From Pseudanabaena sp. FACHB-2040 (GTDB taxonomy: Bacteria; Cyanobacteriota; Cyanobacteriia; Phormidesmidales; Phormidesmidaceae), in NCBI RefSeq assembly GCF_014696715.1, contig NZ_JACJQO010000016.1, positions 1-64,000 on the forward strand: a DNA stretch of 64,000 bases, read 5' to 3'. A program made the translations under genes and the position numbers. The notes under the pieces were generated by a model that worked only from the letters and a program-made list of their open reading frames with translations, searched no databases and had not been told where the DNA came from. Shown in pieces: positions 1-64,000 of the stretch (positions are counted from its first letter, which is position 1; each line of letters opens with the position of its first letter).

Positions 1-195
<195 letters not shown>

Positions 196-213
196 TCATC
201 TGATTAACTCTTG

Positions 214-245
214 AAAAGAGCGCCTCCGAAAGGGGGCGCTTTTTT
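214..245 (+). terminator. Rho-independent terminator of psbA
   Basis: A nine-pair stem (AGCGCCTCC / GGGGGCGCT, one G:U pair) closes a GAAA tetraloop and is followed by six T. It lies 19 bases after the psbA stop codon. The A run before the stem could also serve transcription from the other side. Confidence 0.93.
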
Positions 246-271
246 ATTGGCAATTTGGCCTGGAATGGTCG

Positions 272-316
272 GGCTGACAACCCAGGAGTGCAAGCTGCGC
301 TCCTGGGTTGTCAGCC
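272..316. other. 17-bp perfect inverted repeat between convergent genes
   Basis: The left arm GGCTGACAACCCAGGAG (272-288) is the exact reverse complement of 300-316, with an 11-base loop. It sits between the psbA terminator and the stop of the convergent gene at 323-568. No T run follows on either strand, so it is not a classical intrinsic terminator. It may insulate the two converging transcripts or protect a 3' end. Confidence 0.8.
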
Positions 317-322
317 TGAGGG

Positions 323-568
323 CTACTCAATCATTAGGTGTTTGATATGCACCATCATCCACTGGCAATCCTTGCCGCTGGGGATGGGGTCGCTCCAGTC
401 GTCGGGGTCTGCATAGTGCAGGGTATGGAGGTACTTGGTCATGCGATCGAGGGCTTCCAAACTGCCGTAGAGCACGTTGGTGATTTTCTGGCGGCTGGGT
501 TTGGCCTTGCTCGATTGGGCAGGGTGAATTGTGGGCGGCTGAGCGCCCGTTTCGGTTGATTGAAACAT
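323..568 (-). CDS. Conserved small cyanobacterial protein of unknown function
   Basis: 81 residues, soluble, no signal peptide. The N-terminal 25 residues are low in complexity. The rest (K-I-T-N-V-L-Y-G-S-L-E-A-L-D-R onward, with Y-A-D-P-D-D-W-S) resembles a short protein type I remember from other cyanobacteria, but no function is known to me. The gene converges on psbA. A promoter-like pair at 801-830 and a leader with several hairpins precede it, and one hairpin ends right at the start codon. No clear Shine-Dalgarno is visible outside that hairpin. ATG at 568 is the only plausible start. Confidence 0.7.
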   Translation of the reverse strand: MFQSTETGAQPPTIHPAQSSKAKPSRQKITNVLYGSLEALDRMTKYLHTLHYADPDDWSDPIPSGKDCQWMMVHIKHLMIE

Positions 569-795
569 GAGGTTCTGGTTCCTATGTAGTGTGGTTTAGG
601 AAACCAGAACTCACTTTCCTAGCCGCCCCGTCGGTGTGTGCGGTCGGGGCGGCTGGGGAGGTAAACTAACCTCCAAGCCTCCGAACTGGCCTGAACAGCT
701 TCGGGGGACTAGTCGCCTGTTTGTGCTACCAACACTTGCAGGCGGCGCTAAGTCGATGAGTTCCGGGTCTAGGCTGCCGCGCACGACAGCTTAAT
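569..795 (-). promoter_or_regulatory. Structured 5' leader of the small gene at 323-568, or a separate small RNA
   Basis: This ~226-base leader, read leftward, contains at least three hairpins. They are a nine-pair GC stem (CGGGGCGGC type, near 619-652), a six-pair GGAGGT/ACCTCC stem near 657-676, and a 15-16 pair stem with two bulges at about 568-614 that abuts the ATG. Such a leader suggests cis-regulation of translation or a free-standing RNA. It matches no RNA family that I can name. Confidence 0.5.
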
Positions 796-800
796 GACTG

Positions 801-830
801 AGAATACGGTGTGCGCTATAGGGGCGTCAA
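801..830 (-). promoter_or_regulatory. Sigma-70 type promoter
   Basis: On the minus strand, TTGACG (825-830) and TATTCT (801-806) are separated by 18 bases. Both boxes are one or two bases from consensus. The start of transcription would be near 794, giving a leader of about 226 bases ahead of the gene at 323-568. Confidence 0.6.
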
Positions 831-929
831 CCGTATAGAAGAACTTTTTTGAGCAGAGGTATCAGCAGAAACGGTGGGCAAAACTCCCAATCGTTGACGT
901 GTTCCACCGCTAGGTTTCGGCAAGGCTGT

Positions 930-1140
930 AGCTGGGGAGCATAGGCAGACGCTAGATAACCCGAGAAGCAGGGGTACTATCCAGCAGAAGTGACGGATAA
1001 CACCCCTGCTTCCCAGTGTTAACCATCAGAACTGCTAGATAACACCCCAAATCTTTGGGATTAACCGCCAAAGATTCTGTTTAACTCTTTAAAGTCCAGG
1101 TATTATCCCGCAGATCTGCTTGATAATACCGAGCATAAGG
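930..1140. repeat. Degenerate ~42-bp tandem array of dyad-symmetric units
   Basis: Four units with a 42-bp step (marker 5-mer at 984, 1026, 1068, 1110), and a weaker one before them (945), share a pattern: GGTGTTATC-like left arm, GCAGA-like centre, GATAACACC-like right arm. The best dyads are 965-1012 (11 + 5 paired bases per side), 1016-1045 and 1099-1130 (GGTATTATC...GATAATACC around the palindrome GCAGATCTGC). The third unit is badly eroded. The array ends about 50 bases before the HEPN gene. It could be an operator array, a binding array for a replication or recombination protein, or a decayed satellite. Confidence 0.65.
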
Positions 1141-1190
1141 GGCTTATAAAGTGGACTTGACGCTTAATTAATAGTTAGCCCTTGAAATCT

Positions 1191-1619
1191 ATGACTGAAG
1201 AAGAACGTTGGGCTTATCTAGTAGCACTTGATAAAGAACTACTAAAAGGTGGTGTTATTCTGTCGGAGTGGTGCAGCTTCATTGTGCGAGAAGCTGACAT
1301 TGCTTTTGCTAATGGTGCCTATTTGGCGTCTATTCTCACATCTGTCTCTGGTGTAGAAACCTACTTACGGTCTGAATATGGAGAGAAGTCTAGAGAACGG
1401 TTGATAGATTTGATCGAAAAAGCATCCTTAGATGCTGAACTAACCAAAGATCTTCACACACTCCGTCAATATCGGAACAAGTGGGTGCATGTTGATGATC
1501 CCTGGGATGACAATTGTTTGCTAGAAGGTTCAGATGGTAAGGAGAGTGAACTGGAAACAATGGCATTTTTTGCAGCGAGGGCGCTGAGACGTACAATTTA
1601 CGAAAATCCGTGGATATGA
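1191..1619 (+). CDS. Stand-alone HEPN-like protein (possible RNase toxin)
   Basis: 142 residues from ATG 1191; a TTG at 1182 would add three residues. It is soluble and mostly helical. Near the C-terminus R95-N96-K-W-V-H100 fits the HEPN RNase signature R-x4-H with a polar residue after the Arg, a motif of RNA-cleaving toxins and abortive-infection proteins. There is no obvious antitoxin partner; the next gene downstream is a truncated DUF4238 fragment. The dyad array at 930-1140 lies directly upstream and may hold its control region. A poor Shine-Dalgarno suggests weak translation. The HEPN call rests on one motif and on overall character. Confidence 0.6.
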   Translation: MTEEERWAYLVALDKELLKGGVILSEWCSFIVREADIAFANGAYLASILTSVSGVETYLRSEYGEKSRERLIDLIEKASLDAELTKDLHTLRQYRNKWVHVDDPWDDNCLLEGSDGKESELETMAFFAARALRRTIYENPWI

Positions 1620-1721
1620 AGTAGTGCGTCACCTACGTCTCACTGCGGCTAGGTCTCTCTTTTCATCTGTCGAAGCGGTAAAAATGGATTCCTGAAAAGA
1701 CCTTTTTACCAAAACAGGAGT

Positions 1722-1892
1722 ATGAAGAAACGTCGCCAGCACTATGTATGGAGACACTATCTAGAAGCATGGGCACCTAATGGAACTTTATGGTGCTACC
1801 GTCTTGGTGAAAATCTGTTCCCAACAAGCACGCAAAACGTCGCTAATGAGAGAGATTTCTGCCGCCTTCGTGAAGTGCTCTACCAGTGCTAG
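1722..1892 (+). pseudogene. Truncated DUF4238-type protein, N-terminal fragment
   Basis: Starts at ATG 1722 after a good ribosome site (CAGGAG). The 56 residues begin with basic residues and R-Q-H-Y-V-W-R-H-Y-L, followed by W-C-Y and N-V-A-N-E-R-D-F. This is the pattern of the N-terminus of DUF4238 proteins, which are normally about 250-350 residues. Homology stops at about 1878, exactly where a copied piece of another gene begins, and a TAG at 1890 ends the frame. DUF4238 proteins are of unknown function and are often found in accessory or defence regions. The gene is broken by recombination. Confidence 0.65.
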
Positions 1893-2034
1893 GCTGCGGG
1901 CCAAAAGCCTGAAGCCGAGGACTCGGCTAGTGCTGACGCTTTGTCGATAATTTTTTACTCTGCAAGTCTTTCAGCCATGCGAGACCAGCGATCGCAAATA
2001 ACCACACCCAACTCAGCAGGCTCAATGCCATCAG
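1878..2034 (-). pseudogene. Copied 3' end of the substrate-binding-protein gene
   Basis: These 157 bases align end to end with 2926-3083, the stop codon and last ~48 codons of the intact gene at 2937-3965, in the same orientation. The opening stretch CTCTACCAGTGCTAGG is identical, and scattered differences follow, roughly one in eight bases. The fragment has no start and is not expressed as a protein. Together with 2926-3083 it forms a diverged direct repeat around the MntA/HepT pair. Confidence 0.85.
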
Positions 2035-2035
2035 T

Positions 2036-2079
2036 AAAAGTAGGCTGCGTTACGGATACGCCTAACACATCCTACTTTT
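2036..2079. repeat. REP-like palindrome
   Basis: Perfect nine-base arms AAAAGTAGG (2036-2044) and CCTACTTTT (2071-2079) enclose GCGTTACGGATACGCC-type sequence. This matches the short palindromes that I know as common intergenic repeats in filamentous cyanobacteria. It starts right at the end of the copied fragment at 1878-2034. Confidence 0.6.
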
Positions 2080-2111
2080 ATTAAACTCGTAATTCAAAAT
2101 CTACCCTAAGT

Positions 2112-2429
2112 TCATTGTTTATTGGGCAAGGGAGGGAGTATTAACTCTAGCTGAGCCAGGAGAGGGGGTAGTTCTGAGTGGATAATTGTCCACAAAATGT
2201 CTTGCCTGACTTAATCGTAGCGATGGGCAACAATGTTGCGTAACCCGACAATGCGTTGCCAGTCAATGGCTGGATGAGCTTGTCGAAATTCATTTGAGAT
2301 TCTGCGAGCCGCTTCGCCCAGAACTTCAAATTGTCGCTCAACGGCACTAATCGTGCGAATATCGTTGAGATACTCGTCAAAGGTCAATTCACTCGTAAAG
2401 CATTGAATCCGTTGAATAGACTGCGTCAT
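2112..2429 (-). pseudogene. HepT-like HEPN toxin, interrupted by an in-frame stop
   Basis: HepT proteins are HEPN RNases held inactive by AMPylation by a partner MntA. The first 72 codons end with R64-N-I-V-A-H69-R-Y71-D, the intact R-x4-H-x-Y motif, and then meet TAA at 2211. The same frame then reads V-R-Q-D-I-L-W-T-I-I-H-S-E-L-P-P-L-L as a normal HepT C-terminus, down to a TGA at 2112. The TAA is one change from CAA or GAA. Codons just upstream of ATG 2429 read R-D-A-A-S-I-W-D, like the R-D-A-E start of the second HepT at 20468, so the original start also seems lost. MntA lies directly upstream. Confidence 0.8.
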
Positions 2430-2448
2430 ATCCCAAATTGAAGCAGCA

Positions 2449-2781
2449 TCACGATTGTTTGATTGTATAAATAACCTGACAAGTATTCAAAATTTCATAT
2501 CGTCTATAGGGGTTTTTTAGATATTCCTTACTCACCAGGTCAACTTTACGGTTAAACAACGTCTCAATCTCTTTCCGCATCTTCGTCCAGTCATCCCAGG
2601 TTGAACGGTAATGAGGCGAAAAGGTGACTAAAACATCAATATCGCTGTCGGAACGAAAGTCATCGCGCAGGACAGAGCCGAACAGAGCAAATTCAATGAT
2701 GTTCCATCGTTGGCAGAACTCAGCAATCTGAGTGGAAGAAGCTTTGATTCTGTCCCCTACCAGGCTTGTTAATTCAACCAT
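2449..2781 (-). CDS. MntA-like minimal nucleotidyltransferase antitoxin
   Basis: 110 residues. F-G-S-V-L-R-D-D-F-R-S-D-S-D-I-D is the G-S-x10-D-x-D catalytic signature of minimal nucleotidyltransferases. MntA uses ATP to AMPylate the Tyr of the R-x4-H-x-Y motif in HepT, switching the toxin off. Start: ATG 2781, six bases after AGGAGG; a GTG at 2784 is only three bases away from it. The hepT gene follows at once. The coding frame is intact although its partner is interrupted, so it may be a relic or may act on the other module at 20181-20818. Confidence 0.85.
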   Translation of the reverse strand: MVELTSLVGDRIKASSTQIAEFCQRWNIIEFALFGSVLRDDFRSDSDIDVLVTFSPHYRSTWDDWTKMRKEIETLFNRKVDLVSKEYLKNPYRRYEILNTCQVIYTIKQS

Positions 2782-2890
2782 CACGGACCTCCTCGCTCAA
2801 AATCACCCGCTCTACTCGCATTTCTGCAAAGGTAACGTAGCACGGGCAAAGGACAGTAGCCGATGCCCATTTCGTAAAAGGCCATGCTTG

Positions 2891-2919
2891 GTAGGCAGGC
2901 TCGCTTTGCCCATTCTACG
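2891..2919. repeat. REP-like element, same family as 23964-23993
   Basis: On the minus strand it reads GTAGAATGGGCAAAGCGAG, close to GTAGGATGGGCAAAGCAAAG at 23964. It lies in the 155-base gap between mntA and the substrate-binding-protein gene, which holds nothing else that I recognise. Confidence 0.5.
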
Positions 2920-2936
2920 AGACGCCTCTACCAGTG

Positions 2937-3965
2937 CTAGGCTGCGGGCCAAAAGCCTGAAGCTAAGGACTCGGCTAGTGCTGGTGCTTTGTCTATAATT
3001 TTGTACTCTGCAAATCTTTCAGTCATGCGCGACCAGCGATCGCAACTAATCACACCTAGCTCGGCTGGCTCAATTCCCATCAGCATGTAGTCGGCAACGA
3101 GCTGAAGGGAGTCGGTCTGATAGGCCAAGTCTGTGTATTTGCTGCCGGGCTCGACGTAGATCTCGACTATCTTTTCAGCAGCGCCAGGGATATCTTCGAG
3201 GGTCTTTTGCCAGCCTGCAAAGGTTGCTGCTAGAAACTGCTTAACCGCCTCTGGTTCCTGCGCTAACAGGTCGGTGTGGGCAAAGATCACCTGAGCATAG
3301 GCTTCATAACCGTAGTCGCTCAGGTTCAGAACCATCGGCTCAATGCCAGTCTTCGCCTTAAAACCTATGGGTTCATCTACGGCATAGCACTGAATTGCTG
3401 CCAGCTCACCGCTCAGGAGCAGATCATATTTCGTCTCGTAGGGGATCTCAATCACGTCTAGAGCATCTGCTGGGATGTTGCTGACACCCTTGACCAGATC
3501 TATCACTTGAAGACCATCAACGTGCACGCCGACCTGCTTGCCCACCAAGTCTTGCAGGGAAGTAATGTTGCTTTCTGGAAGAGACATTAAGGCTAGGGGT
3601 GAGGCTTGAAACATGGTTGCGATCGCACGAATCGGAGCCCCTTCTGCCTGAGCCGACAAGATCAAATTTTGCTCAGCACAGCCAATGGTCATCGGGTCAT
3701 CGGCCACTACATCCGGCACCACCATGCCCGACTCCCAGGGCTTGAGCGTAACGGCCAAGCCCTGATTGGCGTATAGCCCCTCATAATCTGCCATCAACAG
3801 CCCCGCAAACTGGACATTGAACTTCCAGTCGAGCTGCATGGTCAGAGGCATGGCGGCATTTGCTTGAAAAGGAGACTTCGATAGGGTCGGCAGGAGCGCA
3901 TTGGCAGTAACTCCCATGCCCAAGAGACCAGAATACTTCAGCAAACTGCGACGAGAAAACGCCAT
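2937..3965 (-). CDS. NMT1/THI5-type ABC transporter substrate-binding protein
   Basis: 342 residues from ATG 3965, chosen because the protein then opens with M-A-F-S-R-R-S-L-L-K-Y-S-G-L-L-G-M-G, a twin-arginine signal, with GAGG upstream; a longer frame to 4037 adds 24 unlikely residues. The mature part (M-Q-L-D-W-K-F-N-V-Q-F-A-G-L-L-M-A, then Y-E-G-L-Y-A-N-Q-G-L) is that of periplasmic NMT1/ThiY-like binding proteins, which bind pyrimidine precursors, sulfonates or similar small molecules. The substrate cannot be told. No permease or ATPase gene is adjacent. Its last ~48 codons are duplicated at 1878-2034. Confidence 0.85.
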   Translation of the reverse strand: MAFSRRSLLKYSGLLGMGVTANALLPTLSKSPFQANAAMPLTMQLDWKFNVQFAGLLMADYEGLYANQGLAVTLKPWESGMVVPDVVADDPMTIGCAEQNLILSAQAEGAPIRAIATMFQASPLALMSLPESNITSLQDLVGKQVGVHVDGLQVIDLVKGVSNIPADALDVIEIPYETKYDLLLSGELAAIQCYAVDEPIGFKAKTGIEPMVLNLSDYGYEAYAQVIFAHTDLLAQEPEAVKQFLAATFAGWQKTLEDIPGAAEKIVEIYVEPGSKYTDLAYQTDSLQLVADYMLMGIEPAELGVISCDRWSRMTERFAEYKIIDKAPALAESLASGFWPAA

Positions 3966-4054
3966 AAAATCTTGATCCTCACAACTGCATAGCGGCAGCA
4001 TAGCCAGGATCTCAGCAAGCTTCTGTATCCGCTTCAACGGGCAGCCTCGGCAGT

Positions 4055-4930
4055 CTAAAGATACTTTTGCAGCAGTAGGCCCAGCTTTTCCTTAGTGACT
4101 GCAGGGGCCTTATCTAGCGGCGTGATGATGGCGTACTTGAGGGCAGAGTGGGCTTCTGAAGTGAATGCGTTGGCCGCAATTCGGCGCACTACTTCTTGAA
4201 TTACCCGCTGAGCGTTTGCTGCATTCTTCATCAGGTTGCCAATCACCATTTCCACGGTAACGCTGTCGTGGTCGGGGTGCCAGCAGTCGTAGTCAGTCAC
4301 TAGGGCCAGGGTGGCATAGGCAATTTCGGCCTCGCGGGCCAGCTTCGCTTCGGGTAGGTTGGTCATGCCAATGATCGTGGCCCCCCAACTGCGGTACAGG
4401 TTAGACTCTGCTTTGGTTGAAAAGGCAGGGCCTTCCATACAAACGTAGGTGCCGCCCCGATGCAGGGCAACTTCGGGCAGCTCCAGGCTCTCCACCGAGT
4501 CGGCTAGGACTTGGGCCAGCTGATTACAGACCGGGTCGCCAAAAGCAATGTGGCCGACTATTCCCTCCCCAAAAAAGGTAGAGATACGGCCCTTGGTACG
4601 GTCGATAAATTGGTCTGGCACCACCATATCTAGAGGCTTGGCTTCTTCTTTGAGTGACCCGACCGCAGAAGCTGAGATCAGATACTCTACACCAAGGCTT
4701 TTCATGGCATAGATATTGGCCCGAAACGGCAGTTCGGAGGGCGTTAGCGTGTGGTTGCGGTTATGCCGCGCCAGAAAGGCTACGCGAGTGCCTTCTAAAG
4801 TACCCACAATCAGCGCATCGGAAGGATCGCCAAAGGGCGTGGTGACGCGAATTTCCTCTACATCCTTGAGCGCCTCCATCTTGTAGAGACCGCTGCCGCC
4901 GATAATGCCGATCTGTGCCGTTGCTGCCAT
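4055..4930 (-). CDS. mtnP: S-methyl-5'-thioadenosine phosphorylase
   Basis: Cleaves 5'-methylthioadenosine with phosphate to adenine and methylthioribose-1-phosphate in the methionine salvage pathway. 291 residues from ATG 4930, where AGGACAG precedes the start and the protein begins just ahead of I-G-I-I-G-G-S-G; a longer frame to 4981 is less likely. Family marks are visible: the phosphate loop G-G-S-G, R-H with N-H downstream, [23 protein letters not shown] and the D-Y-D-C-W region. It is cytoplasmic, and its length is normal for the family. It precedes the binding-protein gene on the same strand by about 90 bases. Confidence 0.95.
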
Positions 4931-5002
4931 TGCGCTGTCCTGCTGCTGTCCTGCTGAGTGCCGATCTATCTTAGACTGCACAGGGCCAATCAGGACAAGC
5001 CC

Positions 5003-5854
5003 TCAGGGCGACAGTATAGGTTGCTGCAACAGCCACAGCCCCGTTTGGGTCATGCCCGAATCGTCTGGGCGCACCAGAATAAAGTGCAGTCCTTGGCTAG
5101 CCTGCTTGCGCTGCTCAAAGGTGCGCCCAGCAGCGGCCACTTCTGGGTCTTCAAAGGTGACCAACACCCAGCGATCTACCAGCCCAGCATCCAAAATCGC
5201 GCCATCGGGCTGCCCAGGCTGGTAGCTCAGCCAGGCCGGATTTGCCTGCTGAAGCCACTGGGCCAGCGGCATCGCTCGCCGACCAGCATCAATGACAATG
5301 CCAGGAATCGGCGTTGTGCTGGGCAAGCCTAGCTGCAGAGGCATCCGCTCAGGGGGCAGAGCTGTAATCGGAATGGGCTGGTAGGGAAAGGTCTGCTCAA
5401 AGTCCCCTGCCTGAATCGCGGCGAAGCGCCACTGGTCCCCCATCAAGGTCTCGGCTAGAGGAACCGGTGGAGGGCGATCCAACGCTAGGGGGTTATAAGG
5501 TTCTCCCGTCGCGTTCGGTAGGGTAGGATACCAGGCCGCCCGCTGCCGCAGCCACTGTTTTAGGGTGGCTGGGTTTCGGGTCGCGATAACCTTAATCTCT
5601 AGATCCTTGCAGGCAGTCTCCAGCAAAGCCAGCGACTGGGGGCGAAATACCTCGATCTGAGCAGGCTTATCCCCGGCGCGTTCCATAGCAACCTGGATCT
5701 GCTGAGCGACCCAACCAGCGGTGGCGGCTGATTGGGGGCAGGTTTCGCCAAAGGTGAACTGGAAGGTGCGATCGCACACCAACAGCTCCCACAGGGGCTC
5801 CCCAGTTTCGCTTCGCAAGGGGCGTCGGTAGAAGTCAGCCTGCCAGATAGTCAT
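5003..5854 (-). CDS. Tab2/Atab2-family RNA-binding protein (DUF1092)
   Basis: 283 residues, soluble. The start M-T-I-W-Q-A-D-F-Y-R-R-P is the hallmark of the Tab2/Atab2 family. In algae and plants Tab2 binds the psaB mRNA leader and promotes photosystem I translation; cyanobacterial members are assumed to have a related role. Other family features include W-E-L-L-V-C-D, D-R-W-V-L-V-T-F-E-D-P and the C-terminal F-I-L-V-R-P-D-D-S-G-M-T-Q-T-G-L-W. Length is normal. It lies between cax and mtnP on the same strand and may be cotranscribed with cax, 22 bases upstream. Confidence 0.93.
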   Translation of the reverse strand: MTIWQADFYRRPLRSETGEPLWELLVCDRTFQFTFGETCPQSAATAGWVAQQIQVAMERAGDKPAQIEVFRPQSLALLETACKDLEIKVIATRNPATLKQWLRQRAAWYPTLPNATGEPYNPLALDRPPPVPLAETLMGDQWRFAAIQAGDFEQTFPYQPIPITALPPERMPLQLGLPSTTPIPGIVIDAGRRAMPLAQWLQQANPAWLSYQPGQPDGAILDAGLVDRWVLVTFEDPEVAAAGRTFEQRKQASQGLHFILVRPDDSGMTQTGLWLLQQPILSP

Positions 5855-5876
5855 AGTTGAGGAAAGAACTGCACTA

Positions 5877-7028
5877 CTAAGCTAGGGCCTCGGTCACGGG
5901 AATGAAGTAAAAGGCTAGCCCCAACACCAGGTAGGCTGCCAGCAGAAGCGCTCCCTCTAGCCAATTAGAGCGACCGTCGCCGCTAATAGAGTTGGCGATC
6001 AAGACCGAAACCGCAACGGCAACCATCTCAAAAGGGCCAAAGTTAAGATCCATCGGCTGATCGAGGAGCCAACCGGCCAGCACCAAAACGGGTGCTACGA
6101 ATAGGGCAATCTGTAAACTAGAGCCTACAGCCACCGAAACAGACAGATCCATCTTGTTTTTCATTGCAACCGTAACGGCGGTTGCGTGCTCAGCCGCATT
6201 GCCAATAATGGGCAGCAAAATTACCCCAGTGAAAAATTCGGTCAGCCCTAGTTGGCTCGTCGCTGATTCCAACGTAACCACTAGCAGCTCTGACTCTACC
6301 GCAACCAGCAGCGTTGCCCCTAACAATACAGAAACCCACAGCGTGAGCTTAGGTTTGTGTTCGGCGCTGTGACCTTCGTGACCGGCCTCTGTAGAGGCTT
6401 GTAAGTGCGCTGCATCTTTATCCTCCAAATCGCTCAGCCCTAGATCGGCTACCCCAGCATCATAGAGATACGCATGGGTTTTCATCGAAAACAGCAGCGT
6501 CAGACCGTAGACCAGAATCAGCACGATCGCAACCCAGTCAGAAAGGCGCTGCAGCACTGTTTCTTCGATAGTTGGAGAAGTTATGCCTAGCAGCGTGGGC
6601 AGCAGAATGGCAATCACAGCTAAATTCATCGACGAAGCATTCACCCGCGCCAAGATAGGCTGAAACTCTTGCTCTTTGAACTTCAGCCCACCTAGCAGCA
6701 TCGACAGACCCATCACCAGCAGCAGGTTGCCGATGATAGAGCCCGTCAAGCTCGCCTTAACCACATTGACTAGTCCCTCGTTCAGAGCCACCAGAGCAAT
6801 GATCAGCTCAGTCGCATTACCAAAAGTCGCATTCAACAGCCCTCCCCAAGAAGGCCCAAGCACGACCGCAATTTCTTCTGTGGCCTGCCCCATCCAGCCC
6901 GCTAACGGCAAAATTGCCAAGGCTGCTGTAACGAAAACCACCAAATCTCCCCAACCCAAAAAGCGAGCCGCAATGGAAATGGGCACAAAGACGAGCAGAC
7001 CAAAGAAGATGAGATTCCTAATTTGCAT
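5877..7028 (-). CDS. cax: Calcium/proton exchanger of the CAX family
   Basis: 383 residues with about eleven transmembrane helices. The two family repeats are clear: [16 protein letters not shown] in the first half and [15 protein letters not shown] in the second. Between them is an acidic, His-rich cytoplasmic loop (about residues 190-225). Such proteins export Ca2+ in exchange for H+ at the plasma or thylakoid membrane. Start ATG 7028 puts the first helix at the N-terminus. It is divergent from the pentapeptide gene at 7165. Confidence 0.95.
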
Positions 7029-7164
7029 ACATTCGGGTCAATTTTGCCATCCCCCCATTCTTCAGGCAGAATCAGCAAATGACAAGAGAGTTTCCCGTGA
7101 AGATCTCAAGAGGGAACTGTGTCATGATTACACGTGAGTAGGTGAGTCGTTGAGCGAGACAGAC

Positions 7165-8073
7165 ATGGCCAACGCAGAGCAATTGGCACGTTTACAAACC
7201 GGTGTAGAAGACTGGAACCAGTGGCGCTCCGACAATCCGGAGATTGACATTGACCTAAGTGGAGCCAACCTGAGCCAGCAGCAGCTAATTGCTATCAATC
7301 TACGCCAGGCTAACCTGAGCGGCACCAACCTGATTGGCAGCAGGCTCACAGGGGCCAACCTGAGTCAGGCCAACCTAGTACAGGCCGACCTCAGCGGTGC
7401 AGACGTCAATCGGGTCAACCTACAAGAAGCAGACTTAACGCAAGCCAATCTATTGGGAGCAGATCTGAGCGAAGCCGATCTGAGCCAGGCCAACCTCACT
7501 CAGGCCATTCTGAACCGTTCGGATCTCAGCAACGTTAAATGTGTTCAGAGCTGCCTCAGCCAAACCAGCCTAGTGGGAGCCGATTTGAGCCGGGCCCAAC
7601 TCTGCGGCAGTGACCTGAGCCAAGCCAATCTGATGCGGGTTGAGCTGCAGCGAGCTGACTTGAGCCAAACGATTCTCAGCCACGCCAACCTAACCGAGGC
7701 CCGCCTTCTGAATGCAGATTTGCAGGAGGCAATGCTGGCAGGCGCTAACTTAACGGGCACTCGCTTCAACCGCGCCAACCTCACTAGGGGCAATCTAGAG
7801 TCAGCCAATCTCAAAGAAGCCACGCTCCTCGGCGCTGTCTTAAACTCTGCGAATCTGCAGGGCGCGCACCTAGCTGCCGCCAATTTCAGCGGTGCCGATC
7901 TCAGCTATGCCAATCTCTCCCAGCAAAATCTCCAGGGCCTAAACCTGACAGGAGCCAACCTGAGCCATGCCTGTCTGCAGGGAGCCGACCTTACAGACGC
8001 GATTCTAAAGGATGCGCTGATAGAAGGGGCAGACTTGAGCGGGGCCATTCTCCCCACCCTGCTGCAGGAATAG
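7165..8073 (+). CDS. Pentapeptide-repeat protein
   Basis: 302 residues from ATG 7165; a TTG at 7150 would add five residues and sits close to AGGTGAG, so the start is not certain. After about 35 residues almost the whole protein is A(D/N)LxX pentapeptides, roughly 50 units, which fold into a right-handed quadrilateral beta helix. It has no signal peptide or transmembrane segment and is thus cytoplasmic. The molecular role of most such cyanobacterial proteins is unknown. It ends four bases before tsaB and is probably cotranscribed with it. Confidence 0.9.
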   Translation: MANAEQLARLQTGVEDWNQWRSDNPEIDIDLSGANLSQQQLIAINLRQANLSGTNLIGSRLTGANLSQANLVQADLSGADVNRVNLQEADLTQANLLGADLSEADLSQANLTQAILNRSDLSNVKCVQSCLSQTSLVGADLSRAQLCGSDLSQANLMRVELQRADLSQTILSHANLTEARLLNADLQEAMLAGANLTGTRFNRANLTRGNLESANLKEATLLGAVLNSANLQGAHLAAANFSGADLSYANLSQQNLQGLNLTGANLSHACLQGADLTDAILKDALIEGADLSGAILPTLLQE

Positions 8074-8077
8074 CCCT

Positions 8078-8704
8078 ATGCTCGGGTTAGCCATTCATAC
8101 TTCTGGCCCTGAACTGGGATTGGCCCTCTCGGATGGAGCGAGCATCAATCGGCATCAGGTTTGGCCGTTTGGCCGCGATTTGGCCGCACACCTGCACACC
8201 TGCCTACTGGAGTTTTTAGAGGGCAGGCCCTGGTCCGACCTTACCTTTCTAGCAGTTGCGATCGGGCCGGGCGGATTTACAGGCACACGGATTGGGGTGG
8301 TGGCTGCCCGCACATTGGCCCAACAGCTCGATATTCCCCTATTTGGCGTTTCTAGCCTGGCGGCTCTGGCCGAGAGCAAGCGGCAGGCTTACCTAGAAGC
8401 GGCCCAGATGCCCCTACATCTGGCCGTGGAAATGCCAGCTCAGAGGGGCGATCGCTTCGGCGCAATTTACCAGCTCACTGAAGACGACCTAGTGTGTCAG
8501 CTAACAGATCAGGTCTTCACCGCAGCTGCTTGGGAGGCTATGCTGACAGGCTGGCCCTACCCCTACGAGGTTCTAACGGCATCAGCGGAGCTGGCCTTTA
8601 CAGTGCCCCAGGTGCTAATGCTGGCACAGCGAGAATGGTCAGCAGGAAAGCGACCCCAGTGGCCCGAAGTCTTGCCGTTCTACGGCCAGCATCCGGTCGA
8701 TTAG
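8078..8704 (+). CDS. tsaB: TsaB, partner in tRNA threonylcarbamoyladenosine synthesis
   Basis: 208 residues. N-terminal L-G-L-A-I-H-T-S and A-I-G-P-G-G-F-T-G-T-R-I-G mark the ASKHA fold of TsaB (YeaZ), the non-catalytic partner that holds TsaD in the t6A37 tRNA-modification complex. The strongly conserved G-P-G-x-F-T-G-x-R is present. Length is typical. It lies four bases after the pentapeptide gene; a convergent gene starts its stop codon 20 bases downstream. Confidence 0.92.
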   Translation: MLGLAIHTSGPELGLALSDGASINRHQVWPFGRDLAAHLHTCLLEFLEGRPWSDLTFLAVAIGPGGFTGTRIGVVAARTLAQQLDIPLFGVSSLAALAESKRQAYLEAAQMPLHLAVEMPAQRGDRFGAIYQLTEDDLVCQLTDQVFTAAAWEAMLTGWPYPYEVLTASAELAFTVPQVLMLAQREWSAGKRPQWPEVLPFYGQHPVD

Positions 8705-8723
8705 CAATCAGCAACTGCCGCAG

Positions 8724-9272
8724 TTAAGCTGAGCGAAGCATCTGCTGAGAAAATTCCTGCTGCTGTAGCTCGTGCATGTGGTGAAACAGCTGCCAGCAGT
8801 ACTGCTCTGGCAAGCCGCAGGTGAGCGCCCCCCGCAGCACCACATTGAAATACCAGTCATTTGGAGCAATTTCTTCGGTGAGCTTTTCCATCACGGTGTA
8901 GGTGCGGGTTCTGGGATATACCCGATCCTGGCAGTGGATGGTGACCGTTTCGTGGCAGTAGCCCTCTTCGCGTTGATCGAGGCGATCGCTCAATCGCTGG
9001 GGCAGGTAATACAGCACCCCGTGGACCGAGGCCGTAGGGTCGGGCACAATATCTAGCACGCCGCAGTTACGCAGCTGGGAGCGGCGGAAGAAGCCTAGGC
9101 GGTAGCCTGACAGCGTGGCTGGGCCGAGCACGTAGGCATGGGTGCTCTCCCCTAGCGATCGCTTCAGATCAACCGGGCACATGCAGGAGCCATAGGCAAA
9201 GTAGTAAAAGCCGGGCTCTTGAAGGGTTGGATAGGTAGACTCTGCTGGGGTCTGAATAGAGTGGAGAGACAT
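8724..9272 (-). CDS. Gamma-glutamylcyclotransferase family protein
   Basis: 182 residues. F-Y-Y-F-A-Y-G-S-C-M at residues 22-31 is the substrate-binding Y-G-S loop of the GGCT fold, and R-E-E-G-Y downstream supplies the catalytic Glu. Such enzymes turn gamma-glutamyl groups into 5-oxoproline; the physiological substrate here is unknown. In place of the usual G-S-N-M the protein has G-S-C-M, which is frequent in cyanobacterial members. It converges with tsaB. The start at 9272 has no strong ribosome site. Confidence 0.85.
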   Translation of the reverse strand: MSLHSIQTPAESTYPTLQEPGFYYFAYGSCMCPVDLKRSLGESTHAYVLGPATLSGYRLGFFRRSQLRNCGVLDIVPDPTASVHGVLYYLPQRLSDRLDQREEGYCHETVTIHCQDRVYPRTRTYTVMEKLTEEIAPNDWYFNVVLRGALTCGLPEQYCWQLFHHMHELQQQEFSQQMLRSA

Positions 9273-9450
9273 ACGTCCAAAGGGGATGGAGTTGAATCAA
9301 CGGTTGACTAGGGGAGATAGCAACCGCCCTCGGCGGGCTAAGCTTATTCTAAAGTATCATATCCCTACCGGAATACCGTAGATTCAATTTATGTGAAAAT
9401 TTCATCCTAATTTTGCCCGCTATAAAGAAGGCGATACCGGTTGCGGTGAG

Positions 9451-10959
9451 CTATGTGCCGATGCCCAAGCGGCCGGCCAAACTTGGAGTTAGCGGCAGCA
9501 GCGTGGCTAGCATTAAAAACAAGGCCAGCAGCCCTAGAGCAGCTCTAGCATCATCAGGTTCGGTCAGATCATTGAGGCTGGGTCGCTCTAGGTTGCGCTG
9601 CAGGATCAAGATCAGGGCCGCCCAGTAGAGGGCCAGTGGGTTGACCAGAGAAACGAGCACCAGCACCAGCAGCGTAATAAAAGTTGTGCGCCCAGCAGTT
9701 TTGCGGCCATAGATGGCCTGCACCACCCGGCCCCCGTCTAGCTGACCAGCGGGCATGAGATTCAAAGCGGTGATAACCAGGCCCAGCCAGCCAATTACTG
9801 TGAGTGGGTGGACATCTACTAGGGGTTGCTGCAGGGCTGAACCCAAAACAACTTTAGCCAGCGTGCCCACCAGCACCGACCCCTGGAAAAACTGGGACGG
9901 AATTTGGAACAGGCTGCCGGGGTGGGACAATACCAGACCCAGCACCAGCATAATTAGGGAAACAACGCCTCCCACAGCTGGGCCAGCAAAGGCAATATCA
10001 AACAAGACGCTGCGGTTGGGCAGCAGCGATTCAAAGCGGGTCAGCGCCCCAAAGGAGCCAATTTGCCAGGTCGGAATCAAAAATGGAGGGCTGAGGCGGA
10101 TATCGTTGCGATTGGCCACGACCCAATGCCCAATCTCATGGGCTGTCAGCACCACGACCACTCCCAGCATGATAGGCACTGCCTGTCGCCACTGCTCGGG
10201 CGTCTGCACCAGGTCAAAGCCTTGAAGAATGCCCCCAGTTTCCAGGCTGGTAAAGATAGTGGCAATGCCCAGAGCCACCGCAAGAACCCATTGGGCAGGG
10301 GTAGTCTTGGGAGGGTCAACGCTGCTGGGAAGCACCACAACCGTTGGCCTGCGCTCAGCGTTTTCGACCAGAAACAGGCGGTAGCGATCGCTGACTCTTT
10401 CGGCTAGGGAGGCTGACAAGCGAGCATGGGTAGCGATGGGTTCGCCCCGCAGGTTGCCGCGAAAAATGGCCCCTTCCTGATAGGGCACTGTTTCCGTGCG
10501 GAAGTAGGTGTCAATGCCAAAGATTCCCTCAATTGCTGCCAAATCCTCTGCTGGAATCGGCATGGTGGTGGGCGTAATCGGCGTGGCTGGCTCTTTCTCA
10601 GCCGCCGACTCGGCAACATCGTTGGGCGAGGGAATGTTGGTCTCAGGCAAAGGCTCGTTGGTGGGATCGCTGGTTAGGGCGGCGGCACGGTGGGCCATCA
10701 TCTCTTCGGTGCCGAGCGATCGCAATTGCCGCCCCAGGTAAATATAAAGTCCTGTAGAGGTGACCAGCAGCAGCAAAACCCCGGCCAGATTGAGGTAAAG
10801 GCCCAGGGCTACTAGGGTAAAAAACAGCAGCCAAGGAGCCATTAGCACTACTGACTGCAGCCAGGCCAGCAGCCCTACCTTGCCGTAGGGGCGGGCTCTG
10901 AGGAACCCGACTGTAAGAATTGCGATCGCAGCCAGCAAAATCAACCCGGTCACTACCAT
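9451..10959 (-). CDS. Site-2 protease family (M50) membrane metalloprotease
   Basis: 502 residues from ATG 10959, which has GGAGAG upstream and opens directly into a transmembrane helix; a longer frame to 11067 is unlikely. H274-E-I-G-H278 is the zinc motif within a membrane helix, and N-L-M-P-A-G-Q-L-D408-G-G supplies the third ligand. There are two N-terminal helices, a soluble region of about 200 residues, then the catalytic membrane core. It resembles the EGY-type proteases of cyanobacteria and chloroplasts, which cut within membranes and often act in regulated proteolysis. The cleaved substrate is unknown. Confidence 0.9.
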   Translation of the reverse strand: MVVTGLILLAAIAILTVGFLRARPYGKVGLLAWLQSVVLMAPWLLFFTLVALGLYLNLAGVLLLLVTSTGLYIYLGRQLRSLGTEEMMAHRAAALTSDPTNEPLPETNIPSPNDVAESAAEKEPATPITPTTMPIPAEDLAAIEGIFGIDTYFRTETVPYQEGAIFRGNLRGEPIATHARLSASLAERVSDRYRLFLVENAERRPTVVVLPSSVDPPKTTPAQWVLAVALGIATIFTSLETGGILQGFDLVQTPEQWRQAVPIMLGVVVVLTAHEIGHWVVANRNDIRLSPPFLIPTWQIGSFGALTRFESLLPNRSVLFDIAFAGPAVGGVVSLIMLVLGLVLSHPGSLFQIPSQFFQGSVLVGTLAKVVLGSALQQPLVDVHPLTVIGWLGLVITALNLMPAGQLDGGRVVQAIYGRKTAGRTTFITLLVLVLVSLVNPLALYWAALILILQRNLERPSLNDLTEPDDARAALGLLALFLMLATLLPLTPSLAGRLGIGT

Positions 10960-11286
10960 GTCGCTGTCTCTCCAAACTCGACACAGGCCGCCAAACCGGC
11001 CCGGCTCAGGCAAATACTGAACCTTAATAGATACTTTAGCGAAGTCCTGGCGATCCACCGGAATCAACAGGGGCTGATTTTTCAGGTTTTGGGGGATAGG
11101 GGAGCACTTTCAGCCAGCAATTCGGTCGCCACAGCTCAGTCAAGTTAGCGTGAGGATGGAGCAGAATTCGCAGATACCGCTCTAGATGCAATTGTAGAAA
11201 CTAGATGAACGCGCTTAAATTGACCGAGAGGCCAGTTAAGCCTGGATAACGCAGCAGACTCTTTTCCAGAACGATTTACAACGGTT

Positions 11287-12660
11287 ATGACCTTTCCCCC
11301 TGACACCCCTAGGTCACCCTCGCCCAATGAGGAACCCGAGTCTTTACCAGAACCTGGTGCTGTCCTCCAACCTCCGGCCAATTCGGAAACCGGTTCAACT
11401 TCTCTAACCGCGCCGCCCAGCGCGACCAATGGCGGGCAGACCAGTGACGAGCAGACCAATGGCGGGCGGAAAAGACTGCCTACCCTGCTGCCTGCGCCCC
11501 TAGAGTCGCTGCCTGAGGATCTGCCGATGGGCACCTTTGACAGCTCAGACGAGATTCACTCGATTTTGTCACCGGCCACCACCCTCACCCTGATTGCCGT
11601 TGCAGTGATTGTGACCGGCATTATCCTAAATAGCTTCTGGCTCACCCTAGGGGGCTCGCTGGTTGCAGTGCTGGTTTCTTTTCGTCTGATCCTGCCATCT
11701 TTAGAGGGGATCTTGGCAGAGCTTTCGCCCCAGCAGCAGGCCTTACTGATTGCTATTCCGGGGGCTCTGATAGGCCTCTGGGGTCTGATGCGGATCTCGG
11801 GCTTCAATCAGGCAATTTTGGACTGGGGCAAGACACTGCGCTGGGATGCGATTGGGGCGCTAGGTGATTTTCTGGGGGCCTTTGGTCAAATCTTCATTGC
11901 CCTGCTGGCCCTTTACGTGGCCTGGCGGTCCTATGTCATCTCCCGTGACCTCACAACTCAGCAAAACCGCATTACCCAGCAGCAGACCATTGACGCCTAT
12001 TTTCAGGGTATTTCTGATTTGGTGCTGGATGAGGAAGGGTTGCTGGAGGACTGGCCCCAGGAGCGCATCATTGCCGAAGCGCGTACTGCCGCCATTCTCA
12101 GCAGCATTGACGCCTCAGGTCGGGCCAAGGTGGTGCGGTTTCTCTCCCGCTCGCGGCTGCTGACGCCCCTGCGGCGCGATCGCAGGTTAGGTCGCCCCAT
12201 CCTAGATGGCAAAGGCGGTTATGAAGAAGACCGGCAGGAGGGCGTACGGGTAATCACCCTAGGGGCCATGCTGGCAACCAGCGATCTGTCAAACAGTGAT
12301 CTACGCTGGACCGATCTGAGTGATACCAATTTGATTCGAGCTGATCTGACTGGCTGCGATCTGGTGAAAGCTAACCTATCTCGCACCATTTTGTATCAGG
12401 CCAACCTATCGGGCGCAGACCTGATGGGAGTCCGGTTGTTCTATGGCAAGGCTGAGACTGCCTCGCCCCGCAGCCGCACTGAAATGCCCAACTACAGCAG
12501 CGGAGCCTGCACTGGAGCGGTGGTCGAGGGAGCTGATTTTTCACGGGTCAAACGGATGTCGGAAGAGCAGCGTCGCTACTGCTGCGCCTGGGGCGGCAAG
12601 GCGACACGCGCGACCATTCCGGGCGGCTGTGATGACGTACCCAATCGATTGGAACGATAA
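11287..12660 (+). CDS. Membrane-anchored pentapeptide-repeat protein, head of the hps operon
   Basis: 457 residues. A Pro/Ser/Thr-rich N-terminus (about 1-90) precedes four transmembrane segments (about 95-225). Then comes a short coiled stretch (R-D-L-T-T-Q-Q-N-R-I-T-Q-Q-Q) and an alpha region with a conserved-looking S-R-L-L-T-P-L-R-R-D-R. A run of about 12 A(D/N)L pentapeptides follows at about 335-385. The last 60 residues end with M-S-E-E-Q-R-R-Y-C-C-A-W-G-G. The stop overlaps the ATG of the next gene (TAATG), indicating coupled translation with hpsL. This suggests a role in polysaccharide export or its regulation, but the function is not known. Confidence 0.85.
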   Translation: MTFPPDTPRSPSPNEEPESLPEPGAVLQPPANSETGSTSLTAPPSATNGGQTSDEQTNGGRKRLPTLLPAPLESLPEDLPMGTFDSSDEIHSILSPATTLTLIAVAVIVTGIILNSFWLTLGGSLVAVLVSFRLILPSLEGILAELSPQQQALLIAIPGALIGLWGLMRISGFNQAILDWGKTLRWDAIGALGDFLGAFGQIFIALLALYVAWRSYVISRDLTTQQNRITQQQTIDAYFQGISDLVLDEEGLLEDWPQERIIAEARTAAILSSIDASGRAKVVRFLSRSRLLTPLRRDRRLGRPILDGKGGYEEDRQEGVRVITLGAMLATSDLSNSDLRWTDLSDTNLIRADLTGCDLVKANLSRTILYQANLSGADLMGVRLFYGKAETASPRSRTEMPNYSSGACTGAVVEGADFSRVKRMSEEQRRYCCAWGGKATRATIPGGCDDVPNRLER

Positions 12661-14417
12661 TGGTGGACACTTCCAGTTGGCATGGCAAAACACCCAAACG
12701 ATCTGGCCGATCGCTGAATCAGGGAATGGATACGGCTGTCGCTGCACCTGCCAGTAAACCCTCTCGCCGCAGGCGCAACCGGCAGGCATCGTCTGATGCG
12801 ACGGCTGAACCTGCCCTCAGCCCCAAAGCGCAGCGGGCACTCAAGCGCCAGGCTGCTAGGGCCCAGCAGGAGCTGATTCAGTATGCAGTGTTTTCCCTGC
12901 TGGGAGCGGTGGTGGTTGGGCTGCTGCTGTCTCTGCTAGTTGAGCCCAAGATTGGCATTGGGGCACTGGTTGCAATTCTCTGTCTGGCGCTGTCCTTTAA
13001 GTATCCTCGGCAGGCGATTTTTGCCTTTGTCATCTACCTGCCCTTTAGCGGCACCGTGACCTATGCTCTGGGCGGCAGCGGCATTTTGCAGCTGGCTAAA
13101 GACGCCATTTATATCCCGGCTCTGATTGGGGTGATTCAGTTTTGCCGCAAAACCAAGCAGCCATTCATTATTCCGCCAGCGCTGAAGCTGCCGCTGAGCA
13201 TTTTGCTGACGCTGCTTACGATGACCCTGCTGTTTGTCAATCTGCCCCAGCAGCTAGCTGCGCCACCGGGCCAACATCCGATTCTGATTGGCATTATAGG
13301 GCTCAAGGTTCTGCTGGGCTACCTGCCGCTGATTGCCTGCATTTACTATCTAATTCGCGATCGCAACGATCTCTATTTTCTGCTGCGCGTCCAGGTGGTG
13401 CTGATTTTGATCTGCTGCAGCCTAGGCTTTGTGCAGTACATGATGCTGAAAACAGGGGTGTGCCCAGGGACAACTGCAACAGGCGCAGACGGATTTAAGC
13501 CGTCGCTTGCGGCCCGCTGCTTTTTTGGGGGCTCGCTGCTATACAACCCTGCCCAAGGCCAGATCCGGCTGCCCGGAACCTTTGTTGCCCCCTGGCAGTG
13601 GGGCTGGTTTTTGATCTCCAGCGGCTTCTTTTGCTTTGGCACGACATTTAGCGATCGCAACCCCTTCTGGCGACTAATCGGCTTAATTACCTTGGCTACC
13701 GTGTGCGTTTTAGCCGTTTTGTCAGGCCAGCGCATTGCCTTGGTGCTAGTGCCGATTACGGTCGTCGGCCTGCTGGTGTTGACCGGCCAGGTCGCCAACC
13801 TCAAGCGGTTTGTGCCCATCGGCATTGGCATGGCGCTAATTTTAAGCATTTTGGTAGCTCAAAACCCGGCCTTGCTAAGCCAACGCTGGGAGAGCTTTCA
13901 GTCCCGCTGGGAAGCCTCGCCGCCGCAGGAGTTTATTCGAGAGCAGTTTGATTGGGCCAGGCGAGAGCAAGAGGGAATTTTGGGCCGAGGCGTAGGGCGA
14001 GCCACCAACTCAGCCCGGATCTTTGGTCAGGTGGAACTGGTAGAGACCTACCACCCTAAACTACTGTTTGAAATTGGCTACCTGGGCCTGCTTGCCACCC
14101 TGAGCCTATACACCGCCTTAACGATCACTACCTACCGAGCCTACCGCTCCGTCAAAGACCCCAACCTCAGAGGATACGCAGCCTCAATGTGGGTGTTTGT
14201 GCTGTTTATCAGCTTTTTCCCCTACTACTACCCGCTGGATGTAGACCCCGTCAATATCTATTACTGGCTAGCTGCAGGCATTGCGCTAAAGCTGCCCGCC
14301 CTCGACCGTCAGGAGCGCTTTCAGCAAGACAGCCAGAGCCCCAGCAAAAAACGTAAGCTGACTAAGCGGGAGCTAAAGCAGCTGAAGCAGCAGCAAGCAG
14401 CAGAGACTTTTGATTGA
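12660..14417 (+). CDS. hpsL: HpsL-like membrane protein (O-antigen ligase/polymerase type)
   Basis: 585 residues. A basic cytoplasmic N-terminus (about 1-75) is followed by ten or more transmembrane helices with a large extracytoplasmic loop (R-L-P-G-T-F-V-A-P-W-Q-W-G-W) and V-L-S-G-Q-R-I-A-L as in Wzy/WaaL-like polymerases or ligases, and then a basic C-terminal tail. Order and type match hormogonium polysaccharide protein HpsL, which is followed by the glycosyltransferases HpsN, HpsO and HpsP. It presumably polymerises or ligates the secreted polysaccharide needed for gliding motility. The symbol is given from gene order and recall of the family. Confidence 0.75.
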   Translation: MVDTSSWHGKTPKRSGRSLNQGMDTAVAAPASKPSRRRRNRQASSDATAEPALSPKAQRALKRQAARAQQELIQYAVFSLLGAVVVGLLLSLLVEPKIGIGALVAILCLALSFKYPRQAIFAFVIYLPFSGTVTYALGGSGILQLAKDAIYIPALIGVIQFCRKTKQPFIIPPALKLPLSILLTLLTMTLLFVNLPQQLAAPPGQHPILIGIIGLKVLLGYLPLIACIYYLIRDRNDLYFLLRVQVVLILICCSLGFVQYMMLKTGVCPGTTATGADGFKPSLAARCFFGGSLLYNPAQGQIRLPGTFVAPWQWGWFLISSGFFCFGTTFSDRNPFWRLIGLITLATVCVLAVLSGQRIALVLVPITVVGLLVLTGQVANLKRFVPIGIGMALILSILVAQNPALLSQRWESFQSRWEASPPQEFIREQFDWARREQEGILGRGVGRATNSARIFGQVELVETYHPKLLFEIGYLGLLATLSLYTALTITTYRAYRSVKDPNLRGYAASMWVFVLFISFFPYYYPLDVDPVNIYYWLAAGIALKLPALDRQERFQQDSQSPSKKRKLTKRELKQLKQQQAAETFD

Positions 14418-14507
14418 GGAGATGAGGAGACGCGGGGAGAAAAGGATGGGGGTTTCTTCTGCCCTTTGCCTTTAATCTAAACGTATCTCCAGCAAACAGG
14501 AGGCATC

Positions 14508-15464
14508 GTGACCTGGCCGTTTTTATCGATCGTTATCCCTACCTACCGCCGCGAGGGAGTGCTGCGCGACACACTCAAGAGCGTTTTGCAGCAAGACTAT
14601 CCCCACTTTGAAGTGATCGTGGTAGATCAGACAGCCGACCATGAACCGGAGACTCAGGCATTGTTAAATCAGCTTGTGGCTACCGGAAAAATTACTCTGT
14701 TCACCGTTGATTGGGCCAGCCTGCCCGCTGCTCGCAACTACGCTATTGAGCGCTGCCAGGGAGAAATCGTTGTTTTCATAGATGATGATGTGGATCTGCC
14801 GCATGGCTTTCTCCAGGCCCATGCCCGCAACTACGAGCGGCCTGAGGTCGGGGCAGTGGCCGGACGGGTATTTGACCGCATGAAGCTGGCCGACTCGGAT
14901 GGGCTGGTGATCGAAGATCTGCCGCCCCAAGCGATGGACCCCGGTATTGCCTGGTATCACATCGACCTCGTTCATACGGTCAAGCCACAAAGGGTGCTGA
15001 CTGCTCGTGGCTGCAATATGTCGTTTCGGCGGGAACTGTTCAACACCTTTAACCTGCGCTTTGATGAGCGCTTTCACGGCAGCGCCGTGCGTGAAGAGTC
15101 AGACTTTTGTCTGCACATTCGCCAAACCGGCCTGATCATCTGGTACGACCCTGCAGCCCATCTAGTGCACCTAGGCGAAGAAACCGGCGGTTGCCACGAC
15201 ATCAGCACACGTTCCCTCAGCTATCAGCTGAACTTCTACCACAACCATTTTTTGATGGCCTTAAAAAATCTCACCGCTCTGGAAGTCGTCAGGCTGGCGA
15301 TCAAGCTGTTCGACTGCCATGTGCTGGGCAACCCGCCCTGCTATAAAGACAGTGGCCCAGTCAAGATTGTCAGCCGCAGCATTTTTTATCTAATGGGACT
15401 GCTGTACGCTTGCTTGACCCTGCTGACCACGCTGGGGCGGCAGGGGCGGATCTATGCTTCATAG
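14508..15464 (+). CDS. hpsN: HpsN-like family 2 glycosyltransferase
   Basis: 318 residues starting at GTG 14508, five bases after AGGAGG. I-V-I-P-T-Y-R-R-E-G-V-L-R-D-T-L-K-S is the GT2 nucleotide-sugar site, V-F-I-D-D-D-V carries the metal-binding DxD, and E-E-S-D-F-C supplies the ED-type base. One or two hydrophobic segments near the C-terminus may hold it to the membrane. It adds a sugar to the growing lipid-linked polysaccharide; donor and acceptor are unknown. It sits between HpsL- and HpsO-like genes on one strand. Confidence 0.82.
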   Translation: MTWPFLSIVIPTYRREGVLRDTLKSVLQQDYPHFEVIVVDQTADHEPETQALLNQLVATGKITLFTVDWASLPAARNYAIERCQGEIVVFIDDDVDLPHGFLQAHARNYERPEVGAVAGRVFDRMKLADSDGLVIEDLPPQAMDPGIAWYHIDLVHTVKPQRVLTARGCNMSFRRELFNTFNLRFDERFHGSAVREESDFCLHIRQTGLIIWYDPAAHLVHLGEETGGCHDISTRSLSYQLNFYHNHFLMALKNLTALEVVRLAIKLFDCHVLGNPPCYKDSGPVKIVSRSIFYLMGLLYACLTLLTTLGRQGRIYAS

Positions 15465-15478
15465 ACGGGGTTTAACTC

Positions 15479-16687
15479 ATGCGCGTGCTTGTTATCAGCC
15501 ACACTTACATTGTTGACCTCAACTGTGAAAAGCTAAGGGCCTTAGCGCAGCTGTCTCCAGATCTGGAGGTGACGGTAGTGGTACCGCAGCGGTGGCGGCC
15601 GGGCGGAGTGCAAAACCGCATCATCGAGCCAGAACTGCGGGAGGAAGGACGTTTTAAGATTATTCCAGTTGGCAATTTTAGTGAAAACAATCAGGGGTTG
15701 CTCTGCTTTGGCCCCGGCCTAATCGCTTTGCTCAAAGAAACCCGACCCCAGGTCATACAGGTAGAGCAGGGCGCCAAATCTCTGGCCTATGCCCAAGCGA
15801 TCGCACTAAATCGAGCGCTGAGGCTGCAGGCCAAAAACGTGTTCTTTACCTGGTGGAACCTGCCCTACGAGCTGAAGTTTCCGGTGTCTTTACTGGAGGC
15901 GTATAACCTGCGCCACAGTCACGGCATTGTGGCAGGCAATCAAGATGGGGCCGATATTCTCAGGCAGCGAGGCTATGGGGGGCCGATTCGCGTCATGCCA
16001 CAGCTAGGGGTTGATGAGCGGCTGTTTCAGCCTCAGCCCCAGCCAGAGCTGGCAGCTCACCTAGGCTTAGCCCCAGAGACTTTTGTCATTGGCTTTGTTG
16101 GGCGTTTTGTGGCAGAAAAGGGGCTCTTGACCCTATGGCAAGCCCTAGCAGCTTTAAAGGATCATTCTCGGCCCTGGGCCTGCCTGATGCTGGGCCGAGG
16201 ACCGCTGCGGCAGCAGTTGGAAGAGCAGGCGCGAGACTGGGGGCTGTGCGATGGGGCCAAAGGGCCGGTCTTTGACCATCGCATCCACTTCATTGAGAGC
16301 GTCCCCCACACCGAAGTCCCGCGCTACCTCAATCTGATGCACACCCTGGTGCTGCCCTCCGAAACCACCGACCAGTTCAAGACCCTAACCTCAGCGGGCT
16401 GGAAAGAGCAGTTTGGTCACGTGCTGATTGAAGCAATGGCCTGTAAAGTGCCGGTAATTGGCTCCGACTCCGGCGAAATTCCCCACGTCATTCAAGATGC
16501 GGGCCTTGTCTTTCCAGAAGGCAACGCCAAAGCGCTAGCCGAATGTCTGCAAACCCTGATGGAGCAGCCTACAGCCCATGCAGCCCTGGCCCAAAAAGGC
16601 TACGAGCGAGCCATGACCCACTACACCAACCGAGCCTTGGCCCAACAGCAGCTAGACTTTTACCAGGAACTGGGGGTCGCCCCATGA
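15479..16687 (+). CDS. hpsO: HpsO-like family 4 glycosyltransferase
   Basis: 402 residues with the GT-B fold of GT4 enzymes: N-terminal M-R-V-L-V-I-S-H-T-Y, then F-V-G-R-F-V-A-E-K-G-L-L-T-L near residue 205, and the E-x7-E motif region F-G-H-V-L-I-E-A-M-A-C-K-V-P-V-I-G near residue 315. It transfers a sugar with retention at the cytoplasmic face of the membrane. The ATG of the next gene overlaps its stop (ATGA), so the two are translationally coupled. Confidence 0.82.
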   Translation: MRVLVISHTYIVDLNCEKLRALAQLSPDLEVTVVVPQRWRPGGVQNRIIEPELREEGRFKIIPVGNFSENNQGLLCFGPGLIALLKETRPQVIQVEQGAKSLAYAQAIALNRALRLQAKNVFFTWWNLPYELKFPVSLLEAYNLRHSHGIVAGNQDGADILRQRGYGGPIRVMPQLGVDERLFQPQPQPELAAHLGLAPETFVIGFVGRFVAEKGLLTLWQALAALKDHSRPWACLMLGRGPLRQQLEEQARDWGLCDGAKGPVFDHRIHFIESVPHTEVPRYLNLMHTLVLPSETTDQFKTLTSAGWKEQFGHVLIEAMACKVPVIGSDSGEIPHVIQDAGLVFPEGNAKALAECLQTLMEQPTAHAALAQKGYERAMTHYTNRALAQQQLDFYQELGVAP

Positions 16688-17874
16688 AGCCCCTGCGTGT
16701 GCTTCAGATTGTCCCCTCCATTTCCCTGGTCTATGGGGGGCCAAGCCAAATGGTGCGGGGTTTGTCGGCGGCGCTGGCTCGGGCCGGTACAGAGGTGACG
16801 GTACTCACTACCGACTCCAATGGTGATAGCGGGCAGCCGCCCCTAGCGGTACCGCTCAACACGCCGCTCACAGAGGAAGGCTATACAGTGCGCTACTTTC
16901 GCTGCGCACCCTTGCGTCGCTACAAATTTTCGGCGGGGCTGCTGAGCTGGCTAGCGCTAAACGCACACGACTACGACATTGCCCACATCCATGCCCTGTT
17001 TTCCCCCGTCAGCACCGCTGCTGCGACCGTCGCCCGCTGGTGCAGTCTGCCCTACCTGCTTAGGCCGCTGGGCACCTTAGACCGGGCCGATTTGACTAAA
17101 AAGCGACAGCTCAAGCAGATCTACGGCAGGCTGCTAGAGCAGCCCAACCTGGCCGGAGCCGCTGCGGTTCACTTTACTAGCCCATTGGAAGCCCGCGTCT
17201 CCCATCGCTTTGGGGCTGAAACGCGAGATTGGGTCATTCCGCTGGGGGTCAACCCGCCACCGGAAATAGATGAGGGTAGAGCAGAGGCCATTTGTCAGCA
17301 GTTCGGCATTCCTCAGGATCGACCCCGGCTGCTCTACCTGTCGCGGCTAGATCCCAAAAAGGGCCTTGATCTGCTGATTCCGGCCCTAGAGCAGCTAGTT
17401 CAGGAGGGCACTGCTTTCCACCTGATTCTGGCGGGGTCTAATCCGCAAGATCCGACCTACGAGGCGCAGGTGCGCGATCGCATTACCCAGTCCCCCCTAG
17501 CAGCTCATACCACTCTCACCGGCTTTATCACGGGAGAGACTAAAGCAGCCCTCCTGAAAGCCGCCGACTGCTTTGTTTTACCTTCTTACTACGAGAACTT
17601 TGGCATCGCTGTAGCAGAGGCCATGATGGCCGGATTGCCGGTCGTGATCTCGCACGGCGTCTACATTTGGGAGGGCATTGCCCAGAGCGAATCGGGCTGG
17701 GTCTGCGACTTAACGGTAAACAGCTTGACCACAGCCCTACGAGCAGCCCTTAGCAGCACAGTGTTGCGGCAGGCACGAGGGCGCAACGCCCAAGAATTTG
17801 CGATCGCAAATTATGGTTGGGATGCGATCGCACAGCAAACCCTTGCCGCTTACAAGCAGCTTCTTATGCTATGA
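16684..17874 (+). CDS. hpsP: HpsP-like family 4 glycosyltransferase
   Basis: 396 residues from ATG 16684, overlapping the previous stop; a longer frame to 16543 is only the overlap with the upstream gene. GT4 features: V-Y-G-G-P-S-Q-M-V in the N-terminal domain, L-Y-L-S-R-L-D-P-K-K-G-L-D-L-L, and S-Y-Y-E-N-F-G-I-A-V-A-E-A-M-M-A-G-L-P-V with the two conserved Glu. It is the last member of the hps operon. Two HIP1-like GCGATCGC-containing sites lie at its 3' end. Confidence 0.82.
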   Translation: MKPLRVLQIVPSISLVYGGPSQMVRGLSAALARAGTEVTVLTTDSNGDSGQPPLAVPLNTPLTEEGYTVRYFRCAPLRRYKFSAGLLSWLALNAHDYDIAHIHALFSPVSTAAATVARWCSLPYLLRPLGTLDRADLTKKRQLKQIYGRLLEQPNLAGAAAVHFTSPLEARVSHRFGAETRDWVIPLGVNPPPEIDEGRAEAICQQFGIPQDRPRLLYLSRLDPKKGLDLLIPALEQLVQEGTAFHLILAGSNPQDPTYEAQVRDRITQSPLAAHTTLTGFITGETKAALLKAADCFVLPSYYENFGIAVAEAMMAGLPVVISHGVYIWEGIAQSESGWVCDLTVNSLTTALRAALSSTVLRQARGRNAQEFAIANYGWDAIAQQTLAAYKQLLML

Positions 17875-18007
17875 GCCACGCCTCTGCAGTAGCGCTCTTG
17901 GCCCTGCGGCTCTCCAGCCTAGGGGGGAAATGCTCAGCAGGAGGCTGCGAATCACCAGCGATTCCTTTTACAATGATCACCCATGCAAGCATCCTGCCCC
18001 GAGTGAA

Positions 18008-18718
18008 ATGGCTGAAGAGCAGTTCAGTTTATTCGATTCCGGCTTACCGGCCCCCACTGCCGCCACAAATCCGGTTGACTACGACCAAATTCCAGATAAA
18101 GTTACCATTCCCATTCTGCCGGGCACCTACGATAACCTAGACGCCATAGGCGAGCACTGCAACCGCTGTTACCGCTGCGATCTAGGCCAAACCCGCACCC
18201 ATGCCGTCGTCAGCCGAGGCAACCCCAAGGCCGCCATCATGATTGTCGGAGAGGGGCCAGGCCAGCAAGAGGATGAGCAAGGGCTGCCCTTTGTCGGCAA
18301 ATCCGGCCAGCTTTTAGAGAAAATTCTCGAAGCCGTGCGGCTAGACAGCGCTCAAGACGTTTACATCAGCAACATCGTCAAGTGTCGCCCGCCCGAAAAC
18401 CGAGTACCCACCCCTGACGAAATGGCAGCCTGCAAAGGCTACCTGATGGAGCAGATCCGCATGGTCGATCCTAAGATTATTCTGCTGACAGGGGCAACTG
18501 CTGTAAAGGGCATCACCGGCAACAAGCAGGGCATCACCAAAATTCGGGGCCAGTGGATCGAGTGGGAAGGTCGCCTGTGCATGCCCATTTTCCACCCCGC
18601 CTACCTGCTGCGAAACCCCTCAAAGGAAAAGGGCTCTCCCAAGTGGCTGATGTGGCAAGACATTCAAACAGTGCGCGCCAAACTAGATGAATTGACCGCT
18701 GCCGACGCCTCAGCATAA
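18008..18718 (+). CDS. Uracil-DNA glycosylase, iron-sulfur family 4/5
   Basis: 236 residues from ATG 18008; a longer frame to 17798 lies within the upstream gene. It removes uracil from DNA in base-excision repair. C54-Y-R-C57-D-L and two further Cys in V-K-C-R-P-P-E-N-R and M-A-A-C supply a 4Fe-4S cluster. G-E-G-P-G-Q-Q-E-D is the active-site motif 1, F-V-G-K-S-G-Q-L-L follows, and H-P-A-Y-L-L is motif 2. Length is normal. A GGGCACTTGTGCCC hairpin followed by T-rich sequence about 20 bases downstream may terminate it. Confidence 0.93.
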   Translation: MAEEQFSLFDSGLPAPTAATNPVDYDQIPDKVTIPILPGTYDNLDAIGEHCNRCYRCDLGQTRTHAVVSRGNPKAAIMIVGEGPGQQEDEQGLPFVGKSGQLLEKILEAVRLDSAQDVYISNIVKCRPPENRVPTPDEMAACKGYLMEQIRMVDPKIILLTGATAVKGITGNKQGITKIRGQWIEWEGRLCMPIFHPAYLLRNPSKEKGSPKWLMWQDIQTVRAKLDELTAADASA

Positions 18719-18888
18719 TATGCTACGCTGAAGGAATGTCTTGGGCACTTGTGCCCTGTTTCTGTTGTCTTGAATAAGGTTCAGCAGAGGAGGTGGCTCA
18801 CTCTCCCTGCACACCTCTAGCGCAACCATCTGACATTTGTAGCTGACATCTTGACTAACTGTTCTTTAGGAGGAAAACACGGTTCCAT

Positions 18889-19065
18889 ATGACTCAGGTT
18901 GTTGTAGGTGAAAACGAAGGAATTGAATCCGCTCTGCGGCGCTTTAAGCGCCAGGTTTCGAAAGCAGGCGTTTTTTCTGAAGTAAAGCGCCGCCGCCACT
19001 TCGAAACGCCCCAGGAAAAGGAAAAGCGTAAAGCCGTTGCTCGTCGTAAGAAGCGCTTTCGTTAA
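18889..19065 (+). CDS. rpsU: 30S ribosomal protein S21
   Basis: 58 residues, very basic: after [20 protein letters not shown] come the typical [15 protein letters not shown] and the Arg/Lys tail. S21 binds the 30S platform near the anti-Shine-Dalgarno and helps initiation. AGGAGG lies about 14 bases before ATG 18889, somewhat farther than usual. The ~170-base region before it, after the udg gene, holds a GGGCAC/GTGCCC hairpin and may act as a leader. The bases from 19066 to 19236 contain no recognised gene. Confidence 0.96.
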
Positions 19066-19236
19066 GCCCTTATCAGTTTCCCCAGGGAATAGCCGGGTAA
19101 CGTGATGCTGTCGCAAAACCGTTGATGGAGTCGTTAGATGAAGCCATTAGCCGTAGTGCCGCAAAGATAGTAAGCCGAAAGGCAAACCCCGAAGTCCCTT
19201 AAAGAAACCCCCCAAAACTAATAATCTGGTTCCTGT

Positions 19237-19271
19237 CAAAGCCCCCTGAAGTTCAGAGGGCTTTGTCTTTT
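19237..19271 (+). terminator. Rho-independent terminator after rpsU
   Basis: CAAAGCCCCCTGA and TCAGAGGGCTTTG form a 13-base stem with one mismatch and a three-base loop, followed by TCTTTT. It lies about 170 bases after rpsU, so the rpsU message has a long 3' region or a small RNA is encoded there. Confidence 0.85.
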
Positions 19272-19290
19272 AAAGCTTCTAAGGTAGGCG

Positions 19291-19372
19291 AAGGGGTAGA
19301 GAGTAGGGAGTAGCTAGGTTAACCTCATTCACCCCTCCACTCTCCCACTCCTCCACTCATCTACTCACCCAA
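19291..19372. repeat. Low-complexity GA/CT-rich inverted repeat
   Basis: A purine-rich arm (GGGGTAGAGAGTAGGGAGTAG) is followed by a CT-rich arm made of CCCCTCCACTCTCCCACTCC-like words. Such GGGAGT/ACTCCC repeats recur between genes in filamentous cyanobacteria, and the right arm runs into the end of the gene at 19361. Confidence 0.45.
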
Positions 19373-19666
19373 CGGCCTAACAGAAGGGTGGCGCTGGAGA
19401 TATCGCAACACATCGCCAGGATCGGGCCGCACTAACAGACCGCCTTCGGGAATGTTAATGACGTGGCTCCACTCGAACTGTTCGGCATAACCGAGATGGT
19501 GAAGGCTAGCGATCGCACCTCGCGTATCAGCCTCCGAGCCGACTAGATACAGGCGCAAACGCTGCCGCCGAGACTGCACCAGAGGAATTTGAGGTGCAGC
19601 GGGCTGGGCCGCCTCCCCCAAGCTAGAGCCGTAGGGAGGCGACAAGAAATATTGAATTTGCAGCAT
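19361..19666 (-). CDS. Hypothetical protein, possibly conserved in cyanobacteria
   Basis: 101 residues from ATG 19666 (M-L-Q-I-Q-Y-F-L-S-P-P-Y-G-S-S). The frame stays open to ATG 19777, which would add a hydrophobic leader (M-A-V-A-W-A-V-L-I-L-A-A-L-L-L-A), so a membrane-anchored form of 138 residues is possible. The body reads R-L-R-L-Y-L-V-G-S-E-A-D-T-R-G-A-I-A-S-L-H and later G-G-L-L-V-R-P-D-P-G-D-V-L-R-Y-L. I recognise no domain. A perfect 9-base inverted repeat lies just upstream of ATG 19666. Confidence 0.55.
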   Translation of the reverse strand: MLQIQYFLSPPYGSSLGEAAQPAAPQIPLVQSRRQRLRLYLVGSEADTRGAIASLHHLGYAEQFEWSHVINIPEGGLLVRPDPGDVLRYLQRHPSVRPLGE

Positions 19667-19671
19667 GATCA

Positions 19672-19705
19672 GGGGATTCCTTGAAATTAATGGGTAGGAA
19701 TCCCC
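19672..19705. promoter_or_regulatory. Perfect 9-bp inverted repeat upstream of ATG 19666
   Basis: GGGGATTCC (19672-19680) and GGAATCCCC (19697-19705) are separated by 16 bases. If translation starts at 19666 this hairpin covers the ribosome site and could control initiation, or be an operator. If the longer start is used, it is inside the coding frame. Confidence 0.4.
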
Positions 19706-19777
19706 GAATCCTGGTTTCCCAAGGACGTTAGCGAGTAGCAGGGCGGCTAAAATTAGCACAGCCCATGCGACAGCCAT

Positions 19778-20180
19778 ATTCTGTCGTTTGGGTCAGCTGC
19801 CGGTTTGTGTTGGTACCACTTACCGGTGGCGTCAGTTCCAGTTTTCGGGGAAAAGCAAGCTGCTCCATAGCAGCTATGAGGACTGATATTAGTCCATCCG
19901 TTCCTCAAACACAAGACACCCCTTACACAGAAAACAGAAGTTTTAACCTTCTGGTATGTCTAGCCCCTTCTTGTAGGTTAGTGTCGAGCTTGCAAGATCC
20001 AACAAACTTCTAAAACTGTTGGGTTTCACCGAGCCTTATCCCAACTTACTGCTGGACAGACTTTTCTAAATTGCAGACATATTTTAGTTAGTGTTCTGCT
20101 TGCGATGTAGGCAGCCTTAAAGAGGCTAAGGTATTATCGCATCGGGTGTTTAAAGAAAGATCGAGCAACTCAGTACCGTT
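19778..20180. other. Intergenic region without recognised gene
   Basis: About 400 bases before the second mntA gene. It contains a near-palindrome GGACTGATATTAGTCC around 19878, a short AGGCTGCC/TTAAAGAGGCT-like hairpin around 20110-20130 and a possible -10 box TATTAT near 20133. I saw no protein-coding frame with good support. Confidence 0.4.
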
Positions 20181-20471
20181 ATGACACTTCAGGAGTTGTT
20201 GGCTCACCGCGAGGAGGTTTTGCAGACAGCCGAGCGTCACGGAGCTTTTAACATTCGCATCTTTGGTTCTGTTGCCAGAGGAGAGGCTGGTTTACAGAGC
20301 GATGTTGACTTACTTGTAGACTACGATCGCACTCGCCGCACACCTTGGTTTCCAATGGGGCTCATCGAAGACCTAGAAGCTCTATTGGAATGCCCAGTTG
20401 ATGTCGTCACTGAAAAGGGGCTGAAATCGCGCATTCGCGATCGCGTCTTACAGGAGGCCATCCCCTTGTGA
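20181..20471 (+). CDS. MntA-like minimal nucleotidyltransferase antitoxin (second module)
   Basis: 96 residues. [17 protein letters not shown] holds the G-S-x10-D-x-D active site, and P-V-D-V-V-T contributes the third acidic residue. By analogy with characterised MntA/HepT pairs it uses ATP to AMPylate the partner HepT. Its TGA overlaps the GTG start of hepT (20468), the standard arrangement of the module. All catalytic residues are in place, unlike the situation in the first module, where the partner is interrupted. Confidence 0.9.
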
Positions 20472-20818
20472 GACGCGATGCAGAACGTTTGCAGGATATC
20501 TTAGATGCGATCGCTCGTATTCAAAATCGAGTGCAGCTTGATCAAATCGCTAAGGATGAATTATTGCAAGTTTGGGTGCTATACCACCTTCAAATTATTG
20601 GAGAAGCTACTCGCGCTCTATCTTCAGAGATCACCCAACGCTACTCAGAAGTCCCCTGGGCACAAGTTGTTGGCCTCCGCAACAAAGTTGTGCATGAGTA
20701 CTTCGCTATAGACCTAGATATCGTCACTGACATCGTGACCGATGATTTGCCCAATCTTCAAGCTACCGCTGAGCGTATTCTCCAGGATCTTGAGAATCCC
20801 AATCCCTCATCCAGCTAG
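20468..20818 (+). CDS. HepT-like HEPN RNase toxin (second module)
   Basis: 116 residues starting at GTG 20468, four bases into the end of mntA. R71-N-K-V-V-H76-E-Y78 is the R-x4-H-x-Y motif: Arg and His form the RNase site and Tyr is the AMPylation site. The frame continues to a complete C-terminus ([11 protein letters not shown]), so this toxin looks active. It is about 18 kb from the damaged copy at 2112-2429 and only distantly similar to it. A REP-like palindrome pair follows. Confidence 0.9.
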
Positions 20819-20844
20819 CTAGAAGCTGAGTCAACGTCATCTAG

Positions 20845-20916
20845 GTTGAGTTGAACGAAGTGAAAACTCAACACTGCAAAGGGTTGTTAGGTTGAGGCTC
20901 CGCGAAACGCAACCTA
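20845..20916. repeat. Pair of REP-like palindromes
   Basis: GTTGAGTT (20845-20852) pairs with AACTCAAC (20865-20872), and TAGGTTG (20888-20894) pairs with CAACCTA (20910-20916). The two hairpins share the AGGTTGAG core and lie between convergent genes, as REP elements usually do. Confidence 0.6.
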
Positions 20917-20960
20917 CTAGCTGAATCTGTCAGCAAGATATTTCCATCAGCGTTAAAGCC

Positions 20961-23855
20961 TCAGAACTCGCCCCCAGCGCTAGTTCGCTCCTCTCCCTGC
21001 AAGCTCCACAACCAAGTTTTCTCGTCGATCTCAGAGTAAGTCACCAATCCTTGCTCATCCGGCGTGAAGATTTGGAACTCGCCCTCAAAGCTCGCTTGCT
21101 CCTCTCCCTGCAAACTCCACAGCCAAGTTCTCCTGCCGCTAGAAGAGCTAGTCACTAATCCTTGCCCATCCGGCGTGAAGCCTCGGAAATCGCCCTTAAA
21201 GCTGGCTAGCTCCTCTCCCTGCAAACTCCACAGCTGATTTCTCCCGTCGCTATAAGAGTGCGTCACCAACCCCTGCTCATCCGGCATGAAGCTTTGGAAA
21301 CTGCCGTCAAAGCTGGCTAGCTCCTCTCCCTGCAAACTCCACAGCCGGCTTTTCCCGACGTTAAAAGGGGTAGTCACCAACCCCTGCCCATCCGGTGTGA
21401 AGCTGTGGAAACCGCCCTCAAAGCTGGCTAGCTCCTCTCCCTGCAAACTCCACAGCCGACTTGTCCCGGCGCTATCAGAGCTAGTCACTACCGGAGAAAA
21501 GTAAGTCACTACCCCCTGCTCATCCGGCGTGAAGCTTAGTAAATAGCCCTCAAAGCTGGCTAGCTCCTCTCCCTGCCAACTCCATAGCCGACTTTTCCTA
21601 TCACTATCAGAGTAAGTCACCAACCCCTGCTTGTCCGGCGTGAGGCGTATGAAATCGCCCTCAAGGCTGGCTAGCTCCTCTCCCTGCCAACTCCATAGCC
21701 GAGCTTTCCTGTCGCTATAAGAGTAAGTCACCAACCCCTGCCCATCCGGCATAAAGCCTCGGAAATCGCCCTCAAAGCTGACTCGCTCCTCTCCTTGCAA
21801 ACTCCACAGCCAAATTTTCTCGTCGCTAGAAGAGCTAGTCACTAGCCCCTGCTCATCCGGCGTGAAGCTTAGAAAAACGCCCTCAAAGCTGACTCGCTCC
21901 TCTCCCTGCAAACTCCACAGCCAAGTTTTCCTGGCCCTAGAAGAGCTAGTCACCAACCCCTGCTCATCCGGCGTGAAGCCTAGGAAATAGCCATCAAAGC
22001 TGGCTAGCTCCTCTCCCTGCAAACTCCATAGCCGACTTTTCCTATCGCTAGGAGTACCAGTCACCAGGCCCTGCTTATCCGGCGTAAAACCTAGGAACTC
22101 GCCCTCAAAGCTGGTTCGATCCTCTCTCTGCAAACTCCACAGTCGATTTCTCCCATCGCTGTCAGGGCTAGTCACCAACTCCTGCTCATCCGGCATGAAG
22201 CCTTGGAGTGAACTCCCAAAGCTGGTTTGATCCTCTCCCTGCAGACTCCACAGCCGAATCCTCCCGTCGATCTCAGAGTAAGTCACCAACCCCTGTCCAT
22301 CCGGCGTGAAGCCTCGGAAAATGCCCTCAAAGCTGCCTCGATCCTCTCCCTGCCAATTCCATAGTCGACTTTTCCAATCACTATCAGAGTAAGTCGCGAA
22401 CCCCTGCCCATCCGACGTGAAGCCTTGGAAATGGCCCTCAATACTGGCTTGCTCCTCTCCCCGCAAACTCCACAGCCGAATTTTCTCGTTGCCAAAGACG
22501 TCATCGTCGCCATCAGAGATAGTCACCAACCCCTGCTCATCCGGCATGAAGCCTTGGAAAACGCCATCAAAGCTGGCTAGCTCCTCTCCCTGCAAACTCC
22601 ACAGCCGACTTTTCCCGTCGCTAGAAGAGTAAGTCGCCAACCTCTGCCCATCTGGTGTGAAGCCTCGGAAACCGCCCTCGATGCTGGCTAGCTCTTCTCC
22701 CTGCAAACTCCACAGCCGGCTTTTTCTGTCGCTAAAGGAGTAAGTCACCAACCCCTGCCCATCCGGCGTGAAGCCTAGAAAATAGCCCTCAAAGCTCGCT
22801 TGCTCCTCTCCCCGCCAACTCGACAGCCGACTTTTCCCGTCGCTATCAGAGTAAATCACCAACCCCTGTTCATCTGGTGTGAGGCCTAGGATCTCGCCCT
22901 CAATGCTGGCTAGCTCCTCTCCCTGCAAACTCCACAGCCAAATTTTTCCGTCGCCAAGAACGTCATCGTCGCCATAAGAGATAGTCAACACCCCTTGCTC
23001 ATCCGGCGTGAAGCCTTGGAAAACACCTTCAAAACTGGCTAGCTCCTCTCCCTGCAAACTCCACAGCCAAATTTTCTCGTCGTCATAAGACCTAGTCACC
23101 AACCCCTGTTCATCGGGCGTGAAGACTATGAAACTCCCCTCAAAGCTAGCTAGCTGCTCTCCCCGCCAACTCCACAGCAGACTTTTATCGTCGCCGACAA
23201 TATATTCGTCGCCATAAGAGAGCGTCACCAACCCCTGCCCATCCGGTGTGAAGCCTCGGAAACCGCCTTCAAAACTGGCTAGCTCCTCTCCCTGCAAATT
23301 CCACAGCCAACTTTTGTAATTAGAGCTAGTCACCAATCCCTGCCCATCCGGCGTGAAGTCTAGAGACTCGCCCTTAAAGCTAGCTCGCTCCTCTCTTTGG
23401 GAACTCCACAGCCGATTTCTCCCGTCGCTATCAGAGTCAGTCACTACTCCCTGTCCATCCGGCGTGAAGCCAGTGGCTTGTGCTGCGACTGCCTGATTCG
23501 CTGTGGATATCCCCCATCCCCCGGTAATCAAAGCCAAACCAATTGCCAACGCAGCTCTAGCCGCACTTAGCGTCAACCGCTTCGCCGCCTTTGTATTTGC
23601 CGCTGCTAAAGTCTGGTTTGCTTCCTGCTGCATCGCCAAGCCAATCGCCTCGAAACAGCGAAAGTCACTATTAGGCCGCTCAACGTAGAAGAGTGAAGCC
23701 CGATCAACTTGGCCACCGGAAAGTTCTGGTTCGGCTACAGGCAGGGGCGGCTTTTCAACCGTTTCTACCGCTGGTGCCACAGACATATCTGGGTCTAGAC
23801 TGCAATAGCTAATAAATACACGGGTGCCAGATGGGTGAAGAGAGCCAGGAAGCAT
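20961..23855 (-). CDS. WD-like 22-repeat protein with vestigial TIR and AAA-like starts
   Basis: 964 residues. Residues 11-23 (T-R-V-F-I-S-Y-C-S-L-D-P-D) are the opening strand of a TIR domain, and the remaining ~120 residues of TIR are absent. Residues 36-71 (P-P-L-P-V-A-E-P-E-L, then G-G-Q-V, F-Y-V-E-R-P and R-C-F-E-A-I) match the start of the AAA-like domain (AAA_35) of cyanobacterial signalling ATPases, but the Walker A part never follows. Next come a linker (Q-E-A-N-Q-T-L-A-A-A-N), a transmembrane segment near 93-118, and 22 repeats of ~37 residues, F-T-P-D-x-Q-G-L-V-T ... L-W-S-L-Q-G-E-E-L-A-S-F-E-G. The repeats resemble WD blades without the G-H pair. The frame is open, so it may still be made. 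Confidence 0.8.
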   Translation of the reverse strand: MLPGSLHPSGTRVFISYCSLDPDMSVAPAVETVEKPPLPVAEPELSGGQVDRASLFYVERPNSDFRCFEAIGLAMQQEANQTLAAANTKAAKRLTLSAARAALAIGLALITGGWGISTANQAVAAQATGFTPDGQGVVTDSDSDGRNRLWSSQREERASFKGESLDFTPDGQGLVTSSNYKSWLWNLQGEELASFEGGFRGFTPDGQGLVTLSYGDEYIVGDDKSLLWSWRGEQLASFEGSFIVFTPDEQGLVTRSYDDEKIWLWSLQGEELASFEGVFQGFTPDEQGVLTISYGDDDVLGDGKIWLWSLQGEELASIEGEILGLTPDEQGLVIYSDSDGKSRLSSWRGEEQASFEGYFLGFTPDGQGLVTYSFSDRKSRLWSLQGEELASIEGGFRGFTPDGQRLATYSSSDGKSRLWSLQGEELASFDGVFQGFMPDEQGLVTISDGDDDVFGNEKIRLWSLRGEEQASIEGHFQGFTSDGQGFATYSDSDWKSRLWNWQGEDRGSFEGIFRGFTPDGQGLVTYSEIDGRIRLWSLQGEDQTSFGSSLQGFMPDEQELVTSPDSDGRNRLWSLQREDRTSFEGEFLGFTPDKQGLVTGTPSDRKSRLWSLQGEELASFDGYFLGFTPDEQGLVTSSSRARKTWLWSLQGEERVSFEGVFLSFTPDEQGLVTSSSSDEKIWLWSLQGEERVSFEGDFRGFMPDGQGLVTYSYSDRKARLWSWQGEELASLEGDFIRLTPDKQGLVTYSDSDRKSRLWSWQGEELASFEGYLLSFTPDEQGVVTYFSPVVTSSDSAGTSRLWSLQGEELASFEGGFHSFTPDGQGLVTTPFNVGKSRLWSLQGEELASFDGSFQSFMPDEQGLVTHSYSDGRNQLWSLQGEELASFKGDFRGFTPDGQGLVTSSSSGRRTWLWSLQGEEQASFEGEFQIFTPDEQGLVTYSEIDEKTWLWSLQGEERTSAGGEF

Positions 23856-23963
23856 GGGACACCGTTGATACTTTTCTGGCTATTATGGCAGGCTACTTTC
23901 TTTGAATCGAGAAATCAACCAACTTATTAAGCTACCGGAGTGATGCCTAAGGCCAGTAGCGGG

Positions 23964-23993
23964 GTAGGATGGGCAAAGCAAAGCGTGCCCATC
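23964..23993. repeat. REP-like palindrome
   Basis: GATGGGCA (23968-23975) and TGCCCATC (23986-23993) form a perfect stem inside GTAGGATGGGCAAAGC. The same core occurs on the other strand at 2891-2919. It lies upstream of the WD-like gene. Confidence 0.6.
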
Positions 23994-24019
23994 AGCCAAA
24001 AAGCTTAACCCTCAAACCA

Positions 24020-26140
24020 TTAGACCTCAGCCGCTATCTCCTCAGGGGTCGGCGTCACGTTTTGAGCCGTATTTACCAAAGTGAGCAGAGGGCCAGTCTG
24101 CTCCTGACCGCTGACTGCCAGATCGCTGTGGCAGAGATAGACTCGCTCCGTCACTCGCCCCAGCAGATCGCGCAAAATGCGCTCTAGCCGCTCGCCATGC
24201 CAGCGCTCTATATCGATAGAAGTCCAGGGACGCCCAGACCAACTGCTGAGAAATAGGGGGAAGCCAAACAGCTCGTCGGTGCCGGTAAGCCAGCGAGGCG
24301 AACCCGCATCAAGCCAGAAGTGCCAGCGGTGGCAGAGGCGCTGTAGCCGGTATTGGAAGACTGTAGAGATAGTGACGCCCTGCCGATCAGGATCAAAGGG
24401 TTTGACCGGAAAGGGATTGGCAGCGACAGTGCCTTGGTGCAGGAGTTGAATGAAACGGCTGATAGCGCTGGGCAAATCGAGCTGGGGCTGGCCCGAGGCG
24501 CGCTGCACCCGCTGCAAACGGTCTTCGACTTCCCAGTAGTGCTGGGCCGTTTCCATAAATTCTCGCAGAGCGGCGAGCTGATCGTAGGGCAGATTGCTGC
24601 CGCCGCCGAGAAACTGCTGGATGGCTCGATCTAGCAGCCCCACGACGCCAGGAATGAGCCGCTGCTGGCGCTGCTCTTGCTGGCGGGTGATCCACTGCAG
24701 CAGGGTTTCGTAGGCGCTGGTGGCGCGGTGCCCTAGCCGATCCCAGCGGGGAAATCGCTCAACCGGGAGGAGTTCGGGGTTTTCGACGTCGGGCCGGTAG
24801 CAGTGGTCGGCAATCAGTTCGGCCCGCACGGGGTCAATCTGCACCCGGTCATACCAGGGCAACTCTTCGGGGGGCTGGGGATTTTGGCTGAGCACCACCA
24901 GCATTTCTGCGATCGCATCTCTATCCACCAGTCGGCCCAATCCCGGATACACCAGCGTTAGCAGCGTCAGCAGCGCCCGGATCAAAGGAGAGCTAATCAG
25001 GGGCCGCTGGTCGTTCAAAGACTCAACCGGAATGCCTCGGGTAGTCAGAATTTCGGCTAGGGTGTAACGTGCGATCGCATCCAAACCCGGTGCAATAATC
25101 GCCACCTCAGCAGGCTTGACCTGCCCCTGCTCAATCGCCTCCGCCACCCGTTCTGCCGTCAGCCGCAGAATTTCGCCTCGCGAGGTCGCCTGCAGCGCCT
25201 GTATCTCCTCCGGCACCTCAGGAACCGCCAGCGGATCTTGCACACTTGTCAGAATTGAGTCGGCCCAAGTATAAGCCAGAGAATCCGGCGCAGGTAGGGC
25301 CTGAGTCACGAGTTCACAGCGGTCCTGCAGCGCCCGCAGCGCGTCGGGATCGGCCCCTACACCCAGGCGCACTCTGCCGTAGTCATTCCAGGTAAAGGCG
25401 CAGGGTCGATCTTGGTCTAAAAACAGTTCAAACCACAGCCGAGAAACACCGGGGTATTCATCGACATCGTCTCCCAGCAGGGCGCAATAGCGCTGCAGCA
25501 GCTTTTCCTGATACAGCGGGTGAGGCAGCAAATGCCGCCAATACAGCTCAGTCATGATGCCGTAGGTGACCACCCCTCGCGTCAGGCACCAGTCCCGCCA
25601 GTCTAGAATGGCCTGCCCGATGGCTTCCCACACCTCCACCGGGGCAAAACCGGGGGGAATGCCCTGCTTCAGCAGCGCCAGCAAGTCCTCAGCCGGAATG
25701 CCGTCGGAGGCGGCCAGCTGCAAAAAGTCTAAAGATCGCCGCACAGTCTGAGCGGGCTGCCAGCCCTGTACTTGAAGAACGCCCTCTGCCAGCTGAGGCT
25801 GCCACAGGCGAGCGGCCAGTTCCTGCTCGTTTTCAGGCCGCAGCTTTAGCGGAAACTGGGCACTTAGCCCTAGGCTTTGCACCAGCAAAGGCCAAAACAG
25901 GGTAATCTCATCCTGCACAAATCCGGCTGGGGTGGTCGTCACCACCGGATGGCGGGCCTGGGTAACAGTGGCAATGCGCTCAGCTAAACGGATGCGGTTG
26001 TCGCCGTTGGCTGCAAAAACCAGCAGAGAAGCCCCTTGGCCAAGGGCATCGGCCTGAGGGGCAGCGAAAGAATCAAGCTGGTCGATGAGCCAGGCTGTTT
26101 TGCCACTGCGGGTCTGTCCGGTGAGCCAGAGGGCAGTCAT
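24020..26140 (-). CDS. AddB/UvrD-like helicase-type protein (cyanobacterial recombinase family)
   Basis: 706 residues. M-T-A-L-W-L-T-G-Q-T-R-S-G-K-T at the N-terminus is a Walker A loop. The later parts (A-E-V-A-I-I-A-P-G-L, then I-P-V-E-S-L-N, P-L-I-S-S-P-L-I-R-A-L-L-T-L-L, and G-V-T-I-S-T-V-F-Q-Y-R) follow the layout of AddB/RexB-like helicase folds, where the second half is often inactive as a motor. A role in double-strand break processing is likely by analogy but unproven. No AddA-like gene is adjacent. The family call is moderate; the ATP-binding loop is clear. Confidence 0.65.
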   Translation of the reverse strand: MTALWLTGQTRSGKTAWLIDQLDSFAAPQADALGQGASLLVFAANGDNRIRLAERIATVTQARHPVVTTTPAGFVQDEITLFWPLLVQSLGLSAQFPLKLRPENEQELAARLWQPQLAEGVLQVQGWQPAQTVRRSLDFLQLAASDGIPAEDLLALLKQGIPPGFAPVEVWEAIGQAILDWRDWCLTRGVVTYGIMTELYWRHLLPHPLYQEKLLQRYCALLGDDVDEYPGVSRLWFELFLDQDRPCAFTWNDYGRVRLGVGADPDALRALQDRCELVTQALPAPDSLAYTWADSILTSVQDPLAVPEVPEEIQALQATSRGEILRLTAERVAEAIEQGQVKPAEVAIIAPGLDAIARYTLAEILTTRGIPVESLNDQRPLISSPLIRALLTLLTLVYPGLGRLVDRDAIAEMLVVLSQNPQPPEELPWYDRVQIDPVRAELIADHCYRPDVENPELLPVERFPRWDRLGHRATSAYETLLQWITRQQEQRQQRLIPGVVGLLDRAIQQFLGGGSNLPYDQLAALREFMETAQHYWEVEDRLQRVQRASGQPQLDLPSAISRFIQLLHQGTVAANPFPVKPFDPDRQGVTISTVFQYRLQRLCHRWHFWLDAGSPRWLTGTDELFGFPLFLSSWSGRPWTSIDIERWHGERLERILRDLLGRVTERVYLCHSDLAVSGQEQTGPLLTLVNTAQNVTPTPEEIAAEV

Positions 26141-26194
26141 GGGGAAGTCTCAGGAAAGTCTCAAGGGGATTTGAGTAAAAAGCACAGGTTGAAA

Positions 26195-26228
26195 GCAGAA
26201 AGAGCGCAACTACCGCTGCGCTCTCTGC
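26195..26228 (-). terminator. Hairpin downstream of psb34
   Basis: AGAGCGCA (26201-26208) pairs exactly with TGCGCTCT (26217-26224), with extra GCAG/CTGC pairs outside. It lies 40 bases beyond the psb34 stop. The A-rich sequence to its left (T-rich on the transcript) is about ten bases away, so it may be a weak terminator for psb34. Confidence 0.5.
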
Positions 26229-26266
26229 CCAAAAGCCGGATTTTATCTGAAGATCGAAAGGTTGAT

Positions 26267-26437
26267 TTAGGAAACGGCGAAAGCCACAGCCATTAGACCA
26301 CCGACCAACACGAGCGCAGTTACGCCCAAAATCATGTAGTTGCGCTTTTGAGTTTCCGAAGGCGGTGCAGCCTCGTACATCTTGGGTTCAACCGCGAAGT
26401 TGTTAAGGCGTCCGCCCTCTTCAGTGGTATAAGGCAT
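26267..26437 (-). CDS. psb34: Photosystem II assembly protein Psb34
   Basis: 56 residues, one transmembrane helix near the C-terminus (Y-M-I-L-G-V-T-A-L-V-L-V-G-G-L-M-A). The N-terminal part T-T-E-E-G-G-R-L-N-N-F-A-V-E-P-K-M-Y is the signature of Psb34 (Ssl1498 type), a Hlip-like small protein that binds CP47 during late photosystem II assembly in the thylakoid membrane. ATG 26437 is preceded by AAGGAG at a proper distance. It is too short for many gene callers. Confidence 0.92.
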   Translation of the reverse strand: MPYTTEEGGRLNNFAVEPKMYEAAPPSETQKRNYMILGVTALVLVGGLMAVAFAVS

Positions 26438-26576
26438 AGCTCTCGCTCCTTATAATGTCAATTGGTTTAGATTAGCAAAGATTTGTAGCAGACCTCAAAG
26501 CCCCATAAATAACCTTTAGATTTGGTTCACCTTTGAGGATCGCCCAAATAGCGCCTGTCTAAGCCAGCAGGCCGAG

Positions 26577-26603
26577 TACTGAGGCAGAAAAACAGCCTCA
26601 GTA
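26577..26603. other. Inverted repeat after the glutathione peroxidase gene
   Basis: TACTGAGGC and GCCTCAGTA are perfect nine-base arms around a nine-base A-rich loop. It is 13 bases past the stop of the gene at 26616-27101. No T tract follows on the transcript, so a termination role is uncertain. Confidence 0.5.
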
Positions 26604-26615
26604 AAACCTAAAAAA

Positions 26616-27101
26616 TCAGCCTTTTAGCGCAGCTTCAATCGCGTTGACCAGTTCAGGGCTATCGGGGGAAACCGCACTTTTAAAGCGGGCGATGGCATTG
26701 CCGGAGCGATCAATCAAAAATTTCTCAAAGTTCCAGGCCACCTCACCTTGGGGATCAACGCCCTGGGTCAGTCTGGCGTAGAGAGGGTGCTGCTCTGGCC
26801 CTTTGGCGTGCACTTTGTCCAGCAGATCAAAGGTGACCCCATAGTTGGTCGAGCAAAATTCTTCGATTTTTTCCAGGTTGTCGGGTTCTTGCGCCCCGAA
26901 ATCGTTGCAGGGAAAGGCCAAAATTCGCAGTCCGGCATCGCGGTACTTCTCGTTTAGAGCCTCTAGCCCCTTGTACTGAGGGGTATAGCCACAGTAAGAA
27001 GCCACGTTTACAATCAGCAGAACGTTGCCCAGATAGTCTTTCAGAGGCTTTTCTTCGCCCCAAGCGGTCGTGACAGCAATGTCAACAACAGAGGTGGTCA
27101 T
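26616..27101 (-). CDS. Glutathione peroxidase family protein
   Basis: 161 residues. N-V-A-S-Y-C37-G-Y-T-P-Q-Y holds the peroxidatic Cys (a Cys, not selenocysteine, form). Gln71 in F-G-A-Q-E-P and the Trp in V-A-W-N-F-E-K-F complete the site. C65 (F-P-C-N-D-F) and another Cys in E-E-F-C-S-T could be the resolving Cys, so it may use thioredoxin, as many non-seleno homologues do. It detoxifies peroxides in the cytoplasm. Length is normal and there is no signal peptide. Confidence 0.95.
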   Translation of the reverse strand: MTTSVVDIAVTTAWGEEKPLKDYLGNVLLIVNVASYCGYTPQYKGLEALNEKYRDAGLRILAFPCNDFGAQEPDNLEKIEEFCSTNYGVTFDLLDKVHAKGPEQHPLYARLTQGVDPQGEVAWNFEKFLIDRSGNAIARFKSAVSPDSPELVNAIEAALKG

Positions 27102-27189
27102 AAAATTTCTTACCTATTCAACAGCAAGCTTTGGGCCAGGAATGCGATGACCCAACAGGGCCAGTCTTTGACTATCGCACCTTAAAGAA

Positions 27190-27978
27190 TTATCGGGTAA
27201 CAGGGGCCGGGCGAGATGTCAGCGGCAATTCAGTGCGGCTCCCTACCAGCAGCTGTAAAACCTGGGTCTTAAGACCCCGCTGGTCTAGCTCTGCCTGCAT
27301 TGCGGTGGCGCTGCCAATGACTTTCAGCAAAGACAGCAGCAGGCCCTGATACTGCACCTCCCCCGCATCGGCAGTCGGCAAAATAATCTGTGGCTGTAGC
27401 CACTCTGCCAGATCCAGCGCCGATTTTTGGCCGCGAATCACCGGCCCAATCAGCGGCAGAGCTAGGTCCAACACAGGCGTAATCACCACGTCTACGGGGG
27501 CTTCTGCCTGCAGAGCGGGCTGGTTGTAGCCGTGGGGTTCGTAGAAAAGGGAATGGCCGGAGATGCGATCGCGCAGCACATAGCCATTTTCCAGCACCGT
27601 TGGCCCCATCGGAGAGCCAGGAACTGCTTTGATCTCCACCAAATCTTTCAGAACAAAAGTTTCCCCAGGGGCTAGCGCTGTGACCTCGGTGTAGCCCAGC
27701 GCCCGAGCAACCTTGGCCGCACTGGCTGAGCCCACGACAGGAATGGACTTGTCTAGACTCTTTAGTGTTGGCGGATGAGCATGATCCTCTAGTCCCTGGC
27801 TGAGCAAAATCAGATCAACCGGGCCGATGTCAGGCAAGGGGCGTGGCCGCTCGCCCTTAAACAGCCATTCCTGATTGCCAAAAACCAAGGGGCCAACCAG
27901 CCACGGATCAACTAGCAAACGCTGTCCTGCCATCTCCAGCAGCCAGGAATTGGTATCTAACCAGGTCGCAAACATCAT
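27190..27978 (-). CDS. MBL-fold metallo-hydrolase, variant metal motif
   Basis: 262 residues. L-L-V-D-P-W-L-V-G-P-L near the N-terminus and L-I-L-L-S-Q-G-L-E-D-H-A-H-P-P-T are the second strand and metal loop of the metallo-beta-lactamase fold. The canonical H-x-H-x-D-H is changed: the first His is Gln, while D-H-A-H remains. Later metal residues are less clear (Y-E-P-H-G-Y). It may bind one metal or use another chemistry; the substrate is unknown. Two adjacent ATG codons (27978, 27975) could start it. Confidence 0.75.
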   Translation of the reverse strand: MMFATWLDTNSWLLEMAGQRLLVDPWLVGPLVFGNQEWLFKGERPRPLPDIGPVDLILLSQGLEDHAHPPTLKSLDKSIPVVGSASAAKVARALGYTEVTALAPGETFVLKDLVEIKAVPGSPMGPTVLENGYVLRDRISGHSLFYEPHGYNQPALQAEAPVDVVITPVLDLALPLIGPVIRGQKSALDLAEWLQPQIILPTADAGEVQYQGLLLSLLKVIGSATAMQAELDQRGLKTQVLQLLVGSRTELPLTSRPAPVTR

Positions 27979-28174
27979 TTGCCCATGCCTCAGTGGTGAT
28001 TGACTAAAGGGACTGGCTAAGGGGAGTGACTAACCAGGTGTGTTTCCCCATTGTAGTTTTTGATGTAGATCTATTAAGCGCTGCTTCGGGCTTTGTCAAA
28101 GTCGACGACCTCTAGAAAAACGGGCGATTTTCCTCGATCAAACGAGGCCCAAAACTGCAGTAATTTTTACAAAA

Positions 28175-28203
28175 TTGCCTATATTCCGTGATCCCCGTAT
28201 AAT
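28175..28203 (+). promoter_or_regulatory. Sigma-70 type promoter of the M23 peptidase gene
   Basis: TTGCCT (28175-28180) and TATAAT (28198-28203) with a 17-base spacer. The -10 box is perfect. Transcription would start near 28210, about 40 bases before the ATG at 28252. A small CTTGAGGC/GCCTTAAG hairpin lies at the expected 5' end. Confidence 0.75.
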
Positions 28204-28251
28204 TCTTGAGGCCTAAAGCCTTAAGAGAACATAGAGCTACTTTGCGGTTGA

Positions 28252-29235
28252 ATGACAATTCTCTCTCTGCTGACTCGCCTTCCCAAAAGTTACACGGTGC
28301 TGATTGCAGGCACGGGCAAAGCCCCGATCACCCTGGCTATCAAACCCGTTCCCGTGCTCGCTGCAGCCCTGATTGTGGCCGGCATTCCTGCTGGCGTGAT
28401 TAGCTATCTGACCCACCACAGCACTCGCCTGGCTCAGGAAAATCAGGAATTGACCGACACTGCTAACGCCGTGCTAACTGAGCTCAATACCCTCGACAGC
28501 GAGATTGAAACCCTCAAGGAAAGGGCCGGGCTCTCCGAAACCGAGTCAAGAAACGAGTCGAGCAGGCCCAGATCAGAAGTGAGGGAAGACCCCCAAGATC
28601 GCATCCGTCGCACCAACCTAGATGGCGTAGTCGAGCAAGAACCAGAACTCGACGAAATCAGCACTCCCAACGCATCACGGGGGGGACCGGCGCTGCCCGC
28701 CAAAGCGGCTTCTCTCTTCGGAGTCGCCCAGCAAAAAATGCCCACTCTGGCCCTGACCCTAGAAGCTGATATCAAGCCTGCCCTAGAAGAAACTTTGGCT
28801 AAGGAAGCTGACCGGGAGGCGGCTTTTCCCAGTGGTTGGCCCCTCCAAGGCAAAGCTGAGATAACTTCGGAATTTGGTCTGCGCCGCAACCCCTTTGGCG
28901 GTAGCCGCTATGAAGTGCATCAAGGGCTTGACTTTAGAGGGCCAATTGGCAGACCGATCTATGCCACTGCTGAGGGGCGAGTCAGCGTAGCGAGTGCAGG
29001 CAACGGCTACGGCAAGCACATCGTGATTGACCACGACTACGGCTATGAAACGATCTATGCCCACCTGTCAGACTTTAATGTGGAAGCTGGAGACAAGGTC
29101 AGACGAGGTGACCTGATTGGCTTTCTGGGCAACACAGGTCGTTCCTCAGGCCCCCATTTGCACTACGGCGTTTATCACAACGGTCAGCCAGTCAACCCTC
29201 GCTATTACTTGAAGATTGAGGATTCGCAGTTGTAG
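28252..29235 (+). CDS. M23 family metallopeptidase (LytM type)
   Basis: 327 residues. One transmembrane or signal segment at about 28-50 is followed by a coiled region (E-N-Q-E-L-T-D-T, then [11 protein letters not shown]), and the C-terminal third is a LytM domain. H-Q-G-L-D-F and H-L-H-Y-G-V supply the zinc-binding His and Asp of M23 endopeptidases, with Y-A-H-L-S before them. Such enzymes cut peptidoglycan cross-bridges or activate amidases during division and growth, outside the plasma membrane. A strong promoter precedes it. It is followed closely by aroC on the same strand. Confidence 0.92.
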
Positions 29236-29267
29236 GATCGAAAGATTACACTGTAGCGATCCGCATC

Positions 29268-30356
29268 ATGGGAAACTCCTTTGGCCATCTGTTCCGCATC
29301 ACTACCTTTGGTGAGTCCCACGGGGGCGGGGTAGGGGTCGTCATTGATGGCTGCCCTCCCCAGGTAGAAATCTCGGTTGAGGAGATTCAGGCCGAGCTAG
29401 ATCGCCGTCGCCCAGGCCAAAGCAAGATCACAACTCCGCGCAAAGAGTCAGACCGCTGCGAAATTCTCTCGGGCGTTTTTGAGGGTAAGACGCTGGGTAC
29501 GCCCATCTCAATCTTGGTGCGTAATCAAGACACTCGGCCCCAGGACTACAGTGAGATGGCCACCACCTACCGCCCATCTCATGCTGATGCCACCTATGAC
29601 GCTAAGTACGGCATTCGCAACTACCAAGGCGGCGGGCGATCTTCAGCGCGGGAAACGATTGGTCGGGTGGCGGCAGGTGCGATCGCAAAAAAAATTCTCC
29701 ATCAGTACTCTGGCTTAGAAATCATCGGCTACGTCAAGCGCATTCAAGATCTCGAAGGCACTGTTGACCCCGAAACCGTCACCCTAGCCCAAGTCGAAAG
29801 CAACATCGTGCGCTGCCCCGATGCCGAAGCCGCCGAGCGCATGATCGACCGCATTGAGCAAATCCGCGACCAAGGCGACTCCATTGGCGGCGTGGTCGAA
29901 TGCGTTGCTCGCAACGTTCCCCGAGGGCTGGGCGATCCGGTCTTTGACAAGCTAGAGGCCGACCTGGCCAAGGGCATGATGTCGCTACCGGCCAGCAAAG
30001 GCTTTGAGCTGGGCTCCGGCTTTGCCGGGACTTTGCTCTCTGGCAGTGAGCACAACGACGAGTTTTACACCGACGCAGCAGGCCAGGTTCGAACCCGCAC
30101 CAACCGCTCTGGCGGCACCCAGGGCGGCATCTCCAACGGTGAGAACATCATCATTCGCGTGGCCTTTAAACCCACAGCCACCATTCGCAAAGCTCAAAAC
30201 ACCGTGACCAACACAGGGGAAGAAACCGTGTTGTCGGCCAAGGGCCGCCACGATCCCTGTGTGCTGCCTCGGGCGGTGCCGATGGTAGAGGCAATGGTAG
30301 CGCTCGTGCTGTGCGATCACCTGCTGCGGCACCACGGTCAGTGTGAGCTGCTTTAA
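29268..30356 (+). CDS. aroC: Chorismate synthase
   Basis: 362 residues. Forms chorismate from EPSP with reduced FMN in the shikimate pathway. Clear family motifs are G-E-S-H-G at the start, then [21 protein letters not shown] near residue 122, and the C-terminal R-H-D-P-C-V. Length is standard for the bacterial enzyme. It starts 32 bases after the M23 gene. Confidence 0.97.
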
Positions 30357-30439
30357 AGATTCCTTGGGGCAAAGTTGCGATCGCTCAAAGTCAGCCGCAA
30401 CTGTGAGAGCCTACTGAAAGCCGTCTCGCTCTCTAGCCT

Positions 30440-30787
30440 ATGAAGCTCACCTCCCTCGACACCGTGCCAGAAGAAGCCGTTTCTCACAACCCAGCGATCA
30501 AAAAGCGCGTGATGCTGCGGCTGGGCGACCTGCCCCACTTGACCAACTTCTCCCAGGCCCGCTTTGCGCCCGGTCAGATTGCCAACGGCCACGCCCATAC
30601 CGACATGGCCGAAGTCTTTTTTGTCGAGGCAGGTCAGGGCACCATCACCATTGAGGGCAAAGCCTACCCGCTCACCCCCGGCACCTGCGTGGCCGTCGAA
30701 CCCAACGAAACCCATGAAGTCGTCAATGATGGCGAGGTTGAACTGGTGCTCACCTATTTCGGCCTGCGGGCTCAGGCGGCTCACTGA
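30440..30787 (+). CDS. Small cupin-domain protein
   Basis: 115 residues forming one cupin barrel. H-A-H-T-D-M-A-E-V-F-F-V is motif 1 with two His and a Glu for metal, and N-E-T-H-E-V holds the His of motif 2. It is cytoplasmic. Such small cupins bind metal or sugar; the exact role is unknown. It lies 83 bases after aroC and 58 bases before the next gene on the same strand. Confidence 0.88.
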   Translation: MKLTSLDTVPEEAVSHNPAIKKRVMLRLGDLPHLTNFSQARFAPGQIANGHAHTDMAEVFFVEAGQGTITIEGKAYPLTPGTCVAVEPNETHEVVNDGEVELVLTYFGLRAQAAH

Positions 30788-30845
30788 TATTGCTTTGCTC
30801 ATAGGTTAATCTGACGAAATCCATCACGTTGCCTACAGGATTTCT

Positions 30846-31988
30846 ATGCAGCCCCTGATCTCTACCCTGCCGCTTATGCAGATGGCGTCGGGAGACGAAC
30901 TCTCGCTCCAGCTCTACCGCTTTGTGGGCGAGTCGCCGGGGAAAAAGGTCTATCTGCAGTCCAACCTGCACGGAGCAGAGCTGGCTGGAAATGCGGTCAT
31001 TCACCAATTAATCAACTGGCTAAGCAGCCTAGAGCCAGCCCAACTCCAGGGCGAGATTTGGCTGGTGCCGGTCTGCAATCCGCTAGGGGTCAATACCCGC
31101 AGCCACAGCTTTTCGTCGGGCCGCTACAACCCCTACGATGGGCACGACTGGAACCGCATTTTTTGGGATTACGGATCAGAGGCTGAGGCTGAAGCCGACA
31201 TTGCAGCTTTTGCCCAAAGTCACTTAGAGTCAGACCCGGAGACTATTTTGCAGGCTTATCGGCAGCAGATTTTAGCTGCGTTTCAGGCAAAATCTGCAGA
31301 TCTAGCGGCTCCCCCTAGCGTTCCGGTACACGTTCTCTACAGCACCCGGCTGCAGGCTCTAGCAATTGATGCCGACTACCTAATCGATCTGCACACCTCT
31401 AGCAATCGCGGCTTGACCTACCTGTACTACTTTGCCGAGCGGGCTGCGGCTGCCCGCCTGTTTGGCCTACAGTTTGCGGCCCTGCTCGATGATTACGATG
31501 GCGATGCCTTTGATGAAACCTTTATCAAGCCCTGGCTAGCTCTAGAGAGCGCATTCAAAACCCTAGGTCGTCACCTCCGCTTTGAGATCGAAGCCTACAC
31601 CCTAGAACTGGGTACAAGCATGGACATTAACCCAGTGGCTGTAGAGCGGGGACTGCAGAGCATTCAGCACTACCTGGGCGAGAAAGGGGTGATTACCGGC
31701 GTGCCTCTGTCGCGGGTGGAAACCCGAGAGCTGGTGATGACCCGCACCAGCCAGTTCACAAAGTACTTTGCGCCTGTGGGCGGCTTTTTGCAGTCACGGG
31801 TCGAGCCGGGCACCTGGGTTAGGGCAGGAACTGTGCTCTACTCGCTCTTGTGCTTCAACAAGTCAAGCCAGTTGCCCAGCACCAAACCGATTCGAGCAGA
31901 GCACGCGGGTCTGGTGTATGACGTGTCGATTAACCAGGCATTTAACCAGGGGGAGTATGTACTGGCCGTGCTGCAACCCGATGACTAG
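30846..31988 (+). CDS. AstE/AspA family zinc deacylase-like protein
   Basis: 380 residues. Q-S-N-L-H-G-A-E-L-A-G-N carries the H-x2-E zinc site of succinylglutamate desuccinylase/aspartoacylase enzymes. V-C-N-P-L-G and the R-x-S-H-S-F segment follow, L-I-D-L-H-T-S supplies the third ligand, and E-A-Y-T-L-E-L-G the catalytic Glu. The C-terminal 100 residues (Q-F-T-K-Y-F-A-P-V-G-G-F) are a biotinyl-like barrel usual in this family. The substrate, an N-acyl amino acid or similar, is not known. Confidence 0.88.
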   Translation: MQPLISTLPLMQMASGDELSLQLYRFVGESPGKKVYLQSNLHGAELAGNAVIHQLINWLSSLEPAQLQGEIWLVPVCNPLGVNTRSHSFSSGRYNPYDGHDWNRIFWDYGSEAEAEADIAAFAQSHLESDPETILQAYRQQILAAFQAKSADLAAPPSVPVHVLYSTRLQALAIDADYLIDLHTSSNRGLTYLYYFAERAAAARLFGLQFAALLDDYDGDAFDETFIKPWLALESAFKTLGRHLRFEIEAYTLELGTSMDINPVAVERGLQSIQHYLGEKGVITGVPLSRVETRELVMTRTSQFTKYFAPVGGFLQSRVEPGTWVRAGTVLYSLLCFNKSSQLPSTKPIRAEHAGLVYDVSINQAFNQGEYVLAVLQPDD

Positions 31989-32231
31989 TTCCCCTGCAAG
32001 AATCCTGACAGGTTCAGGTTGCTTAGTGGTTAAAGCAATGCTGGCGCGAAGGGCCCAAACTCGCTTCTTTTAAGAAATTTTAGCGATCCCTGGACCATTG
32101 ATCTTCAGAAAACTTAATTGCCAGCCTCAGCCAGAGAGATGCGTTTCGACTCAGGATGCAATAGCATTAAATTAGAGAAGAAACGGTAGCAAAGGCTACG
32201 GTTTTATCCCCCCACCCAGAGGAGCCGAAGT

Positions 32232-32363
32232 ATGCGACGGGAAGCGTCTAAATCCAACCGGCAGCAAGTTATTGAAGAACTGCGCCATCAGCTAAGGTAT
32301 GCCAGCACCCACGAGCGGGAAGGCATTCGCCGAGAACTGAATTTTTGGCTCAATAACCGTTAA
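32232..32363 (+). CDS. 43-residue basic helical microprotein
   Basis: ATG 32232 is preceded by AGAGGAG at a good distance. The peptide (M-R-R-E-A-S-K-S-N-R-Q-Q-V-I-E-E-L, continuing through R-Y-A-S-T-H-E-R to F-W-L-N-N-R) is strongly charged and likely one or two helices. A clean intrinsic terminator lies 61 bases after the stop, so this is a complete single-gene unit. Function unknown; its short length means gene callers often miss it. Confidence 0.65.
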   Translation: MRREASKSNRQQVIEELRHQLRYASTHEREGIRRELNFWLNNR

Positions 32364-32423
32364 TACTAGGGCTGCTCAACCCTAACTAAAGTTTTAAGGC
32401 TGACTCCATCGAGGGAAAATTCA

Positions 32424-32445
32424 AACCGGCGGTTGCCGGTTTTTT
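32424..32445 (+). terminator. Rho-independent terminator of the microprotein gene
   Basis: AACCGGC (32424-32430) and GCCGGTT (32435-32441) around GGTT, followed by a run of six or seven T. It closes the unit 32232-32363. Confidence 0.92.
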
Positions 32446-32554
32446 ATTGACTGTTCTCTGCTTCTTCACGGTTGCGGGGTATGGTTACTTCAAGGTTGTC
32501 GGGGAGCCCCCCTCTCTCTGATTAACCTACCGCACTGATCCCCCACAGGCGGCA

Positions 32555-32596
32555 TGCCTTGCGTCTTTTCACGAACAATTGCCTTGCGTCTTTTCA
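32555..32596. repeat. 17-bp direct repeat, 25-bp step
   Basis: TGCCTTGCGTCTTTTCA occurs at 32555-32571 and again at 32580-32596 with eight bases between. It lies in the ~310-base gap between the microprotein terminator and the TPR gene at 32761, which otherwise shows no gene. It could be a regulator binding pair or a chance duplication. Confidence 0.75.
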
Positions 32597-32760
32597 TTCC
32601 ACCTAATACCGGTTCTCCCTACTATCACTATCACTGCTACTCTGAGTGCAGCCCCCTGCACCCCCAGTAGAGATAGTCTGTAGCCCGACTATAGGGGATT
32701 GGTATCAGGACAGCGCTTTAGCAGAATTTCTGCTTCTCCAGACACACAAGGAGCCCCCTC

Positions 32761-34452
32761 GTGGCTTTCGTTAGACTCTTTTTTGTTGCTCTAGCAGCAG
32801 TTTTGCTAGGGCTGGGATTGACAGCCTCTCCCCTGCTGTCTGACCTCCCTCAAGCTGCCAGCAGCCGATCAGCACTGGCAGCTTCTCCATCTGCTCCTAC
32901 CCCCCTATTTAGCGATCTAGGAGATTTTCACTACCCCATTTCAACCCGCTCTGATCTGGCCCAGCAGTACTTTGACCAGGGTTGGGTGCTGGCCTACGGC
33001 TTTAACCATGCAGAGGCAGTCCGGTCTTTTCAGGCAGCGATTGAAGCCGATCCCGACTGTGCCCTGTGCTATTTTGGGCTGGCCTACGTATTAGGCCCAA
33101 ATATCAATGCGCCTATGGAGATCGAGGCCGCCGAAACGGCCTGGGAAACGATGCAGCATGCGATCGCACTTTCCCCCGCCGCCTCAGCCAAAGAACGCGC
33201 CCTGATCAACGCTCTCGCTACTCGCTACACAGCTGCTCCCACAGCTAATCGGGCCTCATTAGATCGGGCTTATGCCGCCGCCCTCAAGACAGTTCATCAG
33301 CAATATCCAGAAGATCTGGAAATCGCCACTCTGTATGCCGAAGCGCTGATGGACACTATGCCCTGGGACTACTGGGACGAGGCGGGCAACCCCAAACCCA
33401 CAACGCGCGAAATCTTGAAAACCCTGGAGGCGGTGCTAGAGCAGAACCCGGATCAGATCGGGGCCTTGCACCTCTATATTCATGCTGTGGAAAAAGAGCG
33501 GCCCGAACTAGCCGAAGCAGCGGCTGATCGACTGGGGGCACTGGTGCCCGGATCAGGTCATCTAGTGCATATGCCCTCTCATATCTACATTCGCGTGGGC
33601 CGCTACCACGATGCGGTGGTGGCTAACCAGGATGCGATCGCAGCCGATGCAGCCTATCTCAAGATCAGCCCTACTCCCAGTCTTTACACTGTCGCCTACA
33701 TGCCCCACAACCACCACTTCGCTTGGTTTGGGGCGATGATGACTGGGCAGCGAGCAGTTGCAATGGCTGCCGCCGAGCAGACCGCACGGGTAGAAGGCGA
33801 GCTGTGGCACGCTCCCGAATTGGCCGGTTCGCTCCAGCACTATTATTCGGTGCCTCTCTACACGCAGGTGCGATTTAGCCAGTGGAACGAAATTCTTAAG
33901 ACACCCGCGCCTGCTGCCGAGTTGAAATATCCGGTCGGCGTCTGGCACTATGCTCAGGGCATGGCGCTGGCAGCAACGGATCGGCCTAGGGCAGCAGCGG
34001 ATCATTTGCGATCGCTCCAGGCCCTAATCGCCGATCCTGAGATTGGGGAAATGCGAATTTGGGGCTTCAACTCCACCCGTCAGGCATTGAGCATTGCTGA
34101 GGCTGTGCTGGCCGGCGAAATTGCAGCGGCCCAGGGAAACTACGACCGCGCTGTGACCTACCTGCAGTCTGCCGTGGCCCAGGAGGACGAATTGACCTAC
34201 ACCGAACCCCCTGACTGGTATGCCCCCACCCGCAACCTGCTGGGTCAGGTGCTGCTGGCAGCCGGGCGCTATGCCGACGCCGAATCGGCCTTCCAGGCAG
34301 ATTTAGAAAACTATCCTCAAAACGGCTGGTCTCTGCAGGGTCTGGCCCAAAGCCTGCGAGCCCAAAACAAGCTATCAGAGGCTGATTCTGTACAGGCCCA
34401 GTTTGAAGCGGCCTGGCAATATGCCGACATCACTCTGCCAATATCCGGTTAA
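32761..34452 (+). CDS. Exported or anchored TPR-repeat protein, first gene of the GNAT operon
   Basis: 563 residues from GTG 32761, eight bases after AAGGAG. A signal peptide or anchor (F-V-R-L-F-F-V-A-L-A-A-V-L-L-G-L-G-L) is followed by tetratricopeptide repeats, e.g. F-N-H-A-E-A-V-R-S-F-Q-A-A-I-E-A-D-P near residue 85 and G-R-Y-A-D-A-E-S-A-F-Q-A near 500. H-M-P-S-H-I-Y-I-R-V-G-R-Y and M-P-H-N-H-H-F are His-rich and look like conserved family positions. The likely role is protein-protein contact outside the cytoplasm. The next gene starts 21 bases downstream. Confidence 0.85.
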   Translation: MAFVRLFFVALAAVLLGLGLTASPLLSDLPQAASSRSALAASPSAPTPLFSDLGDFHYPISTRSDLAQQYFDQGWVLAYGFNHAEAVRSFQAAIEADPDCALCYFGLAYVLGPNINAPMEIEAAETAWETMQHAIALSPAASAKERALINALATRYTAAPTANRASLDRAYAAALKTVHQQYPEDLEIATLYAEALMDTMPWDYWDEAGNPKPTTREILKTLEAVLEQNPDQIGALHLYIHAVEKERPELAEAAADRLGALVPGSGHLVHMPSHIYIRVGRYHDAVVANQDAIAADAAYLKISPTPSLYTVAYMPHNHHFAWFGAMMTGQRAVAMAAAEQTARVEGELWHAPELAGSLQHYYSVPLYTQVRFSQWNEILKTPAPAAELKYPVGVWHYAQGMALAATDRPRAAADHLRSLQALIADPEIGEMRIWGFNSTRQALSIAEAVLAGEIAAAQGNYDRAVTYLQSAVAQEDELTYTEPPDWYAPTRNLLGQVLLAAGRYADAESAFQADLENYPQNGWSLQGLAQSLRAQNKLSEADSVQAQFEAAWQYADITLPISG

Positions 34453-34473
34453 CTCTTAGCTCCTGGCCAAACT

Positions 34474-35079
34474 ATGTTGACAATCACCACAACCTATCGT
34501 CCCGCCCGTGTCGAGGACTGCTTCACCATTGCCCGTCTGTTTCAAATTGCTGCCGATGGCGTAGTCGACTATCTCTGGTCCACCCTCCAGGCCGACTATC
34601 CGGGTCTTACTCCTTTAGAAATTGGGGCTCAGCGCTTTGCCAATCCTGACAGCAACTGCAGTTACCGCAACTGTGTCATGGCCGAGCGGGAGGCTGAAAT
34701 TGTGGGCATGATGATGACCTTTGCGATCGCAGAGCCAGACGAAGCCCCCCAAGCACTCTCGACTGAGACCGACAGCGAAATCCCAGACGTCATGGCTCCC
34801 TATGCCCTGGAAAAAGCAGGTACCTGGTACATCTGCGCCCTCGCCGTTTTTCCTGAGTTTCGCGGTCAGGGCATTGGCTCTGGCCTTCTGGCGCTGGCCC
34901 ACCGGCAGGCCAGAGAGCAGGGCTTTGAGGAACTCAGCCTACTCTGCTTTGAGCAAAACATGGGCGCGAAGCAGCTGTACGAGCGCTGCGGATTCAAAAC
35001 CATCGACCGTACCCCGGTGGTGCCCCACCCGCTAATTCACCATACTGGAGATCTGCTGCTGATGACCGTGGAGGCTTGA
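34474..35079 (+). CDS. GNAT family N-acetyltransferase (1st of four)
   Basis: 201 residues. The acetyl-CoA site reads L-A-V-F-P-E-F-R-G-Q-G-I-G-S-G-L-L, preceded by the beta-4 strand W-Y-I-C-A, and N-M-G-A-K-Q-L-Y-E-R-C-G-F is the C-terminal GNAT motif. An insertion of about 30 residues (rich in Glu/Asp/Pro) lies before the core. It transfers an acetyl group from acetyl-CoA to an unknown amine. It starts 21 bases after the TPR gene and its stop is one base before the next start, which shows an operon. Confidence 0.92.
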   Translation: MLTITTTYRPARVEDCFTIARLFQIAADGVVDYLWSTLQADYPGLTPLEIGAQRFANPDSNCSYRNCVMAEREAEIVGMMMTFAIAEPDEAPQALSTETDSEIPDVMAPYALEKAGTWYICALAVFPEFRGQGIGSGLLALAHRQAREQGFEELSLLCFEQNMGAKQLYERCGFKTIDRTPVVPHPLIHHTGDLLLMTVEA

Positions 35080-35080
35080 G

Positions 35081-35971
35081 TTGGCTGGCGAAACCGATTT
35101 GTCTAGGCTGTTACAGTCTATGCAGCCTGAACTGAGCACAGGAGAATTTGTCTTTTGCACAGTTCTCCCCGCTCAGGTGGAGAGGCTGGCTGGACAGGCC
35201 ATCAGCCTCTTCCGCGAAGCAGAGGGAGTAAGTCTAGTACTGCCCAGGCATGAAGCTGAGCAGCAGGAAATTTCTTACCAGTATCCCTGTCGTCTAATCA
35301 CATTGCAGATTCACTCTAGTCTTGCAGCAGTCGGCTTCCTGGCCGCTGTCACCGAAGCCTTGGCAGGCTGGGGCATTAGCGTCAACCCAGTTTCTGCCTA
35401 CTACCACGACCACCTGTTTGTTCCTACAGACCAGGCTGAGCAGGCGATGGACTGTCTGGCTCAGCTGGTTCTAGCCCACCGCTACAGCTTCCAGACCATG
35501 ACGACCGCTGACAGAGAGATCGTCTGGCAAATGCTGATGCACGCTGCCCATGAAAGTTCTCTAGAGGCGGTCAAAGACCAGCCCGCGCTAGCCCGTTATG
35601 CCGCTGGCTGGGGCCGCGCCGGGGATATGGGGATCGTGGCGTTGCTGCAGGATCAGCCTATAGGAGCGGCCTGGCTGCGGCTGTGGCAGGGGCATAACCG
35701 AGGATTTGGCTTTGTGGCAGAGGACGTGCCAGAACTTGCGATCGCAGTGCTGCCTGACTACCAGAGTCAGGGTGTTGGCACTCAGCTCCTGAGCCGCCTG
35801 CTCCACAGCGCCCGAGGATGGTACGGCGCTGTGTCCCTCAGCACCCGAGCCGACAATCCTGCAGTCAAGCTCTACGAGCGCATGGGGTTTGTGAAGGTAC
35901 CCGATAGCGAAGTCATCAACCGCACAGGTGGAGTTTCCTTCACTATGATCTGTGAGTTGGAGGGTCTGTAA
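35081..35971 (+). CDS. ACT_3 (DUF2241) domain fused to a GNAT acetyltransferase
   Basis: 296 residues from TTG 35081, six bases after GGAGG. Residues about 5-135 form an ACT-type domain: I-T-L-Q-I-H-S-S-L-A-A-V-G-F, then A-Y-Y-H-D-H-L-F-V-P, the mark of the small ACT_3 proteins thought to bind amino acids. Residues about 150-290 are a GNAT: V-L-P-D-Y-Q-S-Q-G-V-G-T-Q-L-L binds acetyl-CoA, and N-P-A-V-K-L-Y-E-R-M-G-F closes the fold. The arrangement suggests an acetyltransferase controlled by a bound amino acid. It is not a frameshift product; the frame is continuous. Confidence 0.88.
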   Translation: MAGETDLSRLLQSMQPELSTGEFVFCTVLPAQVERLAGQAISLFREAEGVSLVLPRHEAEQQEISYQYPCRLITLQIHSSLAAVGFLAAVTEALAGWGISVNPVSAYYHDHLFVPTDQAEQAMDCLAQLVLAHRYSFQTMTTADREIVWQMLMHAAHESSLEAVKDQPALARYAAGWGRAGDMGIVALLQDQPIGAAWLRLWQGHNRGFGFVAEDVPELAIAVLPDYQSQGVGTQLLSRLLHSARGWYGAVSLSTRADNPAVKLYERMGFVKVPDSEVINRTGGVSFTMICELEGL

Positions 35972-36014
35972 GCTAGAGCCGTTGTCCTCAAAACCAATCT
36001 CCTAGAGGTTTCAG

Positions 36015-36524
36015 ATGTCTCAAACAGTGAATCCCAACCACACTTCAACCGTCGCGGTTCGCCCTATGCAGACAGGTGATATGGGGGAGATGCGATCGCT
36101 TTTCTACCAAACTGTTCACCAGATCAACAGCCGCGACTACACGCCTGAGCAGATCCAGGTTTGGGCCTCTAGCGCCAACGATGAAGCGCGCTGGCAGGCG
36201 CTGCCGAAGAAAAGCCAGGTCTTGGTGGCCGAGCACAGCGGCAAGGTGGTTGGCTTCACCAACCTTGAAGCCGATGGGCATATTGACATGTTCTTTGTCC
36301 ATCCTGAGCACCAGGGAGAGGGCATTGGCAAGCGGCTGATGCAGGCCCTAGAGAGCCTAGCCCAGGCCCAGCAGCTCGACCGCCTATACTCTGAAGTCAG
36401 CATTACTGCCAAACCCTTCTTCTTGAGGTACGACTTCTGCATCGTTACCGAGGAACAGGTCGAGCGCCAGGGCATCTGGTTCACCCGGTTCATCATGGAA
36501 AAAACATTAACCTATCCCACATAA
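36015..36524 (+). CDS. GNAT family N-acetyltransferase (3rd of four)
   Basis: 169 residues. H-P-E-H-Q-G-E-G-I-G-K-R-L-M is the acetyl-CoA loop, I-D-M-F-F-V lies before it, and F-F-L-R-Y-D-F ends the core. It resembles small PhnO/YafP-type enzymes. The TAA is followed without gap by the ATG of the methyltransferase-like gene (TAAATG). Substrate unknown. Confidence 0.92.
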   Translation: MSQTVNPNHTSTVAVRPMQTGDMGEMRSLFYQTVHQINSRDYTPEQIQVWASSANDEARWQALPKKSQVLVAEHSGKVVGFTNLEADGHIDMFFVHPEHQGEGIGKRLMQALESLAQAQQLDRLYSEVSITAKPFFLRYDFCIVTEEQVERQGIWFTRFIMEKTLTYPT

Positions 36525-37205
36525 ATGGCGTTCACCCTCGACAAAGTAGTGCCTTGGGGCCGTTCCTTTGCAGAATACGTGGCGATGTTTGCGCTGTCTG
36601 AGACAGATTTGGAGCAGCGCATTCTCGGCTGTGGGGATGGCCCAGCCGCCTTTAACTCTGAGCTGACTCAGCAGGGCGGGCAGGTCACGTCAACTGACCC
36701 GATCTACCAGTTCACAGCTGAGGAAATTCGCGCCCGGATCGCCGCCACCTTTGCAGAAGTAGTTGAAAAGACCCGCCAAAACTTGGACGATTTTAATTGG
36801 ACAAGCATTCGCTCGCCGGAAGAACTAGGCCAGGTTCGCATGGCGGCAATGGAGCAGTTTTTGGCCGACTTCGACCTGGGCAAAGCTCAGAGGCGCTACA
36901 TCACAGCCAGCCTACCCGAACTGCCCTTTGCTGACGACAGCTTTGATCTGGCGCTTTGCTCCCACTTTCTCTTTCTCTACAGTCCACAGTTCGATGTTGA
37001 GTTTCACCTAGCTGCTGTTCAGGAAATGCTGCGGGTCGCCCCAGAGGTGCGGATTTTTCCGTTAGTAGAGTTGGGTAACGCCAGGTCGCGCCACCTAGAC
37101 TGGGTGATGGCTCAGCTCAAAGCTCTAGGGCACTCCCTGCAGGTCAGAACCGTCGTCTACGAGTTTCAGAAGGGCGGCAATAAAATGCTGTGCATCCACC
37201 GCTGA
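36525..37205 (+). CDS. SAM-dependent methyltransferase-like protein
   Basis: 226 residues. I-L-G-C-G-D-G-P-A-A-F-N is a class I SAM-binding loop (motif I), T-S-T-D-P-I-Y-Q-F the acidic motif II, and L-P-F-A-D-D-S-F-D-L-A-L-C-S-H-F-L-F the motif IV/V region. It is soluble and of normal length. The acceptor is unknown. It sits between two GNAT genes with no gap before and 34 bases after, so it is a part of the same operon. Confidence 0.85.
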   Translation: MAFTLDKVVPWGRSFAEYVAMFALSETDLEQRILGCGDGPAAFNSELTQQGGQVTSTDPIYQFTAEEIRARIAATFAEVVEKTRQNLDDFNWTSIRSPEELGQVRMAAMEQFLADFDLGKAQRRYITASLPELPFADDSFDLALCSHFLFLYSPQFDVEFHLAAVQEMLRVAPEVRIFPLVELGNARSRHLDWVMAQLKALGHSLQVRTVVYEFQKGGNKMLCIHR

Positions 37206-37239
37206 GTCTGTTGATAAGCCTGTTGATGAGTCTGTTGTT
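37204..37239. repeat. Three 12-bp repeats directly before a start codon
   Basis: GAGTCTGTTGAT, AAGCCTGTTGAT and GAGTCTGTTGTT fill all 36 bases between the methyltransferase stop (37203-37205) and the ATG at 37240. No Shine-Dalgarno is visible apart from the GAG words in the repeats, so copy number could affect translation of the next gene. Confidence 0.8.
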
Positions 37240-37812
37240 ATGGAAGCCACCAACCTCGCTATAGTCACCCAACCCACCCTTGGCGCGGAGCGGCTGATTC
37301 TGCGGCCCTTTACCCTGGCCGATGCGCCCGACGTTCAGCGGCTGGCCGGAGAGTGGGACATTGCCGCCCGCACTCTGGTCATTCCCCATCCCTACCCCGA
37401 TGGCCTGGCAGAACAGTGGATTCGCAGCCATCCTAAAGACTTTGCCGCTGGTAACTCAGTGACCTTTGCGATCGCACTGCTCGACAACACCCTCTGCGGA
37501 GCCATTGGCCTGGGCCTGGTGCCTGAAAACCAGCTAGCCGAACTGGGCTACTGGATTGGCAAACCCTACTGGGGCAACGGCTACTGCACCGAAGCCGCCA
37601 AAGCCCTGCTCAAGCTTGGCTTTAACGACCTCGGTCTCAACCGCATCCAGGCCACCCACTATACAGACAATCCGGCCTCGGGCCGAGTCATGCAGAAGAT
37701 CGGCATGGCCTATGAGGGCTGCCGTCGCCAGCACACCTTTAGATGGGGCGAGTTTAAAGACATTAAACTCTACGGCATCCTCAAAAGCGACTGGTTAAAC
37801 GGACACAGTTAG
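37240..37812 (+). CDS. GNAT family N-acetyltransferase, RimJ/RimL type (4th of four)
   Basis: 190 residues. L-I-L-R-P-F-T-L-A-D-A at the N-terminus, L-G-Y-W-I-G-K-P-Y-W-G-N-G-Y-C-T-E-A in the core and N-P-A-S-G-R-V-M-Q-K-I-G-M near the end are typical of the Acetyltransf_3 (RimJ/RimL) group that acetylates protein N-termini or small amines. It is the last gene of the operon starting at 32761. A convergent PEP-CTERM gene ends 13 bases downstream. Confidence 0.92.
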   Translation: MEATNLAIVTQPTLGAERLILRPFTLADAPDVQRLAGEWDIAARTLVIPHPYPDGLAEQWIRSHPKDFAAGNSVTFAIALLDNTLCGAIGLGLVPENQLAELGYWIGKPYWGNGYCTEAAKALLKLGFNDLGLNRIQATHYTDNPASGRVMQKIGMAYEGCRRQHTFRWGEFKDIKLYGILKSDWLNGHS

Positions 37813-37825
37813 AGCTATAGCAAAC

Positions 37826-38740
37826 TCAGTTAAGCTCACTGTTTCTGCTGGCCTGACTGAGCCTGTACTTTTTGAGCAGGAGAGCCGCTAGCGCGGCACT
37901 GCCCAATGCGATCGCACTGCCCGGCTCGGGTATATCCTTAGCGGGACCAGGTTTCTCCGCCTTCTTCACGAACTGAAACACCACCTCACCGCCGGGGGCT
38001 AAGAGGCGGTTAAACTGAAACGCCGCTGAAACATCCGTTAAAGCATCCGTACTAGTCAGAACGCTGTTGTTGTTCAAAGTTGTGCGGGAGCTGTTGAAAA
38101 ACTCCTGCAGCAGCTTCGGGTAAAGATCTACCTGCACAAAATCTGCGGCTTGGTCAACAGTTGCAGTAACTTTTGCCCCTGTCACATCAACCTGTTGCAG
38201 AGAGTTCTTCTGAATCAACACGGAATCGAAACCAAATGTTCCGGCCACATCAAAGTCTAGATAGGAAAAGAGCGAAACCTGCTGAGCTGTGTCGGTCAGG
38301 TTCTTCAGCGTCACCGTCTCAAACCGATGAGAGGAGCCACTGTTTAGCTCGCCGCCTTGAAGCTCCAAGGAGTAGCGAAACTCTAGCGCATTGTCAAACC
38401 CGCGCAGGTAAGCCGACAGCGCATTTTCAGAGAATGTAAATGAATCTAGTGTGAAGCTGCCCAGCCCTACTTCAGGGCTCATAGGGTCTGTCCCAAAATT
38501 CAGAAAGTAGCGTTCTCCCAAAGGCCCTACGGGGACAGGGGTTTGTGGGGTAAATACCTGATTAACCCCATCTACAATCCACGCATCCACACCCAGGGTG
38601 TCTAGGTTCAGGCGGACAGTTGAGTTGTCATCATTCAGTTCCACTAGTCCTGTAGATTGAGCGTAGGCAGCCGGAAAACTCAGGCCGAAACTCACCAGTA
38701 GACTAGTCGCTATTTGCAGGGGTAATGAACGGATTTGCAT
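37826..38740 (-). CDS. PEP-CTERM anchored exported protein
   Basis: 304 residues. Signal peptide M-Q-I-R-S-L-P-L-Q-I-A-T-S-L-L-V with A-Y-A-Q cleavage context. The C-terminus has I-P-E-P-G-S-A-I-A-L-G-S-A-A-L, a hydrophobic segment and basic K-K-Y-R, the sorting signal processed by exosortase. The middle part is beta-rich without a domain that I recognise. PEP-CTERM proteins are exported and often go with exopolysaccharide production, in line with the hps operon in this window. No exosortase gene is present here. Confidence 0.85.
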   Translation of the reverse strand: MQIRSLPLQIATSLLVSFGLSFPAAYAQSTGLVELNDDNSTVRLNLDTLGVDAWIVDGVNQVFTPQTPVPVGPLGERYFLNFGTDPMSPEVGLGSFTLDSFTFSENALSAYLRGFDNALEFRYSLELQGGELNSGSSHRFETVTLKNLTDTAQQVSLFSYLDFDVAGTFGFDSVLIQKNSLQQVDVTGAKVTATVDQAADFVQVDLYPKLLQEFFNSSRTTLNNNSVLTSTDALTDVSAAFQFNRLLAPGGEVVFQFVKKAEKPGPAKDIPEPGSAIALGSAALAALLLKKYRLSQASRNSELN

Positions 38741-39142
38741 GGTCCCTTAAGTGCGATGACTGAAGCGTTTCCCGATTGCCACCTGATTCGAGTGCTGTTC
38801 TACACACCGACAATAGCCAAGCTCAGGTCTCAGCTGCCTGCCGTATCCGTGTTATTACTGAAAACTTCAAAAAAGCCTCTATTTCTTGAAGATGCCAACA
38901 ATCCGGGAAACCAAAGGAGCTGAACCTTTAGTTCGGCCATTAAATTCTCTGGCAGGGGTAAAACCCCATGTTCCTAATGAACGTCAAAAACCCTGATTCA
39001 GTACGGTGATGAAGATCACCTGTAGAGGCACCCTGATATATACGAGGCAACCAAAGTCAGATCACTACGTTTCGGTAAAAACCTGTTGGCAGATCAAAAA
39101 TTACGTTTAGGCTAATTGAGTTAGTTACGCGCATTTTGTTCC
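38741..39142. other. Intergenic region between divergent genes
   Basis: About 400 bases separating the PEP-CTERM gene (leftward) and the CDF transporter (rightward). It contains a short palindrome GGTGAT-GAAG-ATCACC (39005-39020), AGGGGTAAAACCCCA near 38955, and a weak promoter-like pair TTGGCA/TAGGCT near 39087-39115. These may control the metal transporter, but no known metal-regulator box was recognised. No convincing gene. Confidence 0.4.
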
Positions 39143-40081
39143 TTGAATCGCAATACTCAACCTCGCCAAACAGTCAGCTCCAGTGCGGTCTCTGCTCATA
39201 AGGACCACCGGGCGGCGGTCAGATGGGTCTTGATTATCACCCTGGTGATGAATGTGTGTGTGGTAGTTCTCAAGGCCCTAGTAGGCCTGTGGACGGGTTC
39301 TTTGAGCCTGCTAGCCGACGCCCTGCACAGCGTTACAGACAGCGCCAACAACGTTTTAGGGCTGGTAACCAATCAGCTTGCCAATCCTCGACCTGACCGT
39401 GATCACCCCTACGGCCACCAGAAGTTTGAAGCGATTGGCGCGTTGGGCATTGCCGCCTTTTTAGGCATTGCCTGCTTTGAAATTCTTAAAGGAGCGGTCG
39501 AGCGCTTACTGCAGGGTGGAGAACCTGTTCAGGTAACGGCATCGGCTCTATGGATCATGCTGCTGGTGCTGGGCATCAATATATTTGTCGCCTTTTACGA
39601 ACGCAAAGTCGGCCTGCGCTTAGGCAGCAAAATTTTGATTGCCGATGCCCGACATACCATGAGCGATGTCTGGATTACTATTGCCGTGATTGGAGGGCTG
39701 ATAGGCATCTGGCGAGGTTGGCAGTGGATGGATGTCGCTCTAGCTTTTCCCGTAGCAGTGCTTGTTTTCAAGAGCGGGTGGGCGGTTCTGCGCGAGAACC
39801 TACCCTGGCTAGTTGATGAAATGGCGATCGCACCCGAAGCAATTCATAGCCAGGTAATGAAGGTGCCAGGTGTGATCAATTGCCACAATATTGCTTCTCG
39901 CGGGCTGTTGGGTCGGCAGGTTTTCATTGATATGCACCTGATTGTCGAGCCTACTAATGTCGAAGAGGCCCATCGCGTTACAGAAGAGGTCGAATCTCTA
40001 TTAGACCAGCTCTATGGCCCGGCTCGAATTACGATTCATATTGAGCCTCCCCACTACGAGTCTGGCGAAATTAGCTACTAA
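39143..40081 (+). CDS. Cation diffusion facilitator family transporter
   Basis: 312 residues with six transmembrane helices. A-D-A-L-H-S-V-T-D-S and A-D-A-R-H-T-M-S-D hold the metal-binding Asp/His of helices 2 and 5, and H-P-Y-G-H-Q-K-F-E is the typical loop. The C-terminal domain (V-I-N-C-H-N-I-A-S-R, later I-D-M-H-L-I-V) is the cytoplasmic metallochaperone-like part. It exports Zn2+, Fe2+, Mn2+ or similar ions in exchange for protons. TTG 39143 is the best start, since no ATG comes before the first helix; the ribosome site is poor. Confidence 0.93.
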   Translation: MNRNTQPRQTVSSSAVSAHKDHRAAVRWVLIITLVMNVCVVVLKALVGLWTGSLSLLADALHSVTDSANNVLGLVTNQLANPRPDRDHPYGHQKFEAIGALGIAAFLGIACFEILKGAVERLLQGGEPVQVTASALWIMLLVLGINIFVAFYERKVGLRLGSKILIADARHTMSDVWITIAVIGGLIGIWRGWQWMDVALAFPVAVLVFKSGWAVLRENLPWLVDEMAIAPEAIHSQVMKVPGVINCHNIASRGLLGRQVFIDMHLIVEPTNVEEAHRVTEEVESLLDQLYGPARITIHIEPPHYESGEISY

Positions 40082-40190
40082 ATTAGCTATCATGAATGGC
40101 TAATCAATGAACTGGTAAATGCAGGCGTAGAGGGGCTGTAATTCCTAGCTGAGGGGTTTCTCCCTACACCCCAAATTAGCGTTAACATGC

Positions 40191-40367
40191 TTACTTTGCT
40201 TTCCAGGTGCCCCCGTAGCGGTAGTAGGGGTTATTCTGGCTAAGTTGGCTCCAGCATTGAGGACAAACCAACCGCCATTTGCCGCTCTCATCAGACTGAA
40301 TCCGGTATCGGATAGCCGACTGTTGAGTGCAGTGTTCACAGAGTTTTAGACGAGGTTTAGAGAGCAT
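40191..40367 (-). CDS. Small zinc-ribbon-like protein
   Basis: 58 residues from ATG 40367 (a longer frame to 40418 adds a hydrophobic but unlikely start). L-C-E-H-C-T and L-V-C-P-Q-C-W-S are two C-x2-C knuckles 25 residues apart, so one zinc is likely bound. The end N-P-Y-Y-R-Y-G-G-T-W-K is distinctive and I believe it recurs in cyanobacteria. Function unknown, nucleic-acid or protein contact possible. Confidence 0.7.
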   Translation of the reverse strand: MLSKPRLKLCEHCTQQSAIRYRIQSDESGKWRLVCPQCWSQLSQNNPYYRYGGTWKAK

Positions 40368-40483
40368 TAGAATCGCTACAAGGGTCAAAAGGTACAGCCT
40401 CGGGGCACGCAGTCTCAAGTCAGTCCTGTGCGCCCTTCCTCTATCCTGGCACTGAATTTTTGATTAGTATTTTGCCTTAGGTT

Positions 40484-41020
40484 ATGAATCTTCCCACCTG
40501 GATCACGGTATCGCGTCTGGTGAGCGTTCCGCTGGTGCTCTACTTACTGCAGGCACCCACGGAGCGCGATCGTGCGATCGCAGTCGGCATCTTTCTCATT
40601 GGAGCCAGTACAGATTGGTTGGATGGCTATCTGGCTAGGCGCTTAAATCAGGTTACGGAGCTGGGTAAATTTCTCGATCCGCTGGTGGATAAACTGCTGG
40701 TTCTAGCCCCCCTGATGTCCCTCGTAGAACTCCAGCAGATACCAGCCTGGGGCGTCTTTCTAATCCTAGCAAGAGAGCTGACGGTTGCCGGTTGGCGCGT
40801 CAGTCCTTCCCTGCAGCAGGGGAGCGTGCCGGGAGCAAACCTTTGGGGCAAACTCAAAACGGTAGTACAGATTGTAGCTGTCGCTATGCTGATTGCCCCA
40901 CTGGGTGAAAATTGGGCCGTTCTTTGCCAACTTTTATTCTGGCTAGCAGTCATTCTCACCTGGGTTTCTGGCGCAGTTTACCTCTGGCCTCAGCCCTCTA
41001 GCCAAGAAATCTCTGGGTAG
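40484..41020 (+). CDS. pgsA: CDP-diacylglycerol-glycerol-3-phosphate 3-phosphatidyltransferase
   Basis: 178 residues, about four to five transmembrane helices. D-W-L-D-G-Y-L-A-R-R, then G-K-F-L-D-P-L-V-D-K fits the CDP-alcohol phosphotransferase motif D-G-x2-A-R-x8-G-x3-D-x3-D. It makes phosphatidylglycerol phosphate, the precursor of phosphatidylglycerol, which is essential in photosystems. It starts with N-L-P-T-W-I-T-V-S-R as usual. A strong hairpin follows. Confidence 0.93.
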   Translation: MNLPTWITVSRLVSVPLVLYLLQAPTERDRAIAVGIFLIGASTDWLDGYLARRLNQVTELGKFLDPLVDKLLVLAPLMSLVELQQIPAWGVFLILARELTVAGWRVSPSLQQGSVPGANLWGKLKTVVQIVAVAMLIAPLGENWAVLCQLLFWLAVILTWVSGAVYLWPQPSSQEISG

Positions 41021-41069
41021 ACGGCCTGGACTTCTACAGGCACTTTTGATGGATTGAAACGCTTACAGA

Positions 41070-41110
41070 AAGCCGGTAGGGGTGCAACAACGCTACACCC
41101 CTACCGGCTT
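41070..41110. terminator. 15-bp hairpin between convergent pgsA and cyAbrB genes
   Basis: AAGCCGGTAGGGGTG (41070-41084) and CACCCCTACCGGCTT (41096-41110) are perfectly complementary around an 11-base loop. It lies 50 bases after both stop codons. T runs are short, but it probably ends both transcripts. Confidence 0.7.
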
Positions 41111-41158
41111 AAAATGAGTCGATATTAAGACACTGGGAGACCTGCCTAAACTTGGCAA

Positions 41159-41563
41159 TTACTCCTCATCGTCCTCATAGTATTCCCCGTCGCCTTCAAG
41201 CTGCTTGAGGCGAATGTGCTTGCGACCCAGGGAGATTTCAAATTCATCGCCGGGTTTCAAGCCCATCTGCTTGGTGTAGGCCGACCCGATCAAAAGGTTG
41301 CCATTAGACTGTACGGTAATCCGGTAGCTGGCGCTGCGCCCGCCACGGCCATTGGTGCCTTGGGTGCTGTCTAACTGAATTCCCTCTGCTTCGATGAGCG
41401 CATTGAGGAATTTCATCATATTGACCCTTTCAACCCCATTCTTGGTCAGGGTGTAATAGCCGCAGGCTTTGGCTTTCTCCTCTTTGCTTAGGTTTTCCAG
41501 ATCCTTGACTTTCTTCAGCAAGGCTTTGCCAGTGAGTGCTTCAATCTGAGTATCGTTAGCCAT
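41159..41563 (-). CDS. cyAbrB-family transcriptional regulator
   Basis: 134 residues from ATG 41563; a TTG just before it is less likely. The N-terminal half (A-L-T-G-K-A-L-L-K-K-V-K-D-L, then A-C-G-Y-Y-T) is specific for cyanobacterial AbrB proteins. The C-terminal part, Y-R-I-T-V-Q-S-N-G-N-L-L-I-G-S-A-Y-T, is the swapped-hairpin DNA-binding domain found in this group at the C-terminus. The tail is acidic (Y-Y-E-D-D-E-E). Such factors govern carbon/nitrogen balance, CO2 uptake and hydrogenase genes. Whether this is cyAbrB1 or B2 was not resolved. Confidence 0.92.
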   Translation of the reverse strand: MANDTQIEALTGKALLKKVKDLENLSKEEKAKACGYYTLTKNGVERVNMMKFLNALIEAEGIQLDSTQGTNGRGGRSASYRITVQSNGNLLIGSAYTKQMGLKPGDEFEISLGRKHIRLKQLEGDGEYYEDDEE

Positions 41564-42174
41564 CAACTCTAGTCTCTACTATCGACGGTGTTGTACTTGA
41601 AATTCCCAAATTCAATGTTGGGATTGCCTTTGTCTAGCTCTACTTTAATGATGCCACGCAGAATGATACTACAGCGCAATAGTTTTTTGCATTCAAGTCA
41701 CCTTAAGTTGACTCAATCATAATTATTTCCATGCTTACTTGCAAAACAAGAGGTCGGTTATCGATGAAGAGAGCTATCATTATTTGCTGCGGCAGCATCG
41801 TCAACTCAAAAGGACAGTCCTTAACTCCTACAGAATTACAGCAGCTGACTCAAGCTACAGATAGCCCTGGGCAAAATCAAGGGACCAGAATAAATGACTA
41901 TGTCCGGAAAAAACCTGAAAGCAGTCGTACTAGATTAGGGTGTCTTACCCGACTCTAGAGAGGGGGAGCACACCCTCCTAAAAGGAGACGCCAGGACAGC
42001 GTTTTCTGTTGCTTTAATCCTGTTTAAAGCTGCATTTTTTTCAGAGGCCGCGTCAAACATCTGCCGGTAGGGTTCTTTTACCCTTGGGTTCTGTTTGCAG
42101 AAATGCGATGCTAAAAGCAGTCGATTATCAAATGGCGTTGCCTCTGAAGGCGCTTAGTTGTGGCAATTTCTTGA
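41564..42174. other. Intergenic region between divergent cyAbrB and rrf2 genes
   Basis: About 610 bases. One frame (41731-41958, 75 codons) is open but has no recognised similarity, an odd composition and a weak start, so I do not call it. AGGGGGAGCACACCCTCCT near 41955-41975 can form a hairpin. The region likely contains the two promoters and long leaders. Confidence 0.4.
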
Positions 42175-42618
42175 ATGAAGTTAACTACTCGCGGTCACTA
42201 CAGCGTTAAAGCTCTGCTGGATTTAAGCCTCCAACCGAATGATTTACCAGCTTCGGTCAATGCGATCGCACAGCGTCAAGATCTGCCTGCTCCCTATCTA
42301 GAAAAACTTTTGATTGCCCTCCGTCGAGCTGACATTGTCGAATCAGTTCGCGGAGCTCAAGGTGGATATCGGCTGGCTCGACCCGCTGCCGAGATTTCTC
42401 TGGGGCAAATTTTAGAAGCCGTTGGAGAAACAGTTGAGCCGCTGCCCAGACATCAACCTCAAATTGATCAAACCGAAGACTGGGTCACCTATAGCGTCTG
42501 GAAACGGCTGCATCAAAAACTTAGAGAAGCGCTTTATAGCATCTCTTTAGAAGACCTCTATTACGATGCCCGCAGCTGGCAGGCAGCCCAAGGCGAGGAG
42601 GCCAGCTTTGTGGTTTGA
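42175..42618 (+). CDS. Rrf2-family transcriptional regulator without cluster cysteines
   Basis: 147 residues. M-K-L-T-T-R-G-H-Y-S-V-K-A-L-L-D and the winged-helix R-G-A-Q-G-G-Y-R-L-A-R are the Rrf2 signature. IscR- or NsrR-like members carry three Cys near residues 92-106; the corresponding stretch (P-L-P-R-H-Q-P-Q-I-D) has none, so this member cannot hold such an iron-sulfur cluster in the usual way. It overlaps the start of cobD by 11 bases. Confidence 0.9.
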   Translation: MKLTTRGHYSVKALLDLSLQPNDLPASVNAIAQRQDLPAPYLEKLLIALRRADIVESVRGAQGGYRLARPAAEISLGQILEAVGETVEPLPRHQPQIDQTEDWVTYSVWKRLHQKLREALYSISLEDLYYDARSWQAAQGEEASFVV

Positions 42619-43591
42619 GCAGGCAGCGATTTTAGCCATTGCCGCAGGGCTAGACTTTTGCCTAGGCGATCCTTGGGGTTGGCCCCACCCGGTGCAGGTT
42701 ATGGGCTGGGGCATTGGCGTCTACAGTCAGGCCGTTTTTAAGGTTATCAAAGCGCCTATAGGGCAGCGCTTAGCCGGCATTGTTTTAGGGGTGGGGCTGA
42801 TTGTTGGCAGTGGCCTGACAGGTTGGGCGTTGCTCTGGCTGGCGAGGGTCGTGCAGCCGGGGATGGATCTGCTGGTTGGAGCAGTACTGCTAGCGAGCTG
42901 CTTTGCCGGCCGGAGTCTGCGCCGAGCCGCTGAAGACGTGCTGCAGCCGCTTCAGCACGGCGACTTGGCAGCGGCCCGACAGCAGTTAAGCCGCTATGTC
43001 GGACGCGATACCGCCGACCTGAACGAAGCGGAAATCCTGCGGGCTGTAATGGAAACGGTGACAGAAAACGCCACCGACGGTGTATTGGCTCCTCTGTTCT
43101 ATGCGCTAGTGGGGGCTTTTCTCCCTGGAGTAGGCAGCGTACCTTTGGCCCTAGCTTACAAAGCAGCTAGCACCCTCGACTCGATGGTGGGCTACCGAGA
43201 AGCGCCCTATACAGATCTAGGCTGGTTTAGCGCTCGCTTAGAGGATGGGCTAACCTGGCTGCCCTGCCGCCTAGTGGTGGTGACGATTGGCCTGCTCTCG
43301 GGCCAGCCGGGTCGAGTTTGGCGCATTTGTCGGCGCGATGCGATCGCAGATCCCAGTCCCAACGCGGGCTGGAGCGAGTGTGCCTATGCGGCTACTCTAG
43401 GAGTTCAGCTAGGGGGGCCTAACCGTTATCGAGGGGTCATTAAAGTTAAGCCCAAACTAGCAGACGACCTGCAGCCTATCACTCCAGATCTGATTCGGCA
43501 GGCAATGGATCTAACTCGATCGGCTTTTTTGATCGGGCTATGTTCAGCAGTAGCCGGATTAATCGGACGGGGTCTCCTAAACTTAAGATGA
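42608..43591 (+). CDS. cobD: Cobalamin biosynthesis protein CobD/CbiB
   Basis: 327 residues from TTG 42608, seven bases after AGGAGG, inside the end of rrf2; a longer frame to 42566 is out of place. It is a membrane protein with about four to five helices. L-D-F-C-L-G-D-P-W-G-W-P-H-P-V near the start, then E-T-V-T-E-N-A-T-D-G-V-L-A-P-L and Y-K-A-A-S-T-L-D-S-M-V-G-Y are family motifs. It attaches the aminopropanol arm to adenosylcobyric acid, giving adenosylcobinamide (phosphate). Translational coupling to rrf2 is likely. Confidence 0.93.
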   Translation: MWFEQAAILAIAAGLDFCLGDPWGWPHPVQVMGWGIGVYSQAVFKVIKAPIGQRLAGIVLGVGLIVGSGLTGWALLWLARVVQPGMDLLVGAVLLASCFAGRSLRRAAEDVLQPLQHGDLAAARQQLSRYVGRDTADLNEAEILRAVMETVTENATDGVLAPLFYALVGAFLPGVGSVPLALAYKAASTLDSMVGYREAPYTDLGWFSARLEDGLTWLPCRLVVVTIGLLSGQPGRVWRICRRDAIADPSPNAGWSECAYAATLGVQLGGPNRYRGVIKVKPKLADDLQPITPDLIRQAMDLTRSAFLIGLCSAVAGLIGRGLLNLR

Positions 43592-43692
43592 TCACTCAAG
43601 CGGATATGCCAAGGAGCAGCCCAGAAACATTAGAATACAGCAAAGAAATAGCCCCTAGAGACAGTCTTCAGGCTAGCCCTTCCGGCTATGAG

Positions 43693-43714
43693 CCCGACCG
43701 TTCAGTCGGTCGGG
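43693..43714. terminator. GC-rich hairpin downstream of cobD
   Basis: CCCGACCG (43693-43700) and CGGTCGGG (43707-43714) with a six-base loop, about 100 bases after the cobD stop. No T run follows, so termination is uncertain. Confidence 0.45.
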
Positions 43715-43845
43715 TAGCTTGGTGAATCTACCCTGCGCTGATTCCTGAAAATTATTATTTCCTAGATGGCCGTCTTGTAGGCACAGAGCTGTGTGCTCTA
43801 GGCTACATATTTCCTTCATCATAACAACTTATCTACACCCCCTCT

Positions 43846-44397
43846 ATGTCGTCTAAGGTCGTTGAAATTCTCTCTGCCGAAGAACTGCGCCGCACGCTTA
43901 ACCGCATGGCTTCTGAAATTGTGGAGCGGGCAGGCGATCTCTCTAAAACCATGCTGATTGGGATCTATACACGAGGCGTGCCTCTGGCTCACATTCTGGC
44001 TCGGCAGATTCAGCGCCTAGAAGATACTCAGGTGCCGGTCGGCGCTCTGGACATCACCCTCTACCGGGACGATCTCGATAAAATCGGTACCCGCACCCCT
44101 GCTCGCAACAAAATTCCCTTTGATCTCTCTGGCAAAACCGTGGTGCTGGTAGACGACGTAATCTATAGCGGACGCACCATTCGAGCAGCGCTCAACGCTG
44201 TTCATGACTACGGCCGCCCCGAAACCGTGCGGCTGGCCGTTTTGGTAGACCGGGGCCATCGACAGGTGCCTATCCACCCCGACTTCGTCGGCAAGCTCCT
44301 GCCCACGGCGCGGGATGAGTCCGTTAAGGTATCCCTCCACGACATTGACGGTCGAGACGGCGTTCAACTCCTGGCCCGAAACCACGTTCCAGCCTGA
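43846..44397 (+). CDS. pyrR: PyrR: uracil phosphoribosyltransferase / pyr attenuation regulator
   Basis: 183 residues. [13 protein letters not shown] is the PRPP-binding loop of type I phosphoribosyltransferases. The sequence around it ([11 protein letters not shown], then D-I-T-L-Y-R-D-D-L, and R-G-H-R-Q-V-P-I-H) is that of PyrR. In other bacteria PyrR binds pyr mRNA leaders and also salvages uracil; which activity dominates here is unknown. No pyr operon is adjacent. Confidence 0.93.
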
Positions 44398-44522
44398 TGC
44401 CCTCCCTGTTCATGGAGAATGGTAAAGGGGCAGAGAAGGGGGATCGCCCCTATGGGACACTACGGGTATTGACTCCAGTCTTTCCTATTTACCTGCTTAA
44501 TTGAGCGAGACCCATACGGACT

Positions 44523-45572
44523 GTGACTGTATCTCCTCTATCTGCCTCAGAAACCCAGGTTCGCAAAGCCGACCACATCCGCATCTGCCTCGATGCCGAT
44601 GTCCAGTGCCCGCAAAACACGACCGGACTAGAGCGCTACCGATTTCTGCACTGCTGCCTGCCAGAGCTTGATCAGGCCGATATTGATCTGCAGAGCCATT
44701 TCCTGGGCAAACCCCTAGGGGTGCCGCTGCTGATCTCCTCAATGACTGGTGGCACTGACCAGGCCCATCGAATCAACCAGCGGCTCGCGGCGGTGGCCCA
44801 GCATCATCGGCTGGCAATGGGTGTAGGCTCCCAGCGGGTTGCGGTCGAAAACCCCGACCTGCGCGAGACATTTGCTGTGCGCTCGGTGGCCCCCGACATT
44901 TTGCTGCTGGCCAACTTGGGGGCAGTGCAGCTCAACTACGACTACGGACTAGAGCAGTGCCAGCGGGCCATCGACTGGTTAGAGGCCGACGCCCTGATCC
45001 TGCACCTCAACCCGCTACAAGAATGTGTGCAGACTCGCGGCGACACCAACTTTAAGGGGCTGCTGGGCAAGATTGAGCACCTCTGTGAGGCGCTGCCAGT
45101 TCCCGTGATTGCCAAAGAAGTGGGCAACGGCATTTCTGGGCCGATGGCTCGAAGACTGATCGAGGCAGGGGTCAGCGCTATTGATGTGGCCGGGGCCGGG
45201 GGCACCTCCTGGGCCAGAGTCGAAAGCGAACGGGCTCAAGACCCGATCCAGCGCCGCTTGGGCAACACCTTTGCCGACTGGGGCCTTCCTACAGCAGACT
45301 GTATTGAGCAGATTCGTGCGATCGCACCCTCCCTCCCTCTCATCGCCTCTGGTGGCCTTCGCAATGGCCTCGATGCCGCCAAAGCCTTGGCTCTGGGGGC
45401 TGACTTGGCCGGACTGGCCTACCCCTTTCTCCAGGCCGCTAGTCAGTCCGAAGCCGCCGTTGAAGCCCTAGCCGAAGTGTTAATCGCGGAACTGACAACG
45501 GTACTGTTTTGTACGGGGCAGCCCACTATCCAAGATTTGCGCGCTGCAGAGGTGCTGCAGAGAGTTGGGTAG
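44523..45572 (+). CDS. fni: Type 2 isopentenyl-diphosphate delta-isomerase
   Basis: 349 residues, start GTG 44523. It is an FMN- and NADPH-dependent TIM barrel that interconverts IPP and DMAPP for carotenoid, chlorophyll and quinone chains. Visible motifs: R-K-A-D-H-I-R, S-S-M-T-G-G-T, G-S-Q-R (residue ~100), H-L-N-P-L-Q-E, V-A-K-E-V-G-like A-K-E-V-G-N-G-I, and A-G-A-G-G-T-S-W. Length is typical. The type 2 enzyme is normal for cyanobacteria. Confidence 0.95.
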
Positions 45573-45709
45573 CTTAGCCTCAAGGTGCGATCGCAACTCC
45601 CCCAAATCGCTTGAAAAATTTGAGGGAGCCCTGTAAAAACCTTCGGTTCTGATGCCGGAATTCGCTGCATCAGTTAGTATTTCTGTACCAAATACTTCAA
45701 TCTGCGGCC

Positions 45710-47011
45710 ATGCTCGATCTGATGAAGATCGCCCAGCAAATGCGGGGCATCAGCGAACACCTGACCCAAGAAGCCGAAGCCGCCCGCCGCCGGGTCATCA
45801 TCGCCAATCAGCTGATGGAGCGGGCCACAGAGCACCAGAGCACCCTGCTAGAACAGTGGGAGCAATGGTGCGATCGCATTGGGTTTGCCGTCGCCCAGCC
45901 CATCGAACCCCTCGATACCCGCATTGCCCTCCAGGCCGCCCCCGAAGCCCACACAGTCCTCGCTACCGACGGCTCCCAAATCGCCCCTAGCCACCACGAA
46001 ATCGCCTACTGCTACCTGCTCAACATTGGCCGTATCGTGCTCCACTACGGCCAGAGCCGCTACCCCCTGCTCGACAGCCTGCCCGAAGTCGTCTACCGCC
46101 CCGAAGACCTCTATTTGTCTCGACAGTGGGGCATTTCCACCGAAGAGTGGATGGGGCACCGGCGAACCGTGGCAGAAGCAGTAGTGTTAGGAGAATTGGC
46201 AAAGGCATTAAGGAGAGAGGAGGTTGGAGAGATCTGGGGGGCAGAAGGACAATACTCCTTAGACTTCTCCTCTGCTCCCCTGCCCCCCCGCTCCCCTGCC
46301 CCTTCTCATCCACCCTCCCATCCATCCACCGATCTACCCTCCCACCCTCCCACCCTCGCCCTAGTCGATGGCTCCCTTATCTACTGGTTCCTCGACCAGC
46401 TTCCTGCGGAAGCGAGGGATAACATTCTGCCGCCGATTTTGGAGGGGTGGGAGCAGCTGCGGCAGCTGCGGATACCGCTAGTGGGTTATCTCAGTGCCTC
46501 TCGCAGTGGGGAAGCGCTGAACTTCTTGCGGCTAGAGGCGTGTCCCTACGAGCAACCAGACTGTACAACTCACTGCGGCGGCCAGACCGATACGGCTCCC
46601 TGCCAGGTCTTTTCGCCGTTAAAGGACGCTACCTATTGGGCGACAGCTTTGGAACCAGGGCAGCGAGGGCCGCTGTGGCAAAGCTCTGCGCCCATTCTCG
46701 ACCACTATGGCGAGCATCGAATCTTCTTTTGCTACGTCCATGTAGGGGCTGAGGTGGCCCGAGTGGAAATGCCTGCTTGGGTGGTTGAAGATGCAGAGCT
46801 GCTAGAAACTGCGCTACAGCTCACCTTGACCCAGGTGCAGAAGGGCTATGGCTACCCAGTAGCGCTGGCCGAAGCCCACAATCAGGCCGTGGTGCGGGGG
46901 GGCGATCGCACTCGCTTTTTTGCGCTGCTGGAGCGGGAAATGATTCGCGCCGGTCTCAAAAATGTGGGCACTTCTTACAAAGAGGCTCGTAAGCGGGGCA
47001 GCATTGCCTAG
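45710..47011 (+). CDS. nurA: NurA-type DNA repair nuclease with a low-complexity insertion
   Basis: 433 residues. L-A-T-D-G-S-Q-I and A-L-V-D-G-S-L-I are the two Asp motifs that bind Mn2+ in NurA 5'-3' nucleases, which work with the HerA motor in double-strand break end resection; no herA gene is adjacent. Between them, codons from about 46203 to 46358 encode a Ser/Pro/His-rich stretch of about 45 residues (A-P-S-H-P-P-S-H-P-S) written in CT-rich repetitive DNA that looks like an intergenic repeat. The frame is kept, so the protein is probably still made. The C-terminus includes G-T-S-Y-K-E-A-R-K-R-G. Confidence 0.88.
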   Translation: MLDLMKIAQQMRGISEHLTQEAEAARRRVIIANQLMERATEHQSTLLEQWEQWCDRIGFAVAQPIEPLDTRIALQAAPEAHTVLATDGSQIAPSHHEIAYCYLLNIGRIVLHYGQSRYPLLDSLPEVVYRPEDLYLSRQWGISTEEWMGHRRTVAEAVVLGELAKALRREEVGEIWGAEGQYSLDFSSAPLPPRSPAPSHPPSHPSTDLPSHPPTLALVDGSLIYWFLDQLPAEARDNILPPILEGWEQLRQLRIPLVGYLSASRSGEALNFLRLEACPYEQPDCTTHCGGQTDTAPCQVFSPLKDATYWATALEPGQRGPLWQSSAPILDHYGEHRIFFCYVHVGAEVARVEMPAWVVEDAELLETALQLTLTQVQKGYGYPVALAEAHNQAVVRGGDRTRFFALLEREMIRAGLKNVGTSYKEARKRGSIA

Positions 47012-47219
47012 AGAGCTTGACAGCAGCAGAAGCTAAAAATCGTTGTTTGGTGGCAAAAGCAACTCAATTTCAGTAAATTCCACCTTCTCGATGCGGAATC
47101 AATTCGTGTTAGGGTGTAGTTTAGACCAGCAACAAATACAAACTGCGAGTTTACGGGTTTTTAAGGTGTCTATTGATACCTAGTCATAGCTGCAGTTTAC
47201 GCATTTTCTGGTTAAGCTT

Positions 47220-48266
47220 ATGACGCTGCAATCTTGCTCCTCTTCAAACGAGACTGCTACTCTTCAGTCCTCCCTCATTTCTCAAAGGCCCAGGCCGACC
47301 AGTGGGTTTAGCCTGGGCCAGCAGGCTAAACCCTCAACCGAGACTGCTGAACAGCTTGCTTCCTGGCACTGCATTGCAACTCTGCCAGGACACGACAGCT
47401 GGGTGCAGTCGGTAGCGGTGAGCCCCGATGGTCGCTTTATCGCTAGCGGCAGTGGCGACAAAACGGTGCGGATCTGGGATTTGCACGCCAAGGCGCTGCT
47501 GCACGTCATTCTTGATCACGAAGCTTGGGTGCGGTCGGTGGCTTTTAGCCCCGATAGCCGCATTGTTGCCAGCGTCAGCGACGATGCGACCATTCGCCTG
47601 TGGAGCGCCCGCACTGGAGAGTGTCAGGGGGTTTTGGAAGGCCATACTGACTGGGTGCGGGCCATCACTTTCAGCCCCGACGGCAAGTATCTTTTCAGCG
47701 GTGGTCAAGACAACACGGTCTGCATCTGGAAGCTCTCTAGCGGCACGTTAATCCACTGCTTTAAGGGGCATTCCCACTGGGTTCGAGATGTCGCGGTCAG
47801 TCCCGATGGGTCTACCCTAGTCAGCGCCGGGCAGGACAAAACTGTCCGGATTCACCGCGTTAAGGGCAGGGGCACCAACCGAATTCTCTCTGGCCACGAA
47901 GAAGAGGTGCTCTCAGTGGCGGTTAGCCCCAATAACTGGCTCTTGGCCAGCGCCGGAGCCGACTGCACCGTGCGCTTCTGGAAGCTCAACAGCGGCCGTC
48001 AAATCACCGCCTTTAAAGCCCACGCTGCCGCCATTAACTGCCTTAAGTTCAGCCCTGATGGTGACCTGCTAGCAACCGCCAGCAGCGATAAAACTATTCG
48101 CCTCTGGCACATCAATAGCGGCAAGCCAGTTGCCCGATTAGAGGGGCACGATGGCTGGGTCTGGTCAGTTGCTTTTGCCCCCGACAGCAAAACTTTGGTT
48201 AGCGGAGGGTTGGATGGTTGCCTGAAGGTGTGGCGGCCTCGGGTTCTTAGCTATCCGGGCAATTGA
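47220..48266 (+). CDS. Seven-blade WD40 repeat protein
   Basis: 348 residues. After about 50 low-complexity residues come seven WD40 repeats, e.g. [17 protein letters not shown], followed by K-T-V-R-I-W-D, and later K-T-I-R-L-W-H. G-H and W-D pairs are well kept, which is a contrast to the WD-like array at 20961-23855. A single closed propeller is expected, serving as a protein-binding platform; partner unknown. Its last 16 bases overlap the convergent sdhB gene. Confidence 0.93.
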
Positions 48267-48994
48267 GCCTTGAGGTACTCGCGGCGCATACGTGCGATCG
48301 CATCAATCGAAATGCCCTTAGGGCAAACCGCTTCGCACTCACCGTGATTAGAGCAGTCGCCAAACCCCTCAGACTGCATCTGATTCGTCATGGCCCGCAC
48401 CCGCTGTTGACGCTCCGGATGTCCTTGGGGCAGCAGTGACAGGTGGGCCACCTTAGCCGCTGTAAAAAGCGACGCTGAGGCATTGGGGCAAGCTGCTACA
48501 CAGGCTCCGCAGGCAATGCAGGATGCATAGTCAAAGGCTAAGTCAGCCTGCTCTTTGGGCACGGACGTAGCATTAGCCTCTGGAGCAGAGCCTGTCTTCA
48601 CCGAAATGTAGCCGCCCGCCATAATGATCCGATCAAAGGCTGAGCGATCTACCACTAGATCCTTAATAATAGGGAAGGAACGGGCTCGCCAGGGTTCGAC
48701 CACCAGCCGAGCACCCTCTTTGAAGTGGCGTAGATAAAGCTGGCAGGCCGCTGTTTGCTGCTGCGGGCCGTGGGCCTGACCATTGATCATCACGCCACAG
48801 GAACCGCAGATGCCCTCGCGGCAGTCGTAATCAAACTCAATCGGTGTTTCTCCCCGGTGAATTAGCTGCTCATTGAGCACATCGAGCAGTTCCAGGAAAG
48901 ACATATCTGGGTTGGCATCGGGCACAGTGTATTCGACAAACTGCCCCGCCTCTGATGGGGCTGCCTGTCGCCACACGCTCAGGTGAATTTTCAT
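48251..48994 (-). CDS. sdhB: Succinate dehydrogenase / fumarate reductase iron-sulfur subunit
   Basis: 247 residues. [11 protein letters not shown] with a later Cys binds the 2Fe-2S cluster, [12 protein letters not shown] the 4Fe-4S, and [12 protein letters not shown] the third cluster. It passes electrons from succinate to quinone in the respiratory chain, which in cyanobacteria shares the thylakoid membrane. The flavoprotein subunit gene is not adjacent, as is usual in cyanobacteria. The gene overlaps the end of the WD40 gene tail to tail. Confidence 0.95.
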
Positions 48995-49097
48995 CCGTAA
49001 ACGCTTGATGAGAAGCTGTGAGAAAACCTGTGAGATACTTATAGTCTAGCGCCGCTGCTGGTCAGAGTGCCCCCCAAACTCTATTGGCTGTGGTGTT

Positions 49098-49135
49098 GTC
49101 ACGTTTCGCTACCTTAGTCACGTTTCGCTACCTTA
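49098..49135. repeat. Perfect 19-bp tandem duplication
   Basis: GTCACGTTTCGCTACCTTA occurs twice without a gap, at 49098-49116 and 49117-49135, between the divergent sdhB and TPR genes. It could be a tandem operator or a recent slippage product. Confidence 0.85.
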
Positions 49136-49245
49136 AAAGAAACACCTGGGCAAGTGGCACAGTTTGTTCCTGAGTCGGCCTTTTCACCCCGGAACATTTA
49201 GGTAGCTAAGCCAATCAATCAAGCACTCTACCCTGGGGGCTGTCT

Positions 49246-51585
49246 GTGACCGCCGTGATTCCCCTAAACTCTCGCACTATCCTCGGACTCAATCAGGAAG
49301 CCTATCAGCAGCTCCGGTTAGCGCTCAGCCTCAATCTGCGCCGCCAGCTGCTGATTGCAGTTTGTGACGACGCAGCCCTCCAAAACGAGCTAGCGACTCG
49401 GCTAGAAGCCGATCTAAACGGATCAGCCAATGGCACTTCTGAGGACAATGGCCCCAATCTGCCTGCGGTTGTCAATCTCTGGCTAGATCGCCAAAACCTT
49501 GATCTGGCCCGACAGGCGGTGCTGTGGTGTAAGCAGCAGGGCCTCACCCATCCCAGCCTGGTCAAGAGCCTGCCAACCTTCCAAATGTTAGGAATTGATC
49601 AGCTCACTCGTTATTCCCCAGCGCTACAAAACCGCTTTTTGGCCTCTCTAACTCACCTGGAACCGCTGCTCTCTCGCTTAGAAGTGCGACTAGTGCTGTG
49701 GGTATCTCGCCCCTGGCTGCGAAAAATTCGCCAGTCGGTGCCGCAGGTTTGGCAGCTGCGAAATGGCCTGTTTGAGTTTGCAGGCGATCCTACGCCGCTG
49801 TATCCGGTGGAGGCAATTGAGCCTGTAGTAGCAAATAAGAGCAGACCCCAACCCCCCGTGCTAGCACCGGCCCCAACGCCTGCACAAGCAGACTCTTTAG
49901 AGGCCCAAGCCATCGATTTTTGGACTGTCTTAACCGAAGACCTATCGGCCTTGGAGGCCCCGTCCGCCCCACCTGCCCCTCAACGAAATGAAACCGCTTC
50001 AGGAACGGGTTCGACTGATGCGCTGACTGGTGCAGTTCAGCCACCCCCAGCCGCTATTCCATCACTGCTAATTCCCTTTGCCCAAAACTCGGCTCGATCA
50101 GAACCTAAAACTCCTAAGTCTGAAGTTCTTGAGTTTGAAACCCTCGAGCTAAAAATTCCTGAGCCTTCGGCTCCTGAACCTAAGGCTCCTAAGTCTGAAG
50201 TTCTCGATCCTGCAACGCTTGAGCAGGCAACACTTAAGCCGGTGACGCCTAAGCCGGTAACACCTAGGACGCCAGCCGCAGCACCACCTCCCAACGGGGC
50301 TGCGCCCCCCTCAGCCCCCCCAGCCCCAGATCCAGTCATCCCCGATGCTCATCTGCTGGCCCTGTGGCAGCATATTCAGTCGCTAACACAACAGCAGGCT
50401 GGCCCCTTGACCCTGGCGCGAGCCTACCTCTTTTTGGGCCAGACCTGCCGCGATCGCATTGAAGCGGGCAACCACCATCCCGACCTCATCGATCTGGCCC
50501 TAGAAGCCTACACCCGCGCTCTGCCCAATCTCAAACCGGGCTCTCCTGAGTGGGGAGATGGTCTGAATGATTTGGGTAGCCTCTACTGGTTGCGATCGCA
50601 CCGCGAACCCCATCCCGAAGGCATAATTCATTGGCTGCAGCAGAGCATTCAAGCCTACCGGGCTGTTCTGGGCTATCCCCAGCCGCCTTCAGAAGAGGGG
50701 CTCGCCCGTCTCCATAGCAACCTAGGCACCGTCTACAGCCTGCTAGCCAACCTGCAAGACCCCACCCAAAACCTAGAGCAATCGGCGCGGGCCTACCACC
50801 GAGCCCTGCAGTATCGCCCAGCAGACACCTTCCCCACAGAATACGCCGTTCTGCAAAACAGTCTGGGCGCAATTCACTGGCGGCTGGCCCAGCAGAGCGA
50901 TACCCGCAACCACCTACACCGCGCCATCACCGCCTACAGCGAAGCCCTGCGATATCGATCACCCCAAGCATCGCCCCAGGAATACGCCATGATTCAAAAC
51001 AACCTGGGCATTGCCTACTGGAGCCTGGCCCAGCACGAGCGACCTGTGTTTCTCCTAGGGCAGGCCGTCGCTGCCTATCGATCGGCCCTAGCCTACCGCA
51101 CACTGAGCACCGACCCAGCAGGCTGTGCCGCCACCCACAACAACCTTGGTACGGCCTATTGGGATCTGGCCCAGCACCAAGACAAGCACCCAGAGGGTCA
51201 GCGAACCCTGTGGCAGCAAGCCCTGAGCGCCTACGAAACAGCCCTGACAGCTGCCCAGCGGGCGCTGGGCGAAGCTCCCGATACTCCCCTGAGCTTTGAC
51301 CTATGGGCCACTTTCCACAGCGCCGGAGTCGTACATGATCAGCTGGCTCAACACCTGCCAGAAGCCCACTTCGATCTCCGGGCCAAGCATCTCGATCAGG
51401 CTCTGCTGCACTATCTAACGGCACTTGATGGATGGCGGGCCTTGCCCGATCGCCTAGATCTGCTCAAAAACGCCTTGATCCACAACATTCGCCTGCAGTT
51501 TCAAATTCGCGGCGTAGAAGGGCAAAACGCTGTCCTATCACGTATTCCAGCCGAGCTTCTGCCCGATATTTTGCCCCAACTATAG
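49246..51585 (+). CDS. Large TPR-repeat protein with Pro/Glu/Lys linker
   Basis: 779 residues from GTG 49246. Residues about 1-195 form a soluble domain that looks like a degenerate P-loop-type fold (L-L-I-A-V-C-D-D, V-V-N-L-W-L-D-R), without a clear Walker A. Residues about 200-370 are a low-complexity linker with repeated words such as E-P-K-A-P-K-S-E-V-L and K-P-V-T-P-K-P-V-T-P. The rest is tetratricopeptide repeats, e.g. Y-H-R-A-L-Q-Y-R-P-A and L-N-N-L-G-I-A-Y-W-S-L-A-Q-like units of about 50 residues. Likely a scaffold protein. No signal peptide. Confidence 0.82.
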   Translation: MTAVIPLNSRTILGLNQEAYQQLRLALSLNLRRQLLIAVCDDAALQNELATRLEADLNGSANGTSEDNGPNLPAVVNLWLDRQNLDLARQAVLWCKQQGLTHPSLVKSLPTFQMLGIDQLTRYSPALQNRFLASLTHLEPLLSRLEVRLVLWVSRPWLRKIRQSVPQVWQLRNGLFEFAGDPTPLYPVEAIEPVVANKSRPQPPVLAPAPTPAQADSLEAQAIDFWTVLTEDLSALEAPSAPPAPQRNETASGTGSTDALTGAVQPPPAAIPSLLIPFAQNSARSEPKTPKSEVLEFETLELKIPEPSAPEPKAPKSEVLDPATLEQATLKPVTPKPVTPRTPAAAPPPNGAAPPSAPPAPDPVIPDAHLLALWQHIQSLTQQQAGPLTLARAYLFLGQTCRDRIEAGNHHPDLIDLALEAYTRALPNLKPGSPEWGDGLNDLGSLYWLRSHREPHPEGIIHWLQQSIQAYRAVLGYPQPPSEEGLARLHSNLGTVYSLLANLQDPTQNLEQSARAYHRALQYRPADTFPTEYAVLQNSLGAIHWRLAQQSDTRNHLHRAITAYSEALRYRSPQASPQEYAMIQNNLGIAYWSLAQHERPVFLLGQAVAAYRSALAYRTLSTDPAGCAATHNNLGTAYWDLAQHQDKHPEGQRTLWQQALSAYETALTAAQRALGEAPDTPLSFDLWATFHSAGVVHDQLAQHLPEAHFDLRAKHLDQALLHYLTALDGWRALPDRLDLLKNALIHNIRLQFQIRGVEGQNAVLSRIPAELLPDILPQL

Positions 51586-52078
51586 AGGGTTTGCGATAGT
51601 TGCCAGTTAAAAAATCTTGAGTCGCCCTATCCGGATCCGAAGGAATTGTTAAGAGTATAGGAGTAGTTGTGTAGGGGTAACTTGAAAGAGCTGTCCCTAC
51701 CCTTAACCCTTGGCTAGAGATTAACCGACCCATCAACAGGCGTGATAAACGGGCAAAGTCAACAGCTTGAGAGAGTCATACCAGAGCCAATAGCCCTCCA
51801 AGTAAAGGCAGCACAGGGATTTTTTGGGCTAAGACGGTTACTGCTCACCATAGACTTTTCTGCCCCTGCCTTACAGTTCCCTTCTCAAACCCTTTCAGGG
51901 TTGACTTCTCACAGCTACAGCGTTTCACTTGCAGCCAGAGCACCGAATTAGCCCTCTAACTCACGATTCCTCCAGCCAGTTCCGGTTCCAGCAAACGTCT
52001 TTTCCAGCAAACGTCTTTTCTTAAAGGACGTAAGGCAACTTCTGCCTGACCTACCTGCTCTGCAATCCCCGGCGTCCC
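51586..52078. other. Intergenic region ahead of the GAF histidine kinase
   Basis: About 490 bases. It holds a TGTAGGGG/CCCTAC inverted repeat near 51670-51702 and a 16-bp tandem repeat at 51986-52017. A frame at 51742-51951 is open but has no support. No gene recognised. Confidence 0.5.
51986..52017. repeat. Perfect 16-bp tandem duplication
   Basis: TTCCAGCAAACGTCTT occurs twice in a row (51986-52001, 52002-52017), 62 bases before the kinase start. It may be a response-regulator binding pair or slippage. Confidence 0.85.
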
Positions 52079-55000
52079 ATGCAACCGACCGACAATGCAA
52101 TGGCTCCTGAAGGCTGGTCTAACGATTCTGGAGAGGCTGCGAAAGCAATGCTTGCTCCCGCTTTAGAGCCGTTTCTGCTGCCAGCCCAGACCTCTCTCTC
52201 CCTGGCAGCCCACCAGCATGCCTTGGCCAGCGTCATTGCCCACATTCGAGGCTCCCTAAACCTCGATACCATCTTCCAAACTACAGCTACCCAGGTACGC
52301 CAACTGCTGGGGGCCGACCGAGTGGGCGTTTTTCGCTTCTTCCCTGACCATCCGTCGGAAGGAGCGCTCGTAGCCGAAGATGTAGCTGAGGGCGTGCGTT
52401 CGGTACTGGCCCAACCCATTCAAGACCACTGCTTTAGCGATCGCTTTGCCCCCCTCTACAAAGAGGGGCGTATCAACGCCGTTTCGGACTTTGAAAATCA
52501 GAACCTAGAGCCCTGCTACCTGGATCTGATGCGGAGTCTGCAGGTGCGGGCTAACATCGTAGCTCCCCTATTGGTCGGCAGCCGCCTGTGGGGACTATTG
52601 TGCATCCACCAATGTCGAGGCCCCCGTCAGTGGCAGCCCACCGACATTGAGTTTGTCCGACAAATTGCTGATCACCTCAGCATGGCGCTGCACCATGCCG
52701 ATCTGCTGCAGCAGGCCCGGGCCCAGACAGAGCAGCAGCGGGCCCTAGCAGCCGTGATCGCCAGAATTCGCAACTCCCTAAATTTAGACAAGATCTTTCA
52801 GACCACGGCAACGGAGGTGCGCCAGCTTTTAGAAGCAGACCGGGTTGGGGTGTTTCAGTTTTCTTCGCAGCAGGACTGGGCTGGGCATCTGGTAGCTGAA
52901 GACGTGGCCCCAGGCTGGCGCTCGGCCCTAGCTGAACCGATTGAGGATAACTGCTTTGGGGAACGCTTTGCCGCGCTTTATCAGGAAGGCCGCATCAACG
53001 CTGTCTCAGACTTTGATACAGACACCTTTGAGCCCTGCTACCGCAGCCTAATGGCCCATCTCCAGGTGCGGGCCAATATCGTGGCCCCCCTGATCAACGG
53101 CAAGACGTTGTGGGGACTGCTCTGCATTCATCAGTGCCGAGGGCCGCGCCAGTGGCAGCCCACCGAGATTGAGTTTGTCCGGCAGATCTCTGAGCATCTC
53201 AGCATTGCGCTACAGCAGGCTGGTGTGATCGAGCAGGTGCAGCAGCAGTCGGCCCAACTGGCCGAAGCCGCCGAGCGCCATCGAGCCGCCGAACGCCATC
53301 GGGCACTGGCCACGACCATCGACAAGATCCGCCAGTCTCTCGATATCGACACCATTTTCCAGACTGCTACTGCAGAAGTTTTGCACCTGCTGGAGACAGA
53401 GCGAACCGTCATCTACCGCTTCAACGCCGACTGGAGTGGCGAGTTTGTGGCAGAGTCGATGACCCCTGGCTGGCTGGCCCTGATGAAGCATTACCACACC
53501 CATGCCGATAGCTGCCTGCAGCAGAATCAAGGGGGCCGCTACCGCCATAACGAACCCCATGCCGTAGCTGATATTTTTACAGCAGGCTACGCCGACTGCC
53601 ACATCGCTGTGCTGGAGGCTTTTCAGGCTAGAGCCTTCATGATCGCCCCTATTCTTCAGGGCAATCAGCTGTGGGGCCTGCTGGCCACCTATCAAAATTC
53701 TGGCCCCCGCCAGTGGGAAGCCCATGAGCTGTACTTGTTATCTCAGGTGGGTACTCAGTTGGGCGTGGCGCTACAACAGGCTGAGTATGTCAGGCAGGTG
53801 CAGCACCAGGCCAACCAGCTACAGCGGGCGGCAGAGCGGGAAAAGGCCGTTGCCAAAACCGTAGACCGAATTCGCCAGTCTCTAGATATTGCCACTATTT
53901 TTGAGACCACCACCCAAGAGGTGCGGCTGCTGCTGGGGGTGGAGCGGGTCGCTATCTACCGTTTTCACAGTGATTGGAGCGGTGAGTTTGTAGCTGACTC
54001 AATTGAGCACGACTGGCAGCCTGCCCAAGCTCCTGTCCTGCCGGCCTACCCCTCGCTGCCGGGTCAATCAGCCCAGCCGTATCCTCGCCACGAAACCTTT
54101 GTGCCGATTCTTCAGGGCGATCGGCTGTGGGGCTTACTGATGGCCTACCAGAGCGCTCCTCGCCACTGGCCGGAAGACGACATCGCGCTGCTGGCTCAGC
54201 TCGGCACTCAGCTAGGTATGGCACTGCAGCAGGCCGAGCTTTGGGAGCAAACCCGGGCTCAGAAGGAAGAACTCACCCACACCCTAGCCACCCTTCAGAG
54301 ATCCCAAACTCGCCTGATTCAGAGCGAAAAGATGGCTGGGCTGGGGCAGCTAGTAGCTGGTGTAGCCCACGAAATTAACAATCCCATTAACTTCATTGCT
54401 GGCAACCTGGCCCCAGCCCGGCAGTATGCAGATGACCTGCTGCAGATCCTCAGCCTTTATCAACAGGAGTGTACGCAACCTAGTCGGGATCTGCAGCGGG
54501 CTATGGAAGCAGCAGATCTAGACTTTTTGCGGCAGGACCTGCCTAAGACACTGGCCTCAATGTCTGTGGGCACCGAGCGCATCCGGCAAATCGTGCTCTC
54601 TCTGCGGAACTTCTCTCGCTTAGACCAGGCCGAGATGAAGCCCGTAAACCTGCATGAGGGCCTAGATAGCACCCTGCTAATCTTGCACCACCGCTTTAAA
54701 GACCGGCCAGAGCTACTAGAGATTGAGCTGGTTAAGCAATACGGGGAACTGCCTTTGGTAGAGTGCTACCCGGCCCAGCTCAATCAGGTCTTTATGAATG
54801 TCCTGAGTAACAGCATTGATGCCCTACGCGAACGGCAGCAGCAGTCTCCCCTAGAGCCAGACTACACGCCTCAAATTTGTCTGCAGACAAAACAGGTTAA
54901 GACTAACTGGGTGCGCATTCGGGTTACAGACAATGGCTTAGGCATTCGCCCTGAGATTCAACATCGGCTGTTTGATCCCTTCTTTACCACCAAGGATCCG

Positions 55001-55147
55001 GGTAAAGGAACGGGGCTAGGGCTGTCTATCAGCTATCAGATTGTTGTAGAAAAACACGGCGGCCAGCTCTACTACGCCCCCAAGGCAGGTGGCGGCACGG
55101 AGTTTACCATTGAGGTGCCCGTACAGCAGCCCAGTTTTCTCAAGTAG
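52079..55147 (+). CDS. Sensor histidine kinase with four GAF domains
   Basis: 1022 residues, no transmembrane segment. Four GAF domains at about 50-210, 225-385, 405-565 and 595-725 are joined by helical linkers with repeated I-R-x-S-L-(N/D)-(L/I)-D-x-I-F-(Q/E)-T words. The kinase follows: H764 in V-A-H-E-I-N-N-P-I-N, then an N box near 902 (V-F-M-N-V-L-S-N-S-I-D-A), D-N-G-L-G-I and G-T-G-L-G-L-S. GAF1 and GAF2 have Cys-Tyr (C146-Y147, C320-Y321) where bilin-binding cyanobacteriochromes have Cys-His, while GAF3 has C507-H508. GAF4 is shortened. It may be a light or ligand sensor. No response regulator gene is adjacent. Confidence 0.92.
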   Translation: MQPTDNAMAPEGWSNDSGEAAKAMLAPALEPFLLPAQTSLSLAAHQHALASVIAHIRGSLNLDTIFQTTATQVRQLLGADRVGVFRFFPDHPSEGALVAEDVAEGVRSVLAQPIQDHCFSDRFAPLYKEGRINAVSDFENQNLEPCYLDLMRSLQVRANIVAPLLVGSRLWGLLCIHQCRGPRQWQPTDIEFVRQIADHLSMALHHADLLQQARAQTEQQRALAAVIARIRNSLNLDKIFQTTATEVRQLLEADRVGVFQFSSQQDWAGHLVAEDVAPGWRSALAEPIEDNCFGERFAALYQEGRINAVSDFDTDTFEPCYRSLMAHLQVRANIVAPLINGKTLWGLLCIHQCRGPRQWQPTEIEFVRQISEHLSIALQQAGVIEQVQQQSAQLAEAAERHRAAERHRALATTIDKIRQSLDIDTIFQTATAEVLHLLETERTVIYRFNADWSGEFVAESMTPGWLALMKHYHTHADSCLQQNQGGRYRHNEPHAVADIFTAGYADCHIAVLEAFQARAFMIAPILQGNQLWGLLATYQNSGPRQWEAHELYLLSQVGTQLGVALQQAEYVRQVQHQANQLQRAAEREKAVAKTVDRIRQSLDIATIFETTTQEVRLLLGVERVAIYRFHSDWSGEFVADSIEHDWQPAQAPVLPAYPSLPGQSAQPYPRHETFVPILQGDRLWGLLMAYQSAPRHWPEDDIALLAQLGTQLGMALQQAELWEQTRAQKEELTHTLATLQRSQTRLIQSEKMAGLGQLVAGVAHEINNPINFIAGNLAPARQYADDLLQILSLYQQECTQPSRDLQRAMEAADLDFLRQDLPKTLASMSVGTERIRQIVLSLRNFSRLDQAEMKPVNLHEGLDSTLLILHHRFKDRPELLEIELVKQYGELPLVECYPAQLNQVFMNVLSNSIDALRERQQQSPLEPDYTPQICLQTKQVKTNWVRIRVTDNGLGIRPEIQHRLFDPFFTTKDPGKGTGLGLSISYQIVVEKHGGQLYYAPKAGGGTEFTIEVPVQQPSFLK

Positions 55148-55245
55148 CAGCTGCCGCTCAAGGACAAAGCATTACTACTAAGTATGCAATTTTGCAAAGC
55201 CTTGGCACACTAGAATAGTGAGGAAAGCCAAAGGAACTCGTTGCA

Positions 55246-57894
55246 TTGGTTCTTGATTTAGCCAAATTATTTCCGTTTCCGCTGGATGAGTTTCAGCTTC
55301 AGGCTGTGGAGTCGCTCGACCAGGGTAAGTCGGTGGTGGTGTGTGCGCCAACGGGTTCCGGCAAAACCCTAATTGGGGAGTACGCTATTTACCGGGCGCT
55401 TGACCACGGTAAGCGGGTCTTTTACACGACTCCTCTCAAGGCCTTGTCCAACCAAAAGCTGCGGGACTTTCGTAATCAGTTTGGGCCAGAGAATGTGGGC
55501 CTGCTGACGGGTGACAGCTCGATCAACCGGGATGCCCCTGTGGTGGTCATGACCACTGAGATTTTTCGCAACATGCTCTACGGTACCCGTATTGGCGAGA
55601 CTGGCACCACGCTGCAGGACGTGGAAGCGGTGGTGCTAGACGAGTGCCACTATATGAACGACCGACAGCGGGGTACGGTTTGGGAAGAGTCGATTATCTA
55701 CTGCCCACCAGAGATTCAGCTGCTGGCGCTTTCGGCAACGGTTGAAAATAGCGACCAGCTGACGGACTGGCTGCAAAAGGTGCATGGCCCCACTCAGCTG
55801 ATTTATTCTGACTTTCGCCCGGTGCCGCTGGAGTTTCACTACTACAACGGCAAGGGCCTTTATCCCTTGCTGAATGAAAGCAGGACCAGTATTCATCACC
55901 GGCTCAAGAGCCGCCGCAAACCCCAAGGGCGCAGACCCAATCAGGGGCCGAAGGAGCGCGTCAGCCTGTCTGCAGTGGTGAGCCAGCTGCAGGAAAAGGA
56001 CATGCTGCCTGCGATTTACTTTATCTTCAGCCGTCGGGGCTGTGACCGGGCGATCGATGAGGTGGCTAGCCTATCTCTGGTTAACGAGGCTGAGGCGGAG
56101 CAGCTCAAAGAGCGCATCGACACCTTTCTCAGCTGGAACCCCGATGCTGGACGCGCTGGGCAGGTTGAGCAACTTTATCGGGGCATTGCTGCTCACCACG
56201 CCGGAATTTTGCCGCTCTGGAAGGGGTTGGTGGAAGAGCTATTTCAGGCGGGGCTGATCAAGGTAGTCTTTGCTACGGAGACGCTGGCAGCAGGCATTAA
56301 TATGCCGGCCCGCACCACGGTTGTTTCTACCCTATCTAAGCGAACTGACAGTGGGCACCGCCTGCTAACGGCTTCTGAGTTTCTGCAGATGTCGGGCCGG
56401 GCCGGGCGGCGTGGCATGGACGAGCTGGGGCATGTGGTGACGATAGAAACGCCGTTTGAAGGGGCCAGGGAGGCCGCTTACCTGGCAACCGTCGGCCCTG
56501 ATCCGTTGGTCAGTCAGTTTACCCCTAGCTACGGCATGGTGCTAAACCTGCTGCAAACTCACACTTTAGAAGAAGCCAGAGATCTTATTGAGCGCAGCTT
56601 TGGCCAGTACCTAGCCACTCTACACCTAACTCCCCAGCAGGAGGCCATTGCCCGGCTCGAAAGCGAGATTGCTCGGCAAAAGGCCCAGCTAGAGAATGTG
56701 GATGAGGCGATTTTAGCTGATTATGCCAAGCTCAAGGAGCGGGCTAAGGAAGAACGCCGCCTGCTGAAGATTTTGCAGCAGCAGGCGGCTGAGGTGCTGT
56801 CGGAGGATGTGGGACAGATGGTGCCGTTTGCGATCGCAGGCACCATTCTCTCCCTTAAAGGCAAGCACGTGCCCGTGGCCGAACCGCTGCCCGCTGTGCT
56901 GGTGCTCAAAGTCCCCGGCTCGGGCCAGTTCCCCTATTTGATCTGCCTCACCCAAGACAATCACTGGTACGTTGTGGCTGGATCAGACGTGGTGGGCCTT
57001 CATGCTGACTTCCCCCGGCTGCAGCAGGTAGACCCGCTGATCCCACCTCCAGAAATGCCGGTGAGACCAGGGCAGCACCGCAGCGGCGATGCTCACACAG
57101 CCACCATAGCCGCCCGCATTCCCTCGCCGCCACCGCTGGAGATGATGGCCCCAGAGGTCAAAAACCAGCTCGACCGACTGCGGCAGATAGAAACTCAGAT
57201 CGACAAGCATCCAGCCCGCCAGTGGGACAACCCCAACGCCCTACTCAAGCGACAGAAGCGGGTAAAACAGCTAGAGGAAGAGTTTTACGAGCGGATTCAG
57301 AAGCTATCAGAATACACAGGCCGCTACTGGCAGGAATTCCTCAGCATTACCGAAATTCTGGACTATTTTGGTTGCCTAGAAGACCACAAACCCACCTCAA
57401 TGGGAGAGGTCGCCGCTGCAATTCGTGGCGACAACGAACTTTGGCTGGCACTAGCGCTGGCCTCGGGTGAACTCGACCATCTCACCCCGGCCCAATTGGC
57501 TGCCGCCTGCGCTGCCCTAGTCACCGAAACCGCCCGGCCTGATAGCTGGAGCGACTACAGCCTCTCATCCACGGCAGTAGAAGCACTAGAAGGGCTACGA
57601 GGCATTCGCCGAGAGCTGTTTCAGCAGCAGCATCGTCGCCATGTGGTCGCGCCGGTGTGGATGGAGTATGAGCTGGTAGGGCTGGTAGAGCAGTGGGCCA
57701 ACCAAGTTGAATGGGCCACCTTGGGCCAAAACACCAACCTAGATGAGGGAGACGTGGTGCGCATGCTCCGCCGCACCCTCGATTTTCTCTCCCAGATTCC
57801 CCACGTGCCCTACATTTCAAACGTCTTGCGAGGCAATGCCCGGGAAGCGATTGAGAGCATGAACCGCTTCCCGGTGAATGAAGAAATCGCCTGA
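55246..57894 (+). CDS. Ski2/Mtr4-like DEAD/DEAH-box RNA helicase
   Basis: 882 residues from TTG 55246, with AAGGAA ten bases upstream. C-A-P-T-G-S-G-K-T (motif I), T-P-L-K-A-L-S-N-Q-K (Ia), L-D-E-C-H-Y (II, DECH), L-S-A-T (III), F-A-T-E-T-L-A-A-G-I-N-M-P (V) and Q-M-S-G-R-A-G-R-R-G (VI) mark a Ski2-like superfamily 2 helicase. The C-terminal part looks like the DSHCT helical domain, and an rRNA/KOW-arch-like insertion lies at about 480-620. Function in cyanobacteria is presumably RNA turnover or ribosome work. Convergent with the antiporter gene, with 14 bases between. Confidence 0.93.
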   Translation: MVLDLAKLFPFPLDEFQLQAVESLDQGKSVVVCAPTGSGKTLIGEYAIYRALDHGKRVFYTTPLKALSNQKLRDFRNQFGPENVGLLTGDSSINRDAPVVVMTTEIFRNMLYGTRIGETGTTLQDVEAVVLDECHYMNDRQRGTVWEESIIYCPPEIQLLALSATVENSDQLTDWLQKVHGPTQLIYSDFRPVPLEFHYYNGKGLYPLLNESRTSIHHRLKSRRKPQGRRPNQGPKERVSLSAVVSQLQEKDMLPAIYFIFSRRGCDRAIDEVASLSLVNEAEAEQLKERIDTFLSWNPDAGRAGQVEQLYRGIAAHHAGILPLWKGLVEELFQAGLIKVVFATETLAAGINMPARTTVVSTLSKRTDSGHRLLTASEFLQMSGRAGRRGMDELGHVVTIETPFEGAREAAYLATVGPDPLVSQFTPSYGMVLNLLQTHTLEEARDLIERSFGQYLATLHLTPQQEAIARLESEIARQKAQLENVDEAILADYAKLKERAKEERRLLKILQQQAAEVLSEDVGQMVPFAIAGTILSLKGKHVPVAEPLPAVLVLKVPGSGQFPYLICLTQDNHWYVVAGSDVVGLHADFPRLQQVDPLIPPPEMPVRPGQHRSGDAHTATIAARIPSPPPLEMMAPEVKNQLDRLRQIETQIDKHPARQWDNPNALLKRQKRVKQLEEEFYERIQKLSEYTGRYWQEFLSITEILDYFGCLEDHKPTSMGEVAAAIRGDNELWLALALASGELDHLTPAQLAAACAALVTETARPDSWSDYSLSSTAVEALEGLRGIRRELFQQQHRRHVVAPVWMEYELVGLVEQWANQVEWATLGQNTNLDEGDVVRMLRRTLDFLSQIPHVPYISNVLRGNAREAIESMNRFPVNEEIA

Positions 57895-57908
57895 CGTTAG
57901 CCCCAAAC

Positions 57909-60410
57909 CTACCGCAGCTGCAGCATGGACTGGTGCATGAACCAGTCTCGCACCTGATCAAGACTGTCGGCAGCGATCAGTTTGTCTAAGCGCTCACCCT
58001 GGTTGAAGTTACGGGCGATCTCAGCTAGCTGGGTGAGGTGGTCCTGGGTTGAGCGCTGGGCCGGGCTGAGCAGCAGCAGCACCACATGCACCGTTTTTCC
58101 GGCTCGCTCATGGGGCACACCTTGGGGGTGAACACCCAGAAAGAGCTGGGTTTCCTTCAGCCCCTGCACCCGCGCGTGGGAAATAATTACCCCCGGTAAA
58201 ATTTCGCTGGCGTAGCCAACATCGTCGTAAACCAAGGATTTGAGAACGGCCCAGTGTTGGGGATCTTCTTTGGGCATGGCTGTCGTGAGCAGCTCTTCTA
58301 CGGTTCTTTCATAGGACGAGGTCGTCAGGTTTAGCTTCACCCGCTCCTCAGTCAGAATTTCGGGTAGCCCTCGGGGCTGTAAAGCTCCATAGTTACGGGC
58401 ATCTCGCTCGGAGGGATAGAGCACCAAAAAGCTGGCATTTAGATCAGCTAGCGCCTGGGGTAGCTGGGCTAGCTGACGCTCATAGGCCAGAGTGCGCTCA
58501 CGGGCACTGACCAGCACCACCAGATCGTTACTGCTAGAGAAGTCCTGCAGCTCTGTGCGCACACCTTGCCAGTTGGGCACCTGAATAAAGCCAGTCGTGA
58601 CTTCGATCGCAATGGATTCAAAGTGCTGCCGGAATCGCTCAGGGTCGTCTTGCACCACCAGCACCTGCAGCTGGGTACCGAGTTGGGAGGCTAGGTGCTT
58701 GATCGATCGCACTGTCTCATAAAAGCCCAGGTTGTGATCGACCAGCGGCGGCAGCAGCACCACCAGCCGCTGGAACGTGTTGATCGGGTGATTGAGCTTG
58801 CACACCCACACCTGTTGGGTAGAGCGCTCTAGCACCTGGTCAATCACAGTGCCAAAGATGCGCTGCTGAGTCGAGCGGGCTCCATTCCAGCCGATTACAA
58901 TGTCGCTGACACGCCGCTCAGTGGCCGCATCAATAATGCCTGAAGCGGGGTTGCGGGCCACTCGAGTGACGGGGTTAACCGGGATGTCCATCTCCGCCGC
59001 GTGAACCACCGCGTGAGCGAGCAGCCGCTCGGCTCCTGCAACCTTGCTTTCAGTGTTGTCGGCGTCGGCTTCTTCTGCGATCGCAGTCAGCGGAAACACC
59101 GCCTCCTCAGATTTTTCATCTCGCAGCATGGCCGCCAGGTTGAGCAGCATTTCCGAAGTCGCCGGGTTTGCCAGGGGCACCAGAATGCGCTGCGGCGCTT
59201 GACGCGGTTCGTAGAGCTGTTCTTGCTCTTGCCGGGCCACTTCCTTGCCAAAGCGCTCCACCACCCAAGGACCGAGAACGCAAGTAGCAAAGATCATCAT
59301 CACTACTCCGTTCAAAACATCGTCGCCAATAATGCCCAGCTCATAGCCCACCAAAGTTGCGGCCAGAGTCGCTGCGGCCTCACAAGTAGATAGGCCAAAG
59401 ATCAGCCAGCCCTGGGCATTGGAATAGTTATAGATGCGGCGGGTAATGCCGGCTGCAACAAATTTAGTACCAACGTTGGTTGCCAGCATGGTGCCCATCA
59501 CCAGCCAGGCGGTAGGACTACTGGCCAACACCGAAACATCGACCAGCAGGCCAATGAAGATCAAAAAGAAGGGAATGATGAAGGTTTCGCCAAAAAACTG
59601 AATCTGGCTCATCAACCGACTGCGCTCAGGAATCAGCCGATTCAGCGTTAGCCCCACCAAAAACGCGCCCAGAATCGCTTCGGTGCCCACGGCCCGCGCT
59701 AGGTAAGCCCCAATAAAGACCACCGCCAGCACAAAGACAAACTCGCTCTTGCCGCCATCACTGACATTGCGAAAAAACCAGCGAACCAAAATCGGCAGCA
59801 GATAGACCACCGCTGTCACGTAAATCACCATCGACAGCGACAGCGTGACCCAAAACCTGGCATCTAGATCGCCTTGCACCGAGCGGGCTATCACCACCAG
59901 CACTAGCAGCGCCACCGTATCGGTAAGAATGGTGCCGCCCACGGTCGTTACCACCGCATCGTCTTTGACGATGCCCAGGCGGCTGACAATCGGGTAGGGC
60001 ACCAGGGTGTGGGAAGCAAACATGCTGGCGACCAAAATCGAAGCCGCCCAGTCAAATCCCAACAGCCTAAAGATAATGGTGCCCGTTACTTGGGGAATGG
60101 TGAAGGTAATGATGCCAAAGACAAGACTGCGATCGCGGTTTTTACGAAACTGGGTCATATTGATTTCCAGTCCCGCCAAAAACATGATGTAGAGCAGGCC
60201 CACATTGCCTAGCAGCTCAATTGCCTGCCCCCGCTCCAGCACATTGAGCACACTGGTTCCCAGCACCACCCCTGCCACGATCGGACCAATAATTCCCGGC
60301 AGCCGAAAGCGCTCAAAGAGCAGCGGCGTTACCAGAATAACAACCATGCAAATGCCAAAGATCAAGACTGGATCCTGCACCGGCAGGGGAAGGCCCAAGA
60401 TCGACTCCAT
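57909..60410 (-). CDS. CPA2 cation:proton antiporter fused to universal-stress and EIIA-like domains
   Basis: 833 residues. Residues about 1-390 are the 12-13 helix antiporter (I-I-G-P-I-V-A-G-V-V-L-G, then G-T-E-A-I-L-G-A-F-L-V-G-L). Residues about 405-680 are two universal-stress-like units (I-L-V-P-L-A-N-P-A-T-S, then V-I-G-W-N-G-A-R-S). The last ~140 residues are a PTS EIIA-type domain with I-I-S-H-A-R-V holding the His that is phosphorylated in true EIIA proteins. It likely exchanges Na+ or K+ for H+ under control of nucleotide or phosphoryl signals. It follows the usp gene by 38 bases. Confidence 0.9.
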   Translation of the reverse strand: MESILGLPLPVQDPVLIFGICMVVILVTPLLFERFRLPGIIGPIVAGVVLGTSVLNVLERGQAIELLGNVGLLYIMFLAGLEINMTQFRKNRDRSLVFGIITFTIPQVTGTIIFRLLGFDWAASILVASMFASHTLVPYPIVSRLGIVKDDAVVTTVGGTILTDTVALLVLVVIARSVQGDLDARFWVTLSLSMVIYVTAVVYLLPILVRWFFRNVSDGGKSEFVFVLAVVFIGAYLARAVGTEAILGAFLVGLTLNRLIPERSRLMSQIQFFGETFIIPFFLIFIGLLVDVSVLASSPTAWLVMGTMLATNVGTKFVAAGITRRIYNYSNAQGWLIFGLSTCEAAATLAATLVGYELGIIGDDVLNGVVMMIFATCVLGPWVVERFGKEVARQEQEQLYEPRQAPQRILVPLANPATSEMLLNLAAMLRDEKSEEAVFPLTAIAEEADADNTESKVAGAERLLAHAVVHAAEMDIPVNPVTRVARNPASGIIDAATERRVSDIVIGWNGARSTQQRIFGTVIDQVLERSTQQVWVCKLNHPINTFQRLVVLLPPLVDHNLGFYETVRSIKHLASQLGTQLQVLVVQDDPERFRQHFESIAIEVTTGFIQVPNWQGVRTELQDFSSSNDLVVLVSARERTLAYERQLAQLPQALADLNASFLVLYPSERDARNYGALQPRGLPEILTEERVKLNLTTSSYERTVEELLTTAMPKEDPQHWAVLKSLVYDDVGYASEILPGVIISHARVQGLKETQLFLGVHPQGVPHERAGKTVHVVLLLLSPAQRSTQDHLTQLAEIARNFNQGERLDKLIAADSLDQVRDWFMHQSMLQLR

Positions 60411-60448
60411 GCATCACTCCTTTTGGGTAGACAAACCTAAGAACTGGC

Positions 60449-61051
60449 CTAAGAACCGGCCCAAAGAACGGCATAGTTCCACGTTGAGCGGACCAGCCGT
60501 TTGTCCCTTGCGGTATCGCACACTTGCGAGACAGTTTGAGCCTCCTGATGAGAGTTCCAAGACTGGGCATCTACCGATGCCTGAACGGCCATCACCGAGC
60601 AAGGGGCATGGAGCACAACGTGCGTGGTCGTGCTGCCAAAGATATGCTGCTTTAAGCCCGGTTTACCGTTGTGGCCCAGCAAGATTAGGTCTGTATCCCA
60701 ATCGCGGGCAAATCGGCAAATCTGACTGCTGGCATCGCCCGTAACACAGGTAATCTCTGCCGCTACCCCTTCAGCCTGGGCCAGCAAAGCCTGGTCATAA
60801 AGCCACTGCCAGGCTGTGTTGACTTCATCTAGGTGCAGTTCTTGCAGGCGCTGCAGACGGCTGGGGCTAGCCAGCCCGACTCCAGCATCTAGATAGGTGC
60901 CCCAGTTTTCTAAAGTTCTGAGGCCAACGCAATGGATCAGCATCAGCTGGCTGTAGTGCTGCTGGGCCAACGCTAGGGCCTGCTGAAACACACGGGCAGA
61001 GGCAGGTGAGCGATCGAGGGCCGCCAGAATCCGCTTGAATCTTGGGTTCAT
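60449..61051 (-). CDS. Universal stress protein
   Basis: 200 residues. I-L-A-A-L-D-R-S-P-A-S at the start and I-L-L-G-H-N-G-K-P-G-L-K-Q-H-I-F-G-S-T-T at the end are the UspA ATP-binding pattern (G-x2-G-x9-G-S/T). ATP binding is thus expected. It is the upstream gene of a two-gene operon with the antiporter, which itself carries similar domains, so it may act on the transporter. The start at 61051 has a weak ribosome site. Confidence 0.92.
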   Translation of the reverse strand: MNPRFKRILAALDRSPASARVFQQALALAQQHYSQLMLIHCVGLRTLENWGTYLDAGVGLASPSRLQRLQELHLDEVNTAWQWLYDQALLAQAEGVAAEITCVTGDASSQICRFARDWDTDLILLGHNGKPGLKQHIFGSTTTHVVLHAPCSVMAVQASVDAQSWNSHQEAQTVSQVCDTARDKRLVRSTWNYAVLWAGS

Positions 61052-61715
61052 TGAACGTTCTCCAGAGTCGAGGCAGGTACAGTAAGCAAGTCAATGCGTT
61101 ACCAGCCAAGGACACTGATGAGTTCAACCAGTTGTAAAAAAGGTGACTCCCAGTCTCCTCTCAATGCCGACGAAGTTAGCTGACGGGCTAGGACTGAGAG
61201 ATGTCCCTCTTGGATACTGGCAGAGCATCTGACGACACCTGACCTTTTTTCCAAGACACGCCCCAAAGAGTGGTTCCTCCGCTTCAACCGCTTTGAAGTT
61301 CTTAAAAACCCGAAACGGCTGAATTAGGCTGACTTACTTGAAACTTAAAGGGGATTATAGCACCGGCTCAAAAAGGGGGGCTCTCTACCGTCGGGGATAA
61401 GTCTGCTGCCCTTGTTATGCCTCTGCAGGCATTCATTAAATATCCTTCGAGTAATCCTGAGCCGCCTCACTATCGTCTGCAGCGGCTACGCCTAATCATT
61501 GCGAATGAAGCTGTCGATAAAGCAATCTCTAAATTTGCGGGGTCTAGACTACAAGCAAGGTCGAAACATCTCTTTGGCTCTCCCTGGAAAGCAATGGCCT
61601 TTGGGTTGGTGATTGCGATCGCAGTTTAAGGCTCCAGCATTACCCCCCTGTCATCATTCCGATTATTGTGCTTGGGTAGGGGCAGCACTGCATTTGCACA
61701 ACAATGTAACTACGG
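61052..61715. other. Long intergenic region with one doubtful small frame
   Basis: About 660 bases. One frame, 61417-61629 (70 codons), starts M-P-L-Q-A-F-I-K-Y-P and ends in a hydrophobic A-M-A-F-G-L-V-I-A-I-A-V. It has no clear ribosome site and no similarity known to me, so I leave it as a possibility at low confidence. A TGCCTCTGCAGGCA palindrome overlaps its start. Nothing else recognised. Confidence 0.35.
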
Positions 61716-62306
61716 TTAGACTTGGCGACCAGGTTCTGACCGCTGTCGTAGGCCAAGGCTGTAGCGGGTAGAGCCAACATTCGTCAGAAAATGAAAGGGG
61801 CGCACCTGGGAGTTGAGAAAGCCGGGGGCCCGCAGAAAGATCACGTTTCCAGGGGTTGTGTCGAGCTGCACCGCGCCTGTTCCCTGGCGGTCATCGCAGC
61901 GGTAAAACTCGGCCTGCCCACCGAGATTCACCAAAGCAATCAAGTTAATTGCCCAGAGGCTGTCCCGGTGGGGCGTAATACCGAGTTGCCCAGGGGTGTA
62001 GCGCTGCAGCACCGCTGCATTCCAGCAGAAGGGAGTGCTGAAAGGGGTAGTGCCTAATTGGGCCAAGGACTGATCTAAAAGCGCTTGAAAAGCCTGCTGA
62101 AACTCTGCGAACAGACCCGTTGTTGCCTCTAGCTCACAGGAGCCATAGTCTGTTTTGACAATACGATCGCTCGTGCCATAGACCGACCGCTCCAAGCTGT
62201 AGTCGTAACTTGTTGCTGCCCGATGTAGTGCCTGCCTAGCAGATTCTGTCAGCAGGGGAACTGAGACCGCTCCTTCTGCAGCGAGGTCGGTCAAAATACC
62301 CTGCAT
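61716..62306 (-). CDS. 2-oxoglutarate/Fe(II) oxygenase-like protein
   Basis: 196 residues. T-P-H113-R-D115-S and F-H172-F-L-T with R181 in R-Y-S-L-G-L-R fit the H-x-D...H facial triad and the 2-oxoglutarate-binding Arg. A-P-G-F-L-N-S precedes the distal His. Soluble, single domain of normal length. The substrate is unknown; it could hydroxylate a protein or small molecule. The start at ATG 62306 is the only good one. Confidence 0.8.
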   Translation of the reverse strand: MQGILTDLAAEGAVSVPLLTESARQALHRAATSYDYSLERSVYGTSDRIVKTDYGSCELEATTGLFAEFQQAFQALLDQSLAQLGTTPFSTPFCWNAAVLQRYTPGQLGITPHRDSLWAINLIALVNLGGQAEFYRCDDRQGTGAVQLDTTPGNVIFLRAPGFLNSQVRPFHFLTNVGSTRYSLGLRQRSEPGRQV

Positions 62307-62905
62307 GTCAAAGGCTGAAATAAAGAACGTATTACCTGCCAGCCCTATACGTTCAGCATATCACTTTGCTATCTGAGCTAGGCTATCTAGCGAGCAGCCT
62401 GGTGAGATAAGACCGGCTTTTAGTTCTAAATAGATTGCGATCGTCCGGGCTTTTCTATCGTTTGGTTTAACGCAGGTTCTAGTTACCCTTTCTCGCCATC
62501 CAAAAGGAACCCCGCTGTATTTTGCGCTTCACTATTGAGTAAGTTGGAAAGTGCTAAGTAGGCGGCCCAAAATAGTTATTTCGAGCACAGCACCTAACCC
62601 CAAGAAACTAAAAAAAGAGTCCCAGGCACCGGTTGGCAATCTTTTAGACACGCTAAGGTCTTTTATCAAAGCGAATGATCTTTTTAGTTAAGTGCCGTCT
62701 GTAGGGCTAAACTTTAGTGTAATTTGAAAAGCTACAACTAAATTTTTGCAAACCAAATAGGCTACCAGCCTTGAAGCATCAGCCCAAGTATGTACTTGAG
62801 CCGATGTTTCAACACAGCCAGTCCTTGAGCGAGGTGGAAAACTACCTCGCTTAAGGGCTAGGTATTCAATTGTTTGACCCCTCGCTCCTAAATCTTTGAG
62901 CATTC
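62307..62905. promoter_or_regulatory. 600-base upstream region of bicA with two hairpins
   Basis: No gene recognised. Two strong hairpins lie close to the start of bicA: TTGAAGCATC/GATGTTTCAA (62771-62780 with 62803-62812, one G:U, inner CAAGT/ACTTG pairs) and AGCGAGGT/ACCTCGCT (62828-62835 with 62844-62851). They end 55 bases before the ATG and may be part of a regulated leader. I did not find the T-C-A-A-T-G-type box known for the CcmR/NdhR regulator. Confidence 0.5.
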
Positions 62906-64000
62906 ATGGCCATCACTAATCGAATTCGTTTCAATAACCTACAGGGCGATCTTTTTGGCGGCTTAACGGCTGCCATCATCTCTCTACCCCTAGCTTTAGC
63001 CTTCGGGGTGGCCTCCGGAGCCGGGGCCATTGCGGGGCTATATGGAGCCGTTTGCGTTGGCTTCTTCGCAGCTTTGTTTGGCGGCACTCCCACGCTGATC
63101 TCTGAGCCGACCGGCCCGATGACCGTAGTGATGACGGCCATCATCGCCAGCTTAACGGCGAGCAACCCTGAAAATGGGCTAGCGATGGCTTTTACCGTGG
63201 TCATGCTAGCAGGCGCTTTTCAGATTGTTTTTGGCTTGTTTAAGCTGGGCAAGTACGTCACCTTGATGCCCTACAGCGTCATTTCTGGCTTTATGTCAGG
63301 CATTGGCGTGATTCTGATCATTTTGCAGATTGCGCCGTTTTTGGGGCAGGCCGCACCTAAGGGCGGCGTTATGGGCACAATAACAGCCTTGCCCCAGCTG
63401 CTCTCTGATATCAACCCGCCTGAGGTGATTTTAGGAGTGTTGACGCTGGCCATCATTTTTTTGATGCCTAAGAAGTTCAAGCGGTGGGTGCCACCCCAGC
63501 TGGTGGCCCTGATTGTGGGAACGATCGTGTCGCTAGTGGTCTTTCAAGACGCCGATATTCGCCGGATTGGGGAAATTCCGGTGGGGCTGCCGACACTGCA
63601 AGTACCGACCTTTAGCGCTGGTCAGCTGACCGTGATGTTTGTAGATGCCATCATGCTGGGGCTGTTGGGCTGCATTGATACCCTGCTGACGGCGGTGATT
63701 GCCGATAGCCTTACCCGCACCGAGCATCAGTCTAATAAGGAACTGATTGGCCAAGGCATTGGCAACATGGTCTCTGGGCTGTGTGGTGGATTGCCTGGAG
63801 CAGGGGCAACGATGGGCACCGTAGTTAACATTCAAACCGGGGCGGGGTCGGCGCTATCGGGTTTGTCTCGGGCTTTAATTTTGCTGGTGGTGGTGTTGGG
63901 TGCGGCCCGTCTAACGCAGCCCATTCCCATGGCGGTGCTGGCCGGGATTGCCCTGAAGGTGGGAATTGACATTCTTGATTGGAGCTTTTTGAAGCGCTCT
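62906..64000 (+). CDS. bicA: SulP-family sodium-dependent bicarbonate transporter BicA (3' end outside window)
   Basis: 365 codons are present; the frame is still open at base 64000. From ATG 62906 the protein reads M-A-I-T-N-R-I-R-F, then D-L-F-G-G-L-T-A-A, F-G-V-A-S-G-A-G-A, G-G-T-P-T-L-I-S-E-P-T-G-P-M-T-V-V-M-T and Y-S-V-I-S-G-F-M-S-G-I-G. These agree closely with my recall of the Synechococcus 7002 BicA protein. About ten transmembrane helices are visible. BicA takes up HCO3- with Na+ at the plasma membrane as part of the CO2-concentrating mechanism. The C-terminal STAS domain lies outside the window. Confidence 0.93.
   Translation, partial: MAITNRIRFNNLQGDLFGGLTAAIISLPLALAFGVASGAGAIAGLYGAVCVGFFAALFGGTPTLISEPTGPMTVVMTAIIASLTASNPENGLAMAFTVVMLAGAFQIVFGLFKLGKYVTLMPYSVISGFMSGIGVILIILQIAPFLGQAAPKGGVMGTITALPQLLSDINPPEVILGVLTLAIIFLMPKKFKRWVPPQLVALIVGTIVSLVVFQDADIRRIGEIPVGLPTLQVPTFSAGQLTVMFVDAIMLGLLGCIDTLLTAVIADSLTRTEHQSNKELIGQGIGNMVSGLCGGLPGAGATMGTVVNIQTGAGSALSGLSRALILLVVVLGAARLTQPIPMAVLAGIALKVGIDILDWSFLKRS

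What the first reader, a model, noticed from the sequence alone, without database searches (positions are those of the whole stretch)
32761..37812. Six-gene operon with four different GNAT acetyltransferases and a methyltransferase-like protein
Gaps are 21, 1, 43, 0 and 34 bases, so these genes are made together: TPR exported protein, GNAT, ACT-GNAT, GNAT, methyltransferase, RimJ/RimL-type GNAT. The four GNATs are of different subgroups and lengths, so it is not a simple tandem duplication. This may be a modification pathway (small molecule or protein) not described so far.
Basis: partly seen in the sequence, partly recalled or inferred. Interest (0 to 1): 0.65.

Follow-up and report, generated by a model that had tools for sequence, protein, structure and literature searches.

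The report
Patchwork operon of four cyanobacterial acetyltransferases
A cyanobacterium carries six tightly packed genes, four of them different acetyltransferases; the set was not found in the related genomes examined and looks like ordinary accessory enzymes gathered together rather than an old conserved pathway, with one notable part, an acetyltransferase fused to a likely amino-acid-sensing domain.

Summary
In detail: six same-strand genes at 32761-37812 with gaps of 21, 1, 43, 0 and 34 bases: TPR, GNAT, ACT-GNAT, GNAT, methyltransferase, RimJ/RimL-type GNAT. Of 42 Acetyltransf_1 sites in the genome this is the only run longer than two; 0 of 20,000 random placements gave a run of four. The pathway reading is not supported: at the thresholds used, none of 58 relatives keeps more than two of the six as neighbours, and the only kept pair is methyltransferase-RimL, in two genomes. 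GNATs do sit beside GNATs or this methyltransferase elsewhere, but with changing partners. I read the set as a lineage-specific accretion of accessory enzymes, probably co-transcribed. The most interesting part is the ACT-GNAT: in relatives its halves are separate proteins, and no full-length homologue was seen in 62 other genomes of the order or 385 others sampled from the phylum. An Arthrobacter plasmid has the same layout, apparently fused independently; actinobacterial ACT-GNATs are amino-acid-gated protein acetyltransferases (PMC6434083). The one same-genus genome is inconclusive: its contigs end at both flanks.

The parts
32761..34452 (+). 563-aa TPR protein with an N-terminal hydrophobic, signal-peptide-like segment (GTG start)
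   Evidence: TPR_2 6.9e-12 and others; 7 of 58 relatives have a homologue at E <= 1e-50; no PDB relative at E <= 0.001. Export is judged by eye from the N-terminus.
34474..35079 (+). GNAT 1, Acetyltransf_1 subgroup, 201 aa
   Evidence: PF00583 9.8e-18; homologues in 6 of 58 relatives at E <= 1e-15; R-G-Q-G-I-G loop by eye
35081..35971 (+). ACT-GNAT fusion, 296 aa, TTG start: ACT_3 (2-71) + ACT_7 (69-127) + GNAT (about 135-290)
   Evidence: PF10000 5.7e-22, PF13840 3.1e-13, PF00583 3.3e-15; ACT half resembles VC0802 (1zvp) 3.1e-29; in relatives the two halves are separate proteins
36015..36524 (+). GNAT 3, Acetyltransf_10 subgroup, 169 aa
   Evidence: PF13673 4.2e-24; 2fiw 7.6e-24; PRK09831 model 111.9 bits, below its cut-off of 146; homologues in 30 of 58 relatives at E <= 1e-15
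36525..37205 (+). class I SAM-dependent methyltransferase, 226 aa, starts directly after the stop of GNAT 3
   Evidence: Methyltransf_11 2.3e-06; model mean pLDDT 90.2, PDB matches are class I methyltransferases of mixed substrates (2pxx E 2.3e-06, TM 0.53-0.55); homologues in 36 of 58 relatives and in several phyla
37240..37812 (+). RimJ/RimL-type GNAT, Acetyltransf_3, 190 aa
   Evidence: PF13302 4.7e-36; 1nsl 1.2e-16; 12 of 58 relatives at E <= 1e-25; next to the methyltransferase in G005 and G012

Best explanation
A lineage-specific operon built by accretion. A two-gene unit also seen in two relatives (methyltransferase + RimL-type GNAT) was joined by three other accessory acetyltransferase genes and an exported TPR protein, packed so tightly that all six are probably read together. 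The enzymes most likely act separately, each putting an acetyl or methyl group on its own small-molecule or protein target, as accessory detoxification or regulation enzymes. The third gene is a fusion of two genes that are separate in relatives: a VC0802-type ACT protein and a GNAT; by analogy with actinobacterial ACT-GNATs the ACT part probably binds an amino acid and turns the acetyltransferase up or down. Shown: gene content, packing, lack of conservation of the set in the genomes examined, the kept pair, the split halves. Inferred: one transcript, order of assembly, independent substrates, amino-acid gating.
For: Six same-strand genes with gaps 0-43. Each gene has its own patchy spread among 58 relatives: TPR 7, GNAT1 6, parts of ACT-GNAT 24, GNAT3 30, methyltransferase 36, RimL 12 (different E-value limits; own genome left out). 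Among these places only methyltransferase-RimL are neighbours, in G005 and G012. Where the methyltransferase stands elsewhere, 4 of 75 neighbours scanned (75 of 130) are GNATs: the two RimL genes, one GNAT3-like gene in G008, one on the opposite strand in G016. GNATs sit beside GNATs with changing partners: 4 of 51 same-strand immediate neighbours of GNAT homologues match Acetyltransf_1, against 42 sites in a 6.28 Mb genome; G032 has four in a row, one broken; G054 has GNAT, GNAT, methyltransferase. G005 keeps chorismate synthase next to the AstE/AspA-like gene, but other genes follow instead of the cluster. HIP1 octamers: 7 in the cluster (1.4 per kb), 49 in the window (0.8 per kb; about 1.4 expected in 64 kb from base composition).
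Against: Four GNATs in a row is far from chance, and similar themes recur: four GNATs in G032, GNAT-GNAT-methyltransferase in G054, methyltransferase followed within 24-68 bases by a GNAT in G005, G012 and G008, and in G009 the GNAT-half homologue, a second GNAT, a pentapeptide-like gene and the TPR homologue all on one strand within 6.5 kb. This could mean a functional link that tolerates swapped parts. The methyltransferase has no HIP1 site and its nearest named homologues include non-cyanobacteria (Victivallaceae 63%, Methylocaldum 62%); GNAT3 and RimL lie towards the high end of codon-use distance in the window, so transfer of single genes is not excluded. G001, of the same genus, cannot test the order. 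One transcript was not shown.
Confidence: 0.65

Rival explanations
1. A genuine multi-step modification pathway: the four GNATs and the methyltransferase act in turn on one small molecule or protein, with the TPR protein as its export or docking factor.
For: Tight packing; four GNAT subgroups plus a methyltransferase whose structural matches include natural-product methyltransferases such as TleD and DnrK; methyltransferase followed by a GNAT in G005, G012, G008; GNAT-GNAT-methyltransferase in G054; GNATs and TPR near each other in G009.
Against: None of 58 relatives keeps the set; 71 of 75 methyltransferase neighbours scanned are not GNATs by Acetyltransf_1; the structural matches also include RNA methyltransferases (Hen1, tRNA m1A58); no transporter, regulator or scaffold-building enzyme among the six; no PADLOC match.
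Confidence: 0.14
2. A cassette array or genomic island acquired in one piece (integron-like or phage-borne).
For: GNATs and methyltransferases are common integron cargo (recalled, not tested here); the set was not found in relatives; some genes have non-cyanobacterial near homologues.
Against: Gaps of 0, 1 and 21 bases leave no room for attC sites (attC size recalled; no attC search was run); no tRNA in the window; no long repeat pair flanking the cluster; no Rfam match in 30000-40500; PHROG matches are only acetyltransferase families; HIP1 density of the cluster is that of the window or higher.
Confidence: 0.07
3. Chance neighbours with no common transcription.
For: Order not conserved; GNATs are numerous (42 Acetyltransf_1 sites).
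Against: 0 of 20,000 random placements give a run of four; junctions of 0, 1 and 21 bases make separate promoters less likely, though promoters inside upstream genes are not excluded.
Confidence: 0.08

Closest known systems
AAPatA / MaKat-type ACT-GNAT protein acetyltransferases of actinobacteria (PMC6434083: abstract, sections 16 and 17 and some passages seen)
   Same: ACT domain fused before a GNAT domain; GNAT keeps a Q-x-x-G-x-G loop (QSQGVG)
   Different: Here the ACT part is of the VC0802 type (ACT_3 + ACT_7), lacks the DXPGXL motif by eye, occurs in a cyanobacterium, and its halves are separate genes in relatives; the paper calls the family unique to actinobacteria
VC0802 ACT protein (PDB 1zvp; Pfam ACT_3/ACT_7)
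   Same: Residues 1-129 match chain residues 2-130, 3.1e-29
   Different: 1zvp is a 133-residue hypothetical protein; here it is joined to a GNAT
Arthrobacter sp. StoSoilB13 306-aa ACT_3-ACT_7-GNAT protein (L169)
   Same: Same domain layout; ACT halves 45% identical
   Different: GNAT halves share only an 18-residue match at E 0.002, so it is probably a separate fusion event
RimJ/RimL-type GNATs (PDB 1nsl, 3fbu) and the 2fiw GNAT
   Same: Sequence families of the last GNAT and of GNAT 3
   Different: Substrates unknown; every NCBIfam match listed is below its cut-off, including L7/L12, S5, spermidine and bleomycin acetyltransferases

Membership tests
AAPatA amino-acid-regulated ACT-GNAT acetyltransferases | ACT domain followed by GNAT domain in one chain | tested here: met
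   Pfam ACT_3, ACT_7 then Acetyltransf_1 in 296 aa
AAPatA amino-acid-regulated ACT-GNAT acetyltransferases | QXXGX(G/A) acetyl-CoA motif | tested here: met
   QSQGVG, read by eye in the translation; motif from PMC6434083 section 17
AAPatA amino-acid-regulated ACT-GNAT acetyltransferases | DXPGXL at the beta1-alpha1 junction of the ACT domain | tested here: not met
   By eye, the stretch I take to correspond in ACT_7 reads HSSLAAVGFL: a glycine is there, D and P are not. No alignment with an AAPatA was made
AAPatA amino-acid-regulated ACT-GNAT acetyltransferases | Activation by Asn or Cys; acetylation of acetyl-CoA synthetase | not testable with these tools
   Needs enzyme assays
AAPatA amino-acid-regulated ACT-GNAT acetyltransferases | Host is an actinobacterium | tested here: not met
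   A genome of the same family (G025) is identical over 3,247 bases to a record of Tildeniella torsiva, a cyanobacterium; HIP1 octamers (cyanobacterial, recalled) are 49 against about 1.4 expected
GNAT superfamily (four members) | Above Pfam gathering score for a GNAT model | tested here: met
   All four pass for at least one GNAT model
Conserved biosynthetic operon | Gene order kept across relatives | tested here: not met
   0 of 58 relatives keep more than two of the six as neighbours at the thresholds used; 2 keep two. The same-genus genome is inconclusive
Integron cassette array | attC-sized spacers between genes | tested here: not met
   Gaps 0-43 bases; attC size recalled, no attC search run

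The most novel reading that the evidence does not exclude
Cyanobacteria repeatedly assemble partner-swapping runs of different acetyltransferases (here, G032, G054, partly G009), sometimes with a methyltransferase, because joint expression of an acetylation set pays off under some condition; in this strain the set is tuned by a newly formed amino-acid-gated ACT-GNAT, of which I found no cyanobacterial report in the listings I searched.
Probability: 0.17. Interest if true: 0.5.

Novelty: new variant of a known kind. Interest (0 to 1): 0.3.

Why it matters
It suggests that a tidy-looking operon of related enzymes can be a patchwork, a caution for reading pathways from gene order. The ACT-GNAT is a useful test case: ACT-GNAT acetyltransferases were described as unique to actinobacteria (PMC6434083), and here a fusion with a different ACT type and apparently independent origin sits in a cyanobacterium, with unfused homologues of both halves in relatives for comparison.

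Tried and rejected
Mobile or cassette origin: no tRNA, no flanking long repeats, gaps too small for attC sites (recalled size), HIP1 density like the window's. Phage cargo: PHROG acetyltransferase families only; no viral-contig relative of the ACT-GNAT. Anti-phage system: no PADLOC match. Promoter scan: zero sites in the region, so uninformative. ACT-GNAT fold from a single sequence failed (mean pLDDT 38.6) and was not used. Substrate of the methyltransferase from structure: of the 50 matches shown (130 at E <= 0.001) none exceeds 20% identity, TM about 0.4-0.55, substrates mixed, so only the fold class is claimed. Same-genus synteny: inconclusive. The PF00583 survey of 12 further genomes prints only part of its matches; it was used to pick loci (L170-L174), not as a statistic. 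Of those, G013 has two adjacent GNATs, G054 C26 two with an opposite ORF between and G022 C80 only one GNAT ORF by my local profile. Loci L158 and L165-L168 were fetched and not analysed.

Papers: searches (15 of 23 listed; 2 of 2; 10 of 999 listed; 2 of 2; none; 5 of 5). In the titles and abstract beginnings shown I saw no cyanobacterial ACT-GNAT; only two papers were opened, PMC6434083 (outline with abstract, passages, sections 16 and 17) and PMC12224894 (passages).

Rows dropped before counts: A2 holds 26 of the 36 methyltransferase homologues (near-duplicates and one with X letters left out); A1 holds 75 of the 130 neighbours (recounted); A3 leaves out 5 of 56 rows that repeat a place already present; some of its 51 rows are still orthologues of each other. 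Neighbour counts for the methyltransferase rest on 67 loci, some cut short by contig ends.

Full report
The observation. The six ORFs exist at the stated coordinates on the + strand, with gaps of exactly 21, 1, 43, 0 and 34 bases. Pfam names them TPR, Acetyltransf_1, ACT_3 + ACT_7 + Acetyltransf_1, Acetyltransf_10, a weak Methyltransf_11 and Acetyltransf_3. Among the four GNATs the strongest pairwise BLAST match is 34% over 62 residues, so they are not recent tandem copies. Every NCBIfam match listed for the six is below its cut-off (for GNAT1 25 of 30 were listed). All four GNATs keep an acetyl-CoA-loop-like stretch by eye.

Is it more than chance? The genome (6,283,586 bases, 44 contigs) has 42 Acetyltransf_1 sites. 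Taking same strand and less than 1,500 bases apart, they form one run of four, this one, and two runs of two (C17, C26). Random placement (limit 1,800 bases start to start) gave a run of four in 0 of 20,000 trials and 0.24 adjacent pairs on average, against 5 observed. A second model with an assumed 5,800 gene slots gave 1.5e-4 to 8.5e-4.

Conservation. Each search covered the own genome and 58 relatives; counts here leave the own genome out. Homologues: TPR in 7 (E <= 1e-50), GNAT1 in 6 (1e-15), parts of the ACT-GNAT in 24 (1e-20), GNAT3 in 30 (1e-15), methyltransferase in 36 (1e-3), RimL in 12 (1e-25). Reading the places together, G005 and G012 have two of the genes side by side, methyltransferase then RimL: the ORFs overlap by four bases in G012 and lie 41 bases apart in G005. 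In G017 the two are on one contig, about 3.7 kb apart with other genes between. In G009 the GNAT half and the TPR homologue lie 4.3 kb apart on one strand; between them are a second GNAT (found with my local GNAT profile) and a gene that looks by eye like a pentapeptide-repeat protein. In G008 the methyltransferase is followed 68 bases on by a GNAT with 34% identity to GNAT3 over 103 residues, below the threshold. In 39 loci from named genomes, 37 show no significant match to the TPR gene and none a match to another of the six close to the methyltransferase (E <= 1e-6): two have a TPR homologue 5-7 kb away on the other strand and one a weak GNAT1 match 9 kb away; several of these loci are short. 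The nearest named homologues of the methyltransferase include non-cyanobacteria (Victivallaceae 63%, Methylocaldum 62%, Scalindua 59%).

The same-genus genome G001 matches the window on both sides, but one contig ends at window 30553 and the other begins at 39078, so it cannot say whether the cluster is there. In G005 the chorismate synthase and AstE/AspA-like genes are adjacent as in the window, followed by other genes.

Do GNATs sit with GNATs? Of 51 same-strand immediate neighbours of homologues of the GNATs, 4 match Acetyltransf_1; by my local profile these are in G032, G009, G017 and G054, and the profile adds the broken gene of G032. Of 75 neighbours of methyltransferase homologues, 4 match: RimL in G005 and G012, the GNAT in G008, one on the opposite strand in G016. 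G032 has four GNATs in a row on one strand: a GNAT, the 57% homologue of the ACT-GNAT's GNAT half, a GNAT broken by a frame change (local profile 2.6e-06; no Pfam match), and a RimL-type GNAT. G054 has a GNAT3-like gene, another GNAT and a different methyltransferase in a row. So runs recur, with changing members; that favours accretion but leaves room for a loose functional link.

The ACT-GNAT. Residues 1-129 match VC0802 (1zvp, 3.1e-29). In relatives the matches cover either residues within about 1-149 or within about 120-294, at separate places; G032 carries both, 1.4 Mb apart. No full-length homologue was seen in 62 other genomes of the order (1e-30; 35 or so of these were also among the 58) or in 385 others drawn from the phylum (1e-45, at most six candidates scored per genome). 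Among plasmid records one place covers 80% of it: an unannotated ORF of 306 aa in Arthrobacter with the same domains, ACT halves 45% identical, GNAT halves sharing only an 18-residue match. So fusion of this ACT type to a GNAT probably happened at least twice. Lu et al. 2017 describe 150 ACT-GNATs, called unique to actinobacteria; 24 tested were activated by Asn or Cys and acetylated an acetyl-CoA synthetase (PMC6434083: abstract, sections 16-17). The present protein meets the layout and the QXXGXG motif but not, by eye, the DXPGXL motif. It may work like an AAPatA; it is not filed as one. A sequencing error that joined two adjacent genes is not excluded, though the halves abut with little or no spacer.

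The methyltransferase. A model from 27 sequences (mean pLDDT 90.2) matches class I methyltransferases; the best PDB hits are an uncharacterised human one (2pxx, TM 0.53-0.55), 2p8j, ChlM and TleD, and further down DnrK but also the RNA methyltransferases Hen1 and tRNA m1A58. Sequence finds no solved relative at E <= 0.1. Substrate unknown.

Expression and origin. No terminator-like site on + in any gap; no promoter-like site found at all in the region. The TTG start of the ACT-GNAT has GGAGG six bases upstream. HIP1 octamers: 7 in the cluster (none in the methyltransferase), 49 in the window, about 1.4 expected. Codon-use distance of the six genes lies inside the window's range, with GNAT3 and RimL towards its high end, where short genes tend to fall. 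No tRNA in the window, no Rfam match at 30000-40500, no long flanking repeat.

Verdict. A real, tightly packed and statistically unusual run of genes, best read as a lineage-specific patchwork operon of accessory acetyl- and methyltransferases; a new conserved pathway is not supported. The ACT-GNAT fusion is the part worth an assay.

Noticed in passing
32232-32363 (+): A 43-codon ORF followed by a terminator-like hairpin at 32423-32442, between the AstE/AspA-like gene and the cluster.
   Followed up: partly
32555-32596: Two perfect 17-base direct repeats (TGCCTTGCGTCTTTTCA), 25 bases start to start, upstream of the first gene of the cluster; possibly a regulator site.
   Followed up: no
L126 7917-8249 (G032): Third of four consecutive GNAT genes in a relative, broken by a frame change: a GNAT run in decay.
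   Followed up: partly
L170 5210-9517 (G054): MarR-GNAT fusion, then a GNAT3-like gene, another GNAT and a methyltransferase on one strand, with ORFs on the other strand between the first and second.
   Followed up: partly
L118 8894-12926 and L125 6167-8926: In G009 and G017 the TPR homologue is preceded by a pentapeptide-repeat gene (Pfam for L125; by eye for L118).
   Followed up: partly
323-568 (-) and L160 3918-4163 (-): Two similar 81-aa proteins in the same genome, one at the window's start and one beside a GNAT pair on contig C17.
   Followed up: no
37826-38740 (-): Convergent gene for a 304-aa protein with a possible PEP-CTERM tail (NCBIfam 13.8 bits, below cut-off 16).
   Followed up: no
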